From contig JADDOH010004202.1 in assembly GCA_016648135.1 (NCBI GenBank), forward strand, positions 175,537 through 239,536: a DNA stretch of 64,000 nt. The letters are read 5' to 3'. Source of the stretch: Agrypnia vestita (lineage: Eukaryota; Arthropoda; Insecta; Trichoptera; Phryganeidae). Shown one piece after another: positions 1 to 64,000 of this stretch. The notes beneath the pieces were generated by a model. The model did not search any database and was not told the DNA's origin. It worked only from the letters and a program-made list of their open reading frames with translations. Numbering within the stretch: position 1 is the first letter of the stretch; each line of letters begins with the position of its first letter. Made by a program: the position numbers and the translations under genes.

Positions 1-970
1 AATAATGATATTTTTCATTGAATAATTAGAATTCTACGAAACCAAAATTATTTTATAGCACATTATACTTTTTGCAGTAATTATAAAATTTTAAAAACAA
101 TAAATTATTCCTTGTATACTTGTATATCTGTTTCATACCGAGGAGAATCTGGTATTTAAAGAAGATATATATTTTTTCTCTGCATAGTAGACCGAAGATA
201 TACAGCATCTAATAATACAATTTACGTCGTAATTCATATTTATAACGATACAGAAGGATATAAATTATCTTTCGTAACAAGAAATACGACATTAAAAAGT
301 TTGCTTATTACTCCGAGAATTTGTGGAATACAAGACAGATCGGTGGGGAAATTAAACTTTACACAAAAGTTACGTTCTGTCTATCTTAGCTTAAGAAAAT
401 AGGCTTTTTGCCAAGTGGAACGGAAGAGCTGATATGTTTTGTAGAATCTTGTCTATTTACTTATTCATTTTATTTTCAGTAAAACAAGACGTAATAAAAT
501 TACAATTAGTAGGTACACTCAGCCAATTACTCTACTAAAAGCAATGATATTATTTGAAGTGACATATAGATTCTCTCTCTCTACTGCACTTCTGATTACT
601 GGACGTGGTGATTGAATTTTATCCCGATAATGATGAAATTATGTTTGTAGAAGGTTTTTCAAAAGTAACGATGAGATTTTTGCATGAAATACAACAAAAA
701 TAATTTAAGATACAACCAAAATGTTGAAGCATAAATGATAACATTATGTTTTGATTAAATCGTCTTTTTAAATAGCCACCTCCGCATTGTTTACAGGAGT
801 GAATTCGCTGAATCCAATTATTTTTGCCTTTGTCAAATAAATTAGGCCTAACTTTTTGAATGCAGCCTTTTATATTTTTGATTTTAATTGCGTTAGCTTT
901 GTGGTTTACATAATTATCAATTTGAATTAATTAAACAACTCCGAATCAATCATTATCCAGTAACTTTACG
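1..970. other. AT-rich DNA, nothing recognised
   Basis: No open frame, repeat or transposon motif that I can support. A short CT-rich run lies near 570-585. Confidence 0.6.
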
Positions 971-1011
971 TGTACCTGTTTCGATACCACTGTATGTTCA
1001 TCATGACGGAC
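971..1011 (-). ncRNA. Degenerate Penelope-type hammerhead ribozyme
   Basis: Read on the minus strand, the sequence gives ATGATGA, one spacer base, a stem-loop with arms CATAC and GTATC, then GAAAC and AGGTA. The Penelope hammerhead order is CUGANGA, stem II, GAAA, short stem III, cleavage site. Here core C3 has become A and the closing pair of stem II is a C-C mismatch, so activity is unlikely. It faces away from the half-motif at 1061-1074, so the two come from different insertions. Confidence 0.6.
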
Positions 1012-1057
1012 GCAAAATAACTATCCATTACTTATTCTAGCAAACATTTGATATGCC

Positions 1058-1100
1058 ATCGAAACCGGTAGACGTAGAGTTACTAGTTAAGTGGTTAATT
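1058..1100 (+). repeat. 3' half of a Penelope hammerhead plus downstream repeat
   Basis: The sequence ATCGAAACCGGTAGACG is the stem II/GAAA/stem III/cleavage half of a hammerhead. The following ~25 bases match 32544-32568 almost exactly, so both loci belong to one Penelope-like family. The 5' half with CUGANGA is missing. It lies upstream of the Penelope-like ORF, but its sequence differs from the hammerhead at 2880, so it is not clearly the same element. Confidence 0.6.
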
Positions 1101-1264
1101 AATATAAAGTATTTTAATTAATTAAAATTAAGCAGCATTTTATATTTCGTTTTATATCATCAAGTGTTTGTAGTTTGTTTGAATAAACTATAAATTTCAA
1201 ATACACAAAAAGTAATCCAAAATCACGATTTCTTTGAGGCCATTTAATAATTGAATTTATTCAA

Positions 1265-1541
1265 ATTATTCTTCTTCTGCTTCATCTAGAACTGCGGTTT
1301 GTCATTTCTCGGAGCCTGTTCCTGGGATACAGATGTCCAGCTATCTCGTCATCTTTTATGCGGTATTCCTGGGAGTCTGGTACCTGATGGCAGCTTGTTT
1401 ACTGCTACGCTCACTACTCTCTCAGAACAAGCTCTCTCCACACGATCTCTCCAGTAACGTCTTCTAGAACTTCCTCATCGGATAATATCCTCGACGTAGC
1501 AAGTCCTTTGTCGGAATTCCTCACTCGGTCTCAGTCTCGCA
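1265..1541. other. G+C-richer stretch, unassigned
   Basis: Compositionally distinct from the flanks and directly upstream of the Penelope RT. The minus strand has a short open stretch with LINE-like or Penelope-like flavour, but no motif I can name. Confidence 0.3.
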
Positions 1542-1589
1542 ATGGGTCGGAGAGTCTTCACCTCAATTGTTCTTAGGAGATTTTTAGTT

Positions 1590-2843
1590 CTGGTTGTAAG
1601 TTTTGATATGGAATCTCTATACACAAATGTACCAGTCAACGAGAGCTTAGATATTACTCACCAACTGTTAATAAAAAACAACATCTCTGAGAGATATATC
1701 GAGCCTCTACAACACTGCCTGACATAAAATTATTTCCTCTGGAGAAGCGACTACTATATTCAAAAAGAAGAAGTAGAAATGGGATCACCAATAGCTCCAG
1801 TAGTCGCCAACTTATTCATGGAACACTTCGAAGAAAAGGCACTAAGAACTGCCACTCACCCACTTTCAATCTGGCTAAGATATGTGGTTGACACGTTCTG
1901 TATTTACCCACACGAATGTGAAGCGCTCAATAACTTTTTAGCACATTTAAATGGCCAACATCTACATATTAAATTCACCATGGAGGTTGTGAAGGATGAA
2001 AAATTAGCATTTTTAGACGTTCAAGTGCAACGAAGAGAGGATGGCAGTCCAGGACACACTGTATAGAGAAAACCGACACACACGAACAGGTACCTACACA
2101 AAACCTCGCACCACCATCCAGCGCAACTGAGGTCGGTCCCCACAGCATAAATAACACGGGCTAACATAATTTGTGACAAAAAAAACATTGCCTTGGAAAG
2201 AAAAACAATGCAGGATGCACTCATAGCTAATGGATACTCTCAGAACGTACGGACATCAAGAAAACGATCTAGCATATGCGATGTTCCAAGAAATAAAGCA
2301 TACATACCTTACATCAGAAGTCTTACTGACAAAATCAGCCGGGTATTGTTAAAATTAAATATAAAAACAGTTTTCAGCCCCCACAGTTCGATCTCACGTA
2401 TGTTAGATAGTGTAAAAGATCGAGTCTCCAGGTGTATACAGAGTGCCATGTGATTGTGGAGCGTTCTATATAGGACAAACCAAACACAACATCACTACAC
2501 CATTGAAGAAACATATTGGAACAATTAAAAACAACAACTCTAATATATCGGCAATCTGCGAACATCCATGCATCCAAAGGGAATCTCTGTCACTTCATCA
2601 GATTTGACAAGACAAAAATCTAATCAACAGAGCCGTACCTTACCCAATTTTATTACAGATGACAGTTCCAAACTATCAACTATTTCGAGCCCTGTTCTTA
2701 TGACATTAATTCAACCCTTGAGAGACGTCGCAATAAAGTCCGCCGACGTAATTAGTACGTATTACACACTGGCAACCTCTACTGTAGAAGAAGTGAACAC
2801 TCCACAACAAAGTGCATATAATTTACGCCCTCGAAAGCAGTAA
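1590..2843 (+). pseudogene. Penelope-like element: reverse transcriptase and GIY-YIG endonuclease, decayed
   Basis: Penelope-like elements are retroelements whose single protein joins a telomerase-like reverse transcriptase to a GIY-YIG endonuclease. The RT is readable in one frame from about 1600 to 2450: SFDMESLYTNVPV near 1600, MGSPIAPVVANLFMEHFE at 1779, RYVVDTF near 1880 and LAFLDVQVQ near 2005. In-frame stops fall at about 1725, 2064 and 2148. A frameshift near 2430 leads into the GIY-YIG block, where VPCDCGAFYIGQTKHN is followed by an EHPC block. The last part (2568-2843) ends in AYNLRPRK, a typical C-terminal motif of such proteins. Two catalytic losses are visible. The YVDD box reads YVVD. 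The arginine normally found about ten residues after the GIY-YIG motif is replaced (TPLKKH). The copy is therefore dead. The N-terminal part is missing. Confidence 0.9.
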
Positions 2844-2879
2844 TCAGTCCGCCCTTTGCCTCCGCGGGTAAAGGTCCTC

Positions 2880-2912
2880 CTGATGACGTTGAATATGTAT
2901 TCAACGAAACGC
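2880..2912 (+). ncRNA. Hammerhead ribozyme core of the Penelope-like element
   Basis: CTGATGA (2880-2886), one spacer base, a perfect 7-bp stem II (GTTGAAT with ATTCAAC, loop ATGT) and GAAAC (2906-2910). It lies 37 bases after the ORF stop, the position known for Penelope-encoded hammerheads. A second hairpin (CCGAGA with TCTCGG) follows at about 2912-2929. I could not resolve a stem I that pairs cleanly, so activity is uncertain. Confidence 0.7.
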
Positions 2913-2960
2913 CGAGAATCGTTTCTCGGAAAAACATACGGCTAGTATAAAATATCCGCA

Positions 2961-5284
2961 ACCATTTACAGTTAAATATGTCCAACGACCGTAATTACAA
3001 TCTTAACCCTTTAATAAGGATTTACAAAATTTGTGCAGAAGTTTTTAAAGATCGTGTTCAGATTATTAATTCACCAAACAGTTCTTGCAATAAGTTGATT
3101 GTGACGTCAGTATATTTGGCACCATCTTATTGGAACCACATGTCATTCAAATCAAATTTATCCAATTTCGGAAACAAAAATATCGCAAGCATTCATTGTA
3201 ACTGCATTTTCAACGTTATTTTGAAAAAAATATAGTTCGCTGATACCACTTTAAAAAATAAATATTTAGAGCCAAAAACCACACCATACGGGTGCAAAGG
3301 CTTGAATCTCTTGTGGATTACTTTTACACAAAAAATTACAGTTTTGCTTATTGACAAAGCCATTCATGCTCAATCAGCAAACTCACGATGGTCTAGTTAC
3401 GAAAATCTACGATGGTCTAGTAGCTTCAGTTCTTGAGTCAACGGAATCTGATAAGGGTGTAAACACAAATCTTTTCGTAAAATACGGGAAGTTGGCGTTG
3501 TTGAAAGACCCAATTCCTGCGAACGACAAGAAATCGATAAATTTGTATATTCTGTAACACAAGCTCTTACAACAGCAATATTTTCTTCGCCTATTGCATT
3601 TCATTGTCTTATTGATGATATAGTTTTGTGAATTTTGAAAGGATTCTCTGAATAGCAAGGACAGTAGGTCGATTATGTGGACTATAAATTGACGAAGTTC
3701 ACGTTGAGTTTTCACAAACGAACATTTGTTTCCATATTTTTTTAGGTAATTACCAAACGTTTTGTATTTGTATTCTGAACCATGGTGGATTGTCAAAGTA
3801 CACTATAATAAATGAATAAATAAAATTAAAAAATCAGAAACCATAAGAGTTTTTTTAGCTACTTAAAGTTATATGTATTTTCATTTAAATAATAAACAGT
3901 AAAACTAAATTAATAGTTATATTTTTATTTATTAAGTAAAAATATAATATATAATATAAAATTTTATATCTATCATTACTTGCACATTATGTCAGATAAA
4001 TAAATATATATAAAATCACGGGTACATCAGACTCACCGGGCATGCCGAGTGTAAAAAGTGCTTTGCTTAGATTGAAATATGTACTAATATTTTTGCATGC
4101 AACCAGAACATTGAAGCAAGAATTGTAGACGAATGAGACACATATATACGAGTACATTACATATTTCGGAAAGAAAACGAGATTACAAGTTTACCTGATA
4201 GATATTGTAATATATTTTAATCTGAATAGATAATTTGTGGACAGCAATATCAAAAAAAAAAATTAATGCAGTCATCGAGGATAAATATTTTTTAAATCAC
4301 ATAATTTTATTGAATAATCCTGCGTTATTTTTTTTATATTTGAAATATCCGTAGCTCATGAAAATAGTTTTGTTGAACTACATATAAATACCGGACAGAA
4401 TGAGCATTTAAATTTCATGTCAATTATCACCATTTGAGATGTTTCAGACATGTCGATTTTCTGTTTGTAATATGTACATAAATACATAAGATTCTAGCCA
4501 AGCTTAGTCCAGAATCTTACTAGTAAGCATTGATTACAATAATATTTTAACAATTTCCTATAAAAATAACAAATATTCTACATTTTCTAATAGAAATATA
4601 TATACATTTTTGATTTGGAGAGAGAACGCTGATAAGTTTTTTAATATTATTAAATTATTATTATTTATAGAATAGGAACTAAGCCTCTTGCTGCAGTTCA
4701 TTTCAAATCACTGGACATTGGGATCCTGATTCTCTTACTGATCCGCTTCCATGGCTGCCAATTCCACTTTATTCTACCCGTTCTTGTACAAAATACAAAG
4801 TATTTTGCATTCTCTAACTTCAAATCTTCACAAAGTAATGCATTCAACAAAATTGTATTGATTTTAGTATATTTTACCACGCTTACATAGCGTTACCAGT
4901 TTGTCTCTATGGAATCTTATAATCGATATTTCACCCGCTTTCCAATGTCCAAACGTATTAACATTATGCAATAGACGTATTCTCGATGACAATACTTGAA
5001 TCAATTCACCCATTAATATTTTAATTCATCATAATCAATTAATTAAAGTTGAAGAAAATTATATAACATGAAAAAATGTTCTTAAAGAAAACACGCTTGT
5101 ATTTAAATGTATCTACTAATAAGTCTAAAAAAAAAGAAATAAAAGCGTGGGCACTTTCCCTTCATCAACAACAGAATCCCGTTTTTTATTCTATTGACAG
5201 ATAAAAAAGATGTAACCTTGATTTTTATCGTTTTTCGTAAAATATTATAACGTAAAAATATTATAATTAAATATACATAACGAC
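2961..5284. other. AT-rich DNA with short unassigned frames
   Basis: Holds an 85-codon frame (2978-3235, plus), a 68-codon frame (3351-3557, plus) and a 129-codon frame (3407-3796, minus). None shows a recognisable domain, signal peptide or transposon motif, and the last two overlap. From 3800 to 5280 the DNA is very AT-rich and I see nothing else. Confidence 0.5.
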
Positions 5285-5345
5285 ATTTCAGCTGATTAGG
5301 TCATTATCAACTTATGGCCTAATCAGCCGAAACGATCGTCCTGTA
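5285..5345 (+). repeat. Inverted repeat, possible degenerate hammerhead
   Basis: Arms GCTGATTAGGTCAT (5291-5304) and its near complement at 5312-5327 form a hairpin. The right arm runs into GCCGAAACG, which resembles stem II and the GAAAC box of a Penelope hammerhead, followed by a TCGTCC tail. The CUGANGA box is not intact (CTTATG), so this is tentative. Confidence 0.35.
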
Positions 5346-5564
5346 TGTGTTATAATAAATTGAACTCAGAAAAAATCGTGTGCTGATTTTTTAATATTTA
5401 TATTTAATAATGGAGTTTTTTATAATTATTAATAACGTCAGTGTTCAAAAACATAAAAATTGTAACAGTTTAAAAAATAATTCGTGATCATTAATAAAAT
5501 TTAATTAACCATAAAACAAGTAAAGATAACACGATGTACAGTCAGTCCATTGAAGTATGAGTTG

Positions 5565-5810
5565 TAGGTATATACTGACACGGAATCGTAGCTTTAGTAG
5601 ACAAATCAAACACTAGAAATGAATTAAAGTTTTATAATAGTAATTAACTTCAGTCACTGGACACGAATTTATTTGTGGTACTATTCCGTAATTCGCACTA
5701 AATCTCACAACTAGTCACTCGAAAATCTTCCACTTGTGTCAAGAAATTCTGATTCAGGTTGCTTGTATCGCTCTGATCACTATCGAACATCTCTCATACG
5801 TCCCTTTTTG
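5565..5810 (+). repeat. Dispersed repeat B, copy 1 (possible LTR)
   Basis: Starts near TGACACGGAATCGTAGC and shares a patchy alignment with 30833-31000, which starts TGTCACGGGTCGTGGCC. Both then have a GACAAAT block, an AAACACT block and a run of similar AT-rich sequence. The TG start would fit a solo LTR, but no matching CA end or target duplication was found. Confidence 0.35.
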
Positions 5811-6229
5811 TATCTGGTTTTACTATTTCTATGATATCATCTCGCATTTCAAAACCAAGTGTTGTTACCATTCATCTTATGCATAACTTATAATCGTAAC
5901 TTATAACTTAAGCTTATGTAAAATAAAAATAATTAATAATATCAATAAATTGTGAAATTTTTGACGAGTAGCCTTTTCTATTTTTGGAAGTGGTTTTACC
6001 TTACTTACTTACTTTAACCTTAATCGCGATTCACAGCAGCAAAAATTTAGCACAAAATGAATTCATCTGCCGAAGTTGTTGAATGAATGAAAGCACCGCT
6101 CTCAAATATTACAAAAACTCTAAAACTATTGGCTATTATACCATCAAAAAGTTTGCACAAATTTTAAGTTGATTCAAATTATTTTCACTTACATTACTTG
6201 GAATTTTGAATTCAGATCATTAAAAAAAA
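5811..6229. other. AT-rich DNA, nothing recognised
   Basis: No frame or repeat that I can support; a short TTAC run lies at 6001-6013. Confidence 0.5.
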
Positions 6230-6263
6230 TAGCTACATATAACCCGTCAAAAATGACGGACTT
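6230..6263 (-). mobile_element. Helitron-like family C, 3' end fragment
   Basis: On the minus strand the hairpin CCGTCA/TGACGG is followed by GGTTATATGTAG. This matches the 3' end at 33870-33901 (hairpin, GGGTTACAG, CTAG). The terminal CTAG has decayed to GTAG. Confidence 0.5.
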
Positions 6264-6904
6264 TTATCATATTTGTCAACGGCCAGTTAAGAACGTGAGA
6301 ACAGCGCAATCTAGAATAACATAGCAATTTGTAACGATAACGTAACGGAATTTGTTACAAAGATAATTATATATTTTGATTATGATCAATATCAAGGACA
6401 TATGAGATAAAGTAATGGATGCACTTATTAGTTTTAATTTTCAATAAACTGAAATATTAAACAAAAATCCAAATATTAAAAAATCTAATTAGTAAAAATA
6501 TAAATAAAATAGCATGAAGTCAATGTTTTCATATTATTTTATAACAATGTTTATATCATACTAATTTTGAAGACGGAATGAGATCAGCCATGGGATAGGA
6601 AGTTATGAACAGAAATACGAAATAATTATTATTGGGGATATATATATAGGTTGTTAAAGGGAATCCAAGAATTGACTCTATGTACAGTTGAAACAATACT
6701 GGCTACAGAATTTCGATAGAACGGCTTGATTTATGACACTATTTTTTACGGTTCACGGTTGGTTAACAAAGCAGAAAACGGTGATTTAACTGTTAGTTTA
6801 TTAACCCAGCATTAATTACAAGACATAAGAAAATAAAATCATAAGAAAATTCTCATGGATTCTAGAACATAATAAAAAATATAATAACAAAATGAATATA
6901 CATT
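6264..6904. other. AT-rich DNA, nothing recognised
   Basis: No convincing feature; a short TA run occurs near 6640. Confidence 0.5.
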
Positions 6905-7105
6905 TTAATCATCATTGTTCGCTGAGGGAAGTGAAATTTTCAAATATCTTCTTATCGGTTGAGTGCACACTTAATTACATTTCCAAAGAGTTTGAGAGGT
7001 TGTTCACGGCATCCGGCAGCAATTTATTAATTATATTTCCTGCAGCAGGTACACCAATATTATGAACGTAAGATTTCTTCATCATATTATATTTCTTGTA
7101 TCAAA
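6905..7105 (-). pseudogene. Possible LINE C-terminal remnant
   Basis: The minus strand reads NIINKLLPDAVNNLSNSLEM, which resembles the WNxLPxxVV...S...FK block at the end of Jockey/CR1-type RT proteins, followed by a stop. Only one short block is visible, so this is weak. Confidence 0.3.
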
Positions 7106-7138
7106 TATTTCTTGGTATCCACAATGTACAAAAATAAA

Positions 7139-7175
7139 TAGTCATGCCCACTAGGCTACGAGGGCCGCCATGATG
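7139..7175 (-). repeat. SINE family 2, 5' head fragment
   Basis: The minus strand reads GGCGGCCCTCGTAGCCTAGTGGGCATGAC, with internal promoter A-box character. It matches the head of the copy at 58385-58498. It is cut off where the foldback element begins. Confidence 0.5.
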
Positions 7176-7384
7176 ATGACAGATTATTATAAATTATATT
7201 AACCTTATTACTATTACTCATTATTATTATTTATTATAATGAGTTTAATATATTTTATATTTCCATTACTTTAAGAGAACTTCATACTTCACCTGTGGAT
7301 GAGAGATTCTGGTTACCTGGAAATATAAAATATATTAACTCAGTAGAGGTAACTAGGTTAATATAATTTATAATAATCTGTCAT
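7176..7384. mobile_element. Foldback MITE with 29-bp perfect inverted ends
   Basis: The first 29 bases (7176-7204) are the exact complement of 7356-7384. A second inner pair (7241-7264 with 7319-7341) also matches with one indel. The ~209-bp element would fold almost completely into one long hairpin. It has no coding capacity. Superfamily and target duplication are not clear. Confidence 0.8.
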
Positions 7385-8439
7385 TATGAATAATCTCTAT
7401 AAAGTAAACGTCAATTCATCTACAATGCAAAATATGATATTTTGTTTTAAAAGCACGTGCTTTTAAGTTATTTTTGTGATAAATGGGTTAAACAATTTGG
7501 ACTACCAATGTAATTACAGTGATGATAAAGATGAATAAATGATGATTGTGATTATGATGAGAAGATGACGATGATAGAGATTATGATAATGTGAAGTACC
7601 TAACGTTATGTAAATCACCTCGAATGTCTCGTCAGCTATAATAAGGTCGACAGTTTTTCCAAAATGGATACCAATTTTCAATATTAAGAGCGTTAAGAAA
7701 TATATGTTTTTGAAGTTTCTTTTAATGGTATATTTAATTATTTTTTATAAATAAATATCGTACATTGATTGATCATTAAAAATATTTGATTAATTTTACT
7801 TTTTTATCCGTACTTGAGATTTTAAGAAATTATTTTGTTTTTCATTACTAGTTTCGAGTAAATTAGAATTTCTCATCGACAGGTAAAGTACAAAACTAAC
7901 TACTTTTTAAATAAAGAATTTTGACAATAATGGTTAGGTACTGAAAAAATGATCTGAAGTTACTGATGTAAGGGTGGTTGTGGTTGTAACGGGAATATTG
8001 AGAGAAAAGAAGAAGAGTTATTAAAGGTAATGTTGTTAAGTAAATACACCCAAATTAAAAAAAATAATAATTTACAAACTTCAAAAATTATTTATTTTAT
8101 CACCCTTACGCACGAATAATAGAAACTAAAATAGAAACTGGTAGTGAACAAATAAAATAATTTCTTGTAAACTCAAGTAGAGACAACAAATATAAATATA
8201 ATGAAATATTTTTAATATTTTCTCATTATGATTATCTACAGTGTAAACATCAAATCCATCAAAAATTGAGTTTACACATATTGAGTTCTGTATTATTTAC
8301 TCAATATAGGAACAATAATACCTAAATAAGAAAAAAAGTATTTACAGGATGGTACTTTTACGTTTATTTGCGTAAAAGTATCGAATCAACGCAGACCTGA
8401 GGTGTTAAAATTCCCCCGTGTGAATTTTTATCATTAAAA
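7385..8439. other. AT-rich DNA, nothing recognised
   Basis: A low-complexity GAT-rich patch lies at about 7515-7590. Otherwise there is no supported feature. Confidence 0.5.
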
Positions 8440-8730
8440 TTAAAAAGGCGGTTATTAAGTGCCAGAGCGGCGATAAATTATCAGCCGGTCACCGAAAGCC
8501 ATTTGGTACTCTGTAGGTTATCTTTACTTCCCGCCCTCTCCGTAATTTTCCATTTTTCCGAATCAGCAAACATATTCCCGCTCTCTTAATCCGGAAACAC
8601 TGCAGTGGCCTGCCGGAGACTTTAAGTAGCCCGGTAGGTGCTGGCCTTGATGGGGTCCGCGAGGTGCGCCGCTGGATGGTGTGCGTTATTACGCTAGCGA
8701 TCGAGTGGTATCTATTTCCGTGACAGCGAA
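8440..8730. other. G+C-richer island without a frame
   Basis: Contains many CpG and GGCGG/CCGG words and no open frame of note, bounded by sharply AT-rich DNA. It could be a conserved regulatory element or an old transposon piece. I see no transposon motif. Confidence 0.35.
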
Positions 8731-8807
8731 GTTAAATTCGTTTCAATTTAAACAGATTAAACAAAAAATCTTGAAACGGGACTACATTTCCACCCGGGAT
8801 TCATTTG

Positions 8808-8914
8808 TGATAAAATTTTCCAATCGAAACGAAATTTAGCAAAATAAGGAATTATTTTCATAAATAATTCAAATTATGAAAACGAGAAAATTTATTTTGT
8901 GGTGACATTATTAA
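8808..8914. repeat. 107-bp direct duplication, left copy
   Basis: Matches 9192-9298 with two differences. It ends in TTAA at 8911-8914, exactly where a piggyBac-like end begins. Confidence 0.9.
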
Positions 8915-9141
8915 CCTTCGTAAGGTCCTCGGGTCAATTTTGACCCATTTTGGGATGAATGAGCAATTTTCTCGAAAAATAACGGTTTTTGAATATTGAT
9001 ATTTTATGACCTTTATTTAATCGTTGTCTTGAGCTTATTTTCAAATTATCTTTTTTTTAAAACTTATGTTACTGTGCGTATGAACTTTTTTACTCTAATG
9101 GCCTTCGGGTCAAGTTTGACTCACAGGTAATAACAAGTTAA
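8915..9141. mobile_element. piggyBac-like MITE candidate
   Basis: Begins after TTAA with CCTTCGTAAGGTCCTCGGGTC and an inner GGGTCAATTTTGACCC palindrome. The far side has GGCCTTCGGGTCAAGTTTGACTC and then AAGTTAA at 9135-9141. Two TTAA sites and inverted GGGTCAA-type motifs near each end are the piggyBac pattern. The terminal bases themselves match poorly and the element is non-coding. Confidence 0.5.
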
Positions 9142-9191
9142 TTTTTAACGCACAAAACGTCTTGTCTGGTTATCGTTTATTAGAATTGAAT

Positions 9192-9298
9192 TGATAAAAT
9201 TTTCCAATCGAAACGAAATTTAGCAAAATAAGGAATTATTTTCATAAATAATTCAAATTATGCAAACGAGAAAAATTATTTTGTGGTGACATTATTAA
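9192..9298. repeat. 107-bp direct duplication, right copy
   Basis: Partner of 8808-8914. After the last TTAA it continues into TAAAATG rather than into a transposon end. Confidence 0.9.
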
Positions 9299-9719
9299 TA
9301 AAATGTGAAATGAAAAATATCATAATAAAATATAAAATGAAAAATATCAACATGTTTCAGAGCCCATGGCTAAATCTTATAAAGTATTTCTATGCTAAGT
9401 AGATTGATTAATATTCCATTATAAGTGGATAATTTTAACAATGAATTAAATATGTTTAAACTGATTGCATTTAATAATGATTTTGATACAAAATTATGCT
9501 AAATAAAAAGTATAAGAATAATTTTTTTTTTCTTTTTTTACTTACTTACTTGTCTTTTGTTTACCCTTCAATATTTGATACTGAAAAATATTGGACAAAA
9601 ATTGTATTAATAATTAAACTTAATACTTAATAAATAAATTCAAATGTTGTTCAACCAACTTTCTATACTAATAATAAATTTAAAAAATATATATTAAATA
9701 ATAAGGATGAGGATAATTT
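9299..9719. other. AT-rich DNA, nothing recognised
   Basis: Very low G+C; no supported feature. Confidence 0.5.
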
Positions 9720-9722
9720 TAT

Positions 9723-9965
9723 GAAGAATCGGGTGTTTATAAGTTGATTTGTAATGATTATTTTTATATACGAAAAACGTCTAGAAATTTAGAAGTTAAA
9801 GATAAAGATCACTTGATGTGTTTAAGTAACAATAATAATTCCGAATTTTCAAACCACCTTTTAGCTATGGATCATTATTTTTATATTAATAAGGGTTTAC
9901 AAATTTTATATACAAATTATGCAGAATCACAGTTTGATATATTAGAAATTATGAAAATAAGATAA
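9723..9965 (+). pseudogene. GIY-YIG endonuclease fragment of a second Penelope-like element
   Basis: The frame reads SGVYKLICNDYFYIRKTSRN, then KDHLMCLSNNNNS, SNHLLAMDHYF and a C-terminal LDILE-like end. Order and spacing match the GIY-YIG C-terminus of Penelope-like proteins (VYKLxCxxC, YIGQTxRxF, RYKxH, HLxxxxH). The GIY-YIG glycine is arginine (YIRKT) and the catalytic arginine region reads VKDKDH, so it is dead. It is far more AT-rich in codon use than the copy at 1.6 kb, which suggests a different, older lineage. The RT part is absent. Confidence 0.7.
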
Positions 9966-10439
9966 AGTATTTATAGTAAATTGAATATTATAAATAACCG
10001 GGTCCTTTTTGCACATAGTTATCTTTTAAATTTGTTTTCATATTATTAGGTACTTCATTATTATTAATTTCCCTCATATAATTTTTTCATGTTAGTAGGT
10101 TTTTATGTTAGTAATATTATTTATTTTAAATTGGAAACATATTGATATTTTTCAATACAAAAGTGGTGAAAACAAAGTTCATTTTTATTAAATATATACA
10201 AATTAAATTATTTTATTTTTAAATATATTGCTTAAGCAAGAATATAAGTGTATTAGTGGCTAGGAGAATCTATTTATACTCTCCCACTTTATTATGTTTT
10301 TTTGTGTCCGGGAGATATTCCGGATTAAATTAAAAATTTTAATGCCAATTTAAGTTGATAACTATTTGAAAATGGAAAAGTAGTTGAGTAATTTAAGAAA
10401 AGTTACATACACGATCCCATTTTTCGTGAACTTATGGTT
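9966..10439. other. AT-rich DNA, nothing recognised
   Basis: No feature that I can support. Confidence 0.5.
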
Positions 10440-10760
10440 AACACAGTGAAATTATGTACATCTAAATCTATGTATACTGTTTCATGAGAAGAGACTACAG
10501 ATGTCTCTACCATAGACCCTTGAAATATACGGATGATTTCTATTTCGTTCACATAAGTAACTTTTTAAAAATTTTCAATGTGTGTATATTCTAACGATGG
10601 AATTGGTGACCGTTGCATTGTATAGGGTGACTACTTAAGCCAGCTCATGAGGGTTGTAAGCCCTGGTCCATCTTTCAAAAGACTCCCATACATGTTTCTC
10701 ATATAAATAGCTTCGTCTCTGAAAACCTTATTTAATTAACCTTAATTAATGAAGTTAAGT
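10440..10760 (+). repeat. Dispersed repeat A, copy 1
   Basis: Shares ordered blocks with 42330-42670, with the 32 kb copy and with 30665-30790. These are a CAGATGTCT block, GATGGAATTGGTGA with CGTTGCATTGT, then CAGCTCAT, TAAGCCCTGG and a TTTCTCATATAAATAGCTTCGTC tail. All copies found lie on the plus strand. It has no coding capacity. Class unknown: SINE-like in length, but I see no clear A and B boxes. Confidence 0.6.
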
Positions 10761-12430
10761 TTCCGGTACTGGAGGCGTTCCGGTTTCCCATTCAGTGATG
10801 AGCATGAAAAGATTGCAATCGAATTTTATCTAAAGATCGATATTAAAATAAAAACATTTTTGTTTATATCGAGTATACTAAAATAAATACATTAATACAA
10901 ATAGTTAAGCAAACACTAAATTTATTTAAAAAATAAGGAATTTTTTAAAACTTATTTTTGTCGTGCTTAGGATGTATGATTATCCTGAATAGAATTTTTT
11001 ATTTATATATCTACCCATCCCTGTGATTTTATGAATTTCATAATGAAACGAGATTCTAAATTCGATAGGAACTGCACATAGCGGAGGATTTGCGAGCGGT
11101 TTGAATCATATTAGAAAATTAAAGGATAAATTGTCTTGAAATAATCTTGAATTCGGTATAAAACGCGACTTTATTTGGGGAACTTCTAGAATTCCAGAAT
11201 TATATAAAAATAGTAAAAATTGCATGACGCAGTCTAATTTGACAGCGCGCTAACGCCAGCAAGATCGAGCGGGTGATTCAGCGCGAATATTGACGGCCAG
11301 AGTACCTACCTGCATGCGGAATAAGCGAGAGAGCGAATCATTATCACAGATAGAAACAGTGTAAATAAAATATTTTATTAAAATATTTTTATATGATCGG
11401 TGTGAATATATAATAGTCCTCCATTTAAGTTTGTATCCAATGATTTCAGTGCATAAATAAATGATTAAATTATTTAAAGGGTTTCGTTTTGTTCCCACTG
11501 TTGCAAAGCCATGATAATTTAAACATTTGTACATATCCCTTATAAAAGAAACTTGTGAATAGGTACAAAAAAAACTAACAAACTTTCTATAATCACACAT
11601 TGATTTTTGTCATATAATGAGTCAGTGTATATAATACAATTTTTTTTTGTAATTTTCAATTACGCCAAACCACAAATGTAACGCTGCAAACTCATAGTGT
11701 TTCCATTAATACATTTTTAAAAATGATTGTTCTGTACCAATTCTAATAAACATTAACTTAAAACATATTTCGAATCAAAGGATATTTTGTTCATTCGTAA
11801 TCCACGTAGCTTTAAGACGTAATTTAAGTAACTTAAGACTTTAAGTGTGGCATTTTTTTAATGGCTTAAAAAAAACGTTCCCGCATCTTACTTATCCCTG
11901 TGAGAGGTGGTGAAAAATATGATATATAATAAAGCCTACAATCCATCAAGTCGAGTCACTTAAGGGGAGTATTTCTTAAAAGGGTGAAATTGAGTGGACG
12001 ACAGTTTACTGAAAGTAAATTTTCCGACATTGGTGTAAAATGTATATAACATAAAAACTCGTATACATTACTATATAACTTACATAAACGTTTTATTATT
12101 ATAATTGATATTAATACATCTATATTTTCATGCTTTTAATAGCTACATTACCTAGTTAACAATTTTAGTTTTATGGTCAAAAATGTGTGACGTTACCACT
12201 GACCATATATAGGATGTAAGAGAATTAAGTAACTACAATAAAAATATAATTATTTTTTAAATATATTATTTATGGTAAAATTTATTAGGGAAACATATTT
12301 TTTGTGACGCCAAAATTTTTGAAAAATATTCTAAAATATTGGAAAAAATGAAAAAAATTCAAAACACGTGTAAATATTTTGGTGTTTGTTTTTTTGGGTA
12401 ATATGACGTGTTTGTGCGACCTTTCTGGCT
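10761..12430. other. AT-rich DNA with a small G+C patch
   Basis: A G+C-richer patch lies at about 11225-11345. No frame with a recognisable domain is present; the 116-codon minus frame at 11250-11600 has no motif. Confidence 0.45.
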
Positions 12431-12470
12431 CGTATTTCGGATCCCATTGCAGGGTCTTTCGTCAGGGCTA
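12431..12470 (-). ncRNA. Penelope-type hammerhead motif
   Basis: On the minus strand: CTGACGA (12465-12459), spacer, a stem II of GACCC with GGGATC (one bulged A), then GAAA (12438-12435) and TACG. It lies downstream of the minus-strand GIY-YIG relic at 12.7-13.05 kb, as expected for one element. The downstream ACGAGCC...GGTCG block may form stem III. Stem I is not resolved. Confidence 0.6.
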
Positions 12471-12494
12471 AAATTATGTTGTAAAGTATTGGCT

Positions 12495-12640
12495 TGCAAT
12501 ACCGTGTCGAAAGCAGGGTGAAATGTTGTCAGTATTGCGTTAAGTTTTAGCTATCAAAACCGTGTCAAAAGCAGAGTATTTCTGTGTTAATATTAACCTC
12601 GCAATACCGTGTCGTAAACATGTATTGTCACGAATTGACT
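12495..12640 (-). repeat. Short degenerate repeats in a Penelope 3' region
   Basis: Three copies of an ACCGTGTC(G/A)-centred block with AAGCAG-like sequence occur at 12501, 12559 and 12606 (spacing 58 and 47). They lie between the GIY-YIG relic and the hammerhead, so they probably belong to the 3' untranslated part of that element. Confidence 0.45.
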
Positions 12641-12719
12641 TGCGTTACGTGTATGTTTCATATGCCTTGTTTAATCCCTATATTTGCGTAATCTCGACGA
12701 GATTGGTTTTGAGTCGGAT

Positions 12720-13050
12720 ACCTTGATGTTCTTAATTTGAGTTATATATAGTTAATTAACCATCATCTCTATTAATATTCACCTGGTGCTTATACATCTC
12801 GAGTGCCTCCTTAACAATACATGCGTGCTGACTGTTGGGCTTTTCTAGGATCTTCAGTTTGAAAGTTAAATGATGGCCGGTATCCAGAAAGTGCTCAGCG
12901 CATGCTGATTGTACTCATGTTTGCATGCCCGTTTGTACTCATCATTTTCGGAAATTGTGCGCGCTGTTTATCCCACGTATACTTTATCGCAGTCTTGGCA
13001 GTCGAGTACTCGTATCGTTCTCGAGTACGAGTACTCGAGTACGACGAGTA
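12720..13050 (-). pseudogene. GIY-YIG fragment of a third Penelope-like element
   Basis: The minus strand reads DCQDCDKVYVG, a stop, TARTISEN, then KRACKHEYNQHALSTFW, and after a shift LTFKLKILEKPNSQHA and ALEMYKHQVNINR. This is the Penelope GIY-YIG module (CxxC, YVGQTxR, EHKRAC, AxHxxxTGH, IxExxMxYxH). It is broken by a stop and a frameshift. It differs clearly from the modules at 2.4 and 9.7 kb, so at least three Penelope families have inserted here. The hammerhead at 12431-12470 is its likely 3' partner. Confidence 0.75.
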
Positions 13051-13056
13051 CATACC
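12988..13056. repeat. Palindromic CGAGTACTCG cluster
   Basis: A run of overlapping CGAGTAC/GTACTCG words that can fold back on itself. It sits just upstream of the GIY-YIG fragment on the minus strand and replaces the expected RT end. Confidence 0.6.
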
Positions 13057-13769
13057 GTCTGTTTCTAGGCGGTCTCGATTCTTCCACGTATCATAAAAAT
13101 CCTTAAATAATATTGAAAATAATTATGCAATATTCTCAATTAATAACACATCAATAATTTTTGTATCAAAGATTCGGATTTAGTAAGAAAATGAATCAAA
13201 AAATGTATTTATTTTTTCAATCAAAATGTCAACCAGAAAGATCATTAAAAGACAGCATTATACATCAGAAAACATGAACCAGGAAAGATAGATTAAAAGA
13301 CTTAAAGCTCATTGCCAATTAATGTAACTAACTAAACAATTAACTAACTAAAAATGGAGTAATAGATGTGAAATCTGAGAAAAGCTACATAAATGTTGAA
13401 ATTTTTCAGAAACTTAAATGATCAACATGGCGAAATTAACAGTTTCCGGTATTCACTACCGGATAGGTTCATCATTCAGTTGGTAATTAAATAATTTTGT
13501 TACTATTTAACATATCATCATAGACACTGTTTTTCCCAGATTATTAAAAGAAAATTAAAAACGATATAGACTTTTTATTTTTTTATCAAAAATTGTAAAG
13601 ATTTTGGTTGGAATATGCCTGCCTCACTAGAGAAATCTGTGTCAAGGCAGGCAACACAGTGGATCATTTTTTTTCTCTATTTTTCTACTCTTCTCACATT
13701 TTTCTTCTCTTATAGTTAATGTATAAAATGGATAGGTGATAGGTCGAATAATGTATCCCGCTAAGCTAA
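13057..13769. other. AT-rich DNA with one hairpin
   Basis: A hairpin with arms GCCTGCCT and AGGCAGGC lies at about 13618-13654. Nothing else is recognised. Confidence 0.45.
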
Positions 13770-14275
13770 AAAAGCATCCAGATACGGCGGACCTTTAAAT
13801 AGGGAGCCTTGGTTGTAATGTGGATACTAGCGCGTACATATGTAGGTATCAGGAAGGTACTGGCTGGGAATAATCTGCCGCTTTTATTCTGAAAAAGGCG
13901 GTTAACATTTATAGTAATAGTTACAACCGTAATGAATATACGGCGCTTTTAATGGAGACCCGGGCGCCGTTTCTCGTTGATGCAATTCCAAAAACCGCTA
14001 TTATTAGGCGCAAAAGCTGTTCTTTTGTTCGCCATTCACATAATTGAAAATAGTTTTGGTGCAGCAGTTAGTCCAAAGTATGCCGCGTCCGATGGAGCGG
14101 GGCGAGCTTAGAGTTTACACCACCTGAATGAATACTGCTAATTTTGAACCGCCCATAAATAAGAGGATCGATATCAGATTTGAAACGGTAAGCTGATTTA
14201 TGAAATCTGATACAGGAGATGTAATTATATTCATTCACGTACATCCGTTGATGACCCATGTACTGGCGACTTTAT
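13770..14275. other. G+C-richer island without a frame
   Basis: CpG-bearing, complex sequence with repeated TTTTAT/TTTAAT words next to GGCGG and GGCGC words; no convincing frame. A candidate regulatory element; no transposon motif seen. Confidence 0.35.
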
Positions 14276-14379
14276 TCATTGTTGAGAGAAATTTTCAATA
14301 TGGCGTTGTCAAATTAGTCAATATATAATCAACACGAATAGAACTTGTTTACACAACTAAATGTTGAAAATATTAACGT

Positions 14380-14412
14380 TTTTTGGGTTCATGTGCCCCT
14401 TCATCAGGATAC
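14380..14412 (-). ncRNA. Degenerate hammerhead-like motif
   Basis: On the minus strand: CTGATGA (14407-14401), spacer A, GGGG...CCC stem, then AAAAACG in place of GAAAC. Core G12 is lost, so it should be inactive. Confidence 0.45.
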
Positions 14413-14469
14413 AACGCAACCTAAATATTAAAAAAAAAAGAAGCTAAGACATTAACAAAATAAATATTA

Positions 14470-14675
14470 ATATATTTTTTTTTTTTTTTTTAAAAAAAAA
14501 TAGAGATGTGAACACGGAAATACGTGTCACATCAATATTCTTACTATTTTCAAACTAAGCTAAGCGCTTGTACTATGAAAATAGGACTAACTTGCTAGTC
14601 TGGAGTGAGGATCGAACCCGCAACCTTTGGATCACGAGGCCAGTGTCCTAACCACAAGACCAACAAGCTACTCTA
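14470..14675 (-). repeat. SINE family 1 (tRNA-derived), full-length copy
   Basis: On the minus strand the head reads TAGCTTGTTGGTCTTGTGG then TTAGGACACTGGCC (A-box region), followed by GCGGGTTCGATCCTC (B box). A unique body follows (CAAGTTAGTCCTATTTTCATA, then AGTAAGAATATTGATGTGAC) and ends CATCTCTA plus a T/A-rich tail. It aligns along its length with 23855-24050 on the other strand. It is an RNA polymerase III type retroposon, not a functional tRNA. Confidence 0.85.
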
Positions 14676-14799
14676 CTAGGAGATGAATAAATAATCAAGT
14701 ACTAATATGAGAACAATTAAATAATAATTTAAAAGTAGTAATCTTTAAATTTATTTTCATACTAATAGGTATTTAATTATTTATTTTGTTATTGTCTAC

Positions 14800-14925
14800 A
14801 CTTCGCACCATTATTTTTAGTATTAGTTGTATAATATAGTATAAGTTGTATCATGAAGGGACCATTGGCACCGAAAGGTGTTGGTCTTTTCAACAATAAG
14901 TAGTGTAAATAAATAAATATATTCT
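14800..14925 (+). repeat. Possible LINE 3' end
   Basis: A hairpin-like ACCATTGGCACCGAAAGGTG block is followed by a short AAATAAATAAATA tail, the pattern of many LINE 3' ends. No coding part is attached. Confidence 0.3.
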
Positions 14926-16719
14926 TTTTAATTGAAGTAGTTAAATGAATCATTTAATTTTTTATTAAAATTATTAAATCATTAAATCATTAAATCAGTA
15001 TAATGATTTAATTTTTTATTTATGGTTCACAGCTTTTAATTATAAAAAATCAACTGCATGGAATTCTAAACCAGTTAATTGTAGGTTCACAAAAAAAGAT
15101 TATAAAAATAGATTACCATAATCGATTATACAAGTACATCATTCAGTATCTACCTATAAATTTAAACTTACAATTGTCACCTTTTTGTATGGTGTATAAC
15201 GTTCAAAAACTAAAATATGTATTTTGTCGTCCCGAGAAGTTATGAATTTAGTAAATACATGATAGATGCTTACACATATTGATAATTGTATTAAAATATA
15301 ATATACAACCAGCTGTAATTTACTTACACTAAATACAATGTAATGCAACCATTTTCTTAACAGTGAAACATAAAAATTTCGAAAATGATGAAAATAAAAA
15401 TCATTCATAAATTTCATTCCCAGAGAACTGAACATAATTCACACCCGCAAAGAATACTTACAAGCAGGTACTTAGTTGATTTTTTCAAATTCACTTGTAA
15501 AATAATCGCATCATAGATTGCTTGCGATAACTTTATTCCAACTAAATTATTAAGCGAACAGGATATTGAAATTTACTCCATGTTAAAAAAACACTAAAAT
15601 ATACTTTTTCTCTTTATAAATTAACTTAACTCAAAATTCTGTTAAAAAATATATATGCGCTTTAAAAAAATACGCATAGAGCCGTACCTACACTAGAAGC
15701 TATTGCCGCCTTCAAAAATTTCCCCTAATGTATCTATATACTAACTAAAGACAGCGTTTTCATTTCCGGAATCAGGCCTGGAACTCATTTTCCGGATACT
15801 GCTGAGTACTTGTTTCATATTCCTTTGTCAATTTATTAGAAAATGTTCGTCCTTTCAGCATAGCTCTTAAATTTGAAAACAGACAGAAATAAGGTAGATG
15901 AATCTTTAGAATGATCTATTTTTTGCTTAGAAGGCATCTTAGAGTGAGCGCACGGTGCCGCTCTGAATTTCGATCAATCATCTTTTTTCCAAACACACGC
16001 AAATATATATCACAGGTTCTCAATATCAATATTCAATGTATATCTGCTTGTATGTTGAAAAATGTTCAAATGCGAATAATAAAATAAATACAATATTTAT
16101 AATTAATTTGATTTTTTTTTTCACTATGAAAACATTCTGAAAATATTGTTTTTTAGTAATTTTTCACAGGTGATAAAATGTTATTTTTTAATTAATTTTT
16201 ATCCCATTACCTACATTCGTTAAAAAATAAAAATCTGCTGAAATTTTCAGTTTATTCAGTAAAAAAAGCAGTGATTGCCCAAACGAGGGTAAGCATTAAC
16301 ACTAACGAACTTTAAAAATGAATTAAAATTTGATCTAGTTCTAACGCTGGCTTTGTTAACATAAGAACAATAATATTTAATTTCAAATGCAATGTGTAAG
16401 TACAACAAATAAATTTTTCTGATATTTCTATATTTCAAGGCCATTGAGCAAGTGCCTACCAGTTTTAATGAAAACTGTAAATGCATTATTTAATTACACA
16501 TGAAAATGCAATTTTAAAATATTATTAATTTCTTAAGTTTGTAAAACAAAATACTCACCCTATTAAATAGGTACCAATTAAATAGCCTGGGCAGTTATAT
16601 ATCACATTATTAAATTAAAGCATCGTACCCAGTAATATAGGTGTGGCCCTACATACGTTTGGATCGCAGATAGTTATGAAATGAAGTTTTGTTTTGAAAA
16701 TGCTACATAATTTTGAACC
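14926..16719. other. AT-rich DNA, nothing recognised
   Basis: Only shadow frames. A slightly G+C-richer stretch at 15670-15970 shows no motif. Confidence 0.5.
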
Positions 16720-17065
16720 AAAGAATCTATCTCCGGGTCACGGAGAGACTATTTCAGTGAGTTTTCTTCTCACTTTTTCTCGTGTCTCAGAAGTCGTTAA
16801 TCGGTTGCAGAAGTTCTGCCGACATTGCTTTTCCAGCGCATTCTTGAGGTAAACTATTGGTAAATGCCTTCTCAGTATATATCGCGTGGTCTGTGGGTAA
16901 CCTGCCGTACGAGCGGAATTTTACCCTTTCCATTACAGCCATCATTATTCCATGTAAGCCTTGGTATTTTGCCAAAGTATATAAACGCACGTGATTGTAT
17001 AATAGACTTTTCAATACAACTAGTCCACACGAGTCCTGTGTTCTGCCGCAGTAAGTGTCCCATTT
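16720..17065. other. G+C-richer stretch, unassigned
   Basis: The minus strand has two overlapping frames of 63 and 75 codons; one begins MGHLLRQNTG, reminiscent of the GHxLRxxx block in LINE C-termini. The rest does not follow that pattern, so no call is made. Confidence 0.3.
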
Positions 17066-17661
17066 GTCACATCTTGTATATTTTAATAGCTTTTTTTATA
17101 TAAAAGTTCTTATTAAAAAAAGTTATATTAAATTTTTTAAATATTATGGAGAAAAATTAAAAACGGAGTCTACCAAGTAAAAGTTCGGTTAATTTGATGT
17201 CTCAGTCAATTTTACATCGGCGTTTTCACTTAATTCTCACTGGCAATCATTTGACATTAAATAGATAAAAAATATATTTGAGAACTAGTCAATACTAAAT
17301 AAATTTGATTGAAAAATACACATATCTTTAAATTTTCACAATAAATTGATAAAAATATAAGATGTTTACAAAAGACCTATATTTTTTGTTATTCCGTGAA
17401 TTTTTGTACATGTTGTTATATATATATTTATTTACAATATCACAACAAAAATCATATTATTTATGATATATTTAGGTATTCATTTTTTTCAATGCGTAAT
17501 GTATTACATGAAAAATACATTTATAAAAACAACAATAAAACCTCGATCCAATTGACTTATTCATATCCGTTCAGGTCAGTAAGTTATGCATATAATAAAC
17601 ATAGGTCAGTTATATAATAAAGTAGACTTTTCTAATATGCTAAGTTAACAAATTATAATAA
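17066..17661. other. AT-rich DNA, nothing recognised
   Basis: No supported feature. Confidence 0.5.
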
Positions 17662-17767
17662 TTAACACTAGGTTCACAGGCATTTTTTATATACCTATCT
17701 CTACGGCACCCGTCAAATTGACGGATGCACATAAGTACGTCGTTTTTTCGTATTAAATGATTTATTT

Positions 17768-18285
17768 TAACTGTTTTATTTAACTGAAGTCCTCGATTGT
17801 TCAATTAAAATGGTTTTATTATTTTTTAGAATACGACGCGCTTCTATTTCTGTGCAGTCTTTGATATGTTCTAACATGCGCGTATCAATTATTAGTTCGA
17901 AGGCAGTTTTGCACATGATCCGACATCACATTTCTTTTGGAATATCCAGTAGGTCCTGCGACACCTTTGAATATTGTGTGAATGGGTAGCCTACCGTTGG
18001 ACCCACTTGCTTCAAAGTCCATCCATTGTGTTCCATCGACAGCAAGTAATTCAGAACTAGTTCTGTTGTATTGCTGTTGGAGGTGGATGACTTTTTCTCG
18101 GAGCCGGTGCTTGAGGAAATGCGCATTCTTTTGTTACCAAGACCTGGAATGTTTTCTTCTTCTGATGACTCTTCTGTCATTTCGCTGTAGAAGGATTCGG
18201 AAGTCTCGGATTCATGTTCACTTTCACTTTCAAATGTTCTTTCTTCAGAGCTAGTACCGGAATGTTCTTCATTAGAAATTTTCTA
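17768..18285 (-). pseudogene. piggyBac transposase, N-terminal remnant
   Basis: Read on the minus strand from about 18285. An acidic, serine-rich leader (SSEER, ESESEHESETSES, EESSEEEN) precedes a basic patch (NKRMR), which is typical of piggyBac transposase N-termini. Next come GWTLKQVGPTVGYPF, a stop at about 17924, and then FELIIDTRMLEHIKDCTEIE, which resembles the start of the DDE_Tnp_1_7 domain (FxxFFxxxxxxxIxxxTNxxA). The catalytic aspartates lie beyond the deleted part. The leader is probably the true start region, but no clear initiator is chosen. Confidence 0.65.
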
Positions 18286-18366
18286 TCAATAATTCCAAAT
18301 ACTTTCTTGATGTACTCATGGTTGCTCAAAATGGGTGAAGATAAAATAAATATTATTGCAAAAATA

Positions 18367-18438
18367 ATTAGTAATTATTATAAAATTACAATTAGTAATT
18401 ATTAGAAAATTACAATTAGTAATTATTAGAAAATTACA
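18367..18438. repeat. Tandem repeat, 24 bp x 3
   Basis: Units start at 18367, 18391 and 18415 (ATTAGTAATTATTAGAAAAT plus TACA). It lies inside the piggyBac derivative, where it may mark the internal rearrangement. Confidence 0.85.
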
Positions 18439-19020
18439 AATTAAAAATACTTACAATAAGTAGATTTTTTCTTTGCAAATATTTATACGCATTGCTAAAA
18501 TTTTAAAACTTGATATACGTCTCCACACACAGACTACATTTTTAAAACTGAAGATTGTCATATGGTCAACTTTGCCAGAAATCAACACTTGAAGAGACCA
18601 TTTTTTATTGCCCCATAAATCATAATGCTCCAAATGCATACGCAATGCATACGTTCTTGTAATTTGTGTTTAAAACAAAAACATCGATGACATTCTTTCT
18701 TCATTGCTTCACACAAATTCTAGAAATATGATTATTTTGTTTCAAAAGTAATAATTTCACAAATGGGACGAATTCAAAAGGGATATTCTTTAAACTACCA
18801 AATCCGTCAATTTGACGGGTGTTCGTAGAGATAGGTATAAAGCAAAAAGATTTTATAAAATAAGAGGTTTCCAAATAAAACAAAACTGTAAATATATTTG
18901 TACTGATCCATTATAAAAAGTCATTTAAAAAAATCAGAAAAAAATTCTGCCTGTTTAGTAAAATTTACAAAGCAAATCGGAAATCCGTCAATTTGACGGG
19001 TGCCGTAAACCTAGTGTTAA

Positions 19021-20094
19021 TACATTAATAAATTATAAATTAAATACGTAAAACTTTATTGAGAAGTTTTCTATGTACATATATAATTGCCGATATTTTG
19101 AGACTATAATTATATATATCGTCAATTCGCAGGAAACCTATATTTAATTAGAAGCAAATATTTGTTAAAAACGTTATAAAATAAATGGGGTTATGATTTT
19201 GACACGTAGTAAATAACACACGGGTCCACAAATTCTGTTATAATAAATATACATTATACATATACATATTCAAATTTAAATAAGGCCCTCGAAATCGACA
19301 TTTAACCTAAACTTTTAACGTCTCATTTTTTCAACATCCAATCCGTAAAATTCATTATTTTTTTAAGGAGTAACACAACTTTGACATTTTAAAAAAATTA
19401 CTTTATCCTGTAACTTGAATTTCCAAGAATAATTTGAGTCACCACTCATTCAAAAATTTTGAAAAAGTTATAACAATAAGATGCTAGCATGGTAGGTGAA
19501 TTTTTAAGCAAAATACCTACATTATTCTTTATCACCTTTCTCGAAACTTTCCTTTTCAGACTTTTGTTGATATCTGAAAACCTATTGAGCCGATTTCATT
19601 AAATTTATTAGCAAGGTGTGTAACCTTACTTTGAATACTTACTATTATATAAATTATGAACTTCAATTGTTTTAAAGAAAAAATAGATCTTATTTGCACA
19701 AAATAAATTTTTTTCGATTTGCTATATCACAAAATTACATTACCTTTTTTATTTTACTCAATCTCTGGTAACATGATTATTTCCAACAGCTGCGCTCGTC
19801 AAGAGAAGGACCTTTGCGGGACATCGCATAACTCCACCATTTTGAATTTTTTTAAATAATTGTGGGATAAAAAATATTCAACTATGATAGTAAACCAAAT
19901 TTTATATAAACAAAGTAAAATCTTTTTTAATAATTATGTTAAAGTATTTTATGATGCCTCATGATGGAGTAACCCGGTAACAGCACGGCCTTTCTAAACT
20001 TGTTTTAATTGTTTTTTTGTGAAATTACTAAAATAAAATAAAAATTCTGTTGCATTCTTTAGGTTTGCATTAACATGATAGGTATAATATGTTT
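19021..20094. other. AT-rich DNA, nothing recognised
   Basis: No supported feature. A short CpG-bearing patch lies at 19780-19850. Confidence 0.5.
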
Positions 20095-20290
20095 TAAATC
20101 GCCTAGTCACCCTCACCGACGCCGACGCGGTGTCTGGTGGAGACATGTGCGCGCCGCCCCAGGTGACTTGGTATTATCCCCACGATGACGTAGTTACTCC
20201 AGTCACCAGATTTTATGGCATATTGTACACGCTACGAGTTTACTCCGTGTCAAAAATTAGAGGGTGATCGTAAAGATCACGCCAAAAACA
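20095..20290. other. G+C-richer island without a frame
   Basis: Includes CACCGACGCCGACGCGGTG-type sequence and a GTGATC/GATCAC hairpin at its right edge. It is flanked on both sides by very AT-rich DNA. Origin unknown. Confidence 0.35.
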
Positions 20291-20859
20291 AGAATAAAAA
20301 TACGCTCAGACGATTTACATACAAATTGTAACACTTACACTATAAATTGTTACTGTCAAAATACAGAAATTTGTAATTTTACTTAATGTTAAAATATTGT
20401 GTTCTGTAGCTTTTGGAATGTATTATTTTTTAATATTTATTTTGTTTTTTATACAGTGCTTCATAATTTATAAATATTATTTTATTTAAATGTATATGTT
20501 ACGGTATTGTTAAAAGGATTCTATCTATAGTAATAACGATTCATTATATGAAGCTACGGTAGTAGCGAAACCCGGCTTGTAACAATAAAAAAATAAGGTG
20601 GTTTTAAAATAAAATTTATTATTTTATTAATTTAATTATATTTTTTATTGGTTAGTCACAATCTGCAACAGACATAGTTACTTGATAAAAATATAATTAT
20701 TTAAATTATATTTAGTTGTATTTATTAAGTGTAAAAAAAATATTTTCTGTCCTAAAAATAATTTTTTTAAAATGAAGTATTTAAAATCCGTGTGAGGCGC
20801 AATCAGAGCTAGCTCAAGTTGAGATCACTTGGGGTCAAAATAATAAGGAAAATTTAAAG
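20291..20859. other. AT-rich DNA, nothing recognised
   Basis: No supported feature. Confidence 0.5.
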
Positions 20860-20869
20860 GGCACATGCA

Positions 20870-21240
20870 CACGCCATTAGGCTTACGTGCTCTCTGCTGA
20901 CAACAAAGGCAGACGCTCGTTTTAGCCTTGCTACAAAAGGAAGTATTTTTTATATGAAACAGTGACTGGTGATGAAAAATGGGTGTTGTACGACAAGCGA
21001 AAACCGTGGCAAAAAAGCGTTGACACAGACTACGAAACCTAATATTCCTAGAAAAATACCTGTGCATTTGGAGGGAAATTAAGGGTGAATATCATGAGTT
21101 ACTAAAATCGTTGATCCTGTGATGCCTTCAAGGATAAATTATTTGGTAAAAAGATTGTTTACATGTAAAAAACTACTAAAATGACAAACGAGGTCAAACA
21201 TGGCAAATACCATGAGAGAAAGCCAATTTTCATCGAGTTG
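20870..21240 (+). pseudogene. mariner transposase remnant
   Basis: The plus strand reads QTLVLALLQKEVF and, after a one-base shift, ETVTGDEKWVLYDKRKPW. TGDEKW with WVLYD is the hallmark block of mariner transposases and contains the first catalytic aspartate. Stops follow at about 21040 and 21049, and only vague traces remain to 21240. The N-terminal helix-turn-helix part and the other two catalytic aspartates are missing. Confidence 0.8.
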
Positions 21241-21387
21241 AGAAGTTCTGATAATGTCTCCTCTATTTCGAAGGCAAAATTACTGTTGGCGCAACTTGGC
21301 TAAAATATCCTTTGTACTACCTGATAATCCTGTTCCCGTACATTCTGGCACTATCTCTAATCCCAGAGACTCTGGTGAGCAAAAAGG

Positions 21388-21475
21388 TACTCGTAGTGAC
21401 TTTGCGACCCAACCAGTTACTCATAGTGACTTTGCGACCCAACCAATTACTCATGGCAACATTGCTACGAGTCGG
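21388..21475 (+). repeat. Tandem repeat, ~30 bp x 2.5
   Basis: The unit GTGACTTTGCGACCCAACCA plus GTTACTCATA occurs twice in full, with a third divergent copy. It directly follows the mariner relic. A short frame runs through it (SDFATQPxTH repeats), but no function is implied. Confidence 0.85.
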
Positions 21476-21479
21476 TAAA

Positions 21480-21929
21480 ACAATGAGCGGCTAGAACGGC
21501 AGCCATTATGAGAAGAAAAAATGGCGCGGCAATACGTTAAGTGACATTCAAGATAACAATTTGACCACCAGCTGTTAACAACCATTAGAGAATTCCAAAC
21601 GCGTTTGTATATATTTAATTCACAAGTGGTGGGTATTCAAATCCTTCCTAACCTGCATTCTATCTTACTGGGTCGCGCTAAACAAATAAATTTAAAACCT
21701 TATGATTATAGTCCATTCAGGGATACGATTCCTTATTATGAACGTAATTGAAGAATATTTTAGATACTCTAATTTTTTCAGGCATACGTTCCCCTCTAAT
21801 TGAACTCATTGATTGAAAAAATGAAATAAAATTAATTAGGTCGCAAATATAAAAGAAGTTTCAAGTTTTCAAATGCTTTTATGGAATAAATCATTATCTT
21901 ACATTATTCAAGTTATTTAATCTGGATAT
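21480..21929. other. AT-rich DNA, nothing recognised
   Basis: No supported feature. Confidence 0.5.
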
Positions 21930-21934
21930 CTGAG

Positions 21935-22220
21935 GAGATCTTTTAAGATGGCTAAAATCGTAAAATCCTATATCTCCCAACCGGCTGCAAGTGGTCGTTA
22001 TTAGGGGTTCTACGTCTACGTATCATCCTTTACCATCTGGACTTCCTCAAGGTAGTCACCTGGGGCCTCTTCTCTTTGTGATTTTTATTAATGATATTCA
22101 TGGCATTCAGAAATTATAATTTTCGCTGGCGACGTAAAGGTATACCGTCAAATTAGAAATTTCCAAGATTCTGAAACTGCAAGAGGATCTGAATATATTA
22201 ACAGAATACTCAATAGGAAC
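21935..22220 (+). pseudogene. LINE reverse transcriptase fragment (Jockey/CR1-like)
   Basis: The block [19 protein letters not shown] is the motif B region of non-LTR retrotransposon RT. The expected FADD box is damaged (frame lost near FSLAT), and LQEDLNILTEYS follows, matching the LLQEDLNxLxxW block. Upstream only about 30 codons are recognisable. A dead internal fragment. Confidence 0.85.
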
Positions 22221-23560
22221 TTTTTTTATTTTTTTGTTTAATTAATAATATTTTATTACAATGATGCCTAGAAAATTCTTATTTTTTTTGTATGTTGAGA
22301 ACTTTCTCTGAAAGAACTTCACTTCACCGACTGGCTCAGAAGAATCACATGAACCCCAGGCGGATTCTTTACTACCTTATTCGCTGTACCATATCTTTCT
22401 AGTTTAGATTACACAATTCTCTGCAAGTGGGAAAGGTTGATTAGATAAAATAAGTTTTAGTTCACAATTTCGTATATTACAGTAAAATAGACAAGGTTAC
22501 ACAAGAGGTTGTCAAATTCATTCAAAAAATATCAAGTATTCACTGATTATTTGAGATATAATGAATCAATTAAAGAGTAAAATGAAATGTTATATAAAAG
22601 AAATTAATCAAATGAAATACTGAATTCGCTGATAATCTTCAGTATTAGCTATTCAAAAAATAGATGGTGATATGTAAATATGATAGAATTTACTATAATT
22701 ACAAATTTTAATTAAAGCAATATTCCCCTATTTGGTTTCATAATGGGTAGAATTTACAACGTGAAACTAAGAAAAAGAGTTATAATCATTACTCCCATAT
22801 TGGGTTTTGCAATAGATAGAATTTACACTATTAAATAAAAAAAAATACATGATTTACCTTCTGAAATATCACGTTCACCGCTATTGACCTGTAAAATTTT
22901 AGTTATTTGAGGTTTTCTGTACGCAAAAAGTGAGCTCCTCGATCTTTCAGAAGATAAATTAGTATCAAATATAGATTCACTTGGACAAAATAGATTGATG
23001 GAACAATAAGGCACAAGTTTAGTATATAATCACATTACTTCACAAAGTTTAAAGTCTGTTCGGTAGCTCCGAAGAAGCGTCAACTTTAGATTACGTCGCG
23101 GATATCCCGTCCAAATGCTACTTCAACATGAAATTTCAGTATGACATTAGAGTTTAGAAAGGATAATTAGAGATTACCATTGCATCTGGATCTATCCCAT
23201 GGCGTGAATCGTACTTCTCGTATCGCATCTATTCCAACATCAGCCTTGAGTTGACATCCGTGATTGATACTCTGCGACCTCAATGTATCTCAGAGATAAT
23301 AGCTTTTATTGTGATGGATCCATTCACGTAGTGAAAGAGAATGTACGCGCCCTACATGGGTAGCGTATAAATTAGCATTGTCCTATGTACAACTAATTTT
23401 ATCAAGCATCCATCATGCGTGGCAAGAATAAAGGTCCTGTGAACAAACAAGTTTATATGAAATTTGAATTACAAGGTTGGAATCCCAAAAATGTGTGGAA
23501 AAGCTGTTATCTTACCGGTACGCCAAAACACTCGGACGCAAACCGGACCCTTTTAATGAT
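22221..23560. other. Mostly AT-rich DNA, one more complex stretch
   Basis: The stretch 23040-23350 has higher complexity and G+C but no frame or motif that I can name. Confidence 0.4.
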
Positions 23561-23810
23561 CATATTTTGAAGCAACGAATGGGACAACGAATGGGGACCC
23601 ACCACTTTCCCAGGGCCGTTCTATGAGCCGACGGCTCCCATATCGGCCCTACTCTTGCGTCGCCAGGTTGACATTTTTCTTATTTAAAGCCATCCCCGTG
23701 CGGCGCCCGTGTATAGGGCGAACGCCGCAAGGTTCTGGCAGCAAAAAACCCATTCGTTGTCCCCTCCACCAAGAACTTTCTTTATTAAATCAAATACATA
23801 TTTTGAAGCA
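23561..23810. repeat. G+C-richer stretch with inverted CGTTGTCCC words
   Basis: GGGACAACGAATGG (about 23581) and CCCATTCGTTGTCCC (about 23750) are inverted copies about 170 bp apart. ATATTTTGAAGCA also occurs on both sides (23565 and 23800). The interior is CpG-rich. It may be an unclassified small element inserted next to the SINE. Confidence 0.4.
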
Positions 23811-23854
23811 GTGAAATAAAATGCCTTTGCAAGGCGTCCGCTGTCATTTTTATA

Positions 23855-24050
23855 AGCTTGGATGATGACGCGTTGCACTTGTGGTTGGGACACTCGCCTC
23901 ATGATCCGAAGGTCGCGGGTTCGAATCTCAGCCCAGACTAGCAAGTTAGTCCTATTTTCATAGAACAAGTGTTTAGCTTAGTTTAAAAATAGTAAGAATA
24001 TTGATGTGACACGTATTCCGTGTTCGCATCTCTATTTAAAAAAAAAAAAA
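23855..24050 (+). repeat. SINE family 1 (tRNA-derived), second copy
   Basis: Head CTTGTGGTTGGGACACTCGCC, B box GCGGGTTCGAATCTCAGCC, body CAAGTTAGTCCTATTTTCATA and AGTAAGAATATTGATGTGAC, end CATCTCTA, then an A-rich tail at about 24036-24050. The A tail and internal promoter boxes indicate retroposition. Confidence 0.88.
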
Positions 24051-24365
24051 ATCTAGATCTGCGCCCGGGCTGTGAACCGGTTAAGTGATCTTTCTAGTAC
24101 CTACCTTGAAATTTCAATTATTTGCATGGCGCGTATTTCACTGAATTTTACTACGTAATAATATACATACCTCACCAAAATGAATTATGATTCTTATGTG
24201 TGATGAAGGATAACCTTACAATCATATAGGTAGGTAATCTAATTTATTAGACAATGAGAAAGATAATATATTATTTATCTAATATATCAAAAATCTTAAT
24301 TAATAATACAATAAATAGTAAATAGTAATATAGAATAAGCAGTGAAAAGAGACCAAACTCAATCA
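24051..24365. other. AT-rich DNA, nothing recognised
   Basis: No supported feature beyond the SINE tail. Confidence 0.5.
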
Positions 24366-24900
24366 GAAAAGACAATTCTACAATAAATGAGAACCCATTC
24401 GGTTTCACTGGAGGAATATGCACACAAGCCACAACCTCAAAACATTCACCGTCATGCAAAATAAATTGAACAAATCAAGTAATTGTACAGGTATCTTCAT
24501 AGATTCGAGGAAAGTACTCGACAGTATCTACCACGAATAACTCGTATCAGAACCAAAAGAGAACGGGATTAACCAAACGGCCCCAAACAGGTAAAAAGAG
24601 CCACTCACCGAATATACCCCAAATAGTCAGATCAAATGAATCTCCAAGTAATCCACCAATAGGTGAATTTAGATTCCCCCAAGGTAAGGTCCCCAGAATT
24701 CCACCATTTCTCACTCACGTAAACGACACATTAAAAAAAAATTACCGCATTTAAAATCAAGCATTCCAAGCACAAATTATCCTTCATGAGCAAAAGTTCA
24801 CGAATCAGCAAACGAGAATATCAATACACTAGAATAGTGACCTGACAACAATTTTCTAACATTCAAAGTAAAAAAAACACTTCAACTTGTACTTAAATTT
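24366..24900 (+). pseudogene. LINE reverse transcriptase fragment
   Basis: Blocks in order: INENPFGFTGG (the NQFGFRxG block), CTGIFIDSRKVLDSIYHE (the GxFLDLSKAFDTVxHE motif A block, with a damaged catalytic context), FRFPQGKVPRIPPFL and HVNDTL (motif B, PQGxxLGPxLFxxYxNDL). Frames shift several times and stops occur throughout. This is a different sequence from the RT at 21.9 kb. Confidence 0.75.
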
Positions 24901-25244
24901 AATGTAGTCATCAATACTTTTAATTTCTGTGGGTAAATTATTGAAGTTAAGTATACCTCTATATAAAAAAAAAACTGTTTTGAAAATATGTGGTATTAAA
25001 TTTAGGAATTTTTATATTATTCGCATATCTACTCGAGTGACATGTTTGTTAATCTTTAAGTCTTATTTTCTTTAAATATTTGTAAATGCTTGACCTTTAT
25101 ATTAAAAAATGTAATTATATTCGATTTATATTTAATAATATTTGTTTATTAATAAAATAATTTTGATATTATAATTAATATAAAAATAAAAAAATATTTG
25201 AATTTGATTACGGTATATCGTTAAATAATTTATGGAAGTATTTA
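24901..25244. other. AT-rich DNA, nothing recognised
   Basis: Separates two LINE fragments; no motif. Confidence 0.5.
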
Positions 25245-25790
25245 AAAATAAGAGACCTTGGGATCATTCTCGATATTAAGATGACTTACATCCCTCATAC
25301 AGACTCGACATGCAAAAATGCCGCGAAAATGCTAGGATTTATACTCCAAGATTTAGACATCCAAGCCCTTTTAGAATCCCTATACTATAATAATAATTAC
25401 TATGTAATAAATTTATTCATACATATAATATGTAAGGAGTACTCTGGAGTATGGATCAGTCATTTGGAATCCCCAATACTTGGTGCTTATTAATAGAATT
25501 GAAGAAGGCCAGAGAATTCTCTTAAAATTGTCGAGTAGAAGACAATTAAATTATCCAATACTTCTACACCCATTAGATTTTTTTAAATAAAATTAATCTC
25601 TGGAAAAACCAATTGTCCATATCTACTCTAAAAGATTAGCATCAGTATCCCTAAGATAATCCTCAGATCCTCACGGATAACACGAAAGTCGCATCCTTTT
25701 CAATTCCGAAATATCGTACGAGATCGCAGGGGAACACCTTATTTTTACGAGCAAGTAGACTTGTAGCTAGTGAACCACACATTGAGTTCA
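25245..25790 (+). pseudogene. LINE RT thumb and C-terminal fragment (Jockey-like)
   Basis: RDLGIILDIKMTYIPHTDS matches the VKDLGVxLDxxLxFxxHI block after the RT domain. After an AT-rich insertion of about 45 bp (25387-25432) the sequence resumes with RSTLEYGSVIWNPQY, then INRIEEGQRILLKLSSRRQL, the LEYxSxVWNPxx...IExVQRRFLR block. A poorly kept tail reaches 25790. The AT-rich stretch to about 26040 could be its 3' untranslated region. Confidence 0.85.
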
Positions 25791-26425
25791 AATACTATTA
25801 AGAATGCGATGTTTGGGAGAGTATTGCTTTAAAAGCTATATGTATTTATTATAATGTGCTAATTATTTTTCATATTTTTTTAATTGTTTATTTTCCTGTC
25901 TCACTGTTGGTTAGCTTAGCGTTTGGGATTTGAAATTATATTGTTACAGGTGTCACTCATTATTGAGTTTCTATTGAAATTATTCAAGATTTTGTTGTGT
26001 TATTGAAATTGTGAACTTTTGAATAAATCCACATAAAAAAAATATATTTCATGCTTTTCAACTGAAATTTTTGACCATGAATTACTATATTTAAAGATAG
26101 GGTGCAAATCATCGCAATGAAGAGAACAACCTTGTAAAATAATTAATCTGAGCTCTTCGCAAAGGCACGTTTTATGATAAATCATTTATTCATCGTAGAA
26201 AAAATCCAAAAAATCATCATTCATATGTCTGAGCGTAATCGGATTGTATAATAGTAGGGCTGGTAAATAAGCGTATTTGCCAATTAACCCAGGCACCCGG
26301 GAGAGAACGAAAATCCCGCACCAGTATATTGAAAGGTTTAAAACCGGCCAAATTATCAGTTGATCAAAGAGGTAAGCGATAAAATGTTCAAATGTATGTT
26401 GAAAATTTCTGACATAACTTTTTAA
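25791..26425. other. AT-rich DNA, possible LINE 3' region
   Basis: No coding trace. A small CpG patch at 26285-26330 is unassigned. Confidence 0.4.
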
Positions 26426-26429
26426 TTAA

Positions 26430-26890
26430 TAATGGCAAGAAGTGCGTTTTTAAGAATGAGATTGTTATTTTCTAACCGTGACCAAAGCCTTCAATTAAGT
26501 AAGCGTATGGTTCGGTGTTATATTTTTTCCATTCTCTTATATGAGGTGGAGGCATAAAACTAAACCAAGGATTGTCCCGTCTATAGAGCCGTATCTCAAA
26601 AGTCGAGGCTTTTGAGATGTGGCTCTAAGGACGCTTATTGAAGGTTTCCTGGGTGGATAGAGCGATGACTGTTGAAGACCTCCGGCGTACGAAAAATGAC
26701 AGTGAAGTGCTGCGGATATATTATGAGACGACCAAAATATAGTCTAAATCAACTCATCATCCGGGGCAAAATAAATAGTATAAGAAGCGAAAACTTGAGG
26801 GATTGGTATAAGTGTAACTCGACTGAATTTTTCTGTGCGGCGCTAAATAAAATTAGAATCACTAGAATAATCGGTGACCTCCGATAAGAG
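26430..26890 (+). pseudogene. LINE C-terminal fragment
   Basis: Reads MARSAFLRMRLLFSNRD, SLQLSKRMVRCYIFSILLYE, a stop, then EAFEMWL, LLKVSWVDRAMTVEDLRR and CGYIMRRPKYSLNQLIIRGK, ending NLRDWYKCNSTEFF...RITRIIGDLR at 26887. This is the post-RT region of a widespread arthropod LINE group (ARxAFxxM, LLYGxExW, ExFEMWxYRRxLxISWxDxVTNxEVL, GHxMRxxKYxLLQLIIxGKI). It has at least two stops and two frameshifts. 5' truncation is typical of LINE insertion. Confidence 0.88.
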
Positions 26891-27009
26891 ATGGAACCAT
26901 AATAAGAAGAAGATAATTTTTTTAATACTTTGCTTCCCAATAAATTTTATCTCATTTTTGAAATCATAACACTAAAAAATACTGGAGAATGCACCCTTGA
27001 AAAAATAGG

Positions 27010-27150
27010 AGAACTTACTCTCCAGTATCTACAATCATCTATCGCGTTCTAGTTAGCGAAACCGAATGCATGCTAATCCCTCGTAACTTCATCCATCCAC
27101 CGCAGTTTGTATCTTCCTATCATGACCAAACACATTCTTCGCTATACAAG
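27010..27150 (-). pseudogene. Short LINE C-terminal remnant
   Basis: The minus strand reads GRYKLRWMDEVTRD, a stop, and then NAIDDCRYWRV, resembling the GRPKLRWxDxVxxD...AxDRxxWR end of LINE proteins. Very short. Confidence 0.45.
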
Positions 27151-28341
27151 TACATACAACTCACTTCAGCTGTGCTGTCTTTATAAGTTTTTAATAAATT
27201 AAACGTCTAATTCAACGCTATGCTACATACACACTCACTCACTATTTTCATTCTTAGCTCCAAATATTATTTTCTGAGAATTAGTTCGAAGACCAATAAC
27301 ATTAATATTTTCACTCTCTTTCTTTTAACTTGTAGAGTCTGCTTGTCTGTCGAACAAACTTTAGTTGATTTTTAACCCTTTTTCCGTGATCCAATTGAAC
27401 CTTGCAAGCAAACTCGTGGCGATGATAAAAATAATTTAACAAATTTTCGTTTAAAAAATTTAATTATATTATAATTTTGGATTTTTCGAAATGTTAACGG
27501 TTTTTTCAAATTGGAAACCAAACAAATGATAAGGGATCCCGACGCGTGGAGAAGGCGCGAAACCTGTTTCAATTAGTCTGACTCGAGCCATGAGCCTATC
27601 AGACGGTTTCGCCGACGCCATACCCCCCAATACCAATTATTACGTTCTCAATATTCTATAATTTTTAAGGATAATAATATACATGGAATAGATTTTCCAC
27701 ATGGACTTAAAGCAAAATGAATATTTTAATAGAATATCAAATTGGAAACAATACAAATGAGAAAGGGAGTATAAAATAATATAAGTAAAGGCAGCGACAT
27801 CCAAAAAATTAAGAAAGTCACACAATAATCTTTCATTAATACAATAAACATCCTGAGACACATTAACATACAAATAAAGAAACAAATAAGGTAAATATAA
27901 ATGAAATATATTTTAACTACAGTAAGTAATCCTTGACTGAGTTTTTAAGAAAATAATACTTAATATTTCAAGTTAGCAAAATAAACATCTAGATAATAAC
28001 ATTGTCAAGAAAACTTTAAAAATATATACAACGATCATGAATACAGACATCTAAACACTGGGATATCCGCACAGGCTTCATGAGCCCATTCTTTATACCA
28101 TCCATATTAGATCCAGTCCTCGTTGTAGACTTCGCAACAAACAACACAGTACCTTCTTTTTAGTAGGTTTTACTTTATTTTTTTTATTTTTGATTTGTCA
28201 TTTGTCTTTTTAAATTCACGATTGCCTTCTTTTTTTCTACTTTGTTCGTTTTCGTTCTCTTTTCAACGTTCTTCATATGGCGAATCAGTCAAAATTTTGC
28301 ATTTTTCAGCTCAACATTTCCTTCTTTTCCTTGTTCTTCTT
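27151..28341. other. AT-rich DNA, small G+C patch at 27540-27630
   Basis: No recognised feature; the G+C patch has no open frame. Confidence 0.45.
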
Positions 28342-28380
28342 CAGAAGATGACAATGAACTTATCTTATTGTCATCTTCTG
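28342..28380. repeat. Perfect 14-bp inverted repeat
   Basis: CAGAAGATGACAAT at 28342-28355 is the exact complement of 28367-28380, with an 11-base loop. Both arms sit in a CT-rich region. No T-run follows, so it is not an obvious terminator. Confidence 0.9.
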
Positions 28381-29210
28381 ATTAAACAAATTTTCAATTG
28401 CTTATTTTAAATTATTTGAGTCTCAGATACCTTTTTTCTTCTCCATTATATTTAATAATCGGAAGATATTAATAATAGAATTACAAAATTATATGGCAAA
28501 AGGCAAGCACACTATTTTGCCAAAATATTTTGCCCGGTACTAGGGAACTTCAATAGGTCAAAATCAATTTGTCCGGTCCTAAGGAATCTATTTTTGTCCG
28601 AACTTAGTAAAATTTCTAATACAATAAAATTTATTAATACATCCGCTAAAAAAGTATATCAGTAGAGCGTACTTACCAGTGATTGTACCAAATTATTGAT
28701 ACAATTTATTCACTCTAAATAGTGGTTTATGATGTTGCTAATGTTACTCGATGCAACGGATTCCCGTGCAAAATGTCTAAACCGTCACCTGTAAGACGCA
28801 TCGGGCGAGACTGACGCCTCCCACGCCATAGGGATTTGTCCGTTGAGTTTATAAGAGCGTTATTTCAAGTTTCGACGTGATTCGTTCGGTACTACCTGCT
28901 GTCCGGTTCGAAGGGGATTCTCTCTACTAAATTCAACATTTAATGCAACTATCCCTTTAAAAATCAAGTTTCATATAATTTTATATGCCATGTTTTCTAT
29001 AAAATTTCGAATTTAGTACATTATAAATTAGTAATCCTCTTGATATTGCTGCCTTTGTTTTTATATCCCACATATTTCAATAGAATATATTATATTACAT
29101 TCAATATAATTTCAATATTATTTTTATTTACTTCAACATCATTCTACAATTAATTGTAATTTTAATTTTAATTTTCAAAAAAATGAGTCACCGTATTTTT
29201 TATACGTACA
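28381..29210. other. AT-rich DNA with a G+C-richer stretch at 28740-28930
   Basis: Near 28500-28620 three loosely similar TTTTG(C/T)CCGG-type words recur. The 28740-28930 stretch is CpG-rich without a frame. No assignment. Confidence 0.35.
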
Positions 29211-29229
29211 ATGATCAACGATACACAAA

Positions 29230-29745
29230 ATCTTAAATATGGTAAGATTGTTCTCTCAAAATCGATGAAAGTAGAATTTAACAAACCATATTCTAAATTT
29301 CTAGTGCCAACCCTTATGTATGGAAGTGAAGCCTGGAATTGGCAAAAGAGGAATGAAAGTAGGCTGAATGCGGTGGAAATGCGGTCACTAAGACGATCGT
29401 GTGGAAAATCTTTGGTCGATAGAGTGAGGAATGAGCAAATTAGAAGTGAATGCAATGCTGGCTGTAGTGTGGTAGATAGAATAAAGAAAGGTGTGCTGAG
29501 ATGGTTTGGTCATGTGGAACGTAGGTATGAACGAGGAAAGGATGGTTAAGAAAATATATAAGGCGAGTGTTGAAGCCAACAGGAATAGAGGCCGTCCGCG
29601 AAAGACCTGGCACGATCAGGTACTACAAGTATTTGAGGAAGGCCTTGTTAAAAGCCGCAACAACCGTAGAACGTGTATGAGTATTTGTATGAATGTGGCC
29701 GAAGCAAAAGTGGTGTGCCAGGATAGAAGAGTCAAGATATAATAA
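29230..29745 (+). pseudogene. LINE C-terminal fragment, family L1a, copy 1
   Basis: Frame one reads VPTLMYGSEAWNWQKRNESR, LNAVEMRSLRRSCG, SLVDRVRNEQIRSECNAGC and VDRIKKGVLRWFGHVER. A shift near 29515-29530 leads to MVKKIYKASVEANRNRGRPR and NNRRTCMSICMNVAEAKVVC, ending at 29742. These are the standard post-RT blocks of an arthropod LINE group (LxYGSExW, NAVEMxxLRxxCG, DRxRNExIRxxCG, LRWFGHVERM, GRPRxxW). RT is missing. A second, shorter copy is at 48.8-49.1 kb. Confidence 0.9.
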
Positions 29746-30664
29746 TATGTAAATTAAAAATAAAATAAAAATTCACAATTGTCTACAATAACTCATAAAA
29801 ACGCATTGCTTAAACGTTCTTCCTTCCTGGCGGTAAATTCCACATCCCATATTTTTTACCCATTTCCGCTTAACACCGTCTTGGTATCGATTGCAGCGAG
29901 GAGAGTAATAAATGCGGACAATGCATACAAATTACAGTTTGCAGTTGCTGCTTCCGGTTCCTCGCTTTGAATTTCGTTTTGAATTGGCTCCTAAGAATGA
30001 ACCGAAAATAAAATTTATCTGCGGCAGGGGCGGTTCCAAGGCTGTAGTAAATTTGTGATAAATTTAAAAAAATATTTGTATTAATTAATGGTAAATTATA
30101 GACAGAATCAAATAAAGATTATAATTCAATACCAGGAAAATGAATGAAAAAATGTTATATTTATCTTGTAAACGCATCATACAGGCAGAACCTACATAAA
30201 ATATTAATTTTATAAAATAAATGGTTCTATTAGTGCCATCTATAAAAGCAACAGGAAAGCTCTTACACAGCTCTTATTTACAAAACATTTACTAATGAGC
30301 ATTATATTATATAATACAATACCATCAAGTCAATTATAATGGCGATCAAATGTGAACAAGAGCAATACTGAGTCTGTTGAACGAAACAAGATTAAAAGTT
30401 TCAAAACTGGCAAATATATTGGCCGTATCTTCAATGAACAAGACAATAATAACGTTGAGTCACGATAATTATTTTTGATTATTCATCACTCTATCATAAT
30501 GTCACGAGAATCTAAAACAATATTAACAACACATACTCGAAGTCTTTCGAACGTTCTACATGAATGTGGAATTGACTTAACTTTTCCGGAACAGAGCAAC
30601 GTATAATTATAAAAAAGAGGTGGCATCATGCTGGAGAGTTATTTTGTCAAGCGAAAAGTGAACA
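29746..30664. other. AT-rich DNA with a G+C-richer stretch at 29810-30030
   Basis: The 29810-30030 stretch is complex and CpG-bearing without a recognisable frame. The remainder is AT-rich. Confidence 0.35.
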
Positions 30665-30790
30665 TAAAGAAGAATTTAAGCCAGCTCATACATATCATAA
30701 GCCCTGGGCCACCATTGAAAGACTTTTATACATGTTTTCCATATAAAAAGTCTCTGTAATTTATTTTAATAAAAAATATATTGAATTAAT
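30665..30790 (+). repeat. Dispersed repeat A, 3' part
   Basis: TAAGCCAGCTCATACATATC, then AAGCCCTGGGCCACC and the ATACATGTTTTCCATATAAA tail match the 3' half of the copies at 10.4 and 42.3 kb. Confidence 0.6.
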
Positions 30791-30832
30791 TTACGCCGAT
30801 AGTTTAAGTAGTAGCATTGAACATATAATATT

Positions 30833-31000
30833 GTCACGGGTCGTGGCCTTAAGAGACAAATGAAAACACTGGATACTATGTTACGACTTTTTAATTAGTG
30901 ATTAATTATTTTATTAACTGATAAAGTCACTCAAAACGAATTAAATTAATAAACTATTTCTTAAATCACACTAATTTATATTTCATCACTAGACTATGAA
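30833..31000 (+). repeat. Dispersed repeat B, copy 2 (possible LTR)
   Basis: Starts TGTCACGGGTCGTGGCC and shares GACAAATGAAAACACTGGA with copy 1 at 5.57 kb (GACAAATCAAACACTAGAA). AT-rich continuation. Partial similarity only. Confidence 0.35.
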
Positions 31001-31303
31001 CACTTTATTATCGCCGGGAACACTTTATTTAACATTCGCTAGAACATTCCATCTAATTCTCTGGGCACTCCAGCCGTCATCTCGTGCTTATTTCTCACTG
31101 ATCTCAATGTAAAAACAATCTCCAGCACCGCGGTATTTTTGGAACCTCCTAAATTATTAAAGTGTTTAGGAAAATGTTCCTGTCACTTCTAGGCTTTTTT
31201 CTACGTCTCCAAGATGTGGAGATAAGCCTGGATTGCTACAGGCTATTCTTGATAGCGTTGAAACATATTACACTGGATTAGGACAGTGCGAAATTTTTTC
31301 TGC

Positions 31304-31606
31304 TTACTGTTTCAATAAGTATAATTTATAATACTTACACTCTTCCATCACAGTCACATGTCGAGGTAGAACACCCTCTTCTTTATCTTTTTGTATTAGT
31401 TTCGCAATTCTGGTCCACCATGTCCAGCGGGAAATGTCCTCTTCTTTTTTTATTTCTGAGAAAGACAGCGTTTCATGGGCCACGTGTTCATCGTCTCTTC
31501 TAATCACATGTCCGAAGCACCTCAGGCGACTTTCTGAACAACGTCTATTCTGAACAACGTCTATTCGGAACAATGTCCGAACCATCTCAGGCGACTTTCT
31601 GAACAA
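31304..31606 (-). pseudogene. LINE C-terminal remnant merged with a minisatellite
   Basis: The minus strand reads ESRLRCFGHVIRRDDEHVA, then ETLSFSEIKKEEDISRWTW and TRIAKLIQKDKEE, matching the LRWFGHVxRRDxxHVxxKxL...RWxD block of LINE C-termini. Its N-terminal end (VQNRRCSESR) is itself the start of the tandem array at 31509-31850, so the array grew out of this coding sequence. Confidence 0.65.
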
Positions 31607-31850
31607 CGTCCATTCTGAACAACATCTATTCGGAACAATGTCCGAACCACCTCAGGCGACTTTCTGAACAACGTCTATTCTGAACAACATCTATTCGGAA
31701 CAATGTCCGAGCCACCTCAGGCGACTTTCTGAACAACGTCTATTCTGAACAACGTCTATTCTTAACAACGTCTATTCTGAACAACGTCTATTCGGAACAA
31801 TGTCCGAACCACCTCAGGCGACTTTCTTAACAACGACTTTCTGAACAACG
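31509..31850. repeat. LINE-derived minisatellite, 65-bp unit with nested 16-bp subunit
   Basis: The landmark TCCGA recurs at 31511, 31576, 31641, 31706 and 31803, spacing 65, 65, 65 and 97. The last gap is 65 plus two extra copies of a 16-bp subunit (GAACAACGTCTATTCT). Units differ by only a few bases, so amplification is recent relative to the surrounding decay. 65 is not a multiple of three, so the array is not coding. Confidence 0.92.
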
Positions 31851-32009
31851 TCTACTCTCAATTCTCTATTGCGATAACAAAAACAAGTAATTTTCTATTG
31901 TATTTTCTTTAATTATTTTATTTTATATTGACGCTATGAAAACGGTGATTATTTCTAGGACATAGATATAAGCAAACACACTAAAAAGAAAATTGCTTAA
32001 TATTGCACT

Positions 32010-32250
32010 TTAGAAAATATAGAGGAATCGTTACCAGCTGCAAAATCTCCATACATGTGTGATGTCATGGGAAGGACCATATGCGTCTCTAGCATAGTAT
32101 TTTTAAATATATGAAAGAATACAGATTTAAAACATGCTATAATAATAATAATAGTTGGATAATTTATATATCGCCGTCAAAAAAATTGATAATATGTGGA
32201 TGTTCTTACGGAGGAATTGGTGAACATTGTATTGTGATTCGAAAATTCAG
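32010..32250 (+). repeat. Dispersed repeat A, 5' part
   Basis: Carries the ATCGTTACCAGCTGC, TCTCTAGCATAGT and AGGAATTGGTGAACATTG blocks that also occur in order at 42345-42540. The 3' blocks follow only after ~430 bp, at 32680-32725 and 32968-33045. Confidence 0.55.
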
Positions 32251-32503
32251 AAAAGTTATTATGAAATCCTACACGTAAGTAATAGGGGCCTTAGATTAGA
32301 TTAATTAGAAATACTAGAAATAAAAAAATGCCTGAACACTAAAGCCAATATAATTAATAACCAGTTAAATTTTATGAATATCCCGTTACTTGATATATTC
32401 CCCGTTTCGGCGTCCACAATTACCCCCACCATAGCTGTAGCCATACCCCCGTTTAAAAATTAATTTGTTTGCTAGAATAGATAGTGAATAGTAAGTTTGA
32501 AAC

Positions 32504-32543
32504 CGTCCTGATGAAGATACGGTGGTATCGAAATCGGTAGACG
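32504..32543 (+). ncRNA. Hammerhead ribozyme, all core bases present
   Basis: Stem I CGTC (32504-32507) with GACG (32540-32543); CTGATGA at 32508-32514; spacer A; stem II GATAC (32516-32520) with GTATC (32525-32529), loop GGTG; GAAA at 32530-32533; very short stem III; predicted cleavage after A32539 (GGTA). Every conserved core base is present, and stems I and II pair perfectly. Stem III is only two pairs, which is usual for Penelope-encoded hammerheads. The RNA could self-cleave if transcribed. No protein-coding Penelope sequence adjoins it. Confidence 0.82.
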
Positions 32544-32570
32544 TAGAGTTGCTAGTTAAGTGGTTAATAC
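32544..32570 (+). repeat. Penelope 3'-flank repeat shared with 1075-1100
   Basis: TAGAGTTGCTAGTTAAGTGG and following bases match 1075-1100 with one or two differences, which supports a common parent element. Confidence 0.7.
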
Positions 32571-32679
32571 AAAGTTGTTTAATCAAAATTAATAATTATG
32601 TCCAACCACAAAGTTAACGCTATTAACATCGAAAATATTATAAACGCATGCTATGCGGCGTCATGATAAGCGAGAACCT

Positions 32680-33045
32680 CATACAGGTCATAAGCCCAGG
32701 GCCACCCTATAAAACATTTTTTATATTTTTTTTTGGAATCTCAACAGTATAATTTATTATAATAACACAATGTATTGAATATTGGTAGACCAATTATTGA
32801 GATCCATGGCATAACATCAAATATTAAAGTCAAATCAAAACAGAAAAGAACAAACAGTACAACCGAATTGAGAGAGTAATTAATAAAACATAGTAATCAA
32901 AGTGGTACAAGAAAAAAATTAAAGGTTATAGAAAAGATATACCAACCACGTATAAGTTATTTATTCGTATACGTTTCCCATATAAATAGATTCGTCACTG
33001 TGAGACTTCTATAATTTATTTTAATTGAAAATAATTTGAATTAAC
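32680..33045 (+). repeat. Dispersed repeat A, interrupted 3' blocks
   Basis: The CTCATACAGGTCATAAGCCC block is at 32680-32705, and the GTTTCCCATATAAATAGATT plus CGTCACTGTGAGACTTCT tail at 32975-33011. In intact copies these lie next to each other, so about 250 bp of foreign sequence separates them here. Confidence 0.5.
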
Positions 33046-33584
33046 TAACAAGTTTTTTCGAAAAAAATTAATTCATATGTATTATTTATATATTCTTTCT
33101 TTTTCAAAAAATTAAAGCGTGTAGGTATAAAATTCTCAATATTATTCAATGCTTCGTGCTACAATTTCGTGATGATGCAAAATTCATTACGTCATTAAAT
33201 TAGAGTGCGGCAATTTCCTAGTCGATTTTTTTTAAACTGGGTTAAACAAGTACGTAATAAAATTCGATTATCTCTACTCCATTATTTTATATTGTAATGA
33301 AGTTATCACAATTCGTGTCACATAAACTTAATGCAAATTGGGGTTTCTTGAATGACAGGCAATAATTATCGAGAGACTGATAGTCACCATAACCAAATTA
33401 CGTAATTAATATTGCGCACCTGAATAAAGCGCGTCTGTTGATGAAAATATAGATTTTTCTTCCGTTTCTGACTCTTGTGGCTATCGATCTCCTGTAATTT
33501 TGCAGTCATCTTGGTAATGATTACCGATACCACCCATTTCTCTTGGTTCTCATGCTACAAATAGCAATCTTCAACGTTCTGTTA
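33046..33584. other. AT-rich DNA, nothing recognised
   Basis: No supported feature. Confidence 0.5.
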
Positions 33585-33901
33585 GATTCCTTCTGCAATC
33601 CATCAGATCACCATTTTTTTCAAGTTTTCCTTAACCCAATTATAAAAATTTCGTTGTTTGTCCGTCCGTCTGTCTGTCCCCGTAACTTTGTTAACCTCCG
33701 TAACATCTTTATAGTAAAAAAATATTTTTTCATCTTTATGGTATTTTTTTTAATAGAAAAAATATATAAATTAAAGATTTTTAAATTTTTTATACCAATT
33801 ATCTATTTTTCTTTTTTTTTAAATATAAATAATTAAATACTTATTCCTTAGGAACCGACGTGTAAAAGGACCGTAAATTTTGACGGGTTACAGCTAGTAT
33901 C
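33585..33901 (+). mobile_element. Helitron-like family C, copy with complete 3' end
   Basis: Contains CGTTGTTTGTCCGTCCGTCT and TGTCTGTCC, then an AT-rich middle, TTCCTTAGGAACCGACGTG, an imperfect hairpin (CCGTAAA...TTGACGG), GGTTACAG and a terminal CTAG followed by T. A 3' hairpin close to CTRR, with insertion before T, is the Helitron signature. Related copies on the minus strand are at 46153-46560, 49573-49790 and 61660-61815. Non-coding. Confidence 0.7.
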
Positions 33902-34504
33902 ATTACTAGTAACATTGCTTAATTTTCAAAAATATTTTCTTGAGGTTTGGGAGCCCCTTTACAGAGAGGCTTGGCGTTCAAAACTATTGAAAAAGATTTC
34001 GAAGATAGATTTCGATGCACTTTCATTATTGTACTGTCGTACGTATTGTATAAAAATTCTAACTTTATTCAAATGAAACTGGATGCTTTTTCTATGAAAA
34101 TATGTCTTACTTGGTGATCTTCCGAAATACAACTCAATCATCAAACCAACAAGCTTCTCAAGCTACGTTTCATTATTTTTATTTGTATTTATTTTTTTAT
34201 TGTAGTATTATGTAAAGTGCAAGAATTGTATATACACCTAACATAAAACACGTTTTAAAATTATAATTAAAGTAGTAATGAAAGTAAAACATATTAGAAA
34301 AAATTAGCAATCATAAAAACACTTAAAGTATAAAATAATAATAGTAGGTATAATAAATAGTAAAAAAGTAAACAACAATAATTGAAACCTTTAACATAAT
34401 ACAATAAAATAGAGAATAGTAGGTACCTACCTAATTAAAAAGTAATGTTAAAACGGAATGATTTAAAGGAAAAAACATATTATTTTCAATCACATAGCTG
34501 GTGC
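33902..34504. other. AT-rich DNA, nothing recognised
   Basis: A 15-bp word like the SINE 1 head (AAGCTTGTTGGTTTG, minus strand) lies at about 34143, too short to call. Confidence 0.45.
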
Positions 34505-34555
34505 CATGAAAATAGGACTAAATTTGGCTGTCTCCACAGAGTATAATATTGTTCA
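34505..34555 (-). repeat. SINE family 1, body fragment
   Basis: CCATGAAAATAGGACTAAAT with TGGCTGTCT corresponds to the body junction TATGAAAATAGGACTAACTT with TGCTAGTCT of the full copy. It could be part of the same broken insertion as 35055-35115. Confidence 0.4.
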
Positions 34556-35054
34556 GAGATGAACTTAACCCCTTATTCAATTGAGGAGATTGAGTTACAG
34601 TGATACAATGATTTCCCTCGCGTATATTTATAATACATTTATACGAAAGTTAAAGTATTTATTCTTTAATAATTAAATCCCCTAGTAAATTATACTTTTT
34701 TTTTAAAAATAATCGTTGTTTTCAATTTCTTTTAAATTTTCGTTCCAAACCCAGTCTCTTCAATTGAAAACATTTTCTTGTAATAAAGCGCAACTGATTT
34801 GTTAAAACTAAATATTTTTAAGGGTATTTACTTTTCATAACTGCTTTAATATACTTGTCAAGCGCATATTATTATAGTCTATATATTTTGGTGGTCTGGT
34901 TTGGTAATTTTTTTAACATAGATATTATACTTTTTAAGAGCATTTAACTTTTCCATGATTATTTCAAATAAATTAGTATTTTTTTTGGAATCAACCGTAG
35001 TGCCAGAATGTGAACCAAAAAGTTAACGTTTGTCTATATATTTTTGTGGTCCAT
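34556..35054. other. AT-rich DNA, nothing recognised
   Basis: No supported feature. Confidence 0.5.
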
Positions 35055-35115
35055 GGTTGTCTCTTAGAACGGGTAGATCAATAGGCGAGTATCTTAACCA
35101 CCATACAACAAGCTT
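35055..35115 (-). repeat. SINE family 1, head fragment
   Basis: The minus strand reads AAGCTTGTTGTATGGTGG then TTAAGATACTCGCC, matching the SINE 1 tRNA-like head (AGCTTGTTGGTCTTGTGG, TTAGGACACTGGCC). The B box is degraded. Confidence 0.5.
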
Positions 35116-35149
35116 CTTTTTTTAATGAGAAATTTTTAAAAATGCCGGT

Positions 35150-35440
35150 CTACTACGAGTGTACTTAACGCCGCTGTACAAATTCAAATCATTAAAATTC
35201 TTCGGTCCAGGCATGTTTCGCAAAGCACTTACGAATAAAACGTTTCAATGTCCCGCAAGGTCGTAAAGGTTCTCTGCACTGCCCCTGGCTCCCGGGTGCA
35301 TCGTCCACTTGCATTCTTTATGTTTTCAATTACAATGCGATGCACCTATGCACATACTTGGTATTTATGCAGTAATGCATCTGCATTGGCCGCGTGCGTT
35401 TAGCAGATTTTTACGCGATTTAACTGCATATCTGTTCACA
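35150..35440. other. G+C-richer island without a frame
   Basis: Complex CpG-bearing stretch with repeated ATGCA words (35338-35385). No transposon motif. Possible regulatory DNA. Confidence 0.35.
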
Positions 35441-35587
35441 TCCCCAATAAACGTAAAAAGAATACTGGTTACTGTAATTCGAAACTTTTTTATTATATTT
35501 TTGATGCTTATTGTGGTTGGTCGGGCAAAATTATTTATTTGAGAAAACTGAGATTTGTTTAAACCACAACTTCTGATTGTTTTTAAA

Positions 35588-35630
35588 CGTCTACCAGTTT
35601 CGATACCGCACTGTATCTTCGTCCGGTAGG
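35588..35630 (-). ncRNA. Penelope-type hammerhead, one core base lost
   Basis: On the minus strand: CGGACGA (should be CUGANGA; U4 is G), spacer A, stem II GATAC with GTATC, GAAAC, TGGTA, GACG. Stem II and the GAAA side are intact, but stem I does not pair and U4 is lost, so it should be inactive. Confidence 0.7.
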
Positions 35631-35944
35631 AGTCAAGTGTGTAGGGGTGTGGTCTAATTTGTGGTGAGGGAAAGGGAAAGTTGATTTCTAACATATTTAA
35701 ATTATATAACCCAAGGCCTTTTTTATTTATGTGAAACATTTCGATGTTTACTTTTTTAAAAGTGTGGCTTGTCTCCAGCAGGTGTTTTAAGAATTCTGAG
35801 AAATTATTATTATTAAGACATCTTAGGTTTTATTTAATTATTATATTAAAACAATGCACAATTTCATCCAATACAATGATGACAAAAATAATGAAGAAAC
35901 ATTCCGATTATCTATGATTAAAATTGGTGATTTTTTTCAAAACC

Positions 35945-36065
35945 AAACACTTCTGCATGCACTGTCCATTAATACCGAGGGATCCGGGTTCAATTCTCAA
36001 TGAGGTCATATAATTTCTTTGTGATTTTCTTGAGCCTGGGTTGTATTGATTGTTAGATATATGTT
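35945..36065 (+). repeat. SINE family 2, copy
   Basis: GGATCCGGGTTCAATTCTCA is a B-box region, followed by ATGAGGTCA and TTTGTGATTTTCTTGAGCC. The same order (GTGAGGTCA, TATGTGATTTTCTTAAGCC) occurs on the minus strand at 58385-58498. The head is poorly kept. Confidence 0.55.
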
Positions 36066-38460
36066 ATACGAGAATGTGTTATTCATTAAATTTGATTGGT
36101 TTTTAAATTAAATTAAGTTTTATGTTAAGAGGGTGTCGTGCGTTTCAATCGGTAGGTATTAAGGTATTTGGAGTGATTTTCAATTTTATTTTTGTATGTA
36201 TGTGTCGTTACGCACACATCAACTTCAGTTAACCTGGTCGCCTGTTTGCAAAGAGTCCCAAGTATTTGAAATATGCGGGTTTTGTATAGAGTACAATAAT
36301 AATTTGTGTGACTACTAATATATTTATTACTCCGTTAGTCTCAGACATTCAAAGGACTGGTTAAGTTAGACTTATCACTTTTAATATGACACCAAATTTA
36401 AAATTTCGAAAAAAAAGATTTCCTATACGAAATCAATTAGCTGATAGGTGCAATTAGTAAGGAGGATTTTTCTGACATATTACTAAATAAATCCATTGTA
36501 AAATTTGTTTAGTTAGATCGTGTAAACCACCCAACCATGTCCGGGAATTAAGACCTACTTTATTAATTAGTTCACATTATGCATCAGGCTTGTTGCATTA
36601 TTCACCGATCAGGAAATGAATTTCGATATGTCCGAAAATATTAAACCTCTGACCTTTTCATTATTGTTACTAGGTTTTTCAGTGTTGTTTCTTCATTTTT
36701 AATAAGTTTTTTGCAATAGTGGGGTTTGCATGACTTATAGTTACCAAAAACGTAGTTTTGAGCACACAAAACATCCTGCTTCAGTTCTAGAAGTTTGCTC
36801 AAAAGTTTTGCTAGCTTGAGCAAAATCCACAATTCTATTTCTATTGATTATGATTTCCTCTTCATCTTAATTTTTTTTTATTGTAAATTTTTTCAACGAT
36901 TCCTGAACTCAAATAAATGTGAAAGTAAGTAGTTATTCCAAAAATGCTTAAAAACAAAAATCATTTCTCATGATTCGTGATTCAAAATATTAATTCTTTT
37001 GCCTTCCCATTTTCACTAAAATAAAAGTTAGTTTATGAATTTAATTTGTCTCGAACATTATAAAGGTAAACAAACAAAAGTTAGCAATAATATTTAAAAC
37101 TCAGTTGTCTACAAAAAAATACTATTACTTCGTTTTCGATGTGCGCAGTGTAACATACGAATTCGAACGTGGAACGCATAGTCGGAAAACGGGCATAACC
37201 TCGCTCGCTGACGACTCAAAGCCGATTGAAATTCTTTTTTATCTTAAGCATTTATGTTTCTAATCTGTGTCCAAAAATGTATTAATGATTTTACTTGCTT
37301 TTTAAAAAAAGTATATATTTTAATTATCAGGCAATACTTTAAAAATGTAAGCTGGACGAATTGCAGTTTATACAAGTGGGGTTTTTAGAAAATGATATTT
37401 GAGAAAAAAAATTACAGTTAATTTTCAAAAATCAACTGAACGCCGGCAGACTTTTTTTTAGGTTTTTCTCATCTTTACAGAGTGTTAATAAATAAACTTT
37501 TAATAATTTTTAATTTTGGCCACGGACTAATTGTAAACGCGTTGTCTGTGATATCAAATGTATATATTGAATGCTTATTATATAAATATTCTCCATTATA
37601 TCAACTTAACCGTGACTGACGTTTCTGCTTGTTTTACTCGACGCGGTCGTAAGGGATAGTTAGTTTCTGATTAATTAACCTAATTTTCATTGTTTATATT
37701 TTAAATTTTAAATGTGTGATCTGTCTCTAAATGATGGTTAAAAAATTCCGGAAAGTTATTATTTTTTTATCAAAACTTTCAAAACTAAGTGCGTCACTTT
37801 TCAATAATGTACTCGTATAAATGTGTAACACACCTTTATACCTAAATTAACTTTAGACAAGCATTATTTTTAAATACCTACACAGCATTGAAATAAAATT
37901 ATTCTGTAAACAGTATTTTCAAGGTGAAACTCTGTTTCGAATTTCCAAGAATGTAAGTATTCCATATATTTTGTACATTATGTAAATGCATACAATTTTC
38001 AAGTTACATAGGTTTGAGTTAATGAAAACTCAGTAAGCTCATTGACGATCCTAAGGATGTAGTATATTACACATGTAAGAAATAAGCATACGTGAAGTGG
38101 TGTTATTGATGATTCTCTGAAAATGGACTCTCTCAAGACACGAAATAAAAAGGGAAGAGCGAGAGTCTTGCGCTAAGAACGACAACGAAAAAAGACGAAC
38201 AAACTTCAAGCGGCATTAGGAAGGCTAGAGTGAAAAATTTAAAGACTGTAGAAACTTGGAGGAAGTAAAACGCTACGTTCATACATATTGAAAAAATACT
38301 TTACTCTTTGTTAAATATAATACAGTATGCTTCTTTTTGTACGCAGTTTTTATACAATAAAACAACATTATACACAGCTCTGAGATTTTGTTGAGACAAA
38401 GCTCCACACCGTTTTCGCATGTTTATATTTTAATCCGTGCACACGTTGTAAGAACTTGAA
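36066..38460. other. AT-rich DNA with small complex patches
   Basis: Slightly G+C-richer patches lie at 36180-36260, 37140-37230 and 38100-38230. No frame or repeat is recognised. Confidence 0.45.
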
Positions 38461-38540
38461 ACACAAATATTTATTCCAATTTATTTGTGTCCAAGGGATT
38501 CAAATTCCATTTATATTTCACGGCTGAAATATAAATGGAA
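38461..38540. repeat. Two adjacent hairpins, one perfect over 16 bp
   Basis: 38505-38520 (TTCCATTTATATTTCA) pairs exactly with 38525-38540 around a CGGC loop. Just upstream ACACAAAT/ATTTGTGT (38461-38490) forms a weaker hairpin. The stem is shorter than a typical pre-microRNA. Confidence 0.9.
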
Positions 38541-39039
38541 AAATACCACATTTGATGTACAACGAGTGAAGAGTGAGTGAATAAAAAATAGTTGAGTAGA
38601 AAATTTTTAAAAAAAATGCGTGTTAATAATGGATGTACGCTTGAACATCACGTCACTCTCTAGGACCTATTTTGACAATATTATTAGGACAAAGTAACGT
38701 ACACAATATACACCATACTCGAAAATGCCACTCTCATACATACAATTCCTGTCTAATTGAATTGAACTATTATTGAATAAAAAAATTGCATAATTTTGTA
38801 TTGTATTTTTTACTGAATATGATTGAAAATTAGATATATTATCATTTCGAAGTTTAAAAAGACAAAGTTACTGAAAAATTCTCGGAAAAAAAAATTATCC
38901 GATATTTTGACCAAAAATGATTATAATTCCAACACTATCGCCGTCAGTTGGTGGTTAATGACCCAAGATTTTCCCGTAATCCAATGACTTATCCTTTAGT
39001 GCTAATGATACAGTAAAAAGTGCTGAATTCTTTACACCC
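38541..39039. other. AT-rich DNA, nothing recognised
   Basis: No supported feature. Confidence 0.5.
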
Positions 39040-39330
39040 TGCGGGGGGAGATAATTATTTTATTGCGCACGTATGTAAGTGGAGGTTTTTGTCGAGCGTC
39101 ATTAGCGGACATTAACGATCCCAAGAGCGGCGCATGAATTTGGGAACAGCAATTAACATTCTAGCATAACTTCAGCACAACCTATCTCGGGTAGAGTGGA
39201 CTCGGCTGACGTAACAACAAAGCCTTTATACCCTTAGCGTCGAGTTGTCCTGCCCATTGGACGCCGGCGCCACTTGTGTGGCGTCTTTCTCAGCTTGCGA
39301 TCAAAGTTTTGATCTGTTTGCAAACTCCCG
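39040..39330. other. G+C-richer island without a frame
   Basis: One of the most distinct islands: CpG-rich, complex, with GGACGCCGGCGCCACTTGTG-type sequence and no frame. Possible conserved regulatory element. Confidence 0.4.
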
Positions 39331-39719
39331 AAACTTCACTTTTAACATGTTTGCCGTAGTGTGAATTACAATTAATTGTACTTTAAATACTTTGAATTCT
39401 TCAGGCATTATTTCGAGCTTAAACTGAAAACAATACTTTAATTTAACATTCTATTAAATTTAACAAACAACCTTCCAGTTGCGAGACAGTTATTGTAAAA
39501 AATATAATATTCGTATAAATTTATTAATTTTGTATTTATCTTCATGCAATTGTTGTCCGTAGATCTTGTTCACACAATATTATTTTTTAATTAAATGGGC
39601 AGAACTCTAAAGTATTATTTACCAAAATGGGATACACTTGCTAATCAATGTCAAATTTAAAAAAATAAATTCACAGGTACTAAAATAACACTTGCATGAT
39701 AATATTGTGTGAACAAAAT
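39331..39719. other. AT-rich DNA, nothing recognised
   Basis: An 18-bp word near ATAATATTGTGTGAACA recurs (inverted) at 39568 and 39703; otherwise nothing. Confidence 0.4.
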
Positions 39720-39724
39720 TAAAT

Positions 39725-41408
39725 TGAATATGGAATCCCGCAAAGAAAGAAGTACACTGGGTCCACTGCTTTTTTTGATACACATAAATGACTTATCTGA
39801 GTTGAAAATTAAGCAAAGAATCACAACTTGACGCAGTTCAATGGAACAAGTTAATAATCTTGCAGTAAAAATATATATTATCAGCAGCTAAATAAAACTA
39901 CACGACCCAAAAAAATGCAGAAAAAGAACTAAATTTATATCTACTGTTCTAGGCCAACCAAAATTTTTTAATAATATTTAATTACATTTAAATGGCTGCA
40001 AAAACATAAATAGTTAAAATTGTCCGTGTACAGCAATATTTAAGTCACTAAATATTAAAGATTATTTATTAATAGGCACGTGATTTGGGATAAACATTTA
40101 GATGGATTGGCTAAAATAAGTGTAAATTTTTAAATTACTTAAACAGAAGACAAACGCTGTTAAACACTAAGCCATGGTATTTAAAGTAAGAAGAGTGCAT
40201 CGAGTGTACACATATAATGTCAAATAAATATTATTTAGTTGACTACACTTAAAAGTTGTATACCACCGTGATTTTACGTATCCTTCTGAGCCACTTTTAA
40301 GAGAATTTCAGATTTTGGATGCATTTGCGAAATGCAAACAAGACAATTATAAGTGCTGAACATAATATCTTTTTTTTGTAGATAAATAAATGCTCCGTAT
40401 GCGAGGACAAAAAGATCTCAATTCACAGGAGTAAATAAAATAAAAATCTTTCTAAGAGAATCGTTCTAAACTAGCTTGGATCAAAGATTATTCCTTTTTC
40501 AAACTTCCAGAATATATTATAATCCATTTGAAAATTACCTCAAAACCTTAAATTATATTTAAGCTTTTACAGATATTAAATAGGCTATTACAATTTGAGA
40601 GATCAGATACCGAAAATAAACTTTGTAACTGCATTGTGTGAATGGGTGATAAATAAATTCCGTTAGTCTAAGACTACTACGAGAATCTAGACGATTTTGC
40701 CACCAATTTTACTATGCTCAAAAATATTTTAAATGTGTATGTTAGTTGTTGATAAGGTTAGACAACAAAAGTAATTTGATTGCAGTAAATTAAAATTTTG
40801 ATATGTTAAGTGTATCGAATGGTCATACACATATTGTTATAAATACCTACATAATATTCTATATATACCTACATTTTGATTGTAACTTGTAACTTGGTTA
40901 TGTTGAAATTGTGTTTATGTATAATATAAACAACAAAATGTATGTCATTCATACTTTTATTTTGTAATGCTTTTTTTATAATGCTTAAGTTTGAAATTGT
41001 GTATTTTTATGATTAAACATTTTAAACAAAAATGTGTTATGTAATTAATGCTTATTAAACTTGTGCTATTGATATGAACTTTCTTTCTATTTTATATTAT
41101 TTTTATTTATATTATGCTAATGCTATGTACTTGCCTTCTTCTTTATATTATTACTTTATTTTTATTTGTTTTTCTTAGGCATTCACTATGTCCCAATTCC
41201 TAAACACATAGGTTAACATGTGTAATATTTTATGTATTTTTTATACATTTATAAATACAAATTCGTTACAGATTTTTGACACTTCGCGTCCGTGGCATTT
41301 AAGTACTTTTTCAAAGCTTTATTTTCTTATATTGTAAAATTGACATATGTTACTTTATTCTATTTTTCGTAAAAGCCCTTAAGGGTAAAGATAAATAATA
41401 ATAATAAT
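39725..41408 (+). pseudogene. LINE relic: RT motif B region to 3' end
   Basis: GIPQ near 39735 and, after a shift, LGPLLFLIHINDLSELKIKQ form the motif B block of a LINE RT. Traces of the thumb (WDKHLDGL, near 40090) follow. The rest is AT-rich 3' sequence that closes with a GCCCTTAAGGGTAAAGATAA block and an (AAT)n tail at 41388-41408, a typical LINE 3' terminus. Heavily decayed, many stops. Confidence 0.7.
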
Positions 41409-42329
41409 TGTAGGTGTGCGTCTATTTGGTTAAATACTCTGATTTCGGTTGAGAGTTTAATCAAATGAATAAAGAAGAGAATGACTCTACGAATTACGGA
41501 AATTATGTTGCGTGCTCAGAATATTACGCCGACACACCACTACCGATTTAGTTACCTGCAAAACGTAGAGAATATTTGAGCAAAAGGTTGGGACAGATAA
41601 TTGATTGAAAGAAAGGTATTTACTTACATTTTATTTTAGAGAATACAAAAGGGCTTCTTATATTTAAACTTATGGAGACATTTAACTAATTAAGAAATAT
41701 AAAGATACAGTGAAACTGAGGTTTCGGAACGATGTCAGTGGAGGCTGGTCTTCAGACTGGTCGGGGCAAAGGACTTGACTGTTTCTTCCAAACATGGCGG
41801 AAACTGAAAGTTTATTTATTATATGAGCACATAAATACGCTTTCATACAGGTATGCGTGAATTTGTTTGTTGTATATGTATTTGTAAAGTAATAGTATAT
41901 GTATGTAGATTTTGAGTAACGAGAGAACGTAGTAATGCATCTCGGGCGCCCGGGCTCTCATTAACGGATAGTCATTACCAGTGCCTTTGTTATAATTCCA
42001 GCGAGATACGGACAGGTAGACATTAAAATTTATGATAGTTGTTTTTTTTATATTTATATTATACATCCGATGTAATAATATAAGTTTTTTTTCAAAATGA
42101 ATAAAAACAAAGTACGTAATGAAGGTTTGTGTAATTTACTCGATGTGTGTATCTGACATGCAATCAGCAGCATATCAACTGCCTCATAACAATTGACAGG
42201 TGTGGTTTGCGCTGTTTGTGGTATGATTCAATAAATGGTACCAATTACTCATACTCAATTGGCTCCATCATGATATAGTTTAAATGTGGTTTTAATTTGT
42301 GCATCGCAGCCAATTCACGAATAAATTCA
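41409..42329. other. AT-rich DNA, nothing recognised
   Basis: Small complex patches at 41490-41530 and 41930-41980; no motif. Confidence 0.45.
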
Positions 42330-42670
42330 CTTAAAAAATATAGAAGTATCATTACCAGTTGCGAAAATATATGCATAGTATATAGTTCATGAGAAAAGAA
42401 GAGAAAAGAAAAGAACAGATGTCTTTAGCATAGTCCATTCAAATAAAAAGAAAGATTCTCAGATTTGAACACATACAGATCTTTAAAAAAATTGATTATA
42501 TGTATATTCTTTCGATGGAATTGGTGAACGTTGCATTGTGAAAGAGTGATCACGGCAGCTCATACAGGTTGTAAGCCCTGGACCATGATATAAAAAGACT
42601 TCCACACACGTTTCTCATGTTCAAAGCTTCATCTCTGTGAGACTTTTATTATTTATCTTAATTATTTTTT
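42330..42670 (+). repeat. Dispersed repeat A, best copy
   Basis: Contains all blocks in order: ATCATTACCAGTTGC, CAGATGTCTTTAGCATAGTC, GATGGAATTGGTGAACGTTG, CAGCTCATACAGGTTG, TAAGCCCTGGACC, the GTTTCTCATGTTCAAAGCTT region and CATCTCTGTGAGACTTTTAT. About 340 bp, non-coding. Confidence 0.65.
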
Positions 42671-43479
42671 CATCTTTTTTCTTAGAACATAGCTACATAT
42701 AAAAATTATCGAGGAAATTGAGAATATTTGGCTTCTAATGATTGTCGTAGATTTGCTTATGATATTCACTTTGGAGGAATAAAAATAAAAATTTCGTGGT
42801 AGTTTAAATGATCTAAATAAAGATAAGTCAATGGTCTACAAATAAATACAATAAGATAAAATAAATTTATATATATATACATACTTACATAAAACTAAAA
42901 GTCCAACGCTAGTCTTGCCTATGGCGGCGAAACTTGCGTTTACAATAGGTTACAATACAATACAAATCCAAATGTTTAAGATAACCTAACCAACCTCTAA
43001 AAGGGCTTCTCGGAGTTTCTTTTCAAGATAAAATAATAAACTAAGACGTTCTCTGAAAGACCAAAGTAGAATTAGTATATCGTTAAATGGTAACAATGTT
43101 GGTATTGCTATGAGCTGGTCACCCAAATAACAACAATCATTCGTGTAAATCGTGCTATGGGAAAGAATATACTGTACCTATACCACGGAACGTGTCATTT
43201 TGAAGCCTTACATAACCAATATCTTTCAAGGAAATTCAAAATGTAACAGGTTAAGATAAATGATGAAGGATAAAAATAATTGACATATTTTTAGAATGAT
43301 TCAAGAGAGAAATCAATATAAAAAAATGTTTAAAAATTATAAATGAAAAAAACCACTCGAATTTATTATATTTAAAAATATCTATACAAAAAGCAATATT
43401 TTTTTTAAAACCGTTAGTTAAAAATGTATATTAATAATTTTTATGGAATTAAATTAAATAGTTATCTATATGTATAAAA
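42671..43479. other. AT-rich DNA, nothing recognised
   Basis: No supported feature. Confidence 0.5.
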
Positions 43480-43690
43480 ATTCAGCCTGCGTACGCTTGT
43501 GTTCGTAAAAATCGAAAAGTAGTCGGTCGATTGACTTGAAATTTTGACACAACGTTGCATTTGAATACATGCGTGTTTTTATAGTAAAATGAAATTTTAA
43601 CAACATTGCATTCGAATACGCGCGTGTTTTCATCAAATACCTTGGTCATCCAAACATCCGAAAAAATATTTTTTTTTACTTCTGCCTTTG
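43480..43690. repeat. Unclassified repeat with an internal 36-bp duplication
   Basis: The segments CAACGTTGCATTTGAATACA (43551) and CAACATTGCATTCGAATACG (43600) begin two diverged copies that both continue CGTGTTTT. The preceding CGATTGACTTGAAATTTTGA phrase is common in insect transposons, but I cannot assign the class. Confidence 0.45.
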
Positions 43691-45539
43691 GTTTAAATTT
43701 GTATTGATTTTTTATTTATTTATCAACACCCTACAAGGCTTTTACAAACAATAAGCGTTGTTCTGGCGTAACATGGCAAACCAAACTGAGCAGGAATCAG
43801 CTGTAGCTGTCAAATTAGTAGTTGCTGAAAAAAAGTATTGCAAATTCAAAAAAAAACTCATTATTTGAAAAGGTATTCACAATTTGAGTCACTTAAAAAA
43901 GAATGTCGGTATATAATATTTCAATACTATACATTATCTACATCGATATTTTTAAATAATCTGTATATCTTGCCACTTTTTCGCTATTTTTATACTGGAT
44001 ATTGACTTTGCTAGCTTTAAGCTTTGAGCTATCATTGCGCGCTATATGTCATATTTTTCTTTGAAAAAACTATATTACTTCATAATGATAATACCTCTTT
44101 TTATTATACCTAATTGTTTCTAAGAAGTAATAAAGTCACCCTCACCCTTATTTACCCCACTGATCCCTAACCAGACTGAATTTAATTTAGTTATAATTTA
44201 CACCTGTAGATGGGAATGACCCAAAACTGGTAGTGATAAATAACTCAAATATTGTGTGTATAGTGTACAAAATTTATCAAACAAAAATTATATTTCTATT
44301 AAATGAACTCAAATTTCTAAATCTTAGCTGAAATAATCAAAATATGATTAATAGCTGTGGTCAGCATAAAAAGATAATTGTGTTCACTTTACTCACATAT
44401 TTTTAAGGTATTCTTCTATGAGCGCGTTACAAGGGAACTTTTTGGGTGTAACAAAATACGCGGAGTGGGATTTAATTCAACACGTGTGCTAATTAGTTTT
44501 AGTCAAAATAATCATGTTGCACCACAAAGTAACTGCCATATCAATCAATAATTCTGAATATGTTTGGGCGGACAGCGTATAACATCCGCTGTATTGAATT
44601 TAATATTCAATTAATACCTCTAAAATTTCAATTACGTTTCCTCTCTCTGAATGCATATATGAGTAAACCAAATATGTCCACAAAATGACCACAAACCTGC
44701 GATAGAGTATGCTCTGCACCTTCAAAGAGAGTCGAAATCATCCGGTCACAAGGATCTTCGTGTTGCCTTTTTTTATGTAGATATCTTGACAAGTCTTTGA
44801 TCGTTCTTCCACGTCACAAAAACGCGTCACAAAAACACGCAAAAGACTGGTGAAATCCCGTAAAAAAATATGATTACAACATTTACTAATCAATTATAAC
44901 ATCCGTTCATCCGATGCGAAAAAATGTACATTCCAGCATACGGAAACGAGAGCTATCGTTGTTTTCTTCTTTTCTTAATTCGGAGTCAAAATTCAAATAT
45001 GCTTTTTCACGCTGCCACGGGCACAGTATCATTTGTACTCCGAGTGTGCAGGCTGACTAAAGCCATCTAACGTCGAGTTTAGCCTCACATAAGCAGCGTC
45101 ATTTTTGACATAATATATAAAATCAAATATGCCTCAAGGAAAGGTTCAAGGTTTTAAATAGTTATTAAATTAATAATCATTTTGAGAGGTGTATACATTT
45201 GTCCATTATGTCGCCTTACCAAATACCTTCCTCCAACATCAAATTTTTTTTTTATCCAAGCGAGATTTTTTCAGCCGTTCATGGAGAACTTTCGTTGATG
45301 AAAATTCTATTAAATGTTCCAACTCAAGTTATACAACATAGCTCGTCGTTTATTATGTATGCCAAAGTAGTATATCTTGTAACGTAAGTACAAGAACGCA
45401 ATTTTTCAGCTGCAGAACATTTTCCTGCAAGAAGTATTAATGTCCCTTACTGTTATCCCTAATTCTAGTTCTCAAAATAAATATTCGATTTATATAAATA
45501 GCACGAGGAAAATATGCCCTTTTTGTCCATTTTATCACC
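43691..45539. other. AT-rich DNA with a complex stretch at 44930-45100
   Basis: No frame or repeat recognised. Confidence 0.45.
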
Positions 45540-45775
45540 CGATGTAATTCGAACAATGCACCATTCAGCCCGTGCGTGTGCGCTCGCGCGGCGATCCAGT
45601 TGTATGTGAAACATGTGAAATGGATTCTAAATGGGAACAGTGATGAAGGTTTAATTAATTGCTGTGAGGGAGTCAAGCTGCGCAAATTTCCTGAAGCGGG
45701 GAATAAGCAACATTTAGCACAAAGTGTGTTATGTGTTCCTTTTGAGTTTCATAGGGTCTGTGTGTCGTGCACTTG
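45540..45775. other. G+C-richer island without an assigned frame
   Basis: Both strands are open for 66-82 codons, but the products overlap and show no motif, so neither is called a gene. Confidence 0.3.
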
Positions 45776-46152
45776 AAGATGACTAAGAGTTTTGTATTAC
45801 GTATACATAGATTTTATATTTATTTATATTTTTAGTACGGAAGCTTTTTTTCTAAGAACGTATCAAATGCAATAATGATATTTTTCCCTAAGCATGCGAA
45901 TATATACTATATAAAAAATATTTTTTATTTACTACTGTAAACGATACAAAACCTTTTACAATAACAAAAAATATAAAATTTAGTTATTTATTTATTTATA
46001 TATTATCACAATTACACATTTTTACATTTATCTTATAATATCCCACTAGGTACAAAATATTCTGGGGTAGTTTGAAATAACAATTTAATAATTTTCTTAT
46101 TCTTGGTTGAATCAAATTATATAATATGAGAAAAAAAAAATAAAAGATAGGA
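45776..46152. other. AT-rich DNA, nothing recognised
   Basis: No supported feature. Confidence 0.5.
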
Positions 46153-46560
46153 TCAAATTATATAATACTAACTGTAACCCATCAAAAATTATATTTCGTT
46201 TCCTAAAGGATAAATTTTTATAGAAATTTTTTGGAAGAGAGGGTATGATTAAGGAGGAGGGGTGAATTTAGTCTATATTAAAAAAAATAACATTAAAAAA
46301 TGTTGGAAGAAAATGTATCGTGGGGAGGCTAAAGGAGGAGAGATATAAATAATGAAGAATAATGAAATAAATGAAGAATTTTTTTTTAATTAAAAATAAA
46401 TAAAATAATAATTCATAATAAGAAAAATTATGGACGTTACAGAAACTTATGGACAGACAGACAGACAAACAACGGAATTATTTTTATTGGGTTTCAATGA
46501 GATTCAAAGAATTCCAAAGAGAAAAATATATAAAATGGTGGATCACATCCTCAGCATACT
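46153..46560 (-). mobile_element. Helitron-like family C, diverged copy
   Basis: On the minus strand: CCGTTGTTTGTCTGTCTGTC, a TAACG block, AT-rich middle, TCCTTTAGGAAACG, GATGGGTTACAG and TTAG before T. Same order as 33585-33901, but the 3' hairpin and the CTAG end are mutated. Confidence 0.6.
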
Positions 46561-47258
46561 CTCTCTCTCTCATTTTTTTAGCCAATTTATTATGTAAACA
46601 GTAAAAAGATAAAAAAACAATATTTAAATAATAACAGAAACAGAGTTATAATGTTCAATAAAAATTTCTGTCGTTTTATATTTCGCATTGGAAATATTAT
46701 CGATACAATGAAATAGTGTTGACAATTTTGTGTTTCTTGTGGGTGTATGTTTAATATTCAAGTTTAATATTAAATATACGGTTCATTAAATAAATTCAAT
46801 TTAAGAGCAAATATTAATCATTTGAACATATCCACTAGTTCAGTCCAACCAGTCATGCCAGAAATTAATGTGTATCATATTGAATGCCATCCGTTGCAAA
46901 TTTTGCGTACTAATTATTTATGACCCAGCTCAAAACATACACCAGGCCATTTCGCGTCCTCTTTGTGATTTTTTTAATTAAATTTATTTTTTAAAACATA
47001 TTGTTATACACGATTATATTGCCTCATTGCACTATGCCGAGATTAGAAAATTTCTCATTGTATATTTAGATGCTATAATTCTTTATGCAGACTTAATGAT
47101 TTAAAAAATAAAATTAAGTGACTCAAAAAACTTAAAATTAAAAATAGTACAATTGTCAGTATAATTTTCTCTAGGAGTCTGAGAATTTATTATTTTTATT
47201 AACTTTAATAAATAATAATTAATTAAAATAAAAATTGCACATTTGAGTATTACATGTT
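46561..47258. other. AT-rich DNA, nothing recognised
   Basis: A (CT)n run at 46561-46571; otherwise nothing. Confidence 0.5.
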
Positions 47259-47260
47259 TA

Positions 47261-47820
47261 TGCGGTTATTTGGAAAACATTAATAACCGCGCAGGTTATT
47301 TAGGAAACTTATATAATCTCGCAGGACTATATTCCTGCCTTGATTATGAGTAAAGATGTTCAAGCAACCATGACCTAATTATCAATAGTTATGGAGATTT
47401 GCGACACAAAGTATGTATTTTTTTTTAAACATTGAAATATCATTACAATAACTTAAATCGAATGTGAAAAATTCATTATCTTTAATACAAGTCAAATAAA
47501 ATAATAAAAACCATTGAATTCCAATTTTTCTGATTTCTGTTTTCTGGAATTTCTTAAGGGTTTTTATCATTTAATTTAACTTGTATTGTAAGAAATGAAT
47601 TTTTCGTCATTGATATAAGTTACTGTATTGATTATTTAACGGTTTGTAAAAGATAAGTCAGTAATAATAATACAATAAAAAAATAAGTCAAATAGTAAAA
47701 AATAAAAGAAAAAAATTCAAATTTTGATATTACATAACTCCAAAGGTTAAACATTTCCAACTTATAATCAAGGCAGGAATATAGTCCTGCGAGGTTATTC
47801 ATGTTTTCCAAATAACCCTG
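47261..47820. mobile_element. Palindromic TA-flanked MITE, long copy
   Basis: The right end reads (minus strand) CAGGGTTATTTGGAAAACAT followed by AATAACC and TCGCAGGACTATATTCCTGC. The left end carries the same blocks (GCGGTTATTTGGAAAACAT, TCGCAGGACTATATTCCTGC) plus an inserted partial duplicate. TA flanks both ends. The inner arms are related to 48330-48697. A CAGGG terminus with TA duplication suggests a Tc1/mariner-type MITE. Confidence 0.75.
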
Positions 47821-47879
47821 TAAAATGATAGGTATGCACACATCGCATCCAAATAATAAAATTCAATAATTGAATCAAG

Positions 47880-48300
47880 TAGCGTCATTAAAGGCCACTT
47901 ATATTGGCGCAGAAAAGCAAGTTGCGGTTACAAAATAAATTCTTGCAGAAGTGGAATGGAGGAGGTTAAAGAACTTAGAACTTCAGAAATGGTTTGATGT
48001 CTCAGATAACTTCGAGGAAGCTGCACTGGGTGAGGGGAAAGGAGTCCTGTAACACGCACAAAGCCCGTTTACACAAACCGACAGGATCAAGACAGTGAGA
48101 GATGGGCAGTGACAGATATCTTCAAGATGAACCTACAGGCAGATGTCCTAAAGACTGGACCACGACGGGATGGATGGCTCTGTAGTGATGGCGGTCATGG
48201 ACTCTTGAGACCACGGAGGAATATTATCGAGTAAAGATAAGGTAAGCTGGTCTGAAATTCCAACCCCGTCCCAGGAGACTAGAAATGTAGTACTTTTTTC
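47880..48300. other. Complex stretch, unassigned
   Basis: More complex than its flanks, with LINE-like flavour on the plus strand, but no block that I can align with confidence. Confidence 0.3.
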
Positions 48301-48329
48301 AAGGTCATCTTACTCAAATACATAATATA

Positions 48330-48697
48330 CAGGGTGTGTGTAACACAGCAAGTCCGCGATATTTTACAGGTGGATTTTTTAACTTTTTTTTTTTGTTAAA
48401 ATTGATTTTTTAACAAAAGCAACATTTATATCGATAACGAAAATTTCATTCGTTTCAATAAAAGTTAAATAAAATAATGAAAACCCTTCAAAAATTCCAA
48501 TTGAAGTCGGAATGTTTTATCATTTTATTTGACTTCTTTTAAAGGGGATAAATTTTTAATATTAGATATAAGTTAGATATTTAAAAAATAATTCCTTTAC
48601 TATTGATATAAGGTCATGGTTGCTTGAACATTTTCGACATATAATAAAGACAGGAATCCACCTACAAAGTATTGTGGACTAGCTCTGTTATACCCTG
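48330..48697. mobile_element. Palindromic TA-flanked MITE, short copy
   Basis: TA at 48328-48329 and 48698-48699. The left end CAGGGTGTGTGTAACACAGC then AAGTCCGCGATATTTTACAG and GTGGATT pairs with the right end (minus strand: CAGGGTATAACAGAGC, TAGTCCACAATACTTTGTAG, GTGGATT). Inverted ends of about 45 bp, non-coding, 368 bp. Confidence 0.85.
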
Positions 48698-48794
48698 TAA
48701 GCCTCGTATATGGTAGCAAAAACTTCGGGGTACTTCCCGTCAAAGTTTGCATTTTTTTTCAATATTGACTTGATCGAGCGACACGTTTTATGAA

Positions 48795-49110
48795 AAAATT
48801 CGAAGTAGATATAATGCTGGCTGTAGTGTGGTAGACAGAATAATTAATAGAGTGCTGAGATAGTTTGGCAATGTAGAGCGTATGAGAGAGGAAAAGATGG
48901 TTAAGAAAATATATGGGGCGAGTGTTCAAGGCAACAAAAATATAGGGCGTCCGCGAAAGAATTGGCATAATGGTGGATGACCATGTTAAAAGCCTCAACA
49001 ACCGTAGAACTTGCATGAGAAGATGTATGAATGTAGCTGAAGTAAAAGTTGTGTGTCAAGAAAGAAGAATATGGCGTTCTTTCTTCTCTGCATACCCCTG
49101 CAGGGAAACA
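48795..49110 (+). pseudogene. LINE C-terminal fragment, family L1a, copy 2
   Basis: Reads YNAGCSVVDRIINRVLR, a stop, FGNVERM, KMVKKIYGASVQ, NIGRPRKNW, and after a shift NNRRTCMRRCMNVAEVKVVC and WRSFFSAYPCR with a stop at about 49108. It aligns block by block with 29430-29742 and extends further to the natural C-terminus, so it shows the end that copy 1 lacks. The frames on the opposite strand here are shadows. Confidence 0.88.
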
Positions 49111-49489
49111 GTGTGATGGTTTTTTCAAAAATTCATAAAAAACATCTGTTCTAGAAACATGGATTTTAGTAATTAAGCTACATATATTTTGTCTATCTTA
49201 TATGTTAGAAAATAATACACACACGAGTCTCAAAAACTTCGGAGAGTTTCCTTCATTCAGTTTTGAATAGAAAATACTCTTTGCGCTTAGAGTGAAATGT
49301 CAACAGTTAAGGAGATGAGCAATATTATTAGAGGAGATCAGGTACGAAAGTAACAAATTATAATTTTTTGATTTTGGAAATTTTATTTGAAATCCTAGTG
49401 AAATAAACATTCAACCTGTGTTATTTGATATTCTATTGATATTTTATGACTTATTGCTTAAAAATTACAACCTGGAATAAAACGGAAAA
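49111..49489. other. AT-rich DNA with one arm of an inverted repeat
   Basis: GGAGATCAGGTACGAAAGTAAC at 49332-49353 is an inverted near-copy of 50067-50088. Confidence 0.5.
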
Positions 49490-49572
49490 TGTTAATTTCG
49501 TCATCGATACCAGCGACCAGCGACAGTTATTACAATGGATTATAGGTACGTTATCGGTATTTATGAAAATAA

Positions 49573-49790
49573 ACTAGCCGTAACCCGTGAAAAACCGGGG
49601 AACATTAAACCGTTATATATTTTTGACGGTTCGCGGAGAGGCAGCTGTAGCAACACGCGTTTAGCGGCCGGTTTACTTTTGCTGTCTCGGAATCCAAGCC
49701 CCATCTCCGGCCGTTTAATCTGTATTTTTTTAACGTGAATTCAAATCGGACAGACAGACAATGAAATTATTGCATTTGATATAACACTCA
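49573..49790 (-). mobile_element. Helitron-like element, G+C-richer member
   Basis: On the minus strand the end is hairpin CCCG...CGGG, TTACGG, CTAG and then T, matching family C's end (ACGGGTTACAGCTAG, T). The far side has ATTTCATTGTCTGTCTGTCC as in family C. The interior is much richer in G+C than other copies, so it may have picked up foreign sequence. Confidence 0.5.
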
Positions 49791-50066
49791 TTAAAATACA
49801 ATTTTTATTCATTCACTTGAAATTATGTGAGAATACATTGTTTACTTATCGAGTTATTTTTAAAAGAATAACCCAATAGTGAAATAAACTTACTTTACAC
49901 CTTTTTTCAGCCTACCACGACACCCTGTAGTTCTTATTACGTGATAATACCACTGTTGTTGAGGCTAGAGTGCGACAGATACTTTGGCAGGTTCACCGTT
50001 GTCTTCAGGTGATAATGAGCACATTTAGATTTTTGTTTATTGAGGCGTTTATTACAACCGTCCCTT

Positions 50067-50094
50067 GTTACTTTCATACCTGATCTCCCCTGCG
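50067..50094. repeat. Inverted partner of 49327-49353
   Basis: The minus strand reads GGGGAGATCAGGTATGAAAG then TAACAA, against GAGGAGATCAGGTACGAAAG, TAACAA. The ~750-bp interval could be an element, but similarity does not extend further. Confidence 0.55.
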
Positions 50095-51439
50095 AAAGAA
50101 TTATTTTCCTTCGTGGTTATATTGAAACTCTTTGGTACAGAAATTTCACTAGATACCAACACTTAACGTAAATAAATAAAAACTCGGAAACTGTTTGATA
50201 TTAAAAATTACATATTTTTATCTATATTATAGAACAGCACAACGATACAGGACGCTTTCAGATTGTCTTCTCTCTTTTTCAGATATCAACAGAAGTTTTC
50301 TGTTGTTTTAAAATGTTCCATCTTTCAAACTTCAAACAATTTAAAAATAATAAAGAAGGTACCTACCTACATTCTATCAATTCCAAACTATCCAAAGCTT
50401 AAAAAATGGAATATTCTTAATGTGCTGATTTCCCTAATTTTATAATATTATGCATTATTTTATATCTATAGATAAGGTAAAGCATTATATTTCAGCTGCT
50501 AGGCATGTTTATAAATATGATTTTGGCTGTAACAATGGTAAAGAATAGAGGCATCCGTTCGTCTATTGTTATTTGCTACATGTATTTAAATATATGTCCC
50601 TACACCGTGCTGAATATTTTGTGGCATCGAGCTGAATGTTTTCGAGCAATTTCACAAAAATGCAATTACACAAAATCCCGCTTCCCCCGCACAATGGTGA
50701 CAGTAAAATTTAAATATTGGTGAAACTTCCAATAAAATTGGCGCGGAGCACCACTCGTGGTGAACAATTTGTAGAAATCACTAAAGTTCCGCGCGGATTC
50801 GCTCTTGGTCGTGTTACCCTAAATTAGTATGGAACTTTTCAAATTACAGGCGCGCGAAATTAGCAAACACTAGAAATTAATAAAAGTGTATCGCGTAATA
50901 AGGAAGGACGCAGATGATTACTGAAATTTGGCCACCAAAACTTCATTTTATATCTTTTAGGTATTTGTGAACTGTAACAATCCGAAAGATAACCCTTAAC
51001 AAAACAAGCTGGGTCTAAATGGATCCATCCGACTATTAGATTTAAAAAAATCTATTACGGAAAAACTTTTTTATTTAATCTTTTTCCTATCTCCTGTAGG
51101 TACTCGTATTTAATCCTATTTTCCATAATTTTATTCAAAAATTGGCACAAATTAAAGCTTTAATCTAGAAGGTAAGTATTTTTATGCCCAGCATATTCCG
51201 AACTCTAATCTGGGCTTGTCCAGCCTGATCTGATTATTTGGGGTTCGTTGGTGCGAATTTTTTATCCAAAACTCGACACAATACAGCATCGCGGGTCTGG
51301 TGATTCTTATAGCCGACTTATATCCCCGACATTAAGTTTGGATTGGCAGTTTTGAGTTGCAAAGAACACCAGTAAGTGATTTGCCACACGGCTTCATTTC
51401 ATCAGTCAGAAATATTGAGAAAAAAAATGCAAAAATTTG
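50095..51439. other. AT-rich DNA with a G+C-richer stretch at 50600-50840
   Basis: The stretch contains CACCACTCGTGGTG and several GCGCG words but no frame with a motif. Confidence 0.4.
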
Positions 51440-51530
51440 ACATCGCACATGTTTGCTTAAACATTTTCGATTCATAATCAAGGCAGAAATCTACCTGTTT
51501 AGTATTATGGACTAGTTCTGTTACACCCTG
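51440..51530. mobile_element. TA-flanked MITE, 5'-truncated copy
   Basis: Aligns with the right half of 48330-48697 (TTGCTTAAACATTTTCGAT, CATAATCAAGGCAGAAATC, TATGGACTAGTTCTGTTACA, CCCTG then TA). The left half is missing. Confidence 0.75.
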
Positions 51531-51532
51531 TA

Positions 51533-52085
51533 TATTCTATATGCTTATTTACTGTTGTCAAATATTATTTTATTATAGAATACATTTCAGTTCGTTGGTT
51601 TTTTAATTAGAATATCTCTAGCAGCAGATTTGAAGGTCTATCCAAAAGAAAAAAAATTAGGTGATGCCTTTTGTTTGTCTAACCTTTCAGAATACTTTTT
51701 CATGAGTATTTCATGTTCTAAGTAATAATATCTCCACTTCAAATTAATGTCGTGCACGTTGGTTAGAGTTTCGTATCTTTCTATCAATCTCTATGTTTGT
51801 CTCTAGATCAAAATCTTAACACATGTACATAGTATTGAGATTTATCTCAACTAAGCCCCGGAGATTTATCTCTGTGCATCTAACTCTATTAACACGGGTC
51901 ATAATCTCTATTAAAAATGAGATTTTCTTTTATAGACAGGTAGGTATCACGAAGCAAAAATCTTCAGCTTATTTTTGTAATTAGTTGTATAGGGTCATCC
52001 AAATTCAACCGTTATTTTAAATATCATCGTATTTTATAATAATTCTGGAAAAATAATGTTATCTCACAAATTAAAAGTAGACCCT
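51533..52085. other. AT-rich DNA, nothing recognised
   Basis: No supported feature. Confidence 0.5.
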
Positions 52086-52089
52086 TAAC

Positions 52090-52660
52090 TAAAATGCGTC
52101 GATACATGACTGAGCAATGCATTAGAATAGTGATAAATACAAAATTGTGAAAATTTTGCTACAGCAGTTCGTAAAGTTCGAAAAGCTTTTTGTCAATATG
52201 AAGCGCTTTTAGATAAATGATCACTCACTTATCGGAAAACAGAAACGCTCCAGCATATTATTGCTAATGCTAGTAAAGGAAACATCGCTCGTCCAATCAG
52301 ACCAACTAAAAACATTTCTGCTGTAGCTGAAAGTATTACCGAGAGTCCAGATGGGTCTCAATAATTAATGCACAGCAATTAGATACTTCGTATGGCACTT
52401 TTCGCTGTATTTTGCTGGAGGTTGAGTGCTAATTATGTGTTTCTGGTCTATAGTTTGAGTGCTTTGAACTTGTATAACGTATATTTTCAGCACATTGAGT
52501 TAAGCGTCCCACAAGCCGGCAAGATAATTGAGTTATTACATTTAAAATTTCCTGGAAACATATTTTCTAATTTTGGACACAAATCAGGCCACTCAGAACA
52601 TGTGTTCCAACTGGCAATTTTTTTTGAGGTAGCGTAAATGGCATGGTCTATACCAGTAGT
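52090..52660 (+). pseudogene. DUF4817/DDE_3-type transposase relic, internally deleted
   Basis: The N-terminal helix-turn-helix part is traceable: RRYMTEQCIRIVINTK near 52093, TETLQHIIANASKGN near 52250, ISAVAESITESPD near 52315 and QQLDTSYGTFRCIL near 52376. These match the domain order of this mariner-like family. The sequence then jumps to the end of the catalytic domain: IELLHLKFPGNIFSNFG (52527) and, in another frame, NQATQNMCSNWQFFLR, a decayed NWPPRSCDLTPLDFFLW block. Most of the DDE domain is deleted. Confidence 0.75.
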
Positions 52661-52745
52661 CATAAACTGGGGCTCGCGAGTCACATGCGGTTACTTGAGT
52701 GCGGTTTTTCGACGTATGACATTGACATGAATAAAATAGTCAATA
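52651..52745 (+). mobile_element. hAT-type terminal fragment
   Basis: CCAGTAGTCATAAACTGGGG with CTCGCGAGTCACATGCGG resembles the CAGTGGTTCTCAAACTGGGG, CTCGCGAGCCACATGCGG ends of hAT elements. No matching second end was found. Confidence 0.5.
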
Positions 52746-53440
52746 TATAATATTTTCCGATTATTTTTTTTACATTGAAAATAATAAAATTATTTCTAAT
52801 GATTATTAATTAAAAATTATTTTTCTCACGAAAAATGAACTTTATCATGAGGGAATTGAGAAATCGTCTTGTTTATGAGAACCTGGAATCATGAATAAAA
52901 TTTAAAATAACAATACCAACCTGATTTATTCGAGCTTTCCAAGGAAATGAGAGGCCGTTGCTAACATTAAACATGACAATGTTTTAATTTCAGTAACGAA
53001 CATGTACCTAATTTTAAACAATATAAAAAAGTATGAAAGGCACAAATCGTTTTTTTTTCTGAATACCTGGATTTGATCAAATTATAAAGGTAGGTTTCTT
53101 GTTAAGAAATTGAACTGTAAAAATAAATCTAAATCATTGTATTGTTAATAGTTTGCTCTTTCAATAGTGGGTATCCTTATACTACAGAAACGATATTTTA
53201 CAGGTTATTTTCTCATTAAATCAGAATGTCTGCATTGAAATAAAATATAAGCACTATTTTTTATAAAATCTTTGTTTTTTAAAATTTTATAAAAAATTGA
53301 GTTTGGATCATCCATATTAGATATATATTTTACCCGCAAAACTATATTTTATGTGCATGGAGTGCAATAAAATAACATTACTAGTAGGACAATAAAATTT
53401 ATACAAGCAGTTAAGCAATCGCAATTTTCTAGCCCTGCTG
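52746..53440. other. AT-rich DNA, nothing recognised
   Basis: No supported feature. Confidence 0.5.
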
Positions 53441-53448
53441 GCGACTTT

Positions 53449-53733
53449 CTAGGCCGCTGTGCAGCTATTGCTGGCCGCTACGCGGCCATAAATATTCGCT
53501 TGCTGTTTGACAGTGTGGTCGGCCAAGGTGACCGCTTCACGGCTGGTAATGGCCGCGGCCATTGATGTATACAGTAGCTGTCGGTATGGTAGATGCCAAT
53601 GGCCGGCGGAACTGGCGGCTACTGCCGCTGCTAACTGCGCGTTGTCTACCTGCTGCAAAGCCATGCTATCAGCTATGGAAGCCGCTACGCGGCCGGTAAT
53701 AGCTGCTGCGCGGACATTGGTGTCTAATAGATC
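53449..53733 (-). CDS. Alanine-rich frame in a G+C island, unknown protein (possible fragment)
   Basis: An uninterrupted minus-strand frame of about 95 codons follows a stop near 53733 and ends at 53449; the first ATG inside it is at 53664. It is strikingly G+C-rich against AT-rich flanks. The product is alanine-rich with internal repeats: AAAITGRVAASIADSMALQQ, MAAAITSREAVTLAD and KQQANIYGRVAAS. DNA repeats match: GGCCGCTACGCGGCC occurs at about 53473 and GCCGCTACGCGGCC at about 53680. The A-rich pattern with QQxAN recalls bacterial RebB-type R-body proteins, but that is only an impression. It could be a transferred bacterial piece, an exon, or non-coding. The opposite strand is also open, as expected for G+C-rich DNA. 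Confidence 0.3.
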   Translation of the reverse strand, partial: DLLDTNVRAAAITGRVAASIADSMALQQVDNAQLAAAVAASSAGHWHLPYRQLLYTSMAAAITSREAVTLADHTVKQQANIYGRVAASNSCTAA

Positions 53734-53740
53734 TTATCTA

Positions 53741-55180
53741 AATATAATAATTTCGTTGTCAGTCGGTTCCTCACAGGAATTACAACCAGCGCACGGGCTA
53801 TTTTACACGCAAGGGTCGTTATTAATTATTATGTTCCTTGATTTTTCACGTGTGTACGACTAGTTCAGATATAATTGAGACAAAAGCATTTGTAACCGAT
53901 TAATAAGCCAAGCTGAGTTTTAAAATTAATATTTTCGTAAAATGTTTCTAAAACACTTAAACTTGCTTTCAAATTTATTGTCAATTGTCAATTGCCAGAT
54001 AACCGTATATATTAAAAAACATATTCAATGTGGTTCTTTTTCTTTTAATCCGGAACAAACTTTTTTCTATTTCTCAAAACAAAACTTCATCACATTTTAA
54101 AAATAATATTCTAACACTAAATTTAAAGAAAGATCTGTCAAACACAATTTTATTGTAAACCAATAAAGCAAAGTCGCACAAAATCTATATATATGTATAT
54201 ATAGAAAATATAAAATAAAAGCGATAAACAGTATAAACGAAAAACGTCAACATTTCAAACGTTTGACACATACCGCGCATGCGCAATGGCAGCTAGAATG
54301 TAGCCACCGGATTGGCCACCACCAAAATAAAAAATGGGCGAATTCACATATTATTCTAAAACACGTATATGTTTATTGTAAACTAAAAGTAAACGTGTAT
54401 AAATTTTAAATATGTACATTATTTTTATAAATGCATAGTAAATAATATTTAATGTTTATAATATTTCTACACATTAAATATTATCTGCAGATATTTTAAA
54501 ACAATCTGTATTGCTCGCTACTTAATACGATTTCGGCATTTGTTTTTTTCAAGCTGGCAATGGGAATATTTGATTATTATCAGCATTTTTAGGACAATTA
54601 TAATAAGGATAATGCTCTATTGAAACTTATACCAACTGAGTTTATTTAAAAGATTTATCGGTAACGGTATCTTTCGTCTGGATTAATTTTCAATACAATT
54701 ATATATTTTCAATTAACAAATATATTAAAAAAATAACCTTTGGCTTTGTGAATAATAAATTTTTTGTTAAAAATAGGGGTGAATGACATTAAATATCGGA
54801 AATTGTAAAAATATTCTCAGGAAAGGTCTAGTTGTTGATTTTAGTTGTTATTTATATACGTTTTATGTGTGATAAGGATATATTTTGCATCACCCAGACG
54901 AAAAAATGATACATTCAGAATCCGATTAGACTTATTTATATGCGTATATAAAAAAAATACTGCTCCACAAATTTGTATCACATTTATATTTTTATTATTT
55001 TTAACCTTAAGTAAACGATTATTCTATGAAAAATATAGCTGTCTTGGTGATATAAATAACCCGCAATCAGTTGATCACTAGGCAAGTGCCTTGATCTGTA
55101 CACCAATAAACCAGAAAATATTTGATGAAGGCGAGTAGCTATATTTATTAGCAAAATTTATTTTAAATTTTAATAAAAAT
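53741..55180. other. AT-rich DNA, nothing recognised
   Basis: A small CpG patch lies at 54270-54320. No supported feature. Confidence 0.5.
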
Positions 55181-55194
55181 AATCATTCTTGGCA

Positions 55195-55740
55195 CTACAA
55201 CCCTAGGTGGGTCTTGGCCTCCTCAATAATCTTCCTCCGTTCATCTCGGTCTAGTGTAAGCTCTCTCCAGTTCCGAAGCTCTAAAGCAGAGATGTCTTTG
55301 AGGACGTTGTCACTCCATCTTAATTTTGGCCTTCCTAAGCTCCTTCGCCCTATTGGTCTTGAGTTCAGCGGGGACTTTGGTGCTTGATGCTCGGACATTC
55401 TCTCCACATGAACCAGCCACCGAAGTCTTCCCAGTTTTATAAATTTTGTGACGTTTGGCTCTTTAAATAGAGTATAAAGCTCATTGTTGTAACGTCTGCG
55501 CCAAAGTCCATTTTCTAAAACCGGTCCGAAGATACGCCTCAAAATTTTCCTTTCAAAAACGTCCAGTGCTCACTCATTCCTCTTAGTACCCACGTCTCAG
55601 CTGCGTACGTGAGCACCGGCCTAGTAAGCGTTTTGTACACTAATATCTTAGTGTTTGTGGACAGCAGTCTGGATTTTATCTGCTTTTGTAAGCGGAAAAA
55701 ACAGCGATTTGCGCTCACTATGAGCTTCTGGATCTCCTGT
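55195..55740 (-). pseudogene. LINE C-terminal fragment, family L2a
   Basis: The minus strand reads ANRCFFRLQKQIKSRLLS, TKILVYKTLTRPVLTYAAET and W, then after a shift near 55540 RRIFGPVLENGLWRRRYNNE, LGRLRWLVHVERM, GRRSLGRPKLRW and RDERRKIIEEAKTHLGL with a stop at 55195. This is the complete C-terminal region of a widespread arthropod LINE group (YKTLIRPVLTYGSETW, LRRIFGPxxE, LYxxxxEPxIVKxIKxGRLRWLGHVxRM, GRPKxRW, EEAKxHxGL). One frameshift; otherwise well kept, so a fairly young copy. RT lost by 5' truncation. Confidence 0.92.
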
Positions 55741-56193
55741 GTAGTATTATTGTTGAAATTGAAATATAATAATAATAATTTATTAAAATAATAAATAAAC
55801 ATTAAACATAACGTTGTTGGCGTACCTATATAGCTTTTAGTGATCTATTTTTAAGTGTTATTCTTTTACTAACACAGTCAAAAGGGACAAGTTCAGACCT
55901 ACCCGTGTAGGATTACATCCGAACAGGCGAGAGTGTAGTCCGTTAGCTAAATAAACGAACTTATAATCTCTTTGGACGCACACTTTCGACCATCAATTAT
56001 CGTACCAGTCAGGTGGTCCTTCGACGACTATTATATAGGGTTCTCAGTTCTCAGTTCTCGGAAACTCCTTCAGGAATCGCAAGGGACTAAAACTAACAAC
56101 CTATGTTGTAGTATTTTTAATCTTGACTATTTAGAAAAAATCTGTTTGTAACAAAGTGTTAGTTAAATTAGTATAAACCACTACCAGATTTTA
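55741..56193. other. AT-rich to mixed DNA, nothing recognised
   Basis: A short AAT-rich run lies upstream of the LINE fragment. No other feature. Confidence 0.45.
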
Positions 56194-56235
56194 GGTCTAC
56201 CAGTTTCGAGACGTACCCTTCTCTTCGTCAGGACC
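56194..56235 (-). ncRNA. Hammerhead ribozyme, all core bases present
   Basis: On the minus strand: stem I GGTC with GACC (4 bp), CTGACGA (56231-56225), spacer A, stem II GAGA with TCTC around an 8-base loop, GAAAC, short stem III and cleavage after GGTA. All conserved core bases are present and stem I pairs perfectly. It belongs to the same Penelope-type class as 32504-32543 but has a different stem II. The adjoining ACTACACTACTATGTTCAC duplication (56240-56275) is outside the motif. Confidence 0.8.
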
Positions 56236-57099
56236 AACACTACACTACTATGTTCACTACACTACTATGTTCACAACACAACCATAGTATTGTTAACTTT
56301 TCACCAATATTTATCACATGCGCGTTAATCTTGTCAAGGACAAGCATGCACTGACTGGACTACAGAACAATCAGGAATCTACGAGGGAGAGAGAGTGAGA
56401 GGGGGCGGGGTCTATAGTGGGCGTAACGCAATAATAAAGGGCTGTATGGAAAATTGATTTGGTTATTCAGCGCTTCTCTAAGGTAAAAAATTTCTTAATT
56501 ATTTAATTGAATTAAATTTAAAAATATTAATTAGAAACTTTTCACATTAGGGAAGCGGTGAATAATAAAGCACCTCTAATCAATAACCAAATCAATTTGA
56601 TAGTGTAGTGATTGTCCTGAAAAAGAGACAGTAAGTTTTGAAAAATATATGGGGAAACGATTTATATACATATATACCATTATAACTAATATTTTGTTAA
56701 AATGCCTGCCACAAAGTGAATGCTTTAAATATGAATAAATAATACATTTTTAATGATAGATATTGCCACACTTAATTGGGCCTAGCCATTTCCTTTTATC
56801 ATGATTTTGTTCAACCTTAACTGTCTGTCATCGAAAAATTTTGTTTTTAATATTTGACGCACTTTCTGATACATTATCTCTAAAATTTGACTGAGAGGCG
56901 TATAATGATGTTTTATTAATTTTAAAAACAAAATCAATAAAAAAAATTAATTATATTTCAATTACTATAATACGTTCTACGTGCCGGTGACATCTTTTGG
57001 TTTCGTATTACTTATAATAAAATTAATTATTTTTAAGTGGAACATATTTTTATATTCATTCTGTTTCAACTGTCTATATGGTTCGAAAGCTATCATCAC
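56236..57099. other. AT-rich to mixed DNA, nothing recognised
   Basis: A GA-rich patch at 56385-56410. CTGATTGG-like and TTGATTTGGTTATT words recur inverted at 56450-56470 and 56575-56600, forming a weak inverted repeat around 56530. Confidence 0.4.
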
Positions 57100-57700
57100 A
57101 CGCTAATCGCTTTATTCTCCTTCAGTACTCACTCGAAACATTTTTCGAGTTCACAATTTACAATAGAAACAGAGCAGAAAAGGTCTGCCATCGAGACTAA
57201 ACAACGCGTTCAAATAACGTCGCCCTCGCAGGGGTGGAAATCTGTGCCGACTTTCACTTTTCCCCTGGCGCTGAAATAATACTAATAACAACGGTAATAT
57301 TGTGACTTCCGGGACTTCCTGTCGCGATACGTTACACCCGCAGCTATTAGTGAAACGTTACTTCTACTAAATGGACCTGTCCGGATGAAAAATCGTTTCC
57401 CCATTTGACGGCGGAGCGATACTACAATCGCGTGCTGTGATCTAGGGGCGCGTCCCTCCCCTGCCGGGCCAGGCCGGCTCGGACGACCATTTCTCTCCCA
57501 CACGATCCGGACGCAATTAGACTTAGCAATCTCCTCGACTCCTTGCTCGCGAGCTCTGAGCTGCAAGATGGATAAAGGAACCCTCTCTTTCATCATATAA
57601 AATCTCCTGCAGTCATCTATATTAAAGTGCGGTGATCCGTGGGTAGAGATTGCCTCGAGAACACAAATCCTCGTGTTCACATTGAATGCATGTGGGCGGA
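57100..57700. other. G+C-richer island, longest in the window
   Basis: CpG-rich and complex. The minus strand is open for 132 codons (57282-57680), but the product (an arginine-rich run with GRPSRPGPAGEGRAPRS) has no recognised domain. Possible regulatory island or exon; no call made. Confidence 0.35.
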
Positions 57701-58194
57701 AGACATTTTAATATTTTCTCCATAAAATTGGACTGAGTGGCTTACGCCGGTAAATCTGATGATATTTTGTCACATCGTATTTTACGATCTTTAGAGTACT
57801 TGTACCAATTTTTGAGAACAAGGCATTATTTCTTAATAAAATTTACTTGTAACCACTTTAATTCATATATCTATCCTACCGATTCCGAAAATTAACATTT
57901 TTTTAAATAAGTCTAATAATATTTTAAAATATTTTTATTAATTTCGATTCATTTCCTATATTAATAGTTCTTTTTGAAAATTGGTTTTATATTTATTTAA
58001 ATATCTAGTTTTTTTTAAATTAAATTTACATTAACAAAAAATTTTATGTTTAGAATATTAGTATCATGATCATCGAAATTGGTCTAATAAATGCAAGGTT
58101 AAAAGTATAATTTCTTATTAAATTCAATAAATTATTATTCATTTGAAAAAACTAATAAAATTTGTATGAACTGCATGTATTAATTTTGACGTCT
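57701..58194. other. AT-rich DNA, nothing recognised
   Basis: No supported feature. Confidence 0.5.
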
Positions 58195-58226
58195 ACCGAC
58201 TTCGCTATGGCCAGACGTTAAAATAC
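58190..58226 (-). ncRNA. Degenerate hammerhead-like motif
   Basis: On the minus strand: CTGGCCA, TAGC, GAAG, TCGGTA, GACG. The 3' part (CGGTAGACGTC) matches the Penelope hammerhead end; the core and stem II are eroded. Confidence 0.35.
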
Positions 58227-58384
58227 AGTGTCTTCTCATACTACTAGACTAACCGTTTTTTGAAATAGTTATTGAATAAATTATATACTTATTTATTAAT
58301 AAATTATTTTTCAATGAATGAATAAATGTGTTTTATATTCAATTATATATTTAAAAAAAGAGACACATCATAATACCCTGGCAT

Positions 58385-58498
58385 TAAATATTTTTTCTTT
58401 TTTGTGAATACAGCTAGGCTTAAGAAAATCACATAAATGTGTTGTGACCTCACCTATGAAAAGCCAATGTCATGCCCACTAAACTAGAGGTTCGCCAA
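58385..58498 (-). repeat. SINE family 2, copy with head
   Basis: On the minus strand: GGCGAACCTCTAGTTTAGTG then GGCATGACATTGG (A-box region), GGTGAGGTCA and TATGTGATTTTCTTAAGCC. It matches 7139-7175 in the head and 35945-36065 in the body, so it links the two partial copies. Confidence 0.65.
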
Positions 58499-59990
58499 TA
58501 TTTTCAATTACATCTTACAATATGACAGCCGACTGGGGGCGTAACTAAGATGCCACAGCACTCGCTTAGTATGTGAGAGCTACAAGGATAAATGCCCGGC
58601 GCCTTCAATATCGATTAAAAATGAAGGTGAAGAAAATCACACGAGGTAAAAAAGTTCCAACACAATTTTTTTAACTTTTAGTGGGTGAGTGCAAAAAAAT
58701 ATGTATTGTGATTAAAAATTTGGAAAACATATTTGATGGAATGTTGTCTGTCTGCGTATATTTTATGATATTATGCTTTCGGAGCTTGTGGTCCAGAGCA
58801 GTCCATGATTATTTTTTTCGTGAAGTTTTTTCTTAAACATTAATCTAGGCTTTTGTAATTGTAAGTACGCAGATCGAGAATAAAATCTTCAGAATTTTTA
58901 AAAGCAATGACACTTTATCTTATTTTAAATGTTCGTTTTATACCGTGTACTACATTAATTTATACATATAAGGAATTTCAGAATCTTATTAGTTTTCTCA
59001 ATAATAGGGTAAAATGTACCAAGTACGATTGGAAAGCCGATGTACCAAATGAAATACTTAATGTATTTAGTCATTTTAAGTAAAATAACATTTTTAATTT
59101 TTGTGTTTACATGCAATTTTTTGCCTTTTTTTAACGTTTTTAGACGCATCTGGCCAATGAGATATACCGATGCATACACAGCAATACTCGTGAACTACCA
59201 GCAATAGCTTAAGTAATCTGACTTTCTTTTCTATTTATTTATTTATACAGCAGAAACAGAACAATGATTTTTATAATTAATTAAACATATGTCATTACAT
59301 TTTAATTTTAAATTATAAACCCATTGTGTGATCCAATAGCTCGAGTTAATTTTTCCGACTTAGAGGCGATTTTTTCAACTTCTTATGTCTAATAACCAGG
59401 TGTCTCCCTAGAAAAAAGTATCACTCGATTGACTATACTATGTATAATTTGATTAATCATTGAAGCTTGTAATGGGAAAACTCGGCATTACTCCGTGCAT
59501 TTCAAGCGCAATCGTAATATAGATTCAATCCTAATTTATATTGTATTTTCTTTTATGTATGTATGTATTTTCCTTGAATTTTCTCCGCTGCCGAGGGTAA
59601 GGCTGAGAAACGAAGGCTTTCACAAAACGTAATTCTTCTGATATGCATGCGTCATCTCGCACCCCACATACACACATACACATGACAAGATAATTGCATA
59701 TATCAGAAAATAATTTGCATGCCTTTGTAAAAAAAAGTTAAACATATGTTCTCTTATACGCAGTTCAAAATTCAATGAGACTCAATATGTAATAAAGCAG
59801 TGTACAGGCAATATAACCAGGTTTGAGTCCCGTTAGTAAAGTATACGTTTTATAAGGATGGCATTCATATATAATCGTCGACAATATTTGTCACCAACAA
59901 ATTCAATGTACTTTAGCTTTGATTTCAAATCAAAGTCGAGGTCATGCAGTCTCACGTTCCAACCAATAACAGAACGACGGTTACTTATAT
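58499..59990. other. AT-rich DNA, nothing recognised
   Basis: Only scattered short frames. A complex patch at 59570-59690 is unassigned. Confidence 0.45.
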
Positions 59991-61143
59991 ACTAGCTGAT
60001 TGGCCCGGCTTCGCTCGGGACCATAATTTAGAAAGCATAGAATTGTGTTGACGTCTCTTTTTTGCTAGTTTCGGCATCTGTGATTGGAACCATCTTCGCT
60101 TTACCAAAACATCAATAGATATTTTAGCGCACAATCATAACACCCTAGAGAGAACCTTTCAAAACTTTCTAGAGCATTCCGAAATCTTATAGAACTTTCT
60201 GGAATATTCTAGAACTTTACCTTTCCAGAACCTTCTAGAGCATGATAATTATTTCTGGAACCTCTAGACCAACCGGCGTACTCCCCCACTCAGTTTGAAA
60301 TCTAATAGATCTTTCTGATAGCTTGTAGAACTTTCTCCTTCCTTTTTAAAGAATTCTCGAACCCTCTAGAACTTTCCGGAACCTTTTAAACTCACCGTCA
60401 TACTCCGCAATTCAGTTAGAACCTTATAGAACTTTCTGAAACTTTATCCATCCAGAACTTTCTAGAGCATTCTGGAACCTTATTTTAATCTTCTGGAACC
60501 TTCTAGAAACCGACTCACTCCGCCACTCAGTTTGGAACCTTTTAGAAAGTTTTTGAATTTTGTCTTTCCAGAACCTACAAAAGCATTCGAGAACCTTCAT
60601 GAACGTTATGAAACTTTCTAGACCCCCAGACACACTCCTCCTCACTGTTTGTAACGTTGGAAAACTTTCTTTTGAAGAATAAAGAATCTTCTAAAACGTT
60701 CTCTTTCCAGAATATTCTAGAACTTTTTCAAACCTTCTGGAACTTTCTGCAGTCACCGACACACTCCGCCACTTGGTTTCGAACCTTATAGAACATTCTA
60801 AAATCTTCTAGAACATTCTCCTTTCAGAATTTTCCGGAGCTTTATCTAACGTTCTAGAATCTTTTGGTCTCACTGACATACTCCGTACTCAATTTACAAC
60901 CTTATAGAACATTTGTGAATACTCTAGAACGTTGTCTTTCCAGAACTTTTTACAGCTTTATCGAATGTTCTGGACTCGCCGACACACTCCGCCACTCAGT
61001 TTGGAACCTTATAAAACCTTCTTGAACGATGTGACACCAAGGGCTATCTACCACCATAACCACCAGGGGGTGGTATCGTCTGGTTGTGGAGAAAACTTGG
61101 CGGATAGGGAAACACGGGTTTCTTTTTATATATATATATATAT
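59991..61143 (-). mobile_element. Helitron-like element carrying a heat-shock-element minisatellite
   Basis: Read on the minus strand, the 3' end is hairpin CCCGAGCGAAGCCGGG, CCAATCAG, CTAG and then host T, the Helitron pattern shared with family C. The other side ends in a (TA)n run near 61120-61143, with an ACCACCAGGGGGTGGT palindrome inside. Non-autonomous Helitron/Helentron derivatives often hold internal tandem repeats, as here. The 5' boundary is a guess. Confidence 0.55.
60145..61030. repeat. Minisatellite, ~118-bp unit, rich in nGAAn/nTTCn pentamers
   Basis: The landmark ACTCCGCCACTCAGTTT recurs at about 60280, 60402, 60517, 60634, 60763, 60880 and 60985 (spacing 105-129). Between landmarks, TTCTAGAA-type words repeat in a strict 5-bp register. 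Examples: five perfect alternating pentamers at 60191-60215, four at 60490-60509 (CTTCTGGAACCTTCTAGAAA) and four at 60704-60723 (TTTCCAGAATATTCTAGAAC). Contiguous inverted nGAAn units are the established binding site for heat-shock factor. Confidence 0.88.
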
Positions 61144-61414
61144 TGATTTAAGTAATGCGTATTATACACCAACTGTATTCAATGTATTCAAATTTCATCC
61201 TTATGCAGCGGTGATTCTACACTTTATTTTTTATAAGTGATTGATCCAATTCATTTTCTGTTGAATTAATATATTTTAAATGAAAATAAATTCGTTTAAC
61301 GTCTACGTTAAATAGATAAAAATGAACTGTAGATCTCTAATGCTTTTTTATCTTTTACATTTTAATTTATTTATATTGTGACGCACAGGCGGCTCTCAGT
61401 CCTCCTGATACGGC
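61144..61414. other. AT-rich DNA, nothing recognised
   Basis: No supported feature. Confidence 0.5.
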
Positions 61415-61478
61415 ACAACCAGCATAGCTCAATCAGAAAGCAAGAGAATGTAGATTCTTAATCTTGCCTCGCGTATTT
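61415..61478 (+). pseudogene. tRNA-Lys-like remnant
   Basis: AGCATAGCTCAATCAGAAAG resembles the tRNA A-box arm (TAGCTCAGTCGGTAG), and GATTCTTAATCTT resembles a tRNA-Lys(CTT) anticodon arm. The B box and acceptor pairing are not recognisable, so it is a decayed tRNA or tRNA-derived repeat. Confidence 0.4.
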
Positions 61479-61659
61479 AACCATCCAAAAGCAAACAATT
61501 CAATGCCGTACTCTGATTTTATTAGGGGGATTTTGCAATTCAAAAAAAATGTCAATTGATACTAAATAAAATGTATTAAAATGAATTAGAAATAATATAC
61601 GGCGGCCCATTGACAAATTTATTAGCAATGGAACTGGGTAATTGCTCTTTTTAACAATA
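61479..61659. other. AT-rich DNA, nothing recognised
   Basis: No supported feature. Confidence 0.5.
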
Positions 61660-61815
61660 ACTAGCTGTACCCCATAAAAAATTAAGGTCCTTTTTCATGT
61701 CCGTTCCTTAGTAATAAGTACTTATTTATAAAAAAAATATTTTAAAAAAATAGAAAAAAAGAAAAAAATAGTAATATATATATATATATAGAAGTTACGG
61801 ACGTTTATTACAATA
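61660..61815 (-). mobile_element. Helitron-like family C, 3' part
   Basis: On the minus strand the order is AACGTCCGTAACTTC, a (TA)n run, TACTTATTACTAAGGAACGG, AAAAAGGACC, GGGGTACAG and CTAG before T. It matches 33700-33901. The (TA)n run at 61773-61790 replaces part of the AT-rich middle. Confidence 0.65.
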
Positions 61816-61989
61816 CTAAAGTGTTCAACACTACAAACGGGGGACATATCGATTTCGGTCAAATCGGCACGTTCAATTTAACTTGAATATCAAATTTTCA
61901 TTTGCTGCATTTACTTATTCATTCATTCATTACTTCAATTCATTCATTACTTTCATTTACTGCAATCTATCATCTCAAACTTGGCATTT

Positions 61990-62165
61990 CTTCGTTCGAG
62001 TCTTCTATCGCCTTACTCCAAGCGGTCTGGCTCAACTCGTACCCACTACCTTGTGGCACGGCGACCCGCAGCGGAACACGCTTATGAGAGCCGCAGCCGC
62101 AGGCTCCAGTTTAAAATTCTATATCTCAGTGCATTTGCGCCGTCTTGCCTCGTCTACCTTTGTCG
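61990..62165. other. G+C-richer stretch, unassigned
   Basis: Three overlapping plus-strand frames are open through it, none with a motif. Confidence 0.3.
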
Positions 62166-62178
62166 CACGGAAATGATA

Positions 62179-62270
62179 TTATATAATTCCAAAATATAAT
62201 TAAAATATAATTAAAATATAATTATATATTTTAATTATATTTTAATTATACATTGGAATTATATAATATA
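62179..62270. repeat. AT-rich palindrome
   Basis: TATATAATTCCAAAATATAA and three AAAATATAATT units are mirrored by their complement up to GGAATTATATA, giving a near-perfect inverted repeat of about 45 bp per arm with almost no loop. Confidence 0.85.
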
Positions 62271-62359
62271 ATCCAAAATATAATTAAAATGCGGTGGTCC
62301 TGTGCAAATAAAAGCCACACTCTAAAAATATTCCATAAAAAAAATTACGGTTACTATTA

Positions 62360-62814
62360 AATTAAATCAATATTGCCATCTTCTCCAAGACGACCTCAAT
62401 TCCCTTCAACAATGGAGCACTCAAAATGATCTCTACTTCAATATCGGCAAGTGCAACTCAATATCCTTTACCAAAAAACATAGACCCGTATCATTTTTTT
62501 ACAGCATCAATGCAACCAAATTCCTTATCATTTATTAATGACTTGGGAATCATCTTCGACCGATCTGACCGATGTTGACGATATCGCAAAACGAGCCTCC
62601 AAAACTCTTGGTTTTGTTCTCAGAACAACGAAAGAATTCTCTGATACTTCAGTGTCAATTACTATGTACAAATCCTTAATTAAAAGCTAGTTAGAAATCT
62701 CTTCAACAATCTGGTCACCCAATTACGATATTCACAATAATAGAGTAGAAAAAATTAAAAAAAAAAACTTAAATCTTAGACATATCGACAAGGTCTAAGT
62801 GATTCACTTGATAC
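62360..62814 (+). pseudogene. LINE RT/thumb fragment, split by hAT insertion (left part)
   Basis: Reads LLQDDLNSLQQWSTQNDLYF, NIGKCNSISFTKKHRPVS, then INDLGIIFD, DDIAKRASKTLGFVLRTTKE and SSTIWSPNYDIHNNRVEKIK. These are the consecutive post-RT blocks of Jockey/CR1-type LINEs (LQxDLxxLxxWxxxNxLxxNxxKC, LGVxLD, ASRxLGFIxR, SxVWSPxY). Stops and small frameshifts are present. Continues after the hAT element at 63718. Confidence 0.9.
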
Positions 62815-63717
62815 TAGGGATGGGCGTTGAATGGACGGACTAGTTGAAATCAACCGTTGACGTTGCGTCGATGCGTCAACGGTTTACGTTTATCGCATGG
62901 ACTAGTTGAATTCGTAGACGGTAGACGGCGGACGCCGTGGACGGTGAACGATTCGAGATTCAACGTAGTGCAAAGCAACGAGCGAGAGCAAGACAAAACG
63001 TCTCCGTTTATTTCTCTCTCATCTCTCGCTGTCGATTTGTAGACGCCATAGACGTCATAGACAGCTCGATGGGTAATTTCATTTCAACTCTAAAGTACAC
63101 GACCATAGAGTGCAGATCTGTGTACACGAACTATGACAGAGGCTTGAAATTTGAATGCATGCGTACGGTGAGATAGGCTTAATAAGCTATTATTTATTAT
63201 TTTTTACTTGATTTTTGCGATGTGCACGTGCGACGTTTCGGTGAATTCCCAATTTTGCGCTGTATAAAATAAAACAATTCTGTTTAATTATTTTATTTTT
63301 TATTGAACTAATATTTTACTCCTTACCCTGATATTGTTGTGTATACCTACTTCTTTCTTTATTATATATAGAAGGAAGTATATAAAACAATATGCAAAAG
63401 CCTATAATGTGCGTAAACAAATAAATAATAAAATATTTATTTTTACATATAAGCACAAGTAGCGGTTTTACTTTCCCCGAAACTATATTCCTTCGAACTT
63501 CTTTCAATTTAAAAAATTAACGTAATAAAAATAGCCAACGGTTGAGCCGTCGAGCAGCGTCGCGTCGAACCGTAGACAGTTGACCATCGTCCCGATGTTT
63601 AGATGGAACGTCCGCGTAACGAAGTTGACGCCTCAATCGAAGTTGATCGTCTCGTCGATGGACGGAGGTGGACGGTCTCGTTTCGTCGACGGTAAATACG
63701 CCGACGACCCATCATTA
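62815..63717. mobile_element. Non-autonomous hAT element with 8-bp target duplication
   Basis: CTTGATAC at 62807-62814 is repeated at 63718-63725. The ends are TAGGGATGGGCG and (minus strand) TAATGATGGGTCG, a hAT-type imperfect terminal repeat. Both subterminal regions are packed with CGTCGAC, GTAGACGG and GTTGACG words in both orientations, while the centre is AT-rich. No transposase. It interrupts a LINE whose coding sequence resumes directly after it, which proves insertion. Confidence 0.9.
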
Positions 63718-64000
63718 CTTGATACATACAACAAGAGACTCAAAAATTTTCATCTTATCTTATTAAACAAAAGAAGAAATATTACAGACCTAATGACTCT
63801 ACAAAATAGTCAATAACAAACTAGATACCCCCTCAATACTATCAAAATATACATTAATATTCCTGTCCGATCAATGAGGTCTTTAAGCCTCTTACACACT
63901 AAATTTTACAATACCAATCTAGGCAATTTCTCTCCTCTACCTAGAATGATCAACCAATTTAACGAGATATCGTCCAGAGACTGTAAACTTGACATATTCT
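63718..64000 (+). pseudogene. LINE C-terminal fragment, right part
   Basis: Reads DTYNKRLKNFHLILLNKRRN, ITDLMTLQNSQ, a stop, then INIPVRSMRSLSLLHTKFYN and NFSPLPRMINQFNEISS, the YxxRLxxLxLxSLxxRRxxxDLxxL...P...R and SPLxRMxxxYN blocks at the end of Jockey/CR1-type proteins. It runs off the window edge. Confidence 0.88.

Follow-up and report, generated by a model that had tools for sequence, protein, structure and literature searches.

Heat-shock factor (HSF) binds heat-shock elements (HSEs), which consist of contiguous inverted pentamers, and the HSF-1 domain of C. elegans binds tetra- and pentameric HSEs cooperatively (PMC9148306). The closest described parallel to the locus analysed here comes from the Helitrons of Caenorhabditis. 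According to the survey of Garrigues et al., 61.4% of the HSEs of C. elegans lie in Helitrons that cover 1.7% of the genome, and these Helitron HSEs become more heavily occupied by HSF-1 and Pol II when worms are heat-shocked, with up-regulation of nearby genes (Garrigues et al. 2019, PMC6927752). Among the UCSC metazoan genomes with annotated Helitrons, enrichment of HSEs in Helitrons was limited in that survey to three Caenorhabditis species, which raised the possibility that HSE-rich Helitrons occur in this genus alone (Garrigues et al. 2019, PMC6927752). The caddisfly family described below has much in common with these elements as the survey presents them, namely Helitron hosts, dense HSE clusters, enrichment in one transposon type and overlapping tandem HSEs. 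It differs in its insect host, in its 117-bp minisatellite unit and in its copy number, which runs to thousands in a genome of 1.3 Gb, and it is known here from its sequence arrangement. Two other repeats invite comparison, although both are unlike the caddisfly family in structure: ONSEN is an LTR retrotransposon whose LTR contains few HSEs and which has no minisatellite, and human satellite III is pericentromeric, has sites of the GGAAT type and is not dispersed by Helitrons. The likeness lies, for ONSEN of plants, in a transposon tied to heat activation via heat-shock elements (PMC8376061) and, for satellite III, in repetitive DNA that HSF1 binds in nuclear stress bodies upon heat shock (PMC9032817).

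We analysed a 64-kb stretch of DNA (the window), for which a preliminary description had proposed an HSE minisatellite inside a Helitron-like element at 59991-61143 and an arthropod host, the latter now narrowed to Trichoptera. A mitochondrial COI insert of the genome is 98% identical to a Trichoptera cluster (P0002, whose mnemonic EUBRE suggests Eubasilissa regina) and 99% identical to P0001, which carries the label Hexapoda, and caddisflies follow at 91%. The Helitron assignment stands, and both ends of the element were found (Table 1). The case is larger than was described, since the array belongs to the element itself, whose 5' end recurs thousands of times in the genome. The description had missed one of the ends, and this copy is shortened by ~1.3 kb relative to a longer copy, L042. 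On the plus strand the element reads CTAGCTGATTGGCCCGGCTTCGCTCGGG ... TATATTGA, preceded by A and followed by T, so that the minus strand starts with TC and finishes with a hairpin and CTAG. The minus-strand 5' end, TCAATATATA..., thus has the 5'-terminal TC of Helitrons. At the right end the window element finishes in ...TATTGA at 61146, before a T, and right ends in TTGA are common to copies at unrelated sites. The hairpin-CTAG-T 3' end proposed earlier was recovered on the minus strand, with the hairpin at 60004-60019 and CTAG ending at 59992. Helitrons characteristically end in CTRR preceded by a short hairpin, and here CTAG is present in 26 of the 32 copies analysed and altered in the others. 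The minus-strand fold of 59985-60045 (-6.8 kcal/mol, z -1.5) is only weakly better than that of shuffled sequence, 16 of 200 shuffles being equally good. The bases flanking the window copy are A59991 on the left and T61147 on the right. All 19 copies with both ends have A as their left flank, in keeping with the insertion of Helitrons between A and T without target-site duplication; this target-base count covers the 19 copies that passed our end-finding rule, and the right-flank T is not independent evidence because that rule demanded it.

Table 1. Features of the Helitron copy and its HSE array (positions in the window)
Feature	Position	Strand	Basis or remark
Non-autonomous Helitron, subfamily A, internally deleted copy	59992..61146	minus	1155 bp; ends common to other genomic copies
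3' terminal hairpin CCCGAGCGAAGCCGGG (minus-strand reading), then 8 nt, then CTAG at 59992-59995	60004..60019	minus	sequence
HSE minisatellite, about seven 117-bp units	60160..61028		run scan, analysis of 19 copies, unit comparison
Perfect five-pentamer HSE	60191..60215		run scan
Perfect three-pentamer HSE	60222..60236		run scan
Perfect three-pentamer HSE	60368..60382		run scan
Perfect four-pentamer HSE	60490..60509		run scan
Perfect four-pentamer HSE	60585..60604		run scan
Perfect four-pentamer HSE	60704..60723		run scan
Perfect three-pentamer HSE	60734..60748		run scan
Perfect three-pentamer HSE	60805..60819		run scan
Internal deletion junction: L042 element positions ~1038 and ~2345 joined	61027..61028		alignment to L042
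Helitron 5' region, TC terminus (minus strand) after (TA)n tract	61029..61146	minus	common to subfamily B

Further genomic copies, for which the preliminary description had proposed a search, proved plentiful. Forty loci were fetched and 32 copies analysed, 31 of them besides that of the window; L014, L017, L027, L036, L037, L038, L043 and L047 were dropped, being without a usable 5'-end match. The window copy is short for its family: among the other 18 copies with both ends, 17 measure 1.66-2.82 kb and one 3.19 kb. Positions 1-1038 of L042 (2454 bp) align with 59992-61028 and positions 2345-2447 with 61027-61129. The ~1.3 kb by which the window copy is shorter than L042 comprise about half of the array as well as some of the 5' region, and longer copies therefore hold roughly twice the array. 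Pairwise divergence averages 5.9% over the first kilobase (28 copies), and the amplification therefore looks fairly recent. At L020 and L041 two copies adjoin directly, 5' end to 3' end, as if one had inserted into the (TA)n end of the other, an arrangement that may reflect TA-rich targets.

An HSE was taken to be a run of at least three contiguous, alternating nGAAn/nTTCn pentamers in a strict 5-bp register. Eight perfect runs were found in 59991-61143, compared with an average of 0.057 (sd 0.24, maximum 2) in dinucleotide shuffles of the same sequence, none of 2000 of which reached eight, and the rest of the 64-kb window contained no perfect run of this length. The array is therefore real and far denser than chance allows; the preliminary description had also placed the five perfect pentamers (60191-60215) correctly. 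Its estimate of about seven ~118-bp units fits in number, the majority unit measuring 117 bp. The units of the window copy have diverged from one another, since Tandem Repeats Finder did not report the ~117-bp period in it. The majority unit contains runs of six, four and four pentamers and is more perfect than most of the units from which it was constructed, which suggests that the present units have decayed from a more perfect one.

Both the triplet and the spacing of the array were compared with alternatives. When alternating runs of three were counted for 320 combinations, each a triplet with its reverse complement at a step of 3-12 bases, GAA/TTC at 5 bp ranked first, with 787 runs in the 32 copies, the runner-up having 84. 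A different factor that reads TTC/GAA half-sites, for example STAT, could in principle be the one that binds, as it would have the TTC...GAA half-sites in common with HSF. Sites of the STAT type, however, need TTC to GAA offsets of 6-7 bases, and the window array has 19 such pairs at 5 bp, none at 6 and one at 7, so that the chance of this reading being correct is minute. Other TTC/GAA spacings and other triplets are ruled out by the offset counts and by the 320-combination control.

The number of runs per copy ranges from 7 to 34 across the 32 copies, with a median of 25 among those with both ends, and the window copy has the second-fewest of all. In the 19 both-end copies, 181-225 bases separate the 3' end from the start of the first run; between the last run and the 5' terminus there are 261-332 bp in 16 of them and 97-239 bp in the other three. 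Family sequence contains 969 runs in 89,443 bp (10.8 runs/kb) and the other sampled sequence 7 in 199,383 bp (0.035 runs/kb), a density ~300 times higher in the family, measured against a background that is not a random genome sample, its loci having been picked for carrying a copy or a mitochondrial insert. Strong enrichment of HSEs in Helitrons is also characteristic of the HSE-Helitrons of Caenorhabditis. The sample of 288,826 bp consists of the window, six NUMT loci (L049-L054) and the 39 loci L009-L047, of which L017 and L047 have 1.15 kb in common.

A genome-wide pattern count is free of this weakness in the background. In the 1,321,690,220 bases searched (19,947 contigs), the perfect five-pentamer pattern has 21,629 matches (10,820 forward and 10,809 reverse), where about 6 are expected from base composition and the same pattern read backwards, as a control, gives 4 (2 + 2). 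Since a six-pentamer run is counted once on each strand, these matches correspond to roughly 10,000 runs of at least five pentamers, provided that six-pentamer runs predominate, which the match pairs listed suggest. The shared 5' end of the family, allowing at most three mismatches, occurs at 8,369 places (4181 + 4188; control 0). Among the matches listed on contigs C1-C12, a perfect five-pentamer HSE lies within 3 kb of 13 of the 15 exact 5' ends when compared by hand, those without one being C3:290079 and C9:387763. Thousands of arrays might act jointly as decoys that titrate HSF and so modulate how strongly or when the heat-shock response unfolds, a role that roughly 10,000 runs would make conceivable. 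Chromatin may hide the arrays, however, and active HSF could equally saturate them, and we consider such a sponge improbable.

More than four-fifths of the 100 five-pentamer sites listed, judged by eye, belong to a short sibling Helitron, subfamily B, which has the same 5' region as subfamily A and a 3' end that differs from that of A but is similar to it. Five of its copies were fetched (L057, L058, L059, L060 and L061), and the one at L058:864-1370 is 507 bp long and has two units with runs of 6, 4, 6 and 3 pentamers. Because these copies were picked by the HSE pattern, their six-pentamer runs are biased evidence. The sibling also bears on the idea that the array serves replication of the transposon, for instance as binding sites for Rep/helicase or through single-stranded DNA structure, its likeness to HSEs being incidental. 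Short inverted repeats are indeed present, and minus-strand single-stranded DNA of 60160-60520 folds slightly better than shuffles (z -1.6; 5 of 100 equally good). This excess is weak, however, and subfamily B, abundant by the sites listed, carries no more than two units in those copies that were read; a long array is therefore not needed, and we regard a replicative function as highly improbable.

Selection on the HSE cores was assessed in two ways. Among 28 of the 32 copies, with CpG positions skipped, substitutions amount to 2.6% in HSE cores, 3.7% in linkers and 2.9% at other positions. Between units, in 13 of the 16 unit intervals (three outside 100-130 bp having been dropped), identity is 0.832 in cores, 0.756 in linkers and 0.855 in the non-HSE part; the core versus linker comparison gives p about 0.05 and is biased in that the cores were taken from the majority unit. 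There is accordingly no clear signal of selection on the cores among the 28 copies and a borderline difference between cores and linkers in the 13 units. These tests do not establish that the cores are maintained, and a passive repeat therefore remains a serious rival explanation: a palindromic word of ~10 bp (AGAACnTTCTn), expanded by slippage and rolling-circle replication, would equal an HSE by chance, and HSF occupancy, if any, would be without consequence. Cores that are not clearly better conserved than the rest, together with diverged array units, are what such a minisatellite would be expected to display, and some Helitrons of other animals do carry tandem repeats. Chance is a poorer account of why GAA/TTC at step 5 alone stands out of the 320 combinations, and of why the majority unit, with its runs of six, four and four, is more perfect than most of its source units. 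Subfamily B keeps runs of six pentamers, albeit in copies picked by that pattern, and the genome encodes an HSF domain predicted to be able to read such sites. Taking these points together, we find a purely passive minisatellite unlikely, while still regarding it as deserving weight.

The HSF DNA-binding domain in question, the best-scoring one (at C288), matches PDB 1hks, a solved heat-shock factor of Drosophila, with an E value of 9e-37, the stretch KHNNMASFIRQLNMYGFHK being identical. Two further HSF-like DNA-binding domains with equal scores are located at C9376:7113-7415 and C18556:112891-113193. The reading that we consider probable is that of a stress enhancer, in which the window element belongs to a strongly amplified family of non-autonomous caddisfly Helitrons, built around an HSE minisatellite to which HSF would bind. 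Binding by HSF, induction by heat and an influence on genes nearby are what we infer. Upon heat or proteotoxic stress, HSF trimers would bind the arrays cooperatively, and copies beside genes would add HSF-dependent induction, by analogy with the Helitron HSEs of C. elegans. On the same analogy, copies in open chromatin near genes would be the likeliest to act as stress enhancers, and most copies are probably neutral after insertion. The element itself might conceivably gain from stress-opened chromatin or from transcription.

Mobilisation is presumably carried out by Rep/helicase in trans. The Helitron Rep domain (Helitron_like_N) has 102 matches in the genome, some of them in open frames of up to 1605 aa. 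Many of these matches are near-equal in score and a number lie in long open frames, which suggests recent autonomous Helitron activity. In two 1.5-kb stretches upstream of Rep domains there were no HSE runs of at least three pentamers, and similarity to the HSE family was confined to chance-level matches of 15-19 bases, so that these stretches lend no support to heat-driven expression of the transposase.

A wider claim, which we advance tentatively and hold to be possible rather than probable, is that Helitrons have independently come to carry HSE arrays in a second animal phylum, where these would recruit HSF at thousands of sites, place species-specific genes under heat-shock control and possibly buffer HSF. 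Given the distance of the last HSE run from the 5' terminus with its (TA)n tract, a copy could even serve as a heat-inducible promoter that reads outward. The parallel with Caenorhabditis drawn in the preliminary description is a close one in sequence arrangement, and the family looks like an HSE-rich Helitron case in a second phylum because the survey of Garrigues et al. found enrichment in Caenorhabditis only among the metazoans it covered. Among the literature matches listed, which consisted of titles and the starts of abstracts from mostly open-access papers, we noticed no insect Helitrons bearing HSEs. Section 9 of the survey prints the cross-species HSE pattern as NGAANNTCCNNGGAN, unlike the GAA/TTC consensus (Garrigues et al. 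2019, PMC6927752). This printed pattern has no match in the 288,826 bp sampled here, which contain 976 GAA/TTC runs. A misprint is possible; if the pattern was used literally, the negative result of the survey outside Caenorhabditis would be weak. If an aquatic insect does provide a second case, Helitrons must be able to acquire this stress-response site repeatedly, and it becomes testable whether benefit to the transposon, rewiring of the host or recurring accident is responsible. Through this family, heat-responsive switches may have spread across the genome of a host belonging to a group used in freshwater monitoring, and the thousands of marked insertions provide a system for studying how a transposon burst changes thermal response.

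Near the window copy no genes were recognised in a Pfam scan of 10 of the 14 stop-to-stop frames of at least 110 aa. The sole Pfam match was to a reverse-transcriptase fragment at 1728-2063 of the window (RVT_1, E 0.0019, below the cut-off), which is Penelope-like by eye. The exact 28-bp 3' end of the element had no matches in viral contigs, in a search that possibly excluded records close to the source genome. Among loci L049-L056, mitochondrial inserts or assembly copies with COI are present on C1261, C18939, C19178, C18371, C14538 and C16352, some of them rearranged or with stretches missing. The window also contains a second minisatellite, at 31508-31858, which is built of 65-bp and 16-bp units with TTCTGAACAACGTCTA and has a TTC-GAA spacing one base short of that of an HSE; it overlaps a minus-strand frame (31304-31651) which, on visual inspection, looks like the end of a LINE reverse transcriptase.
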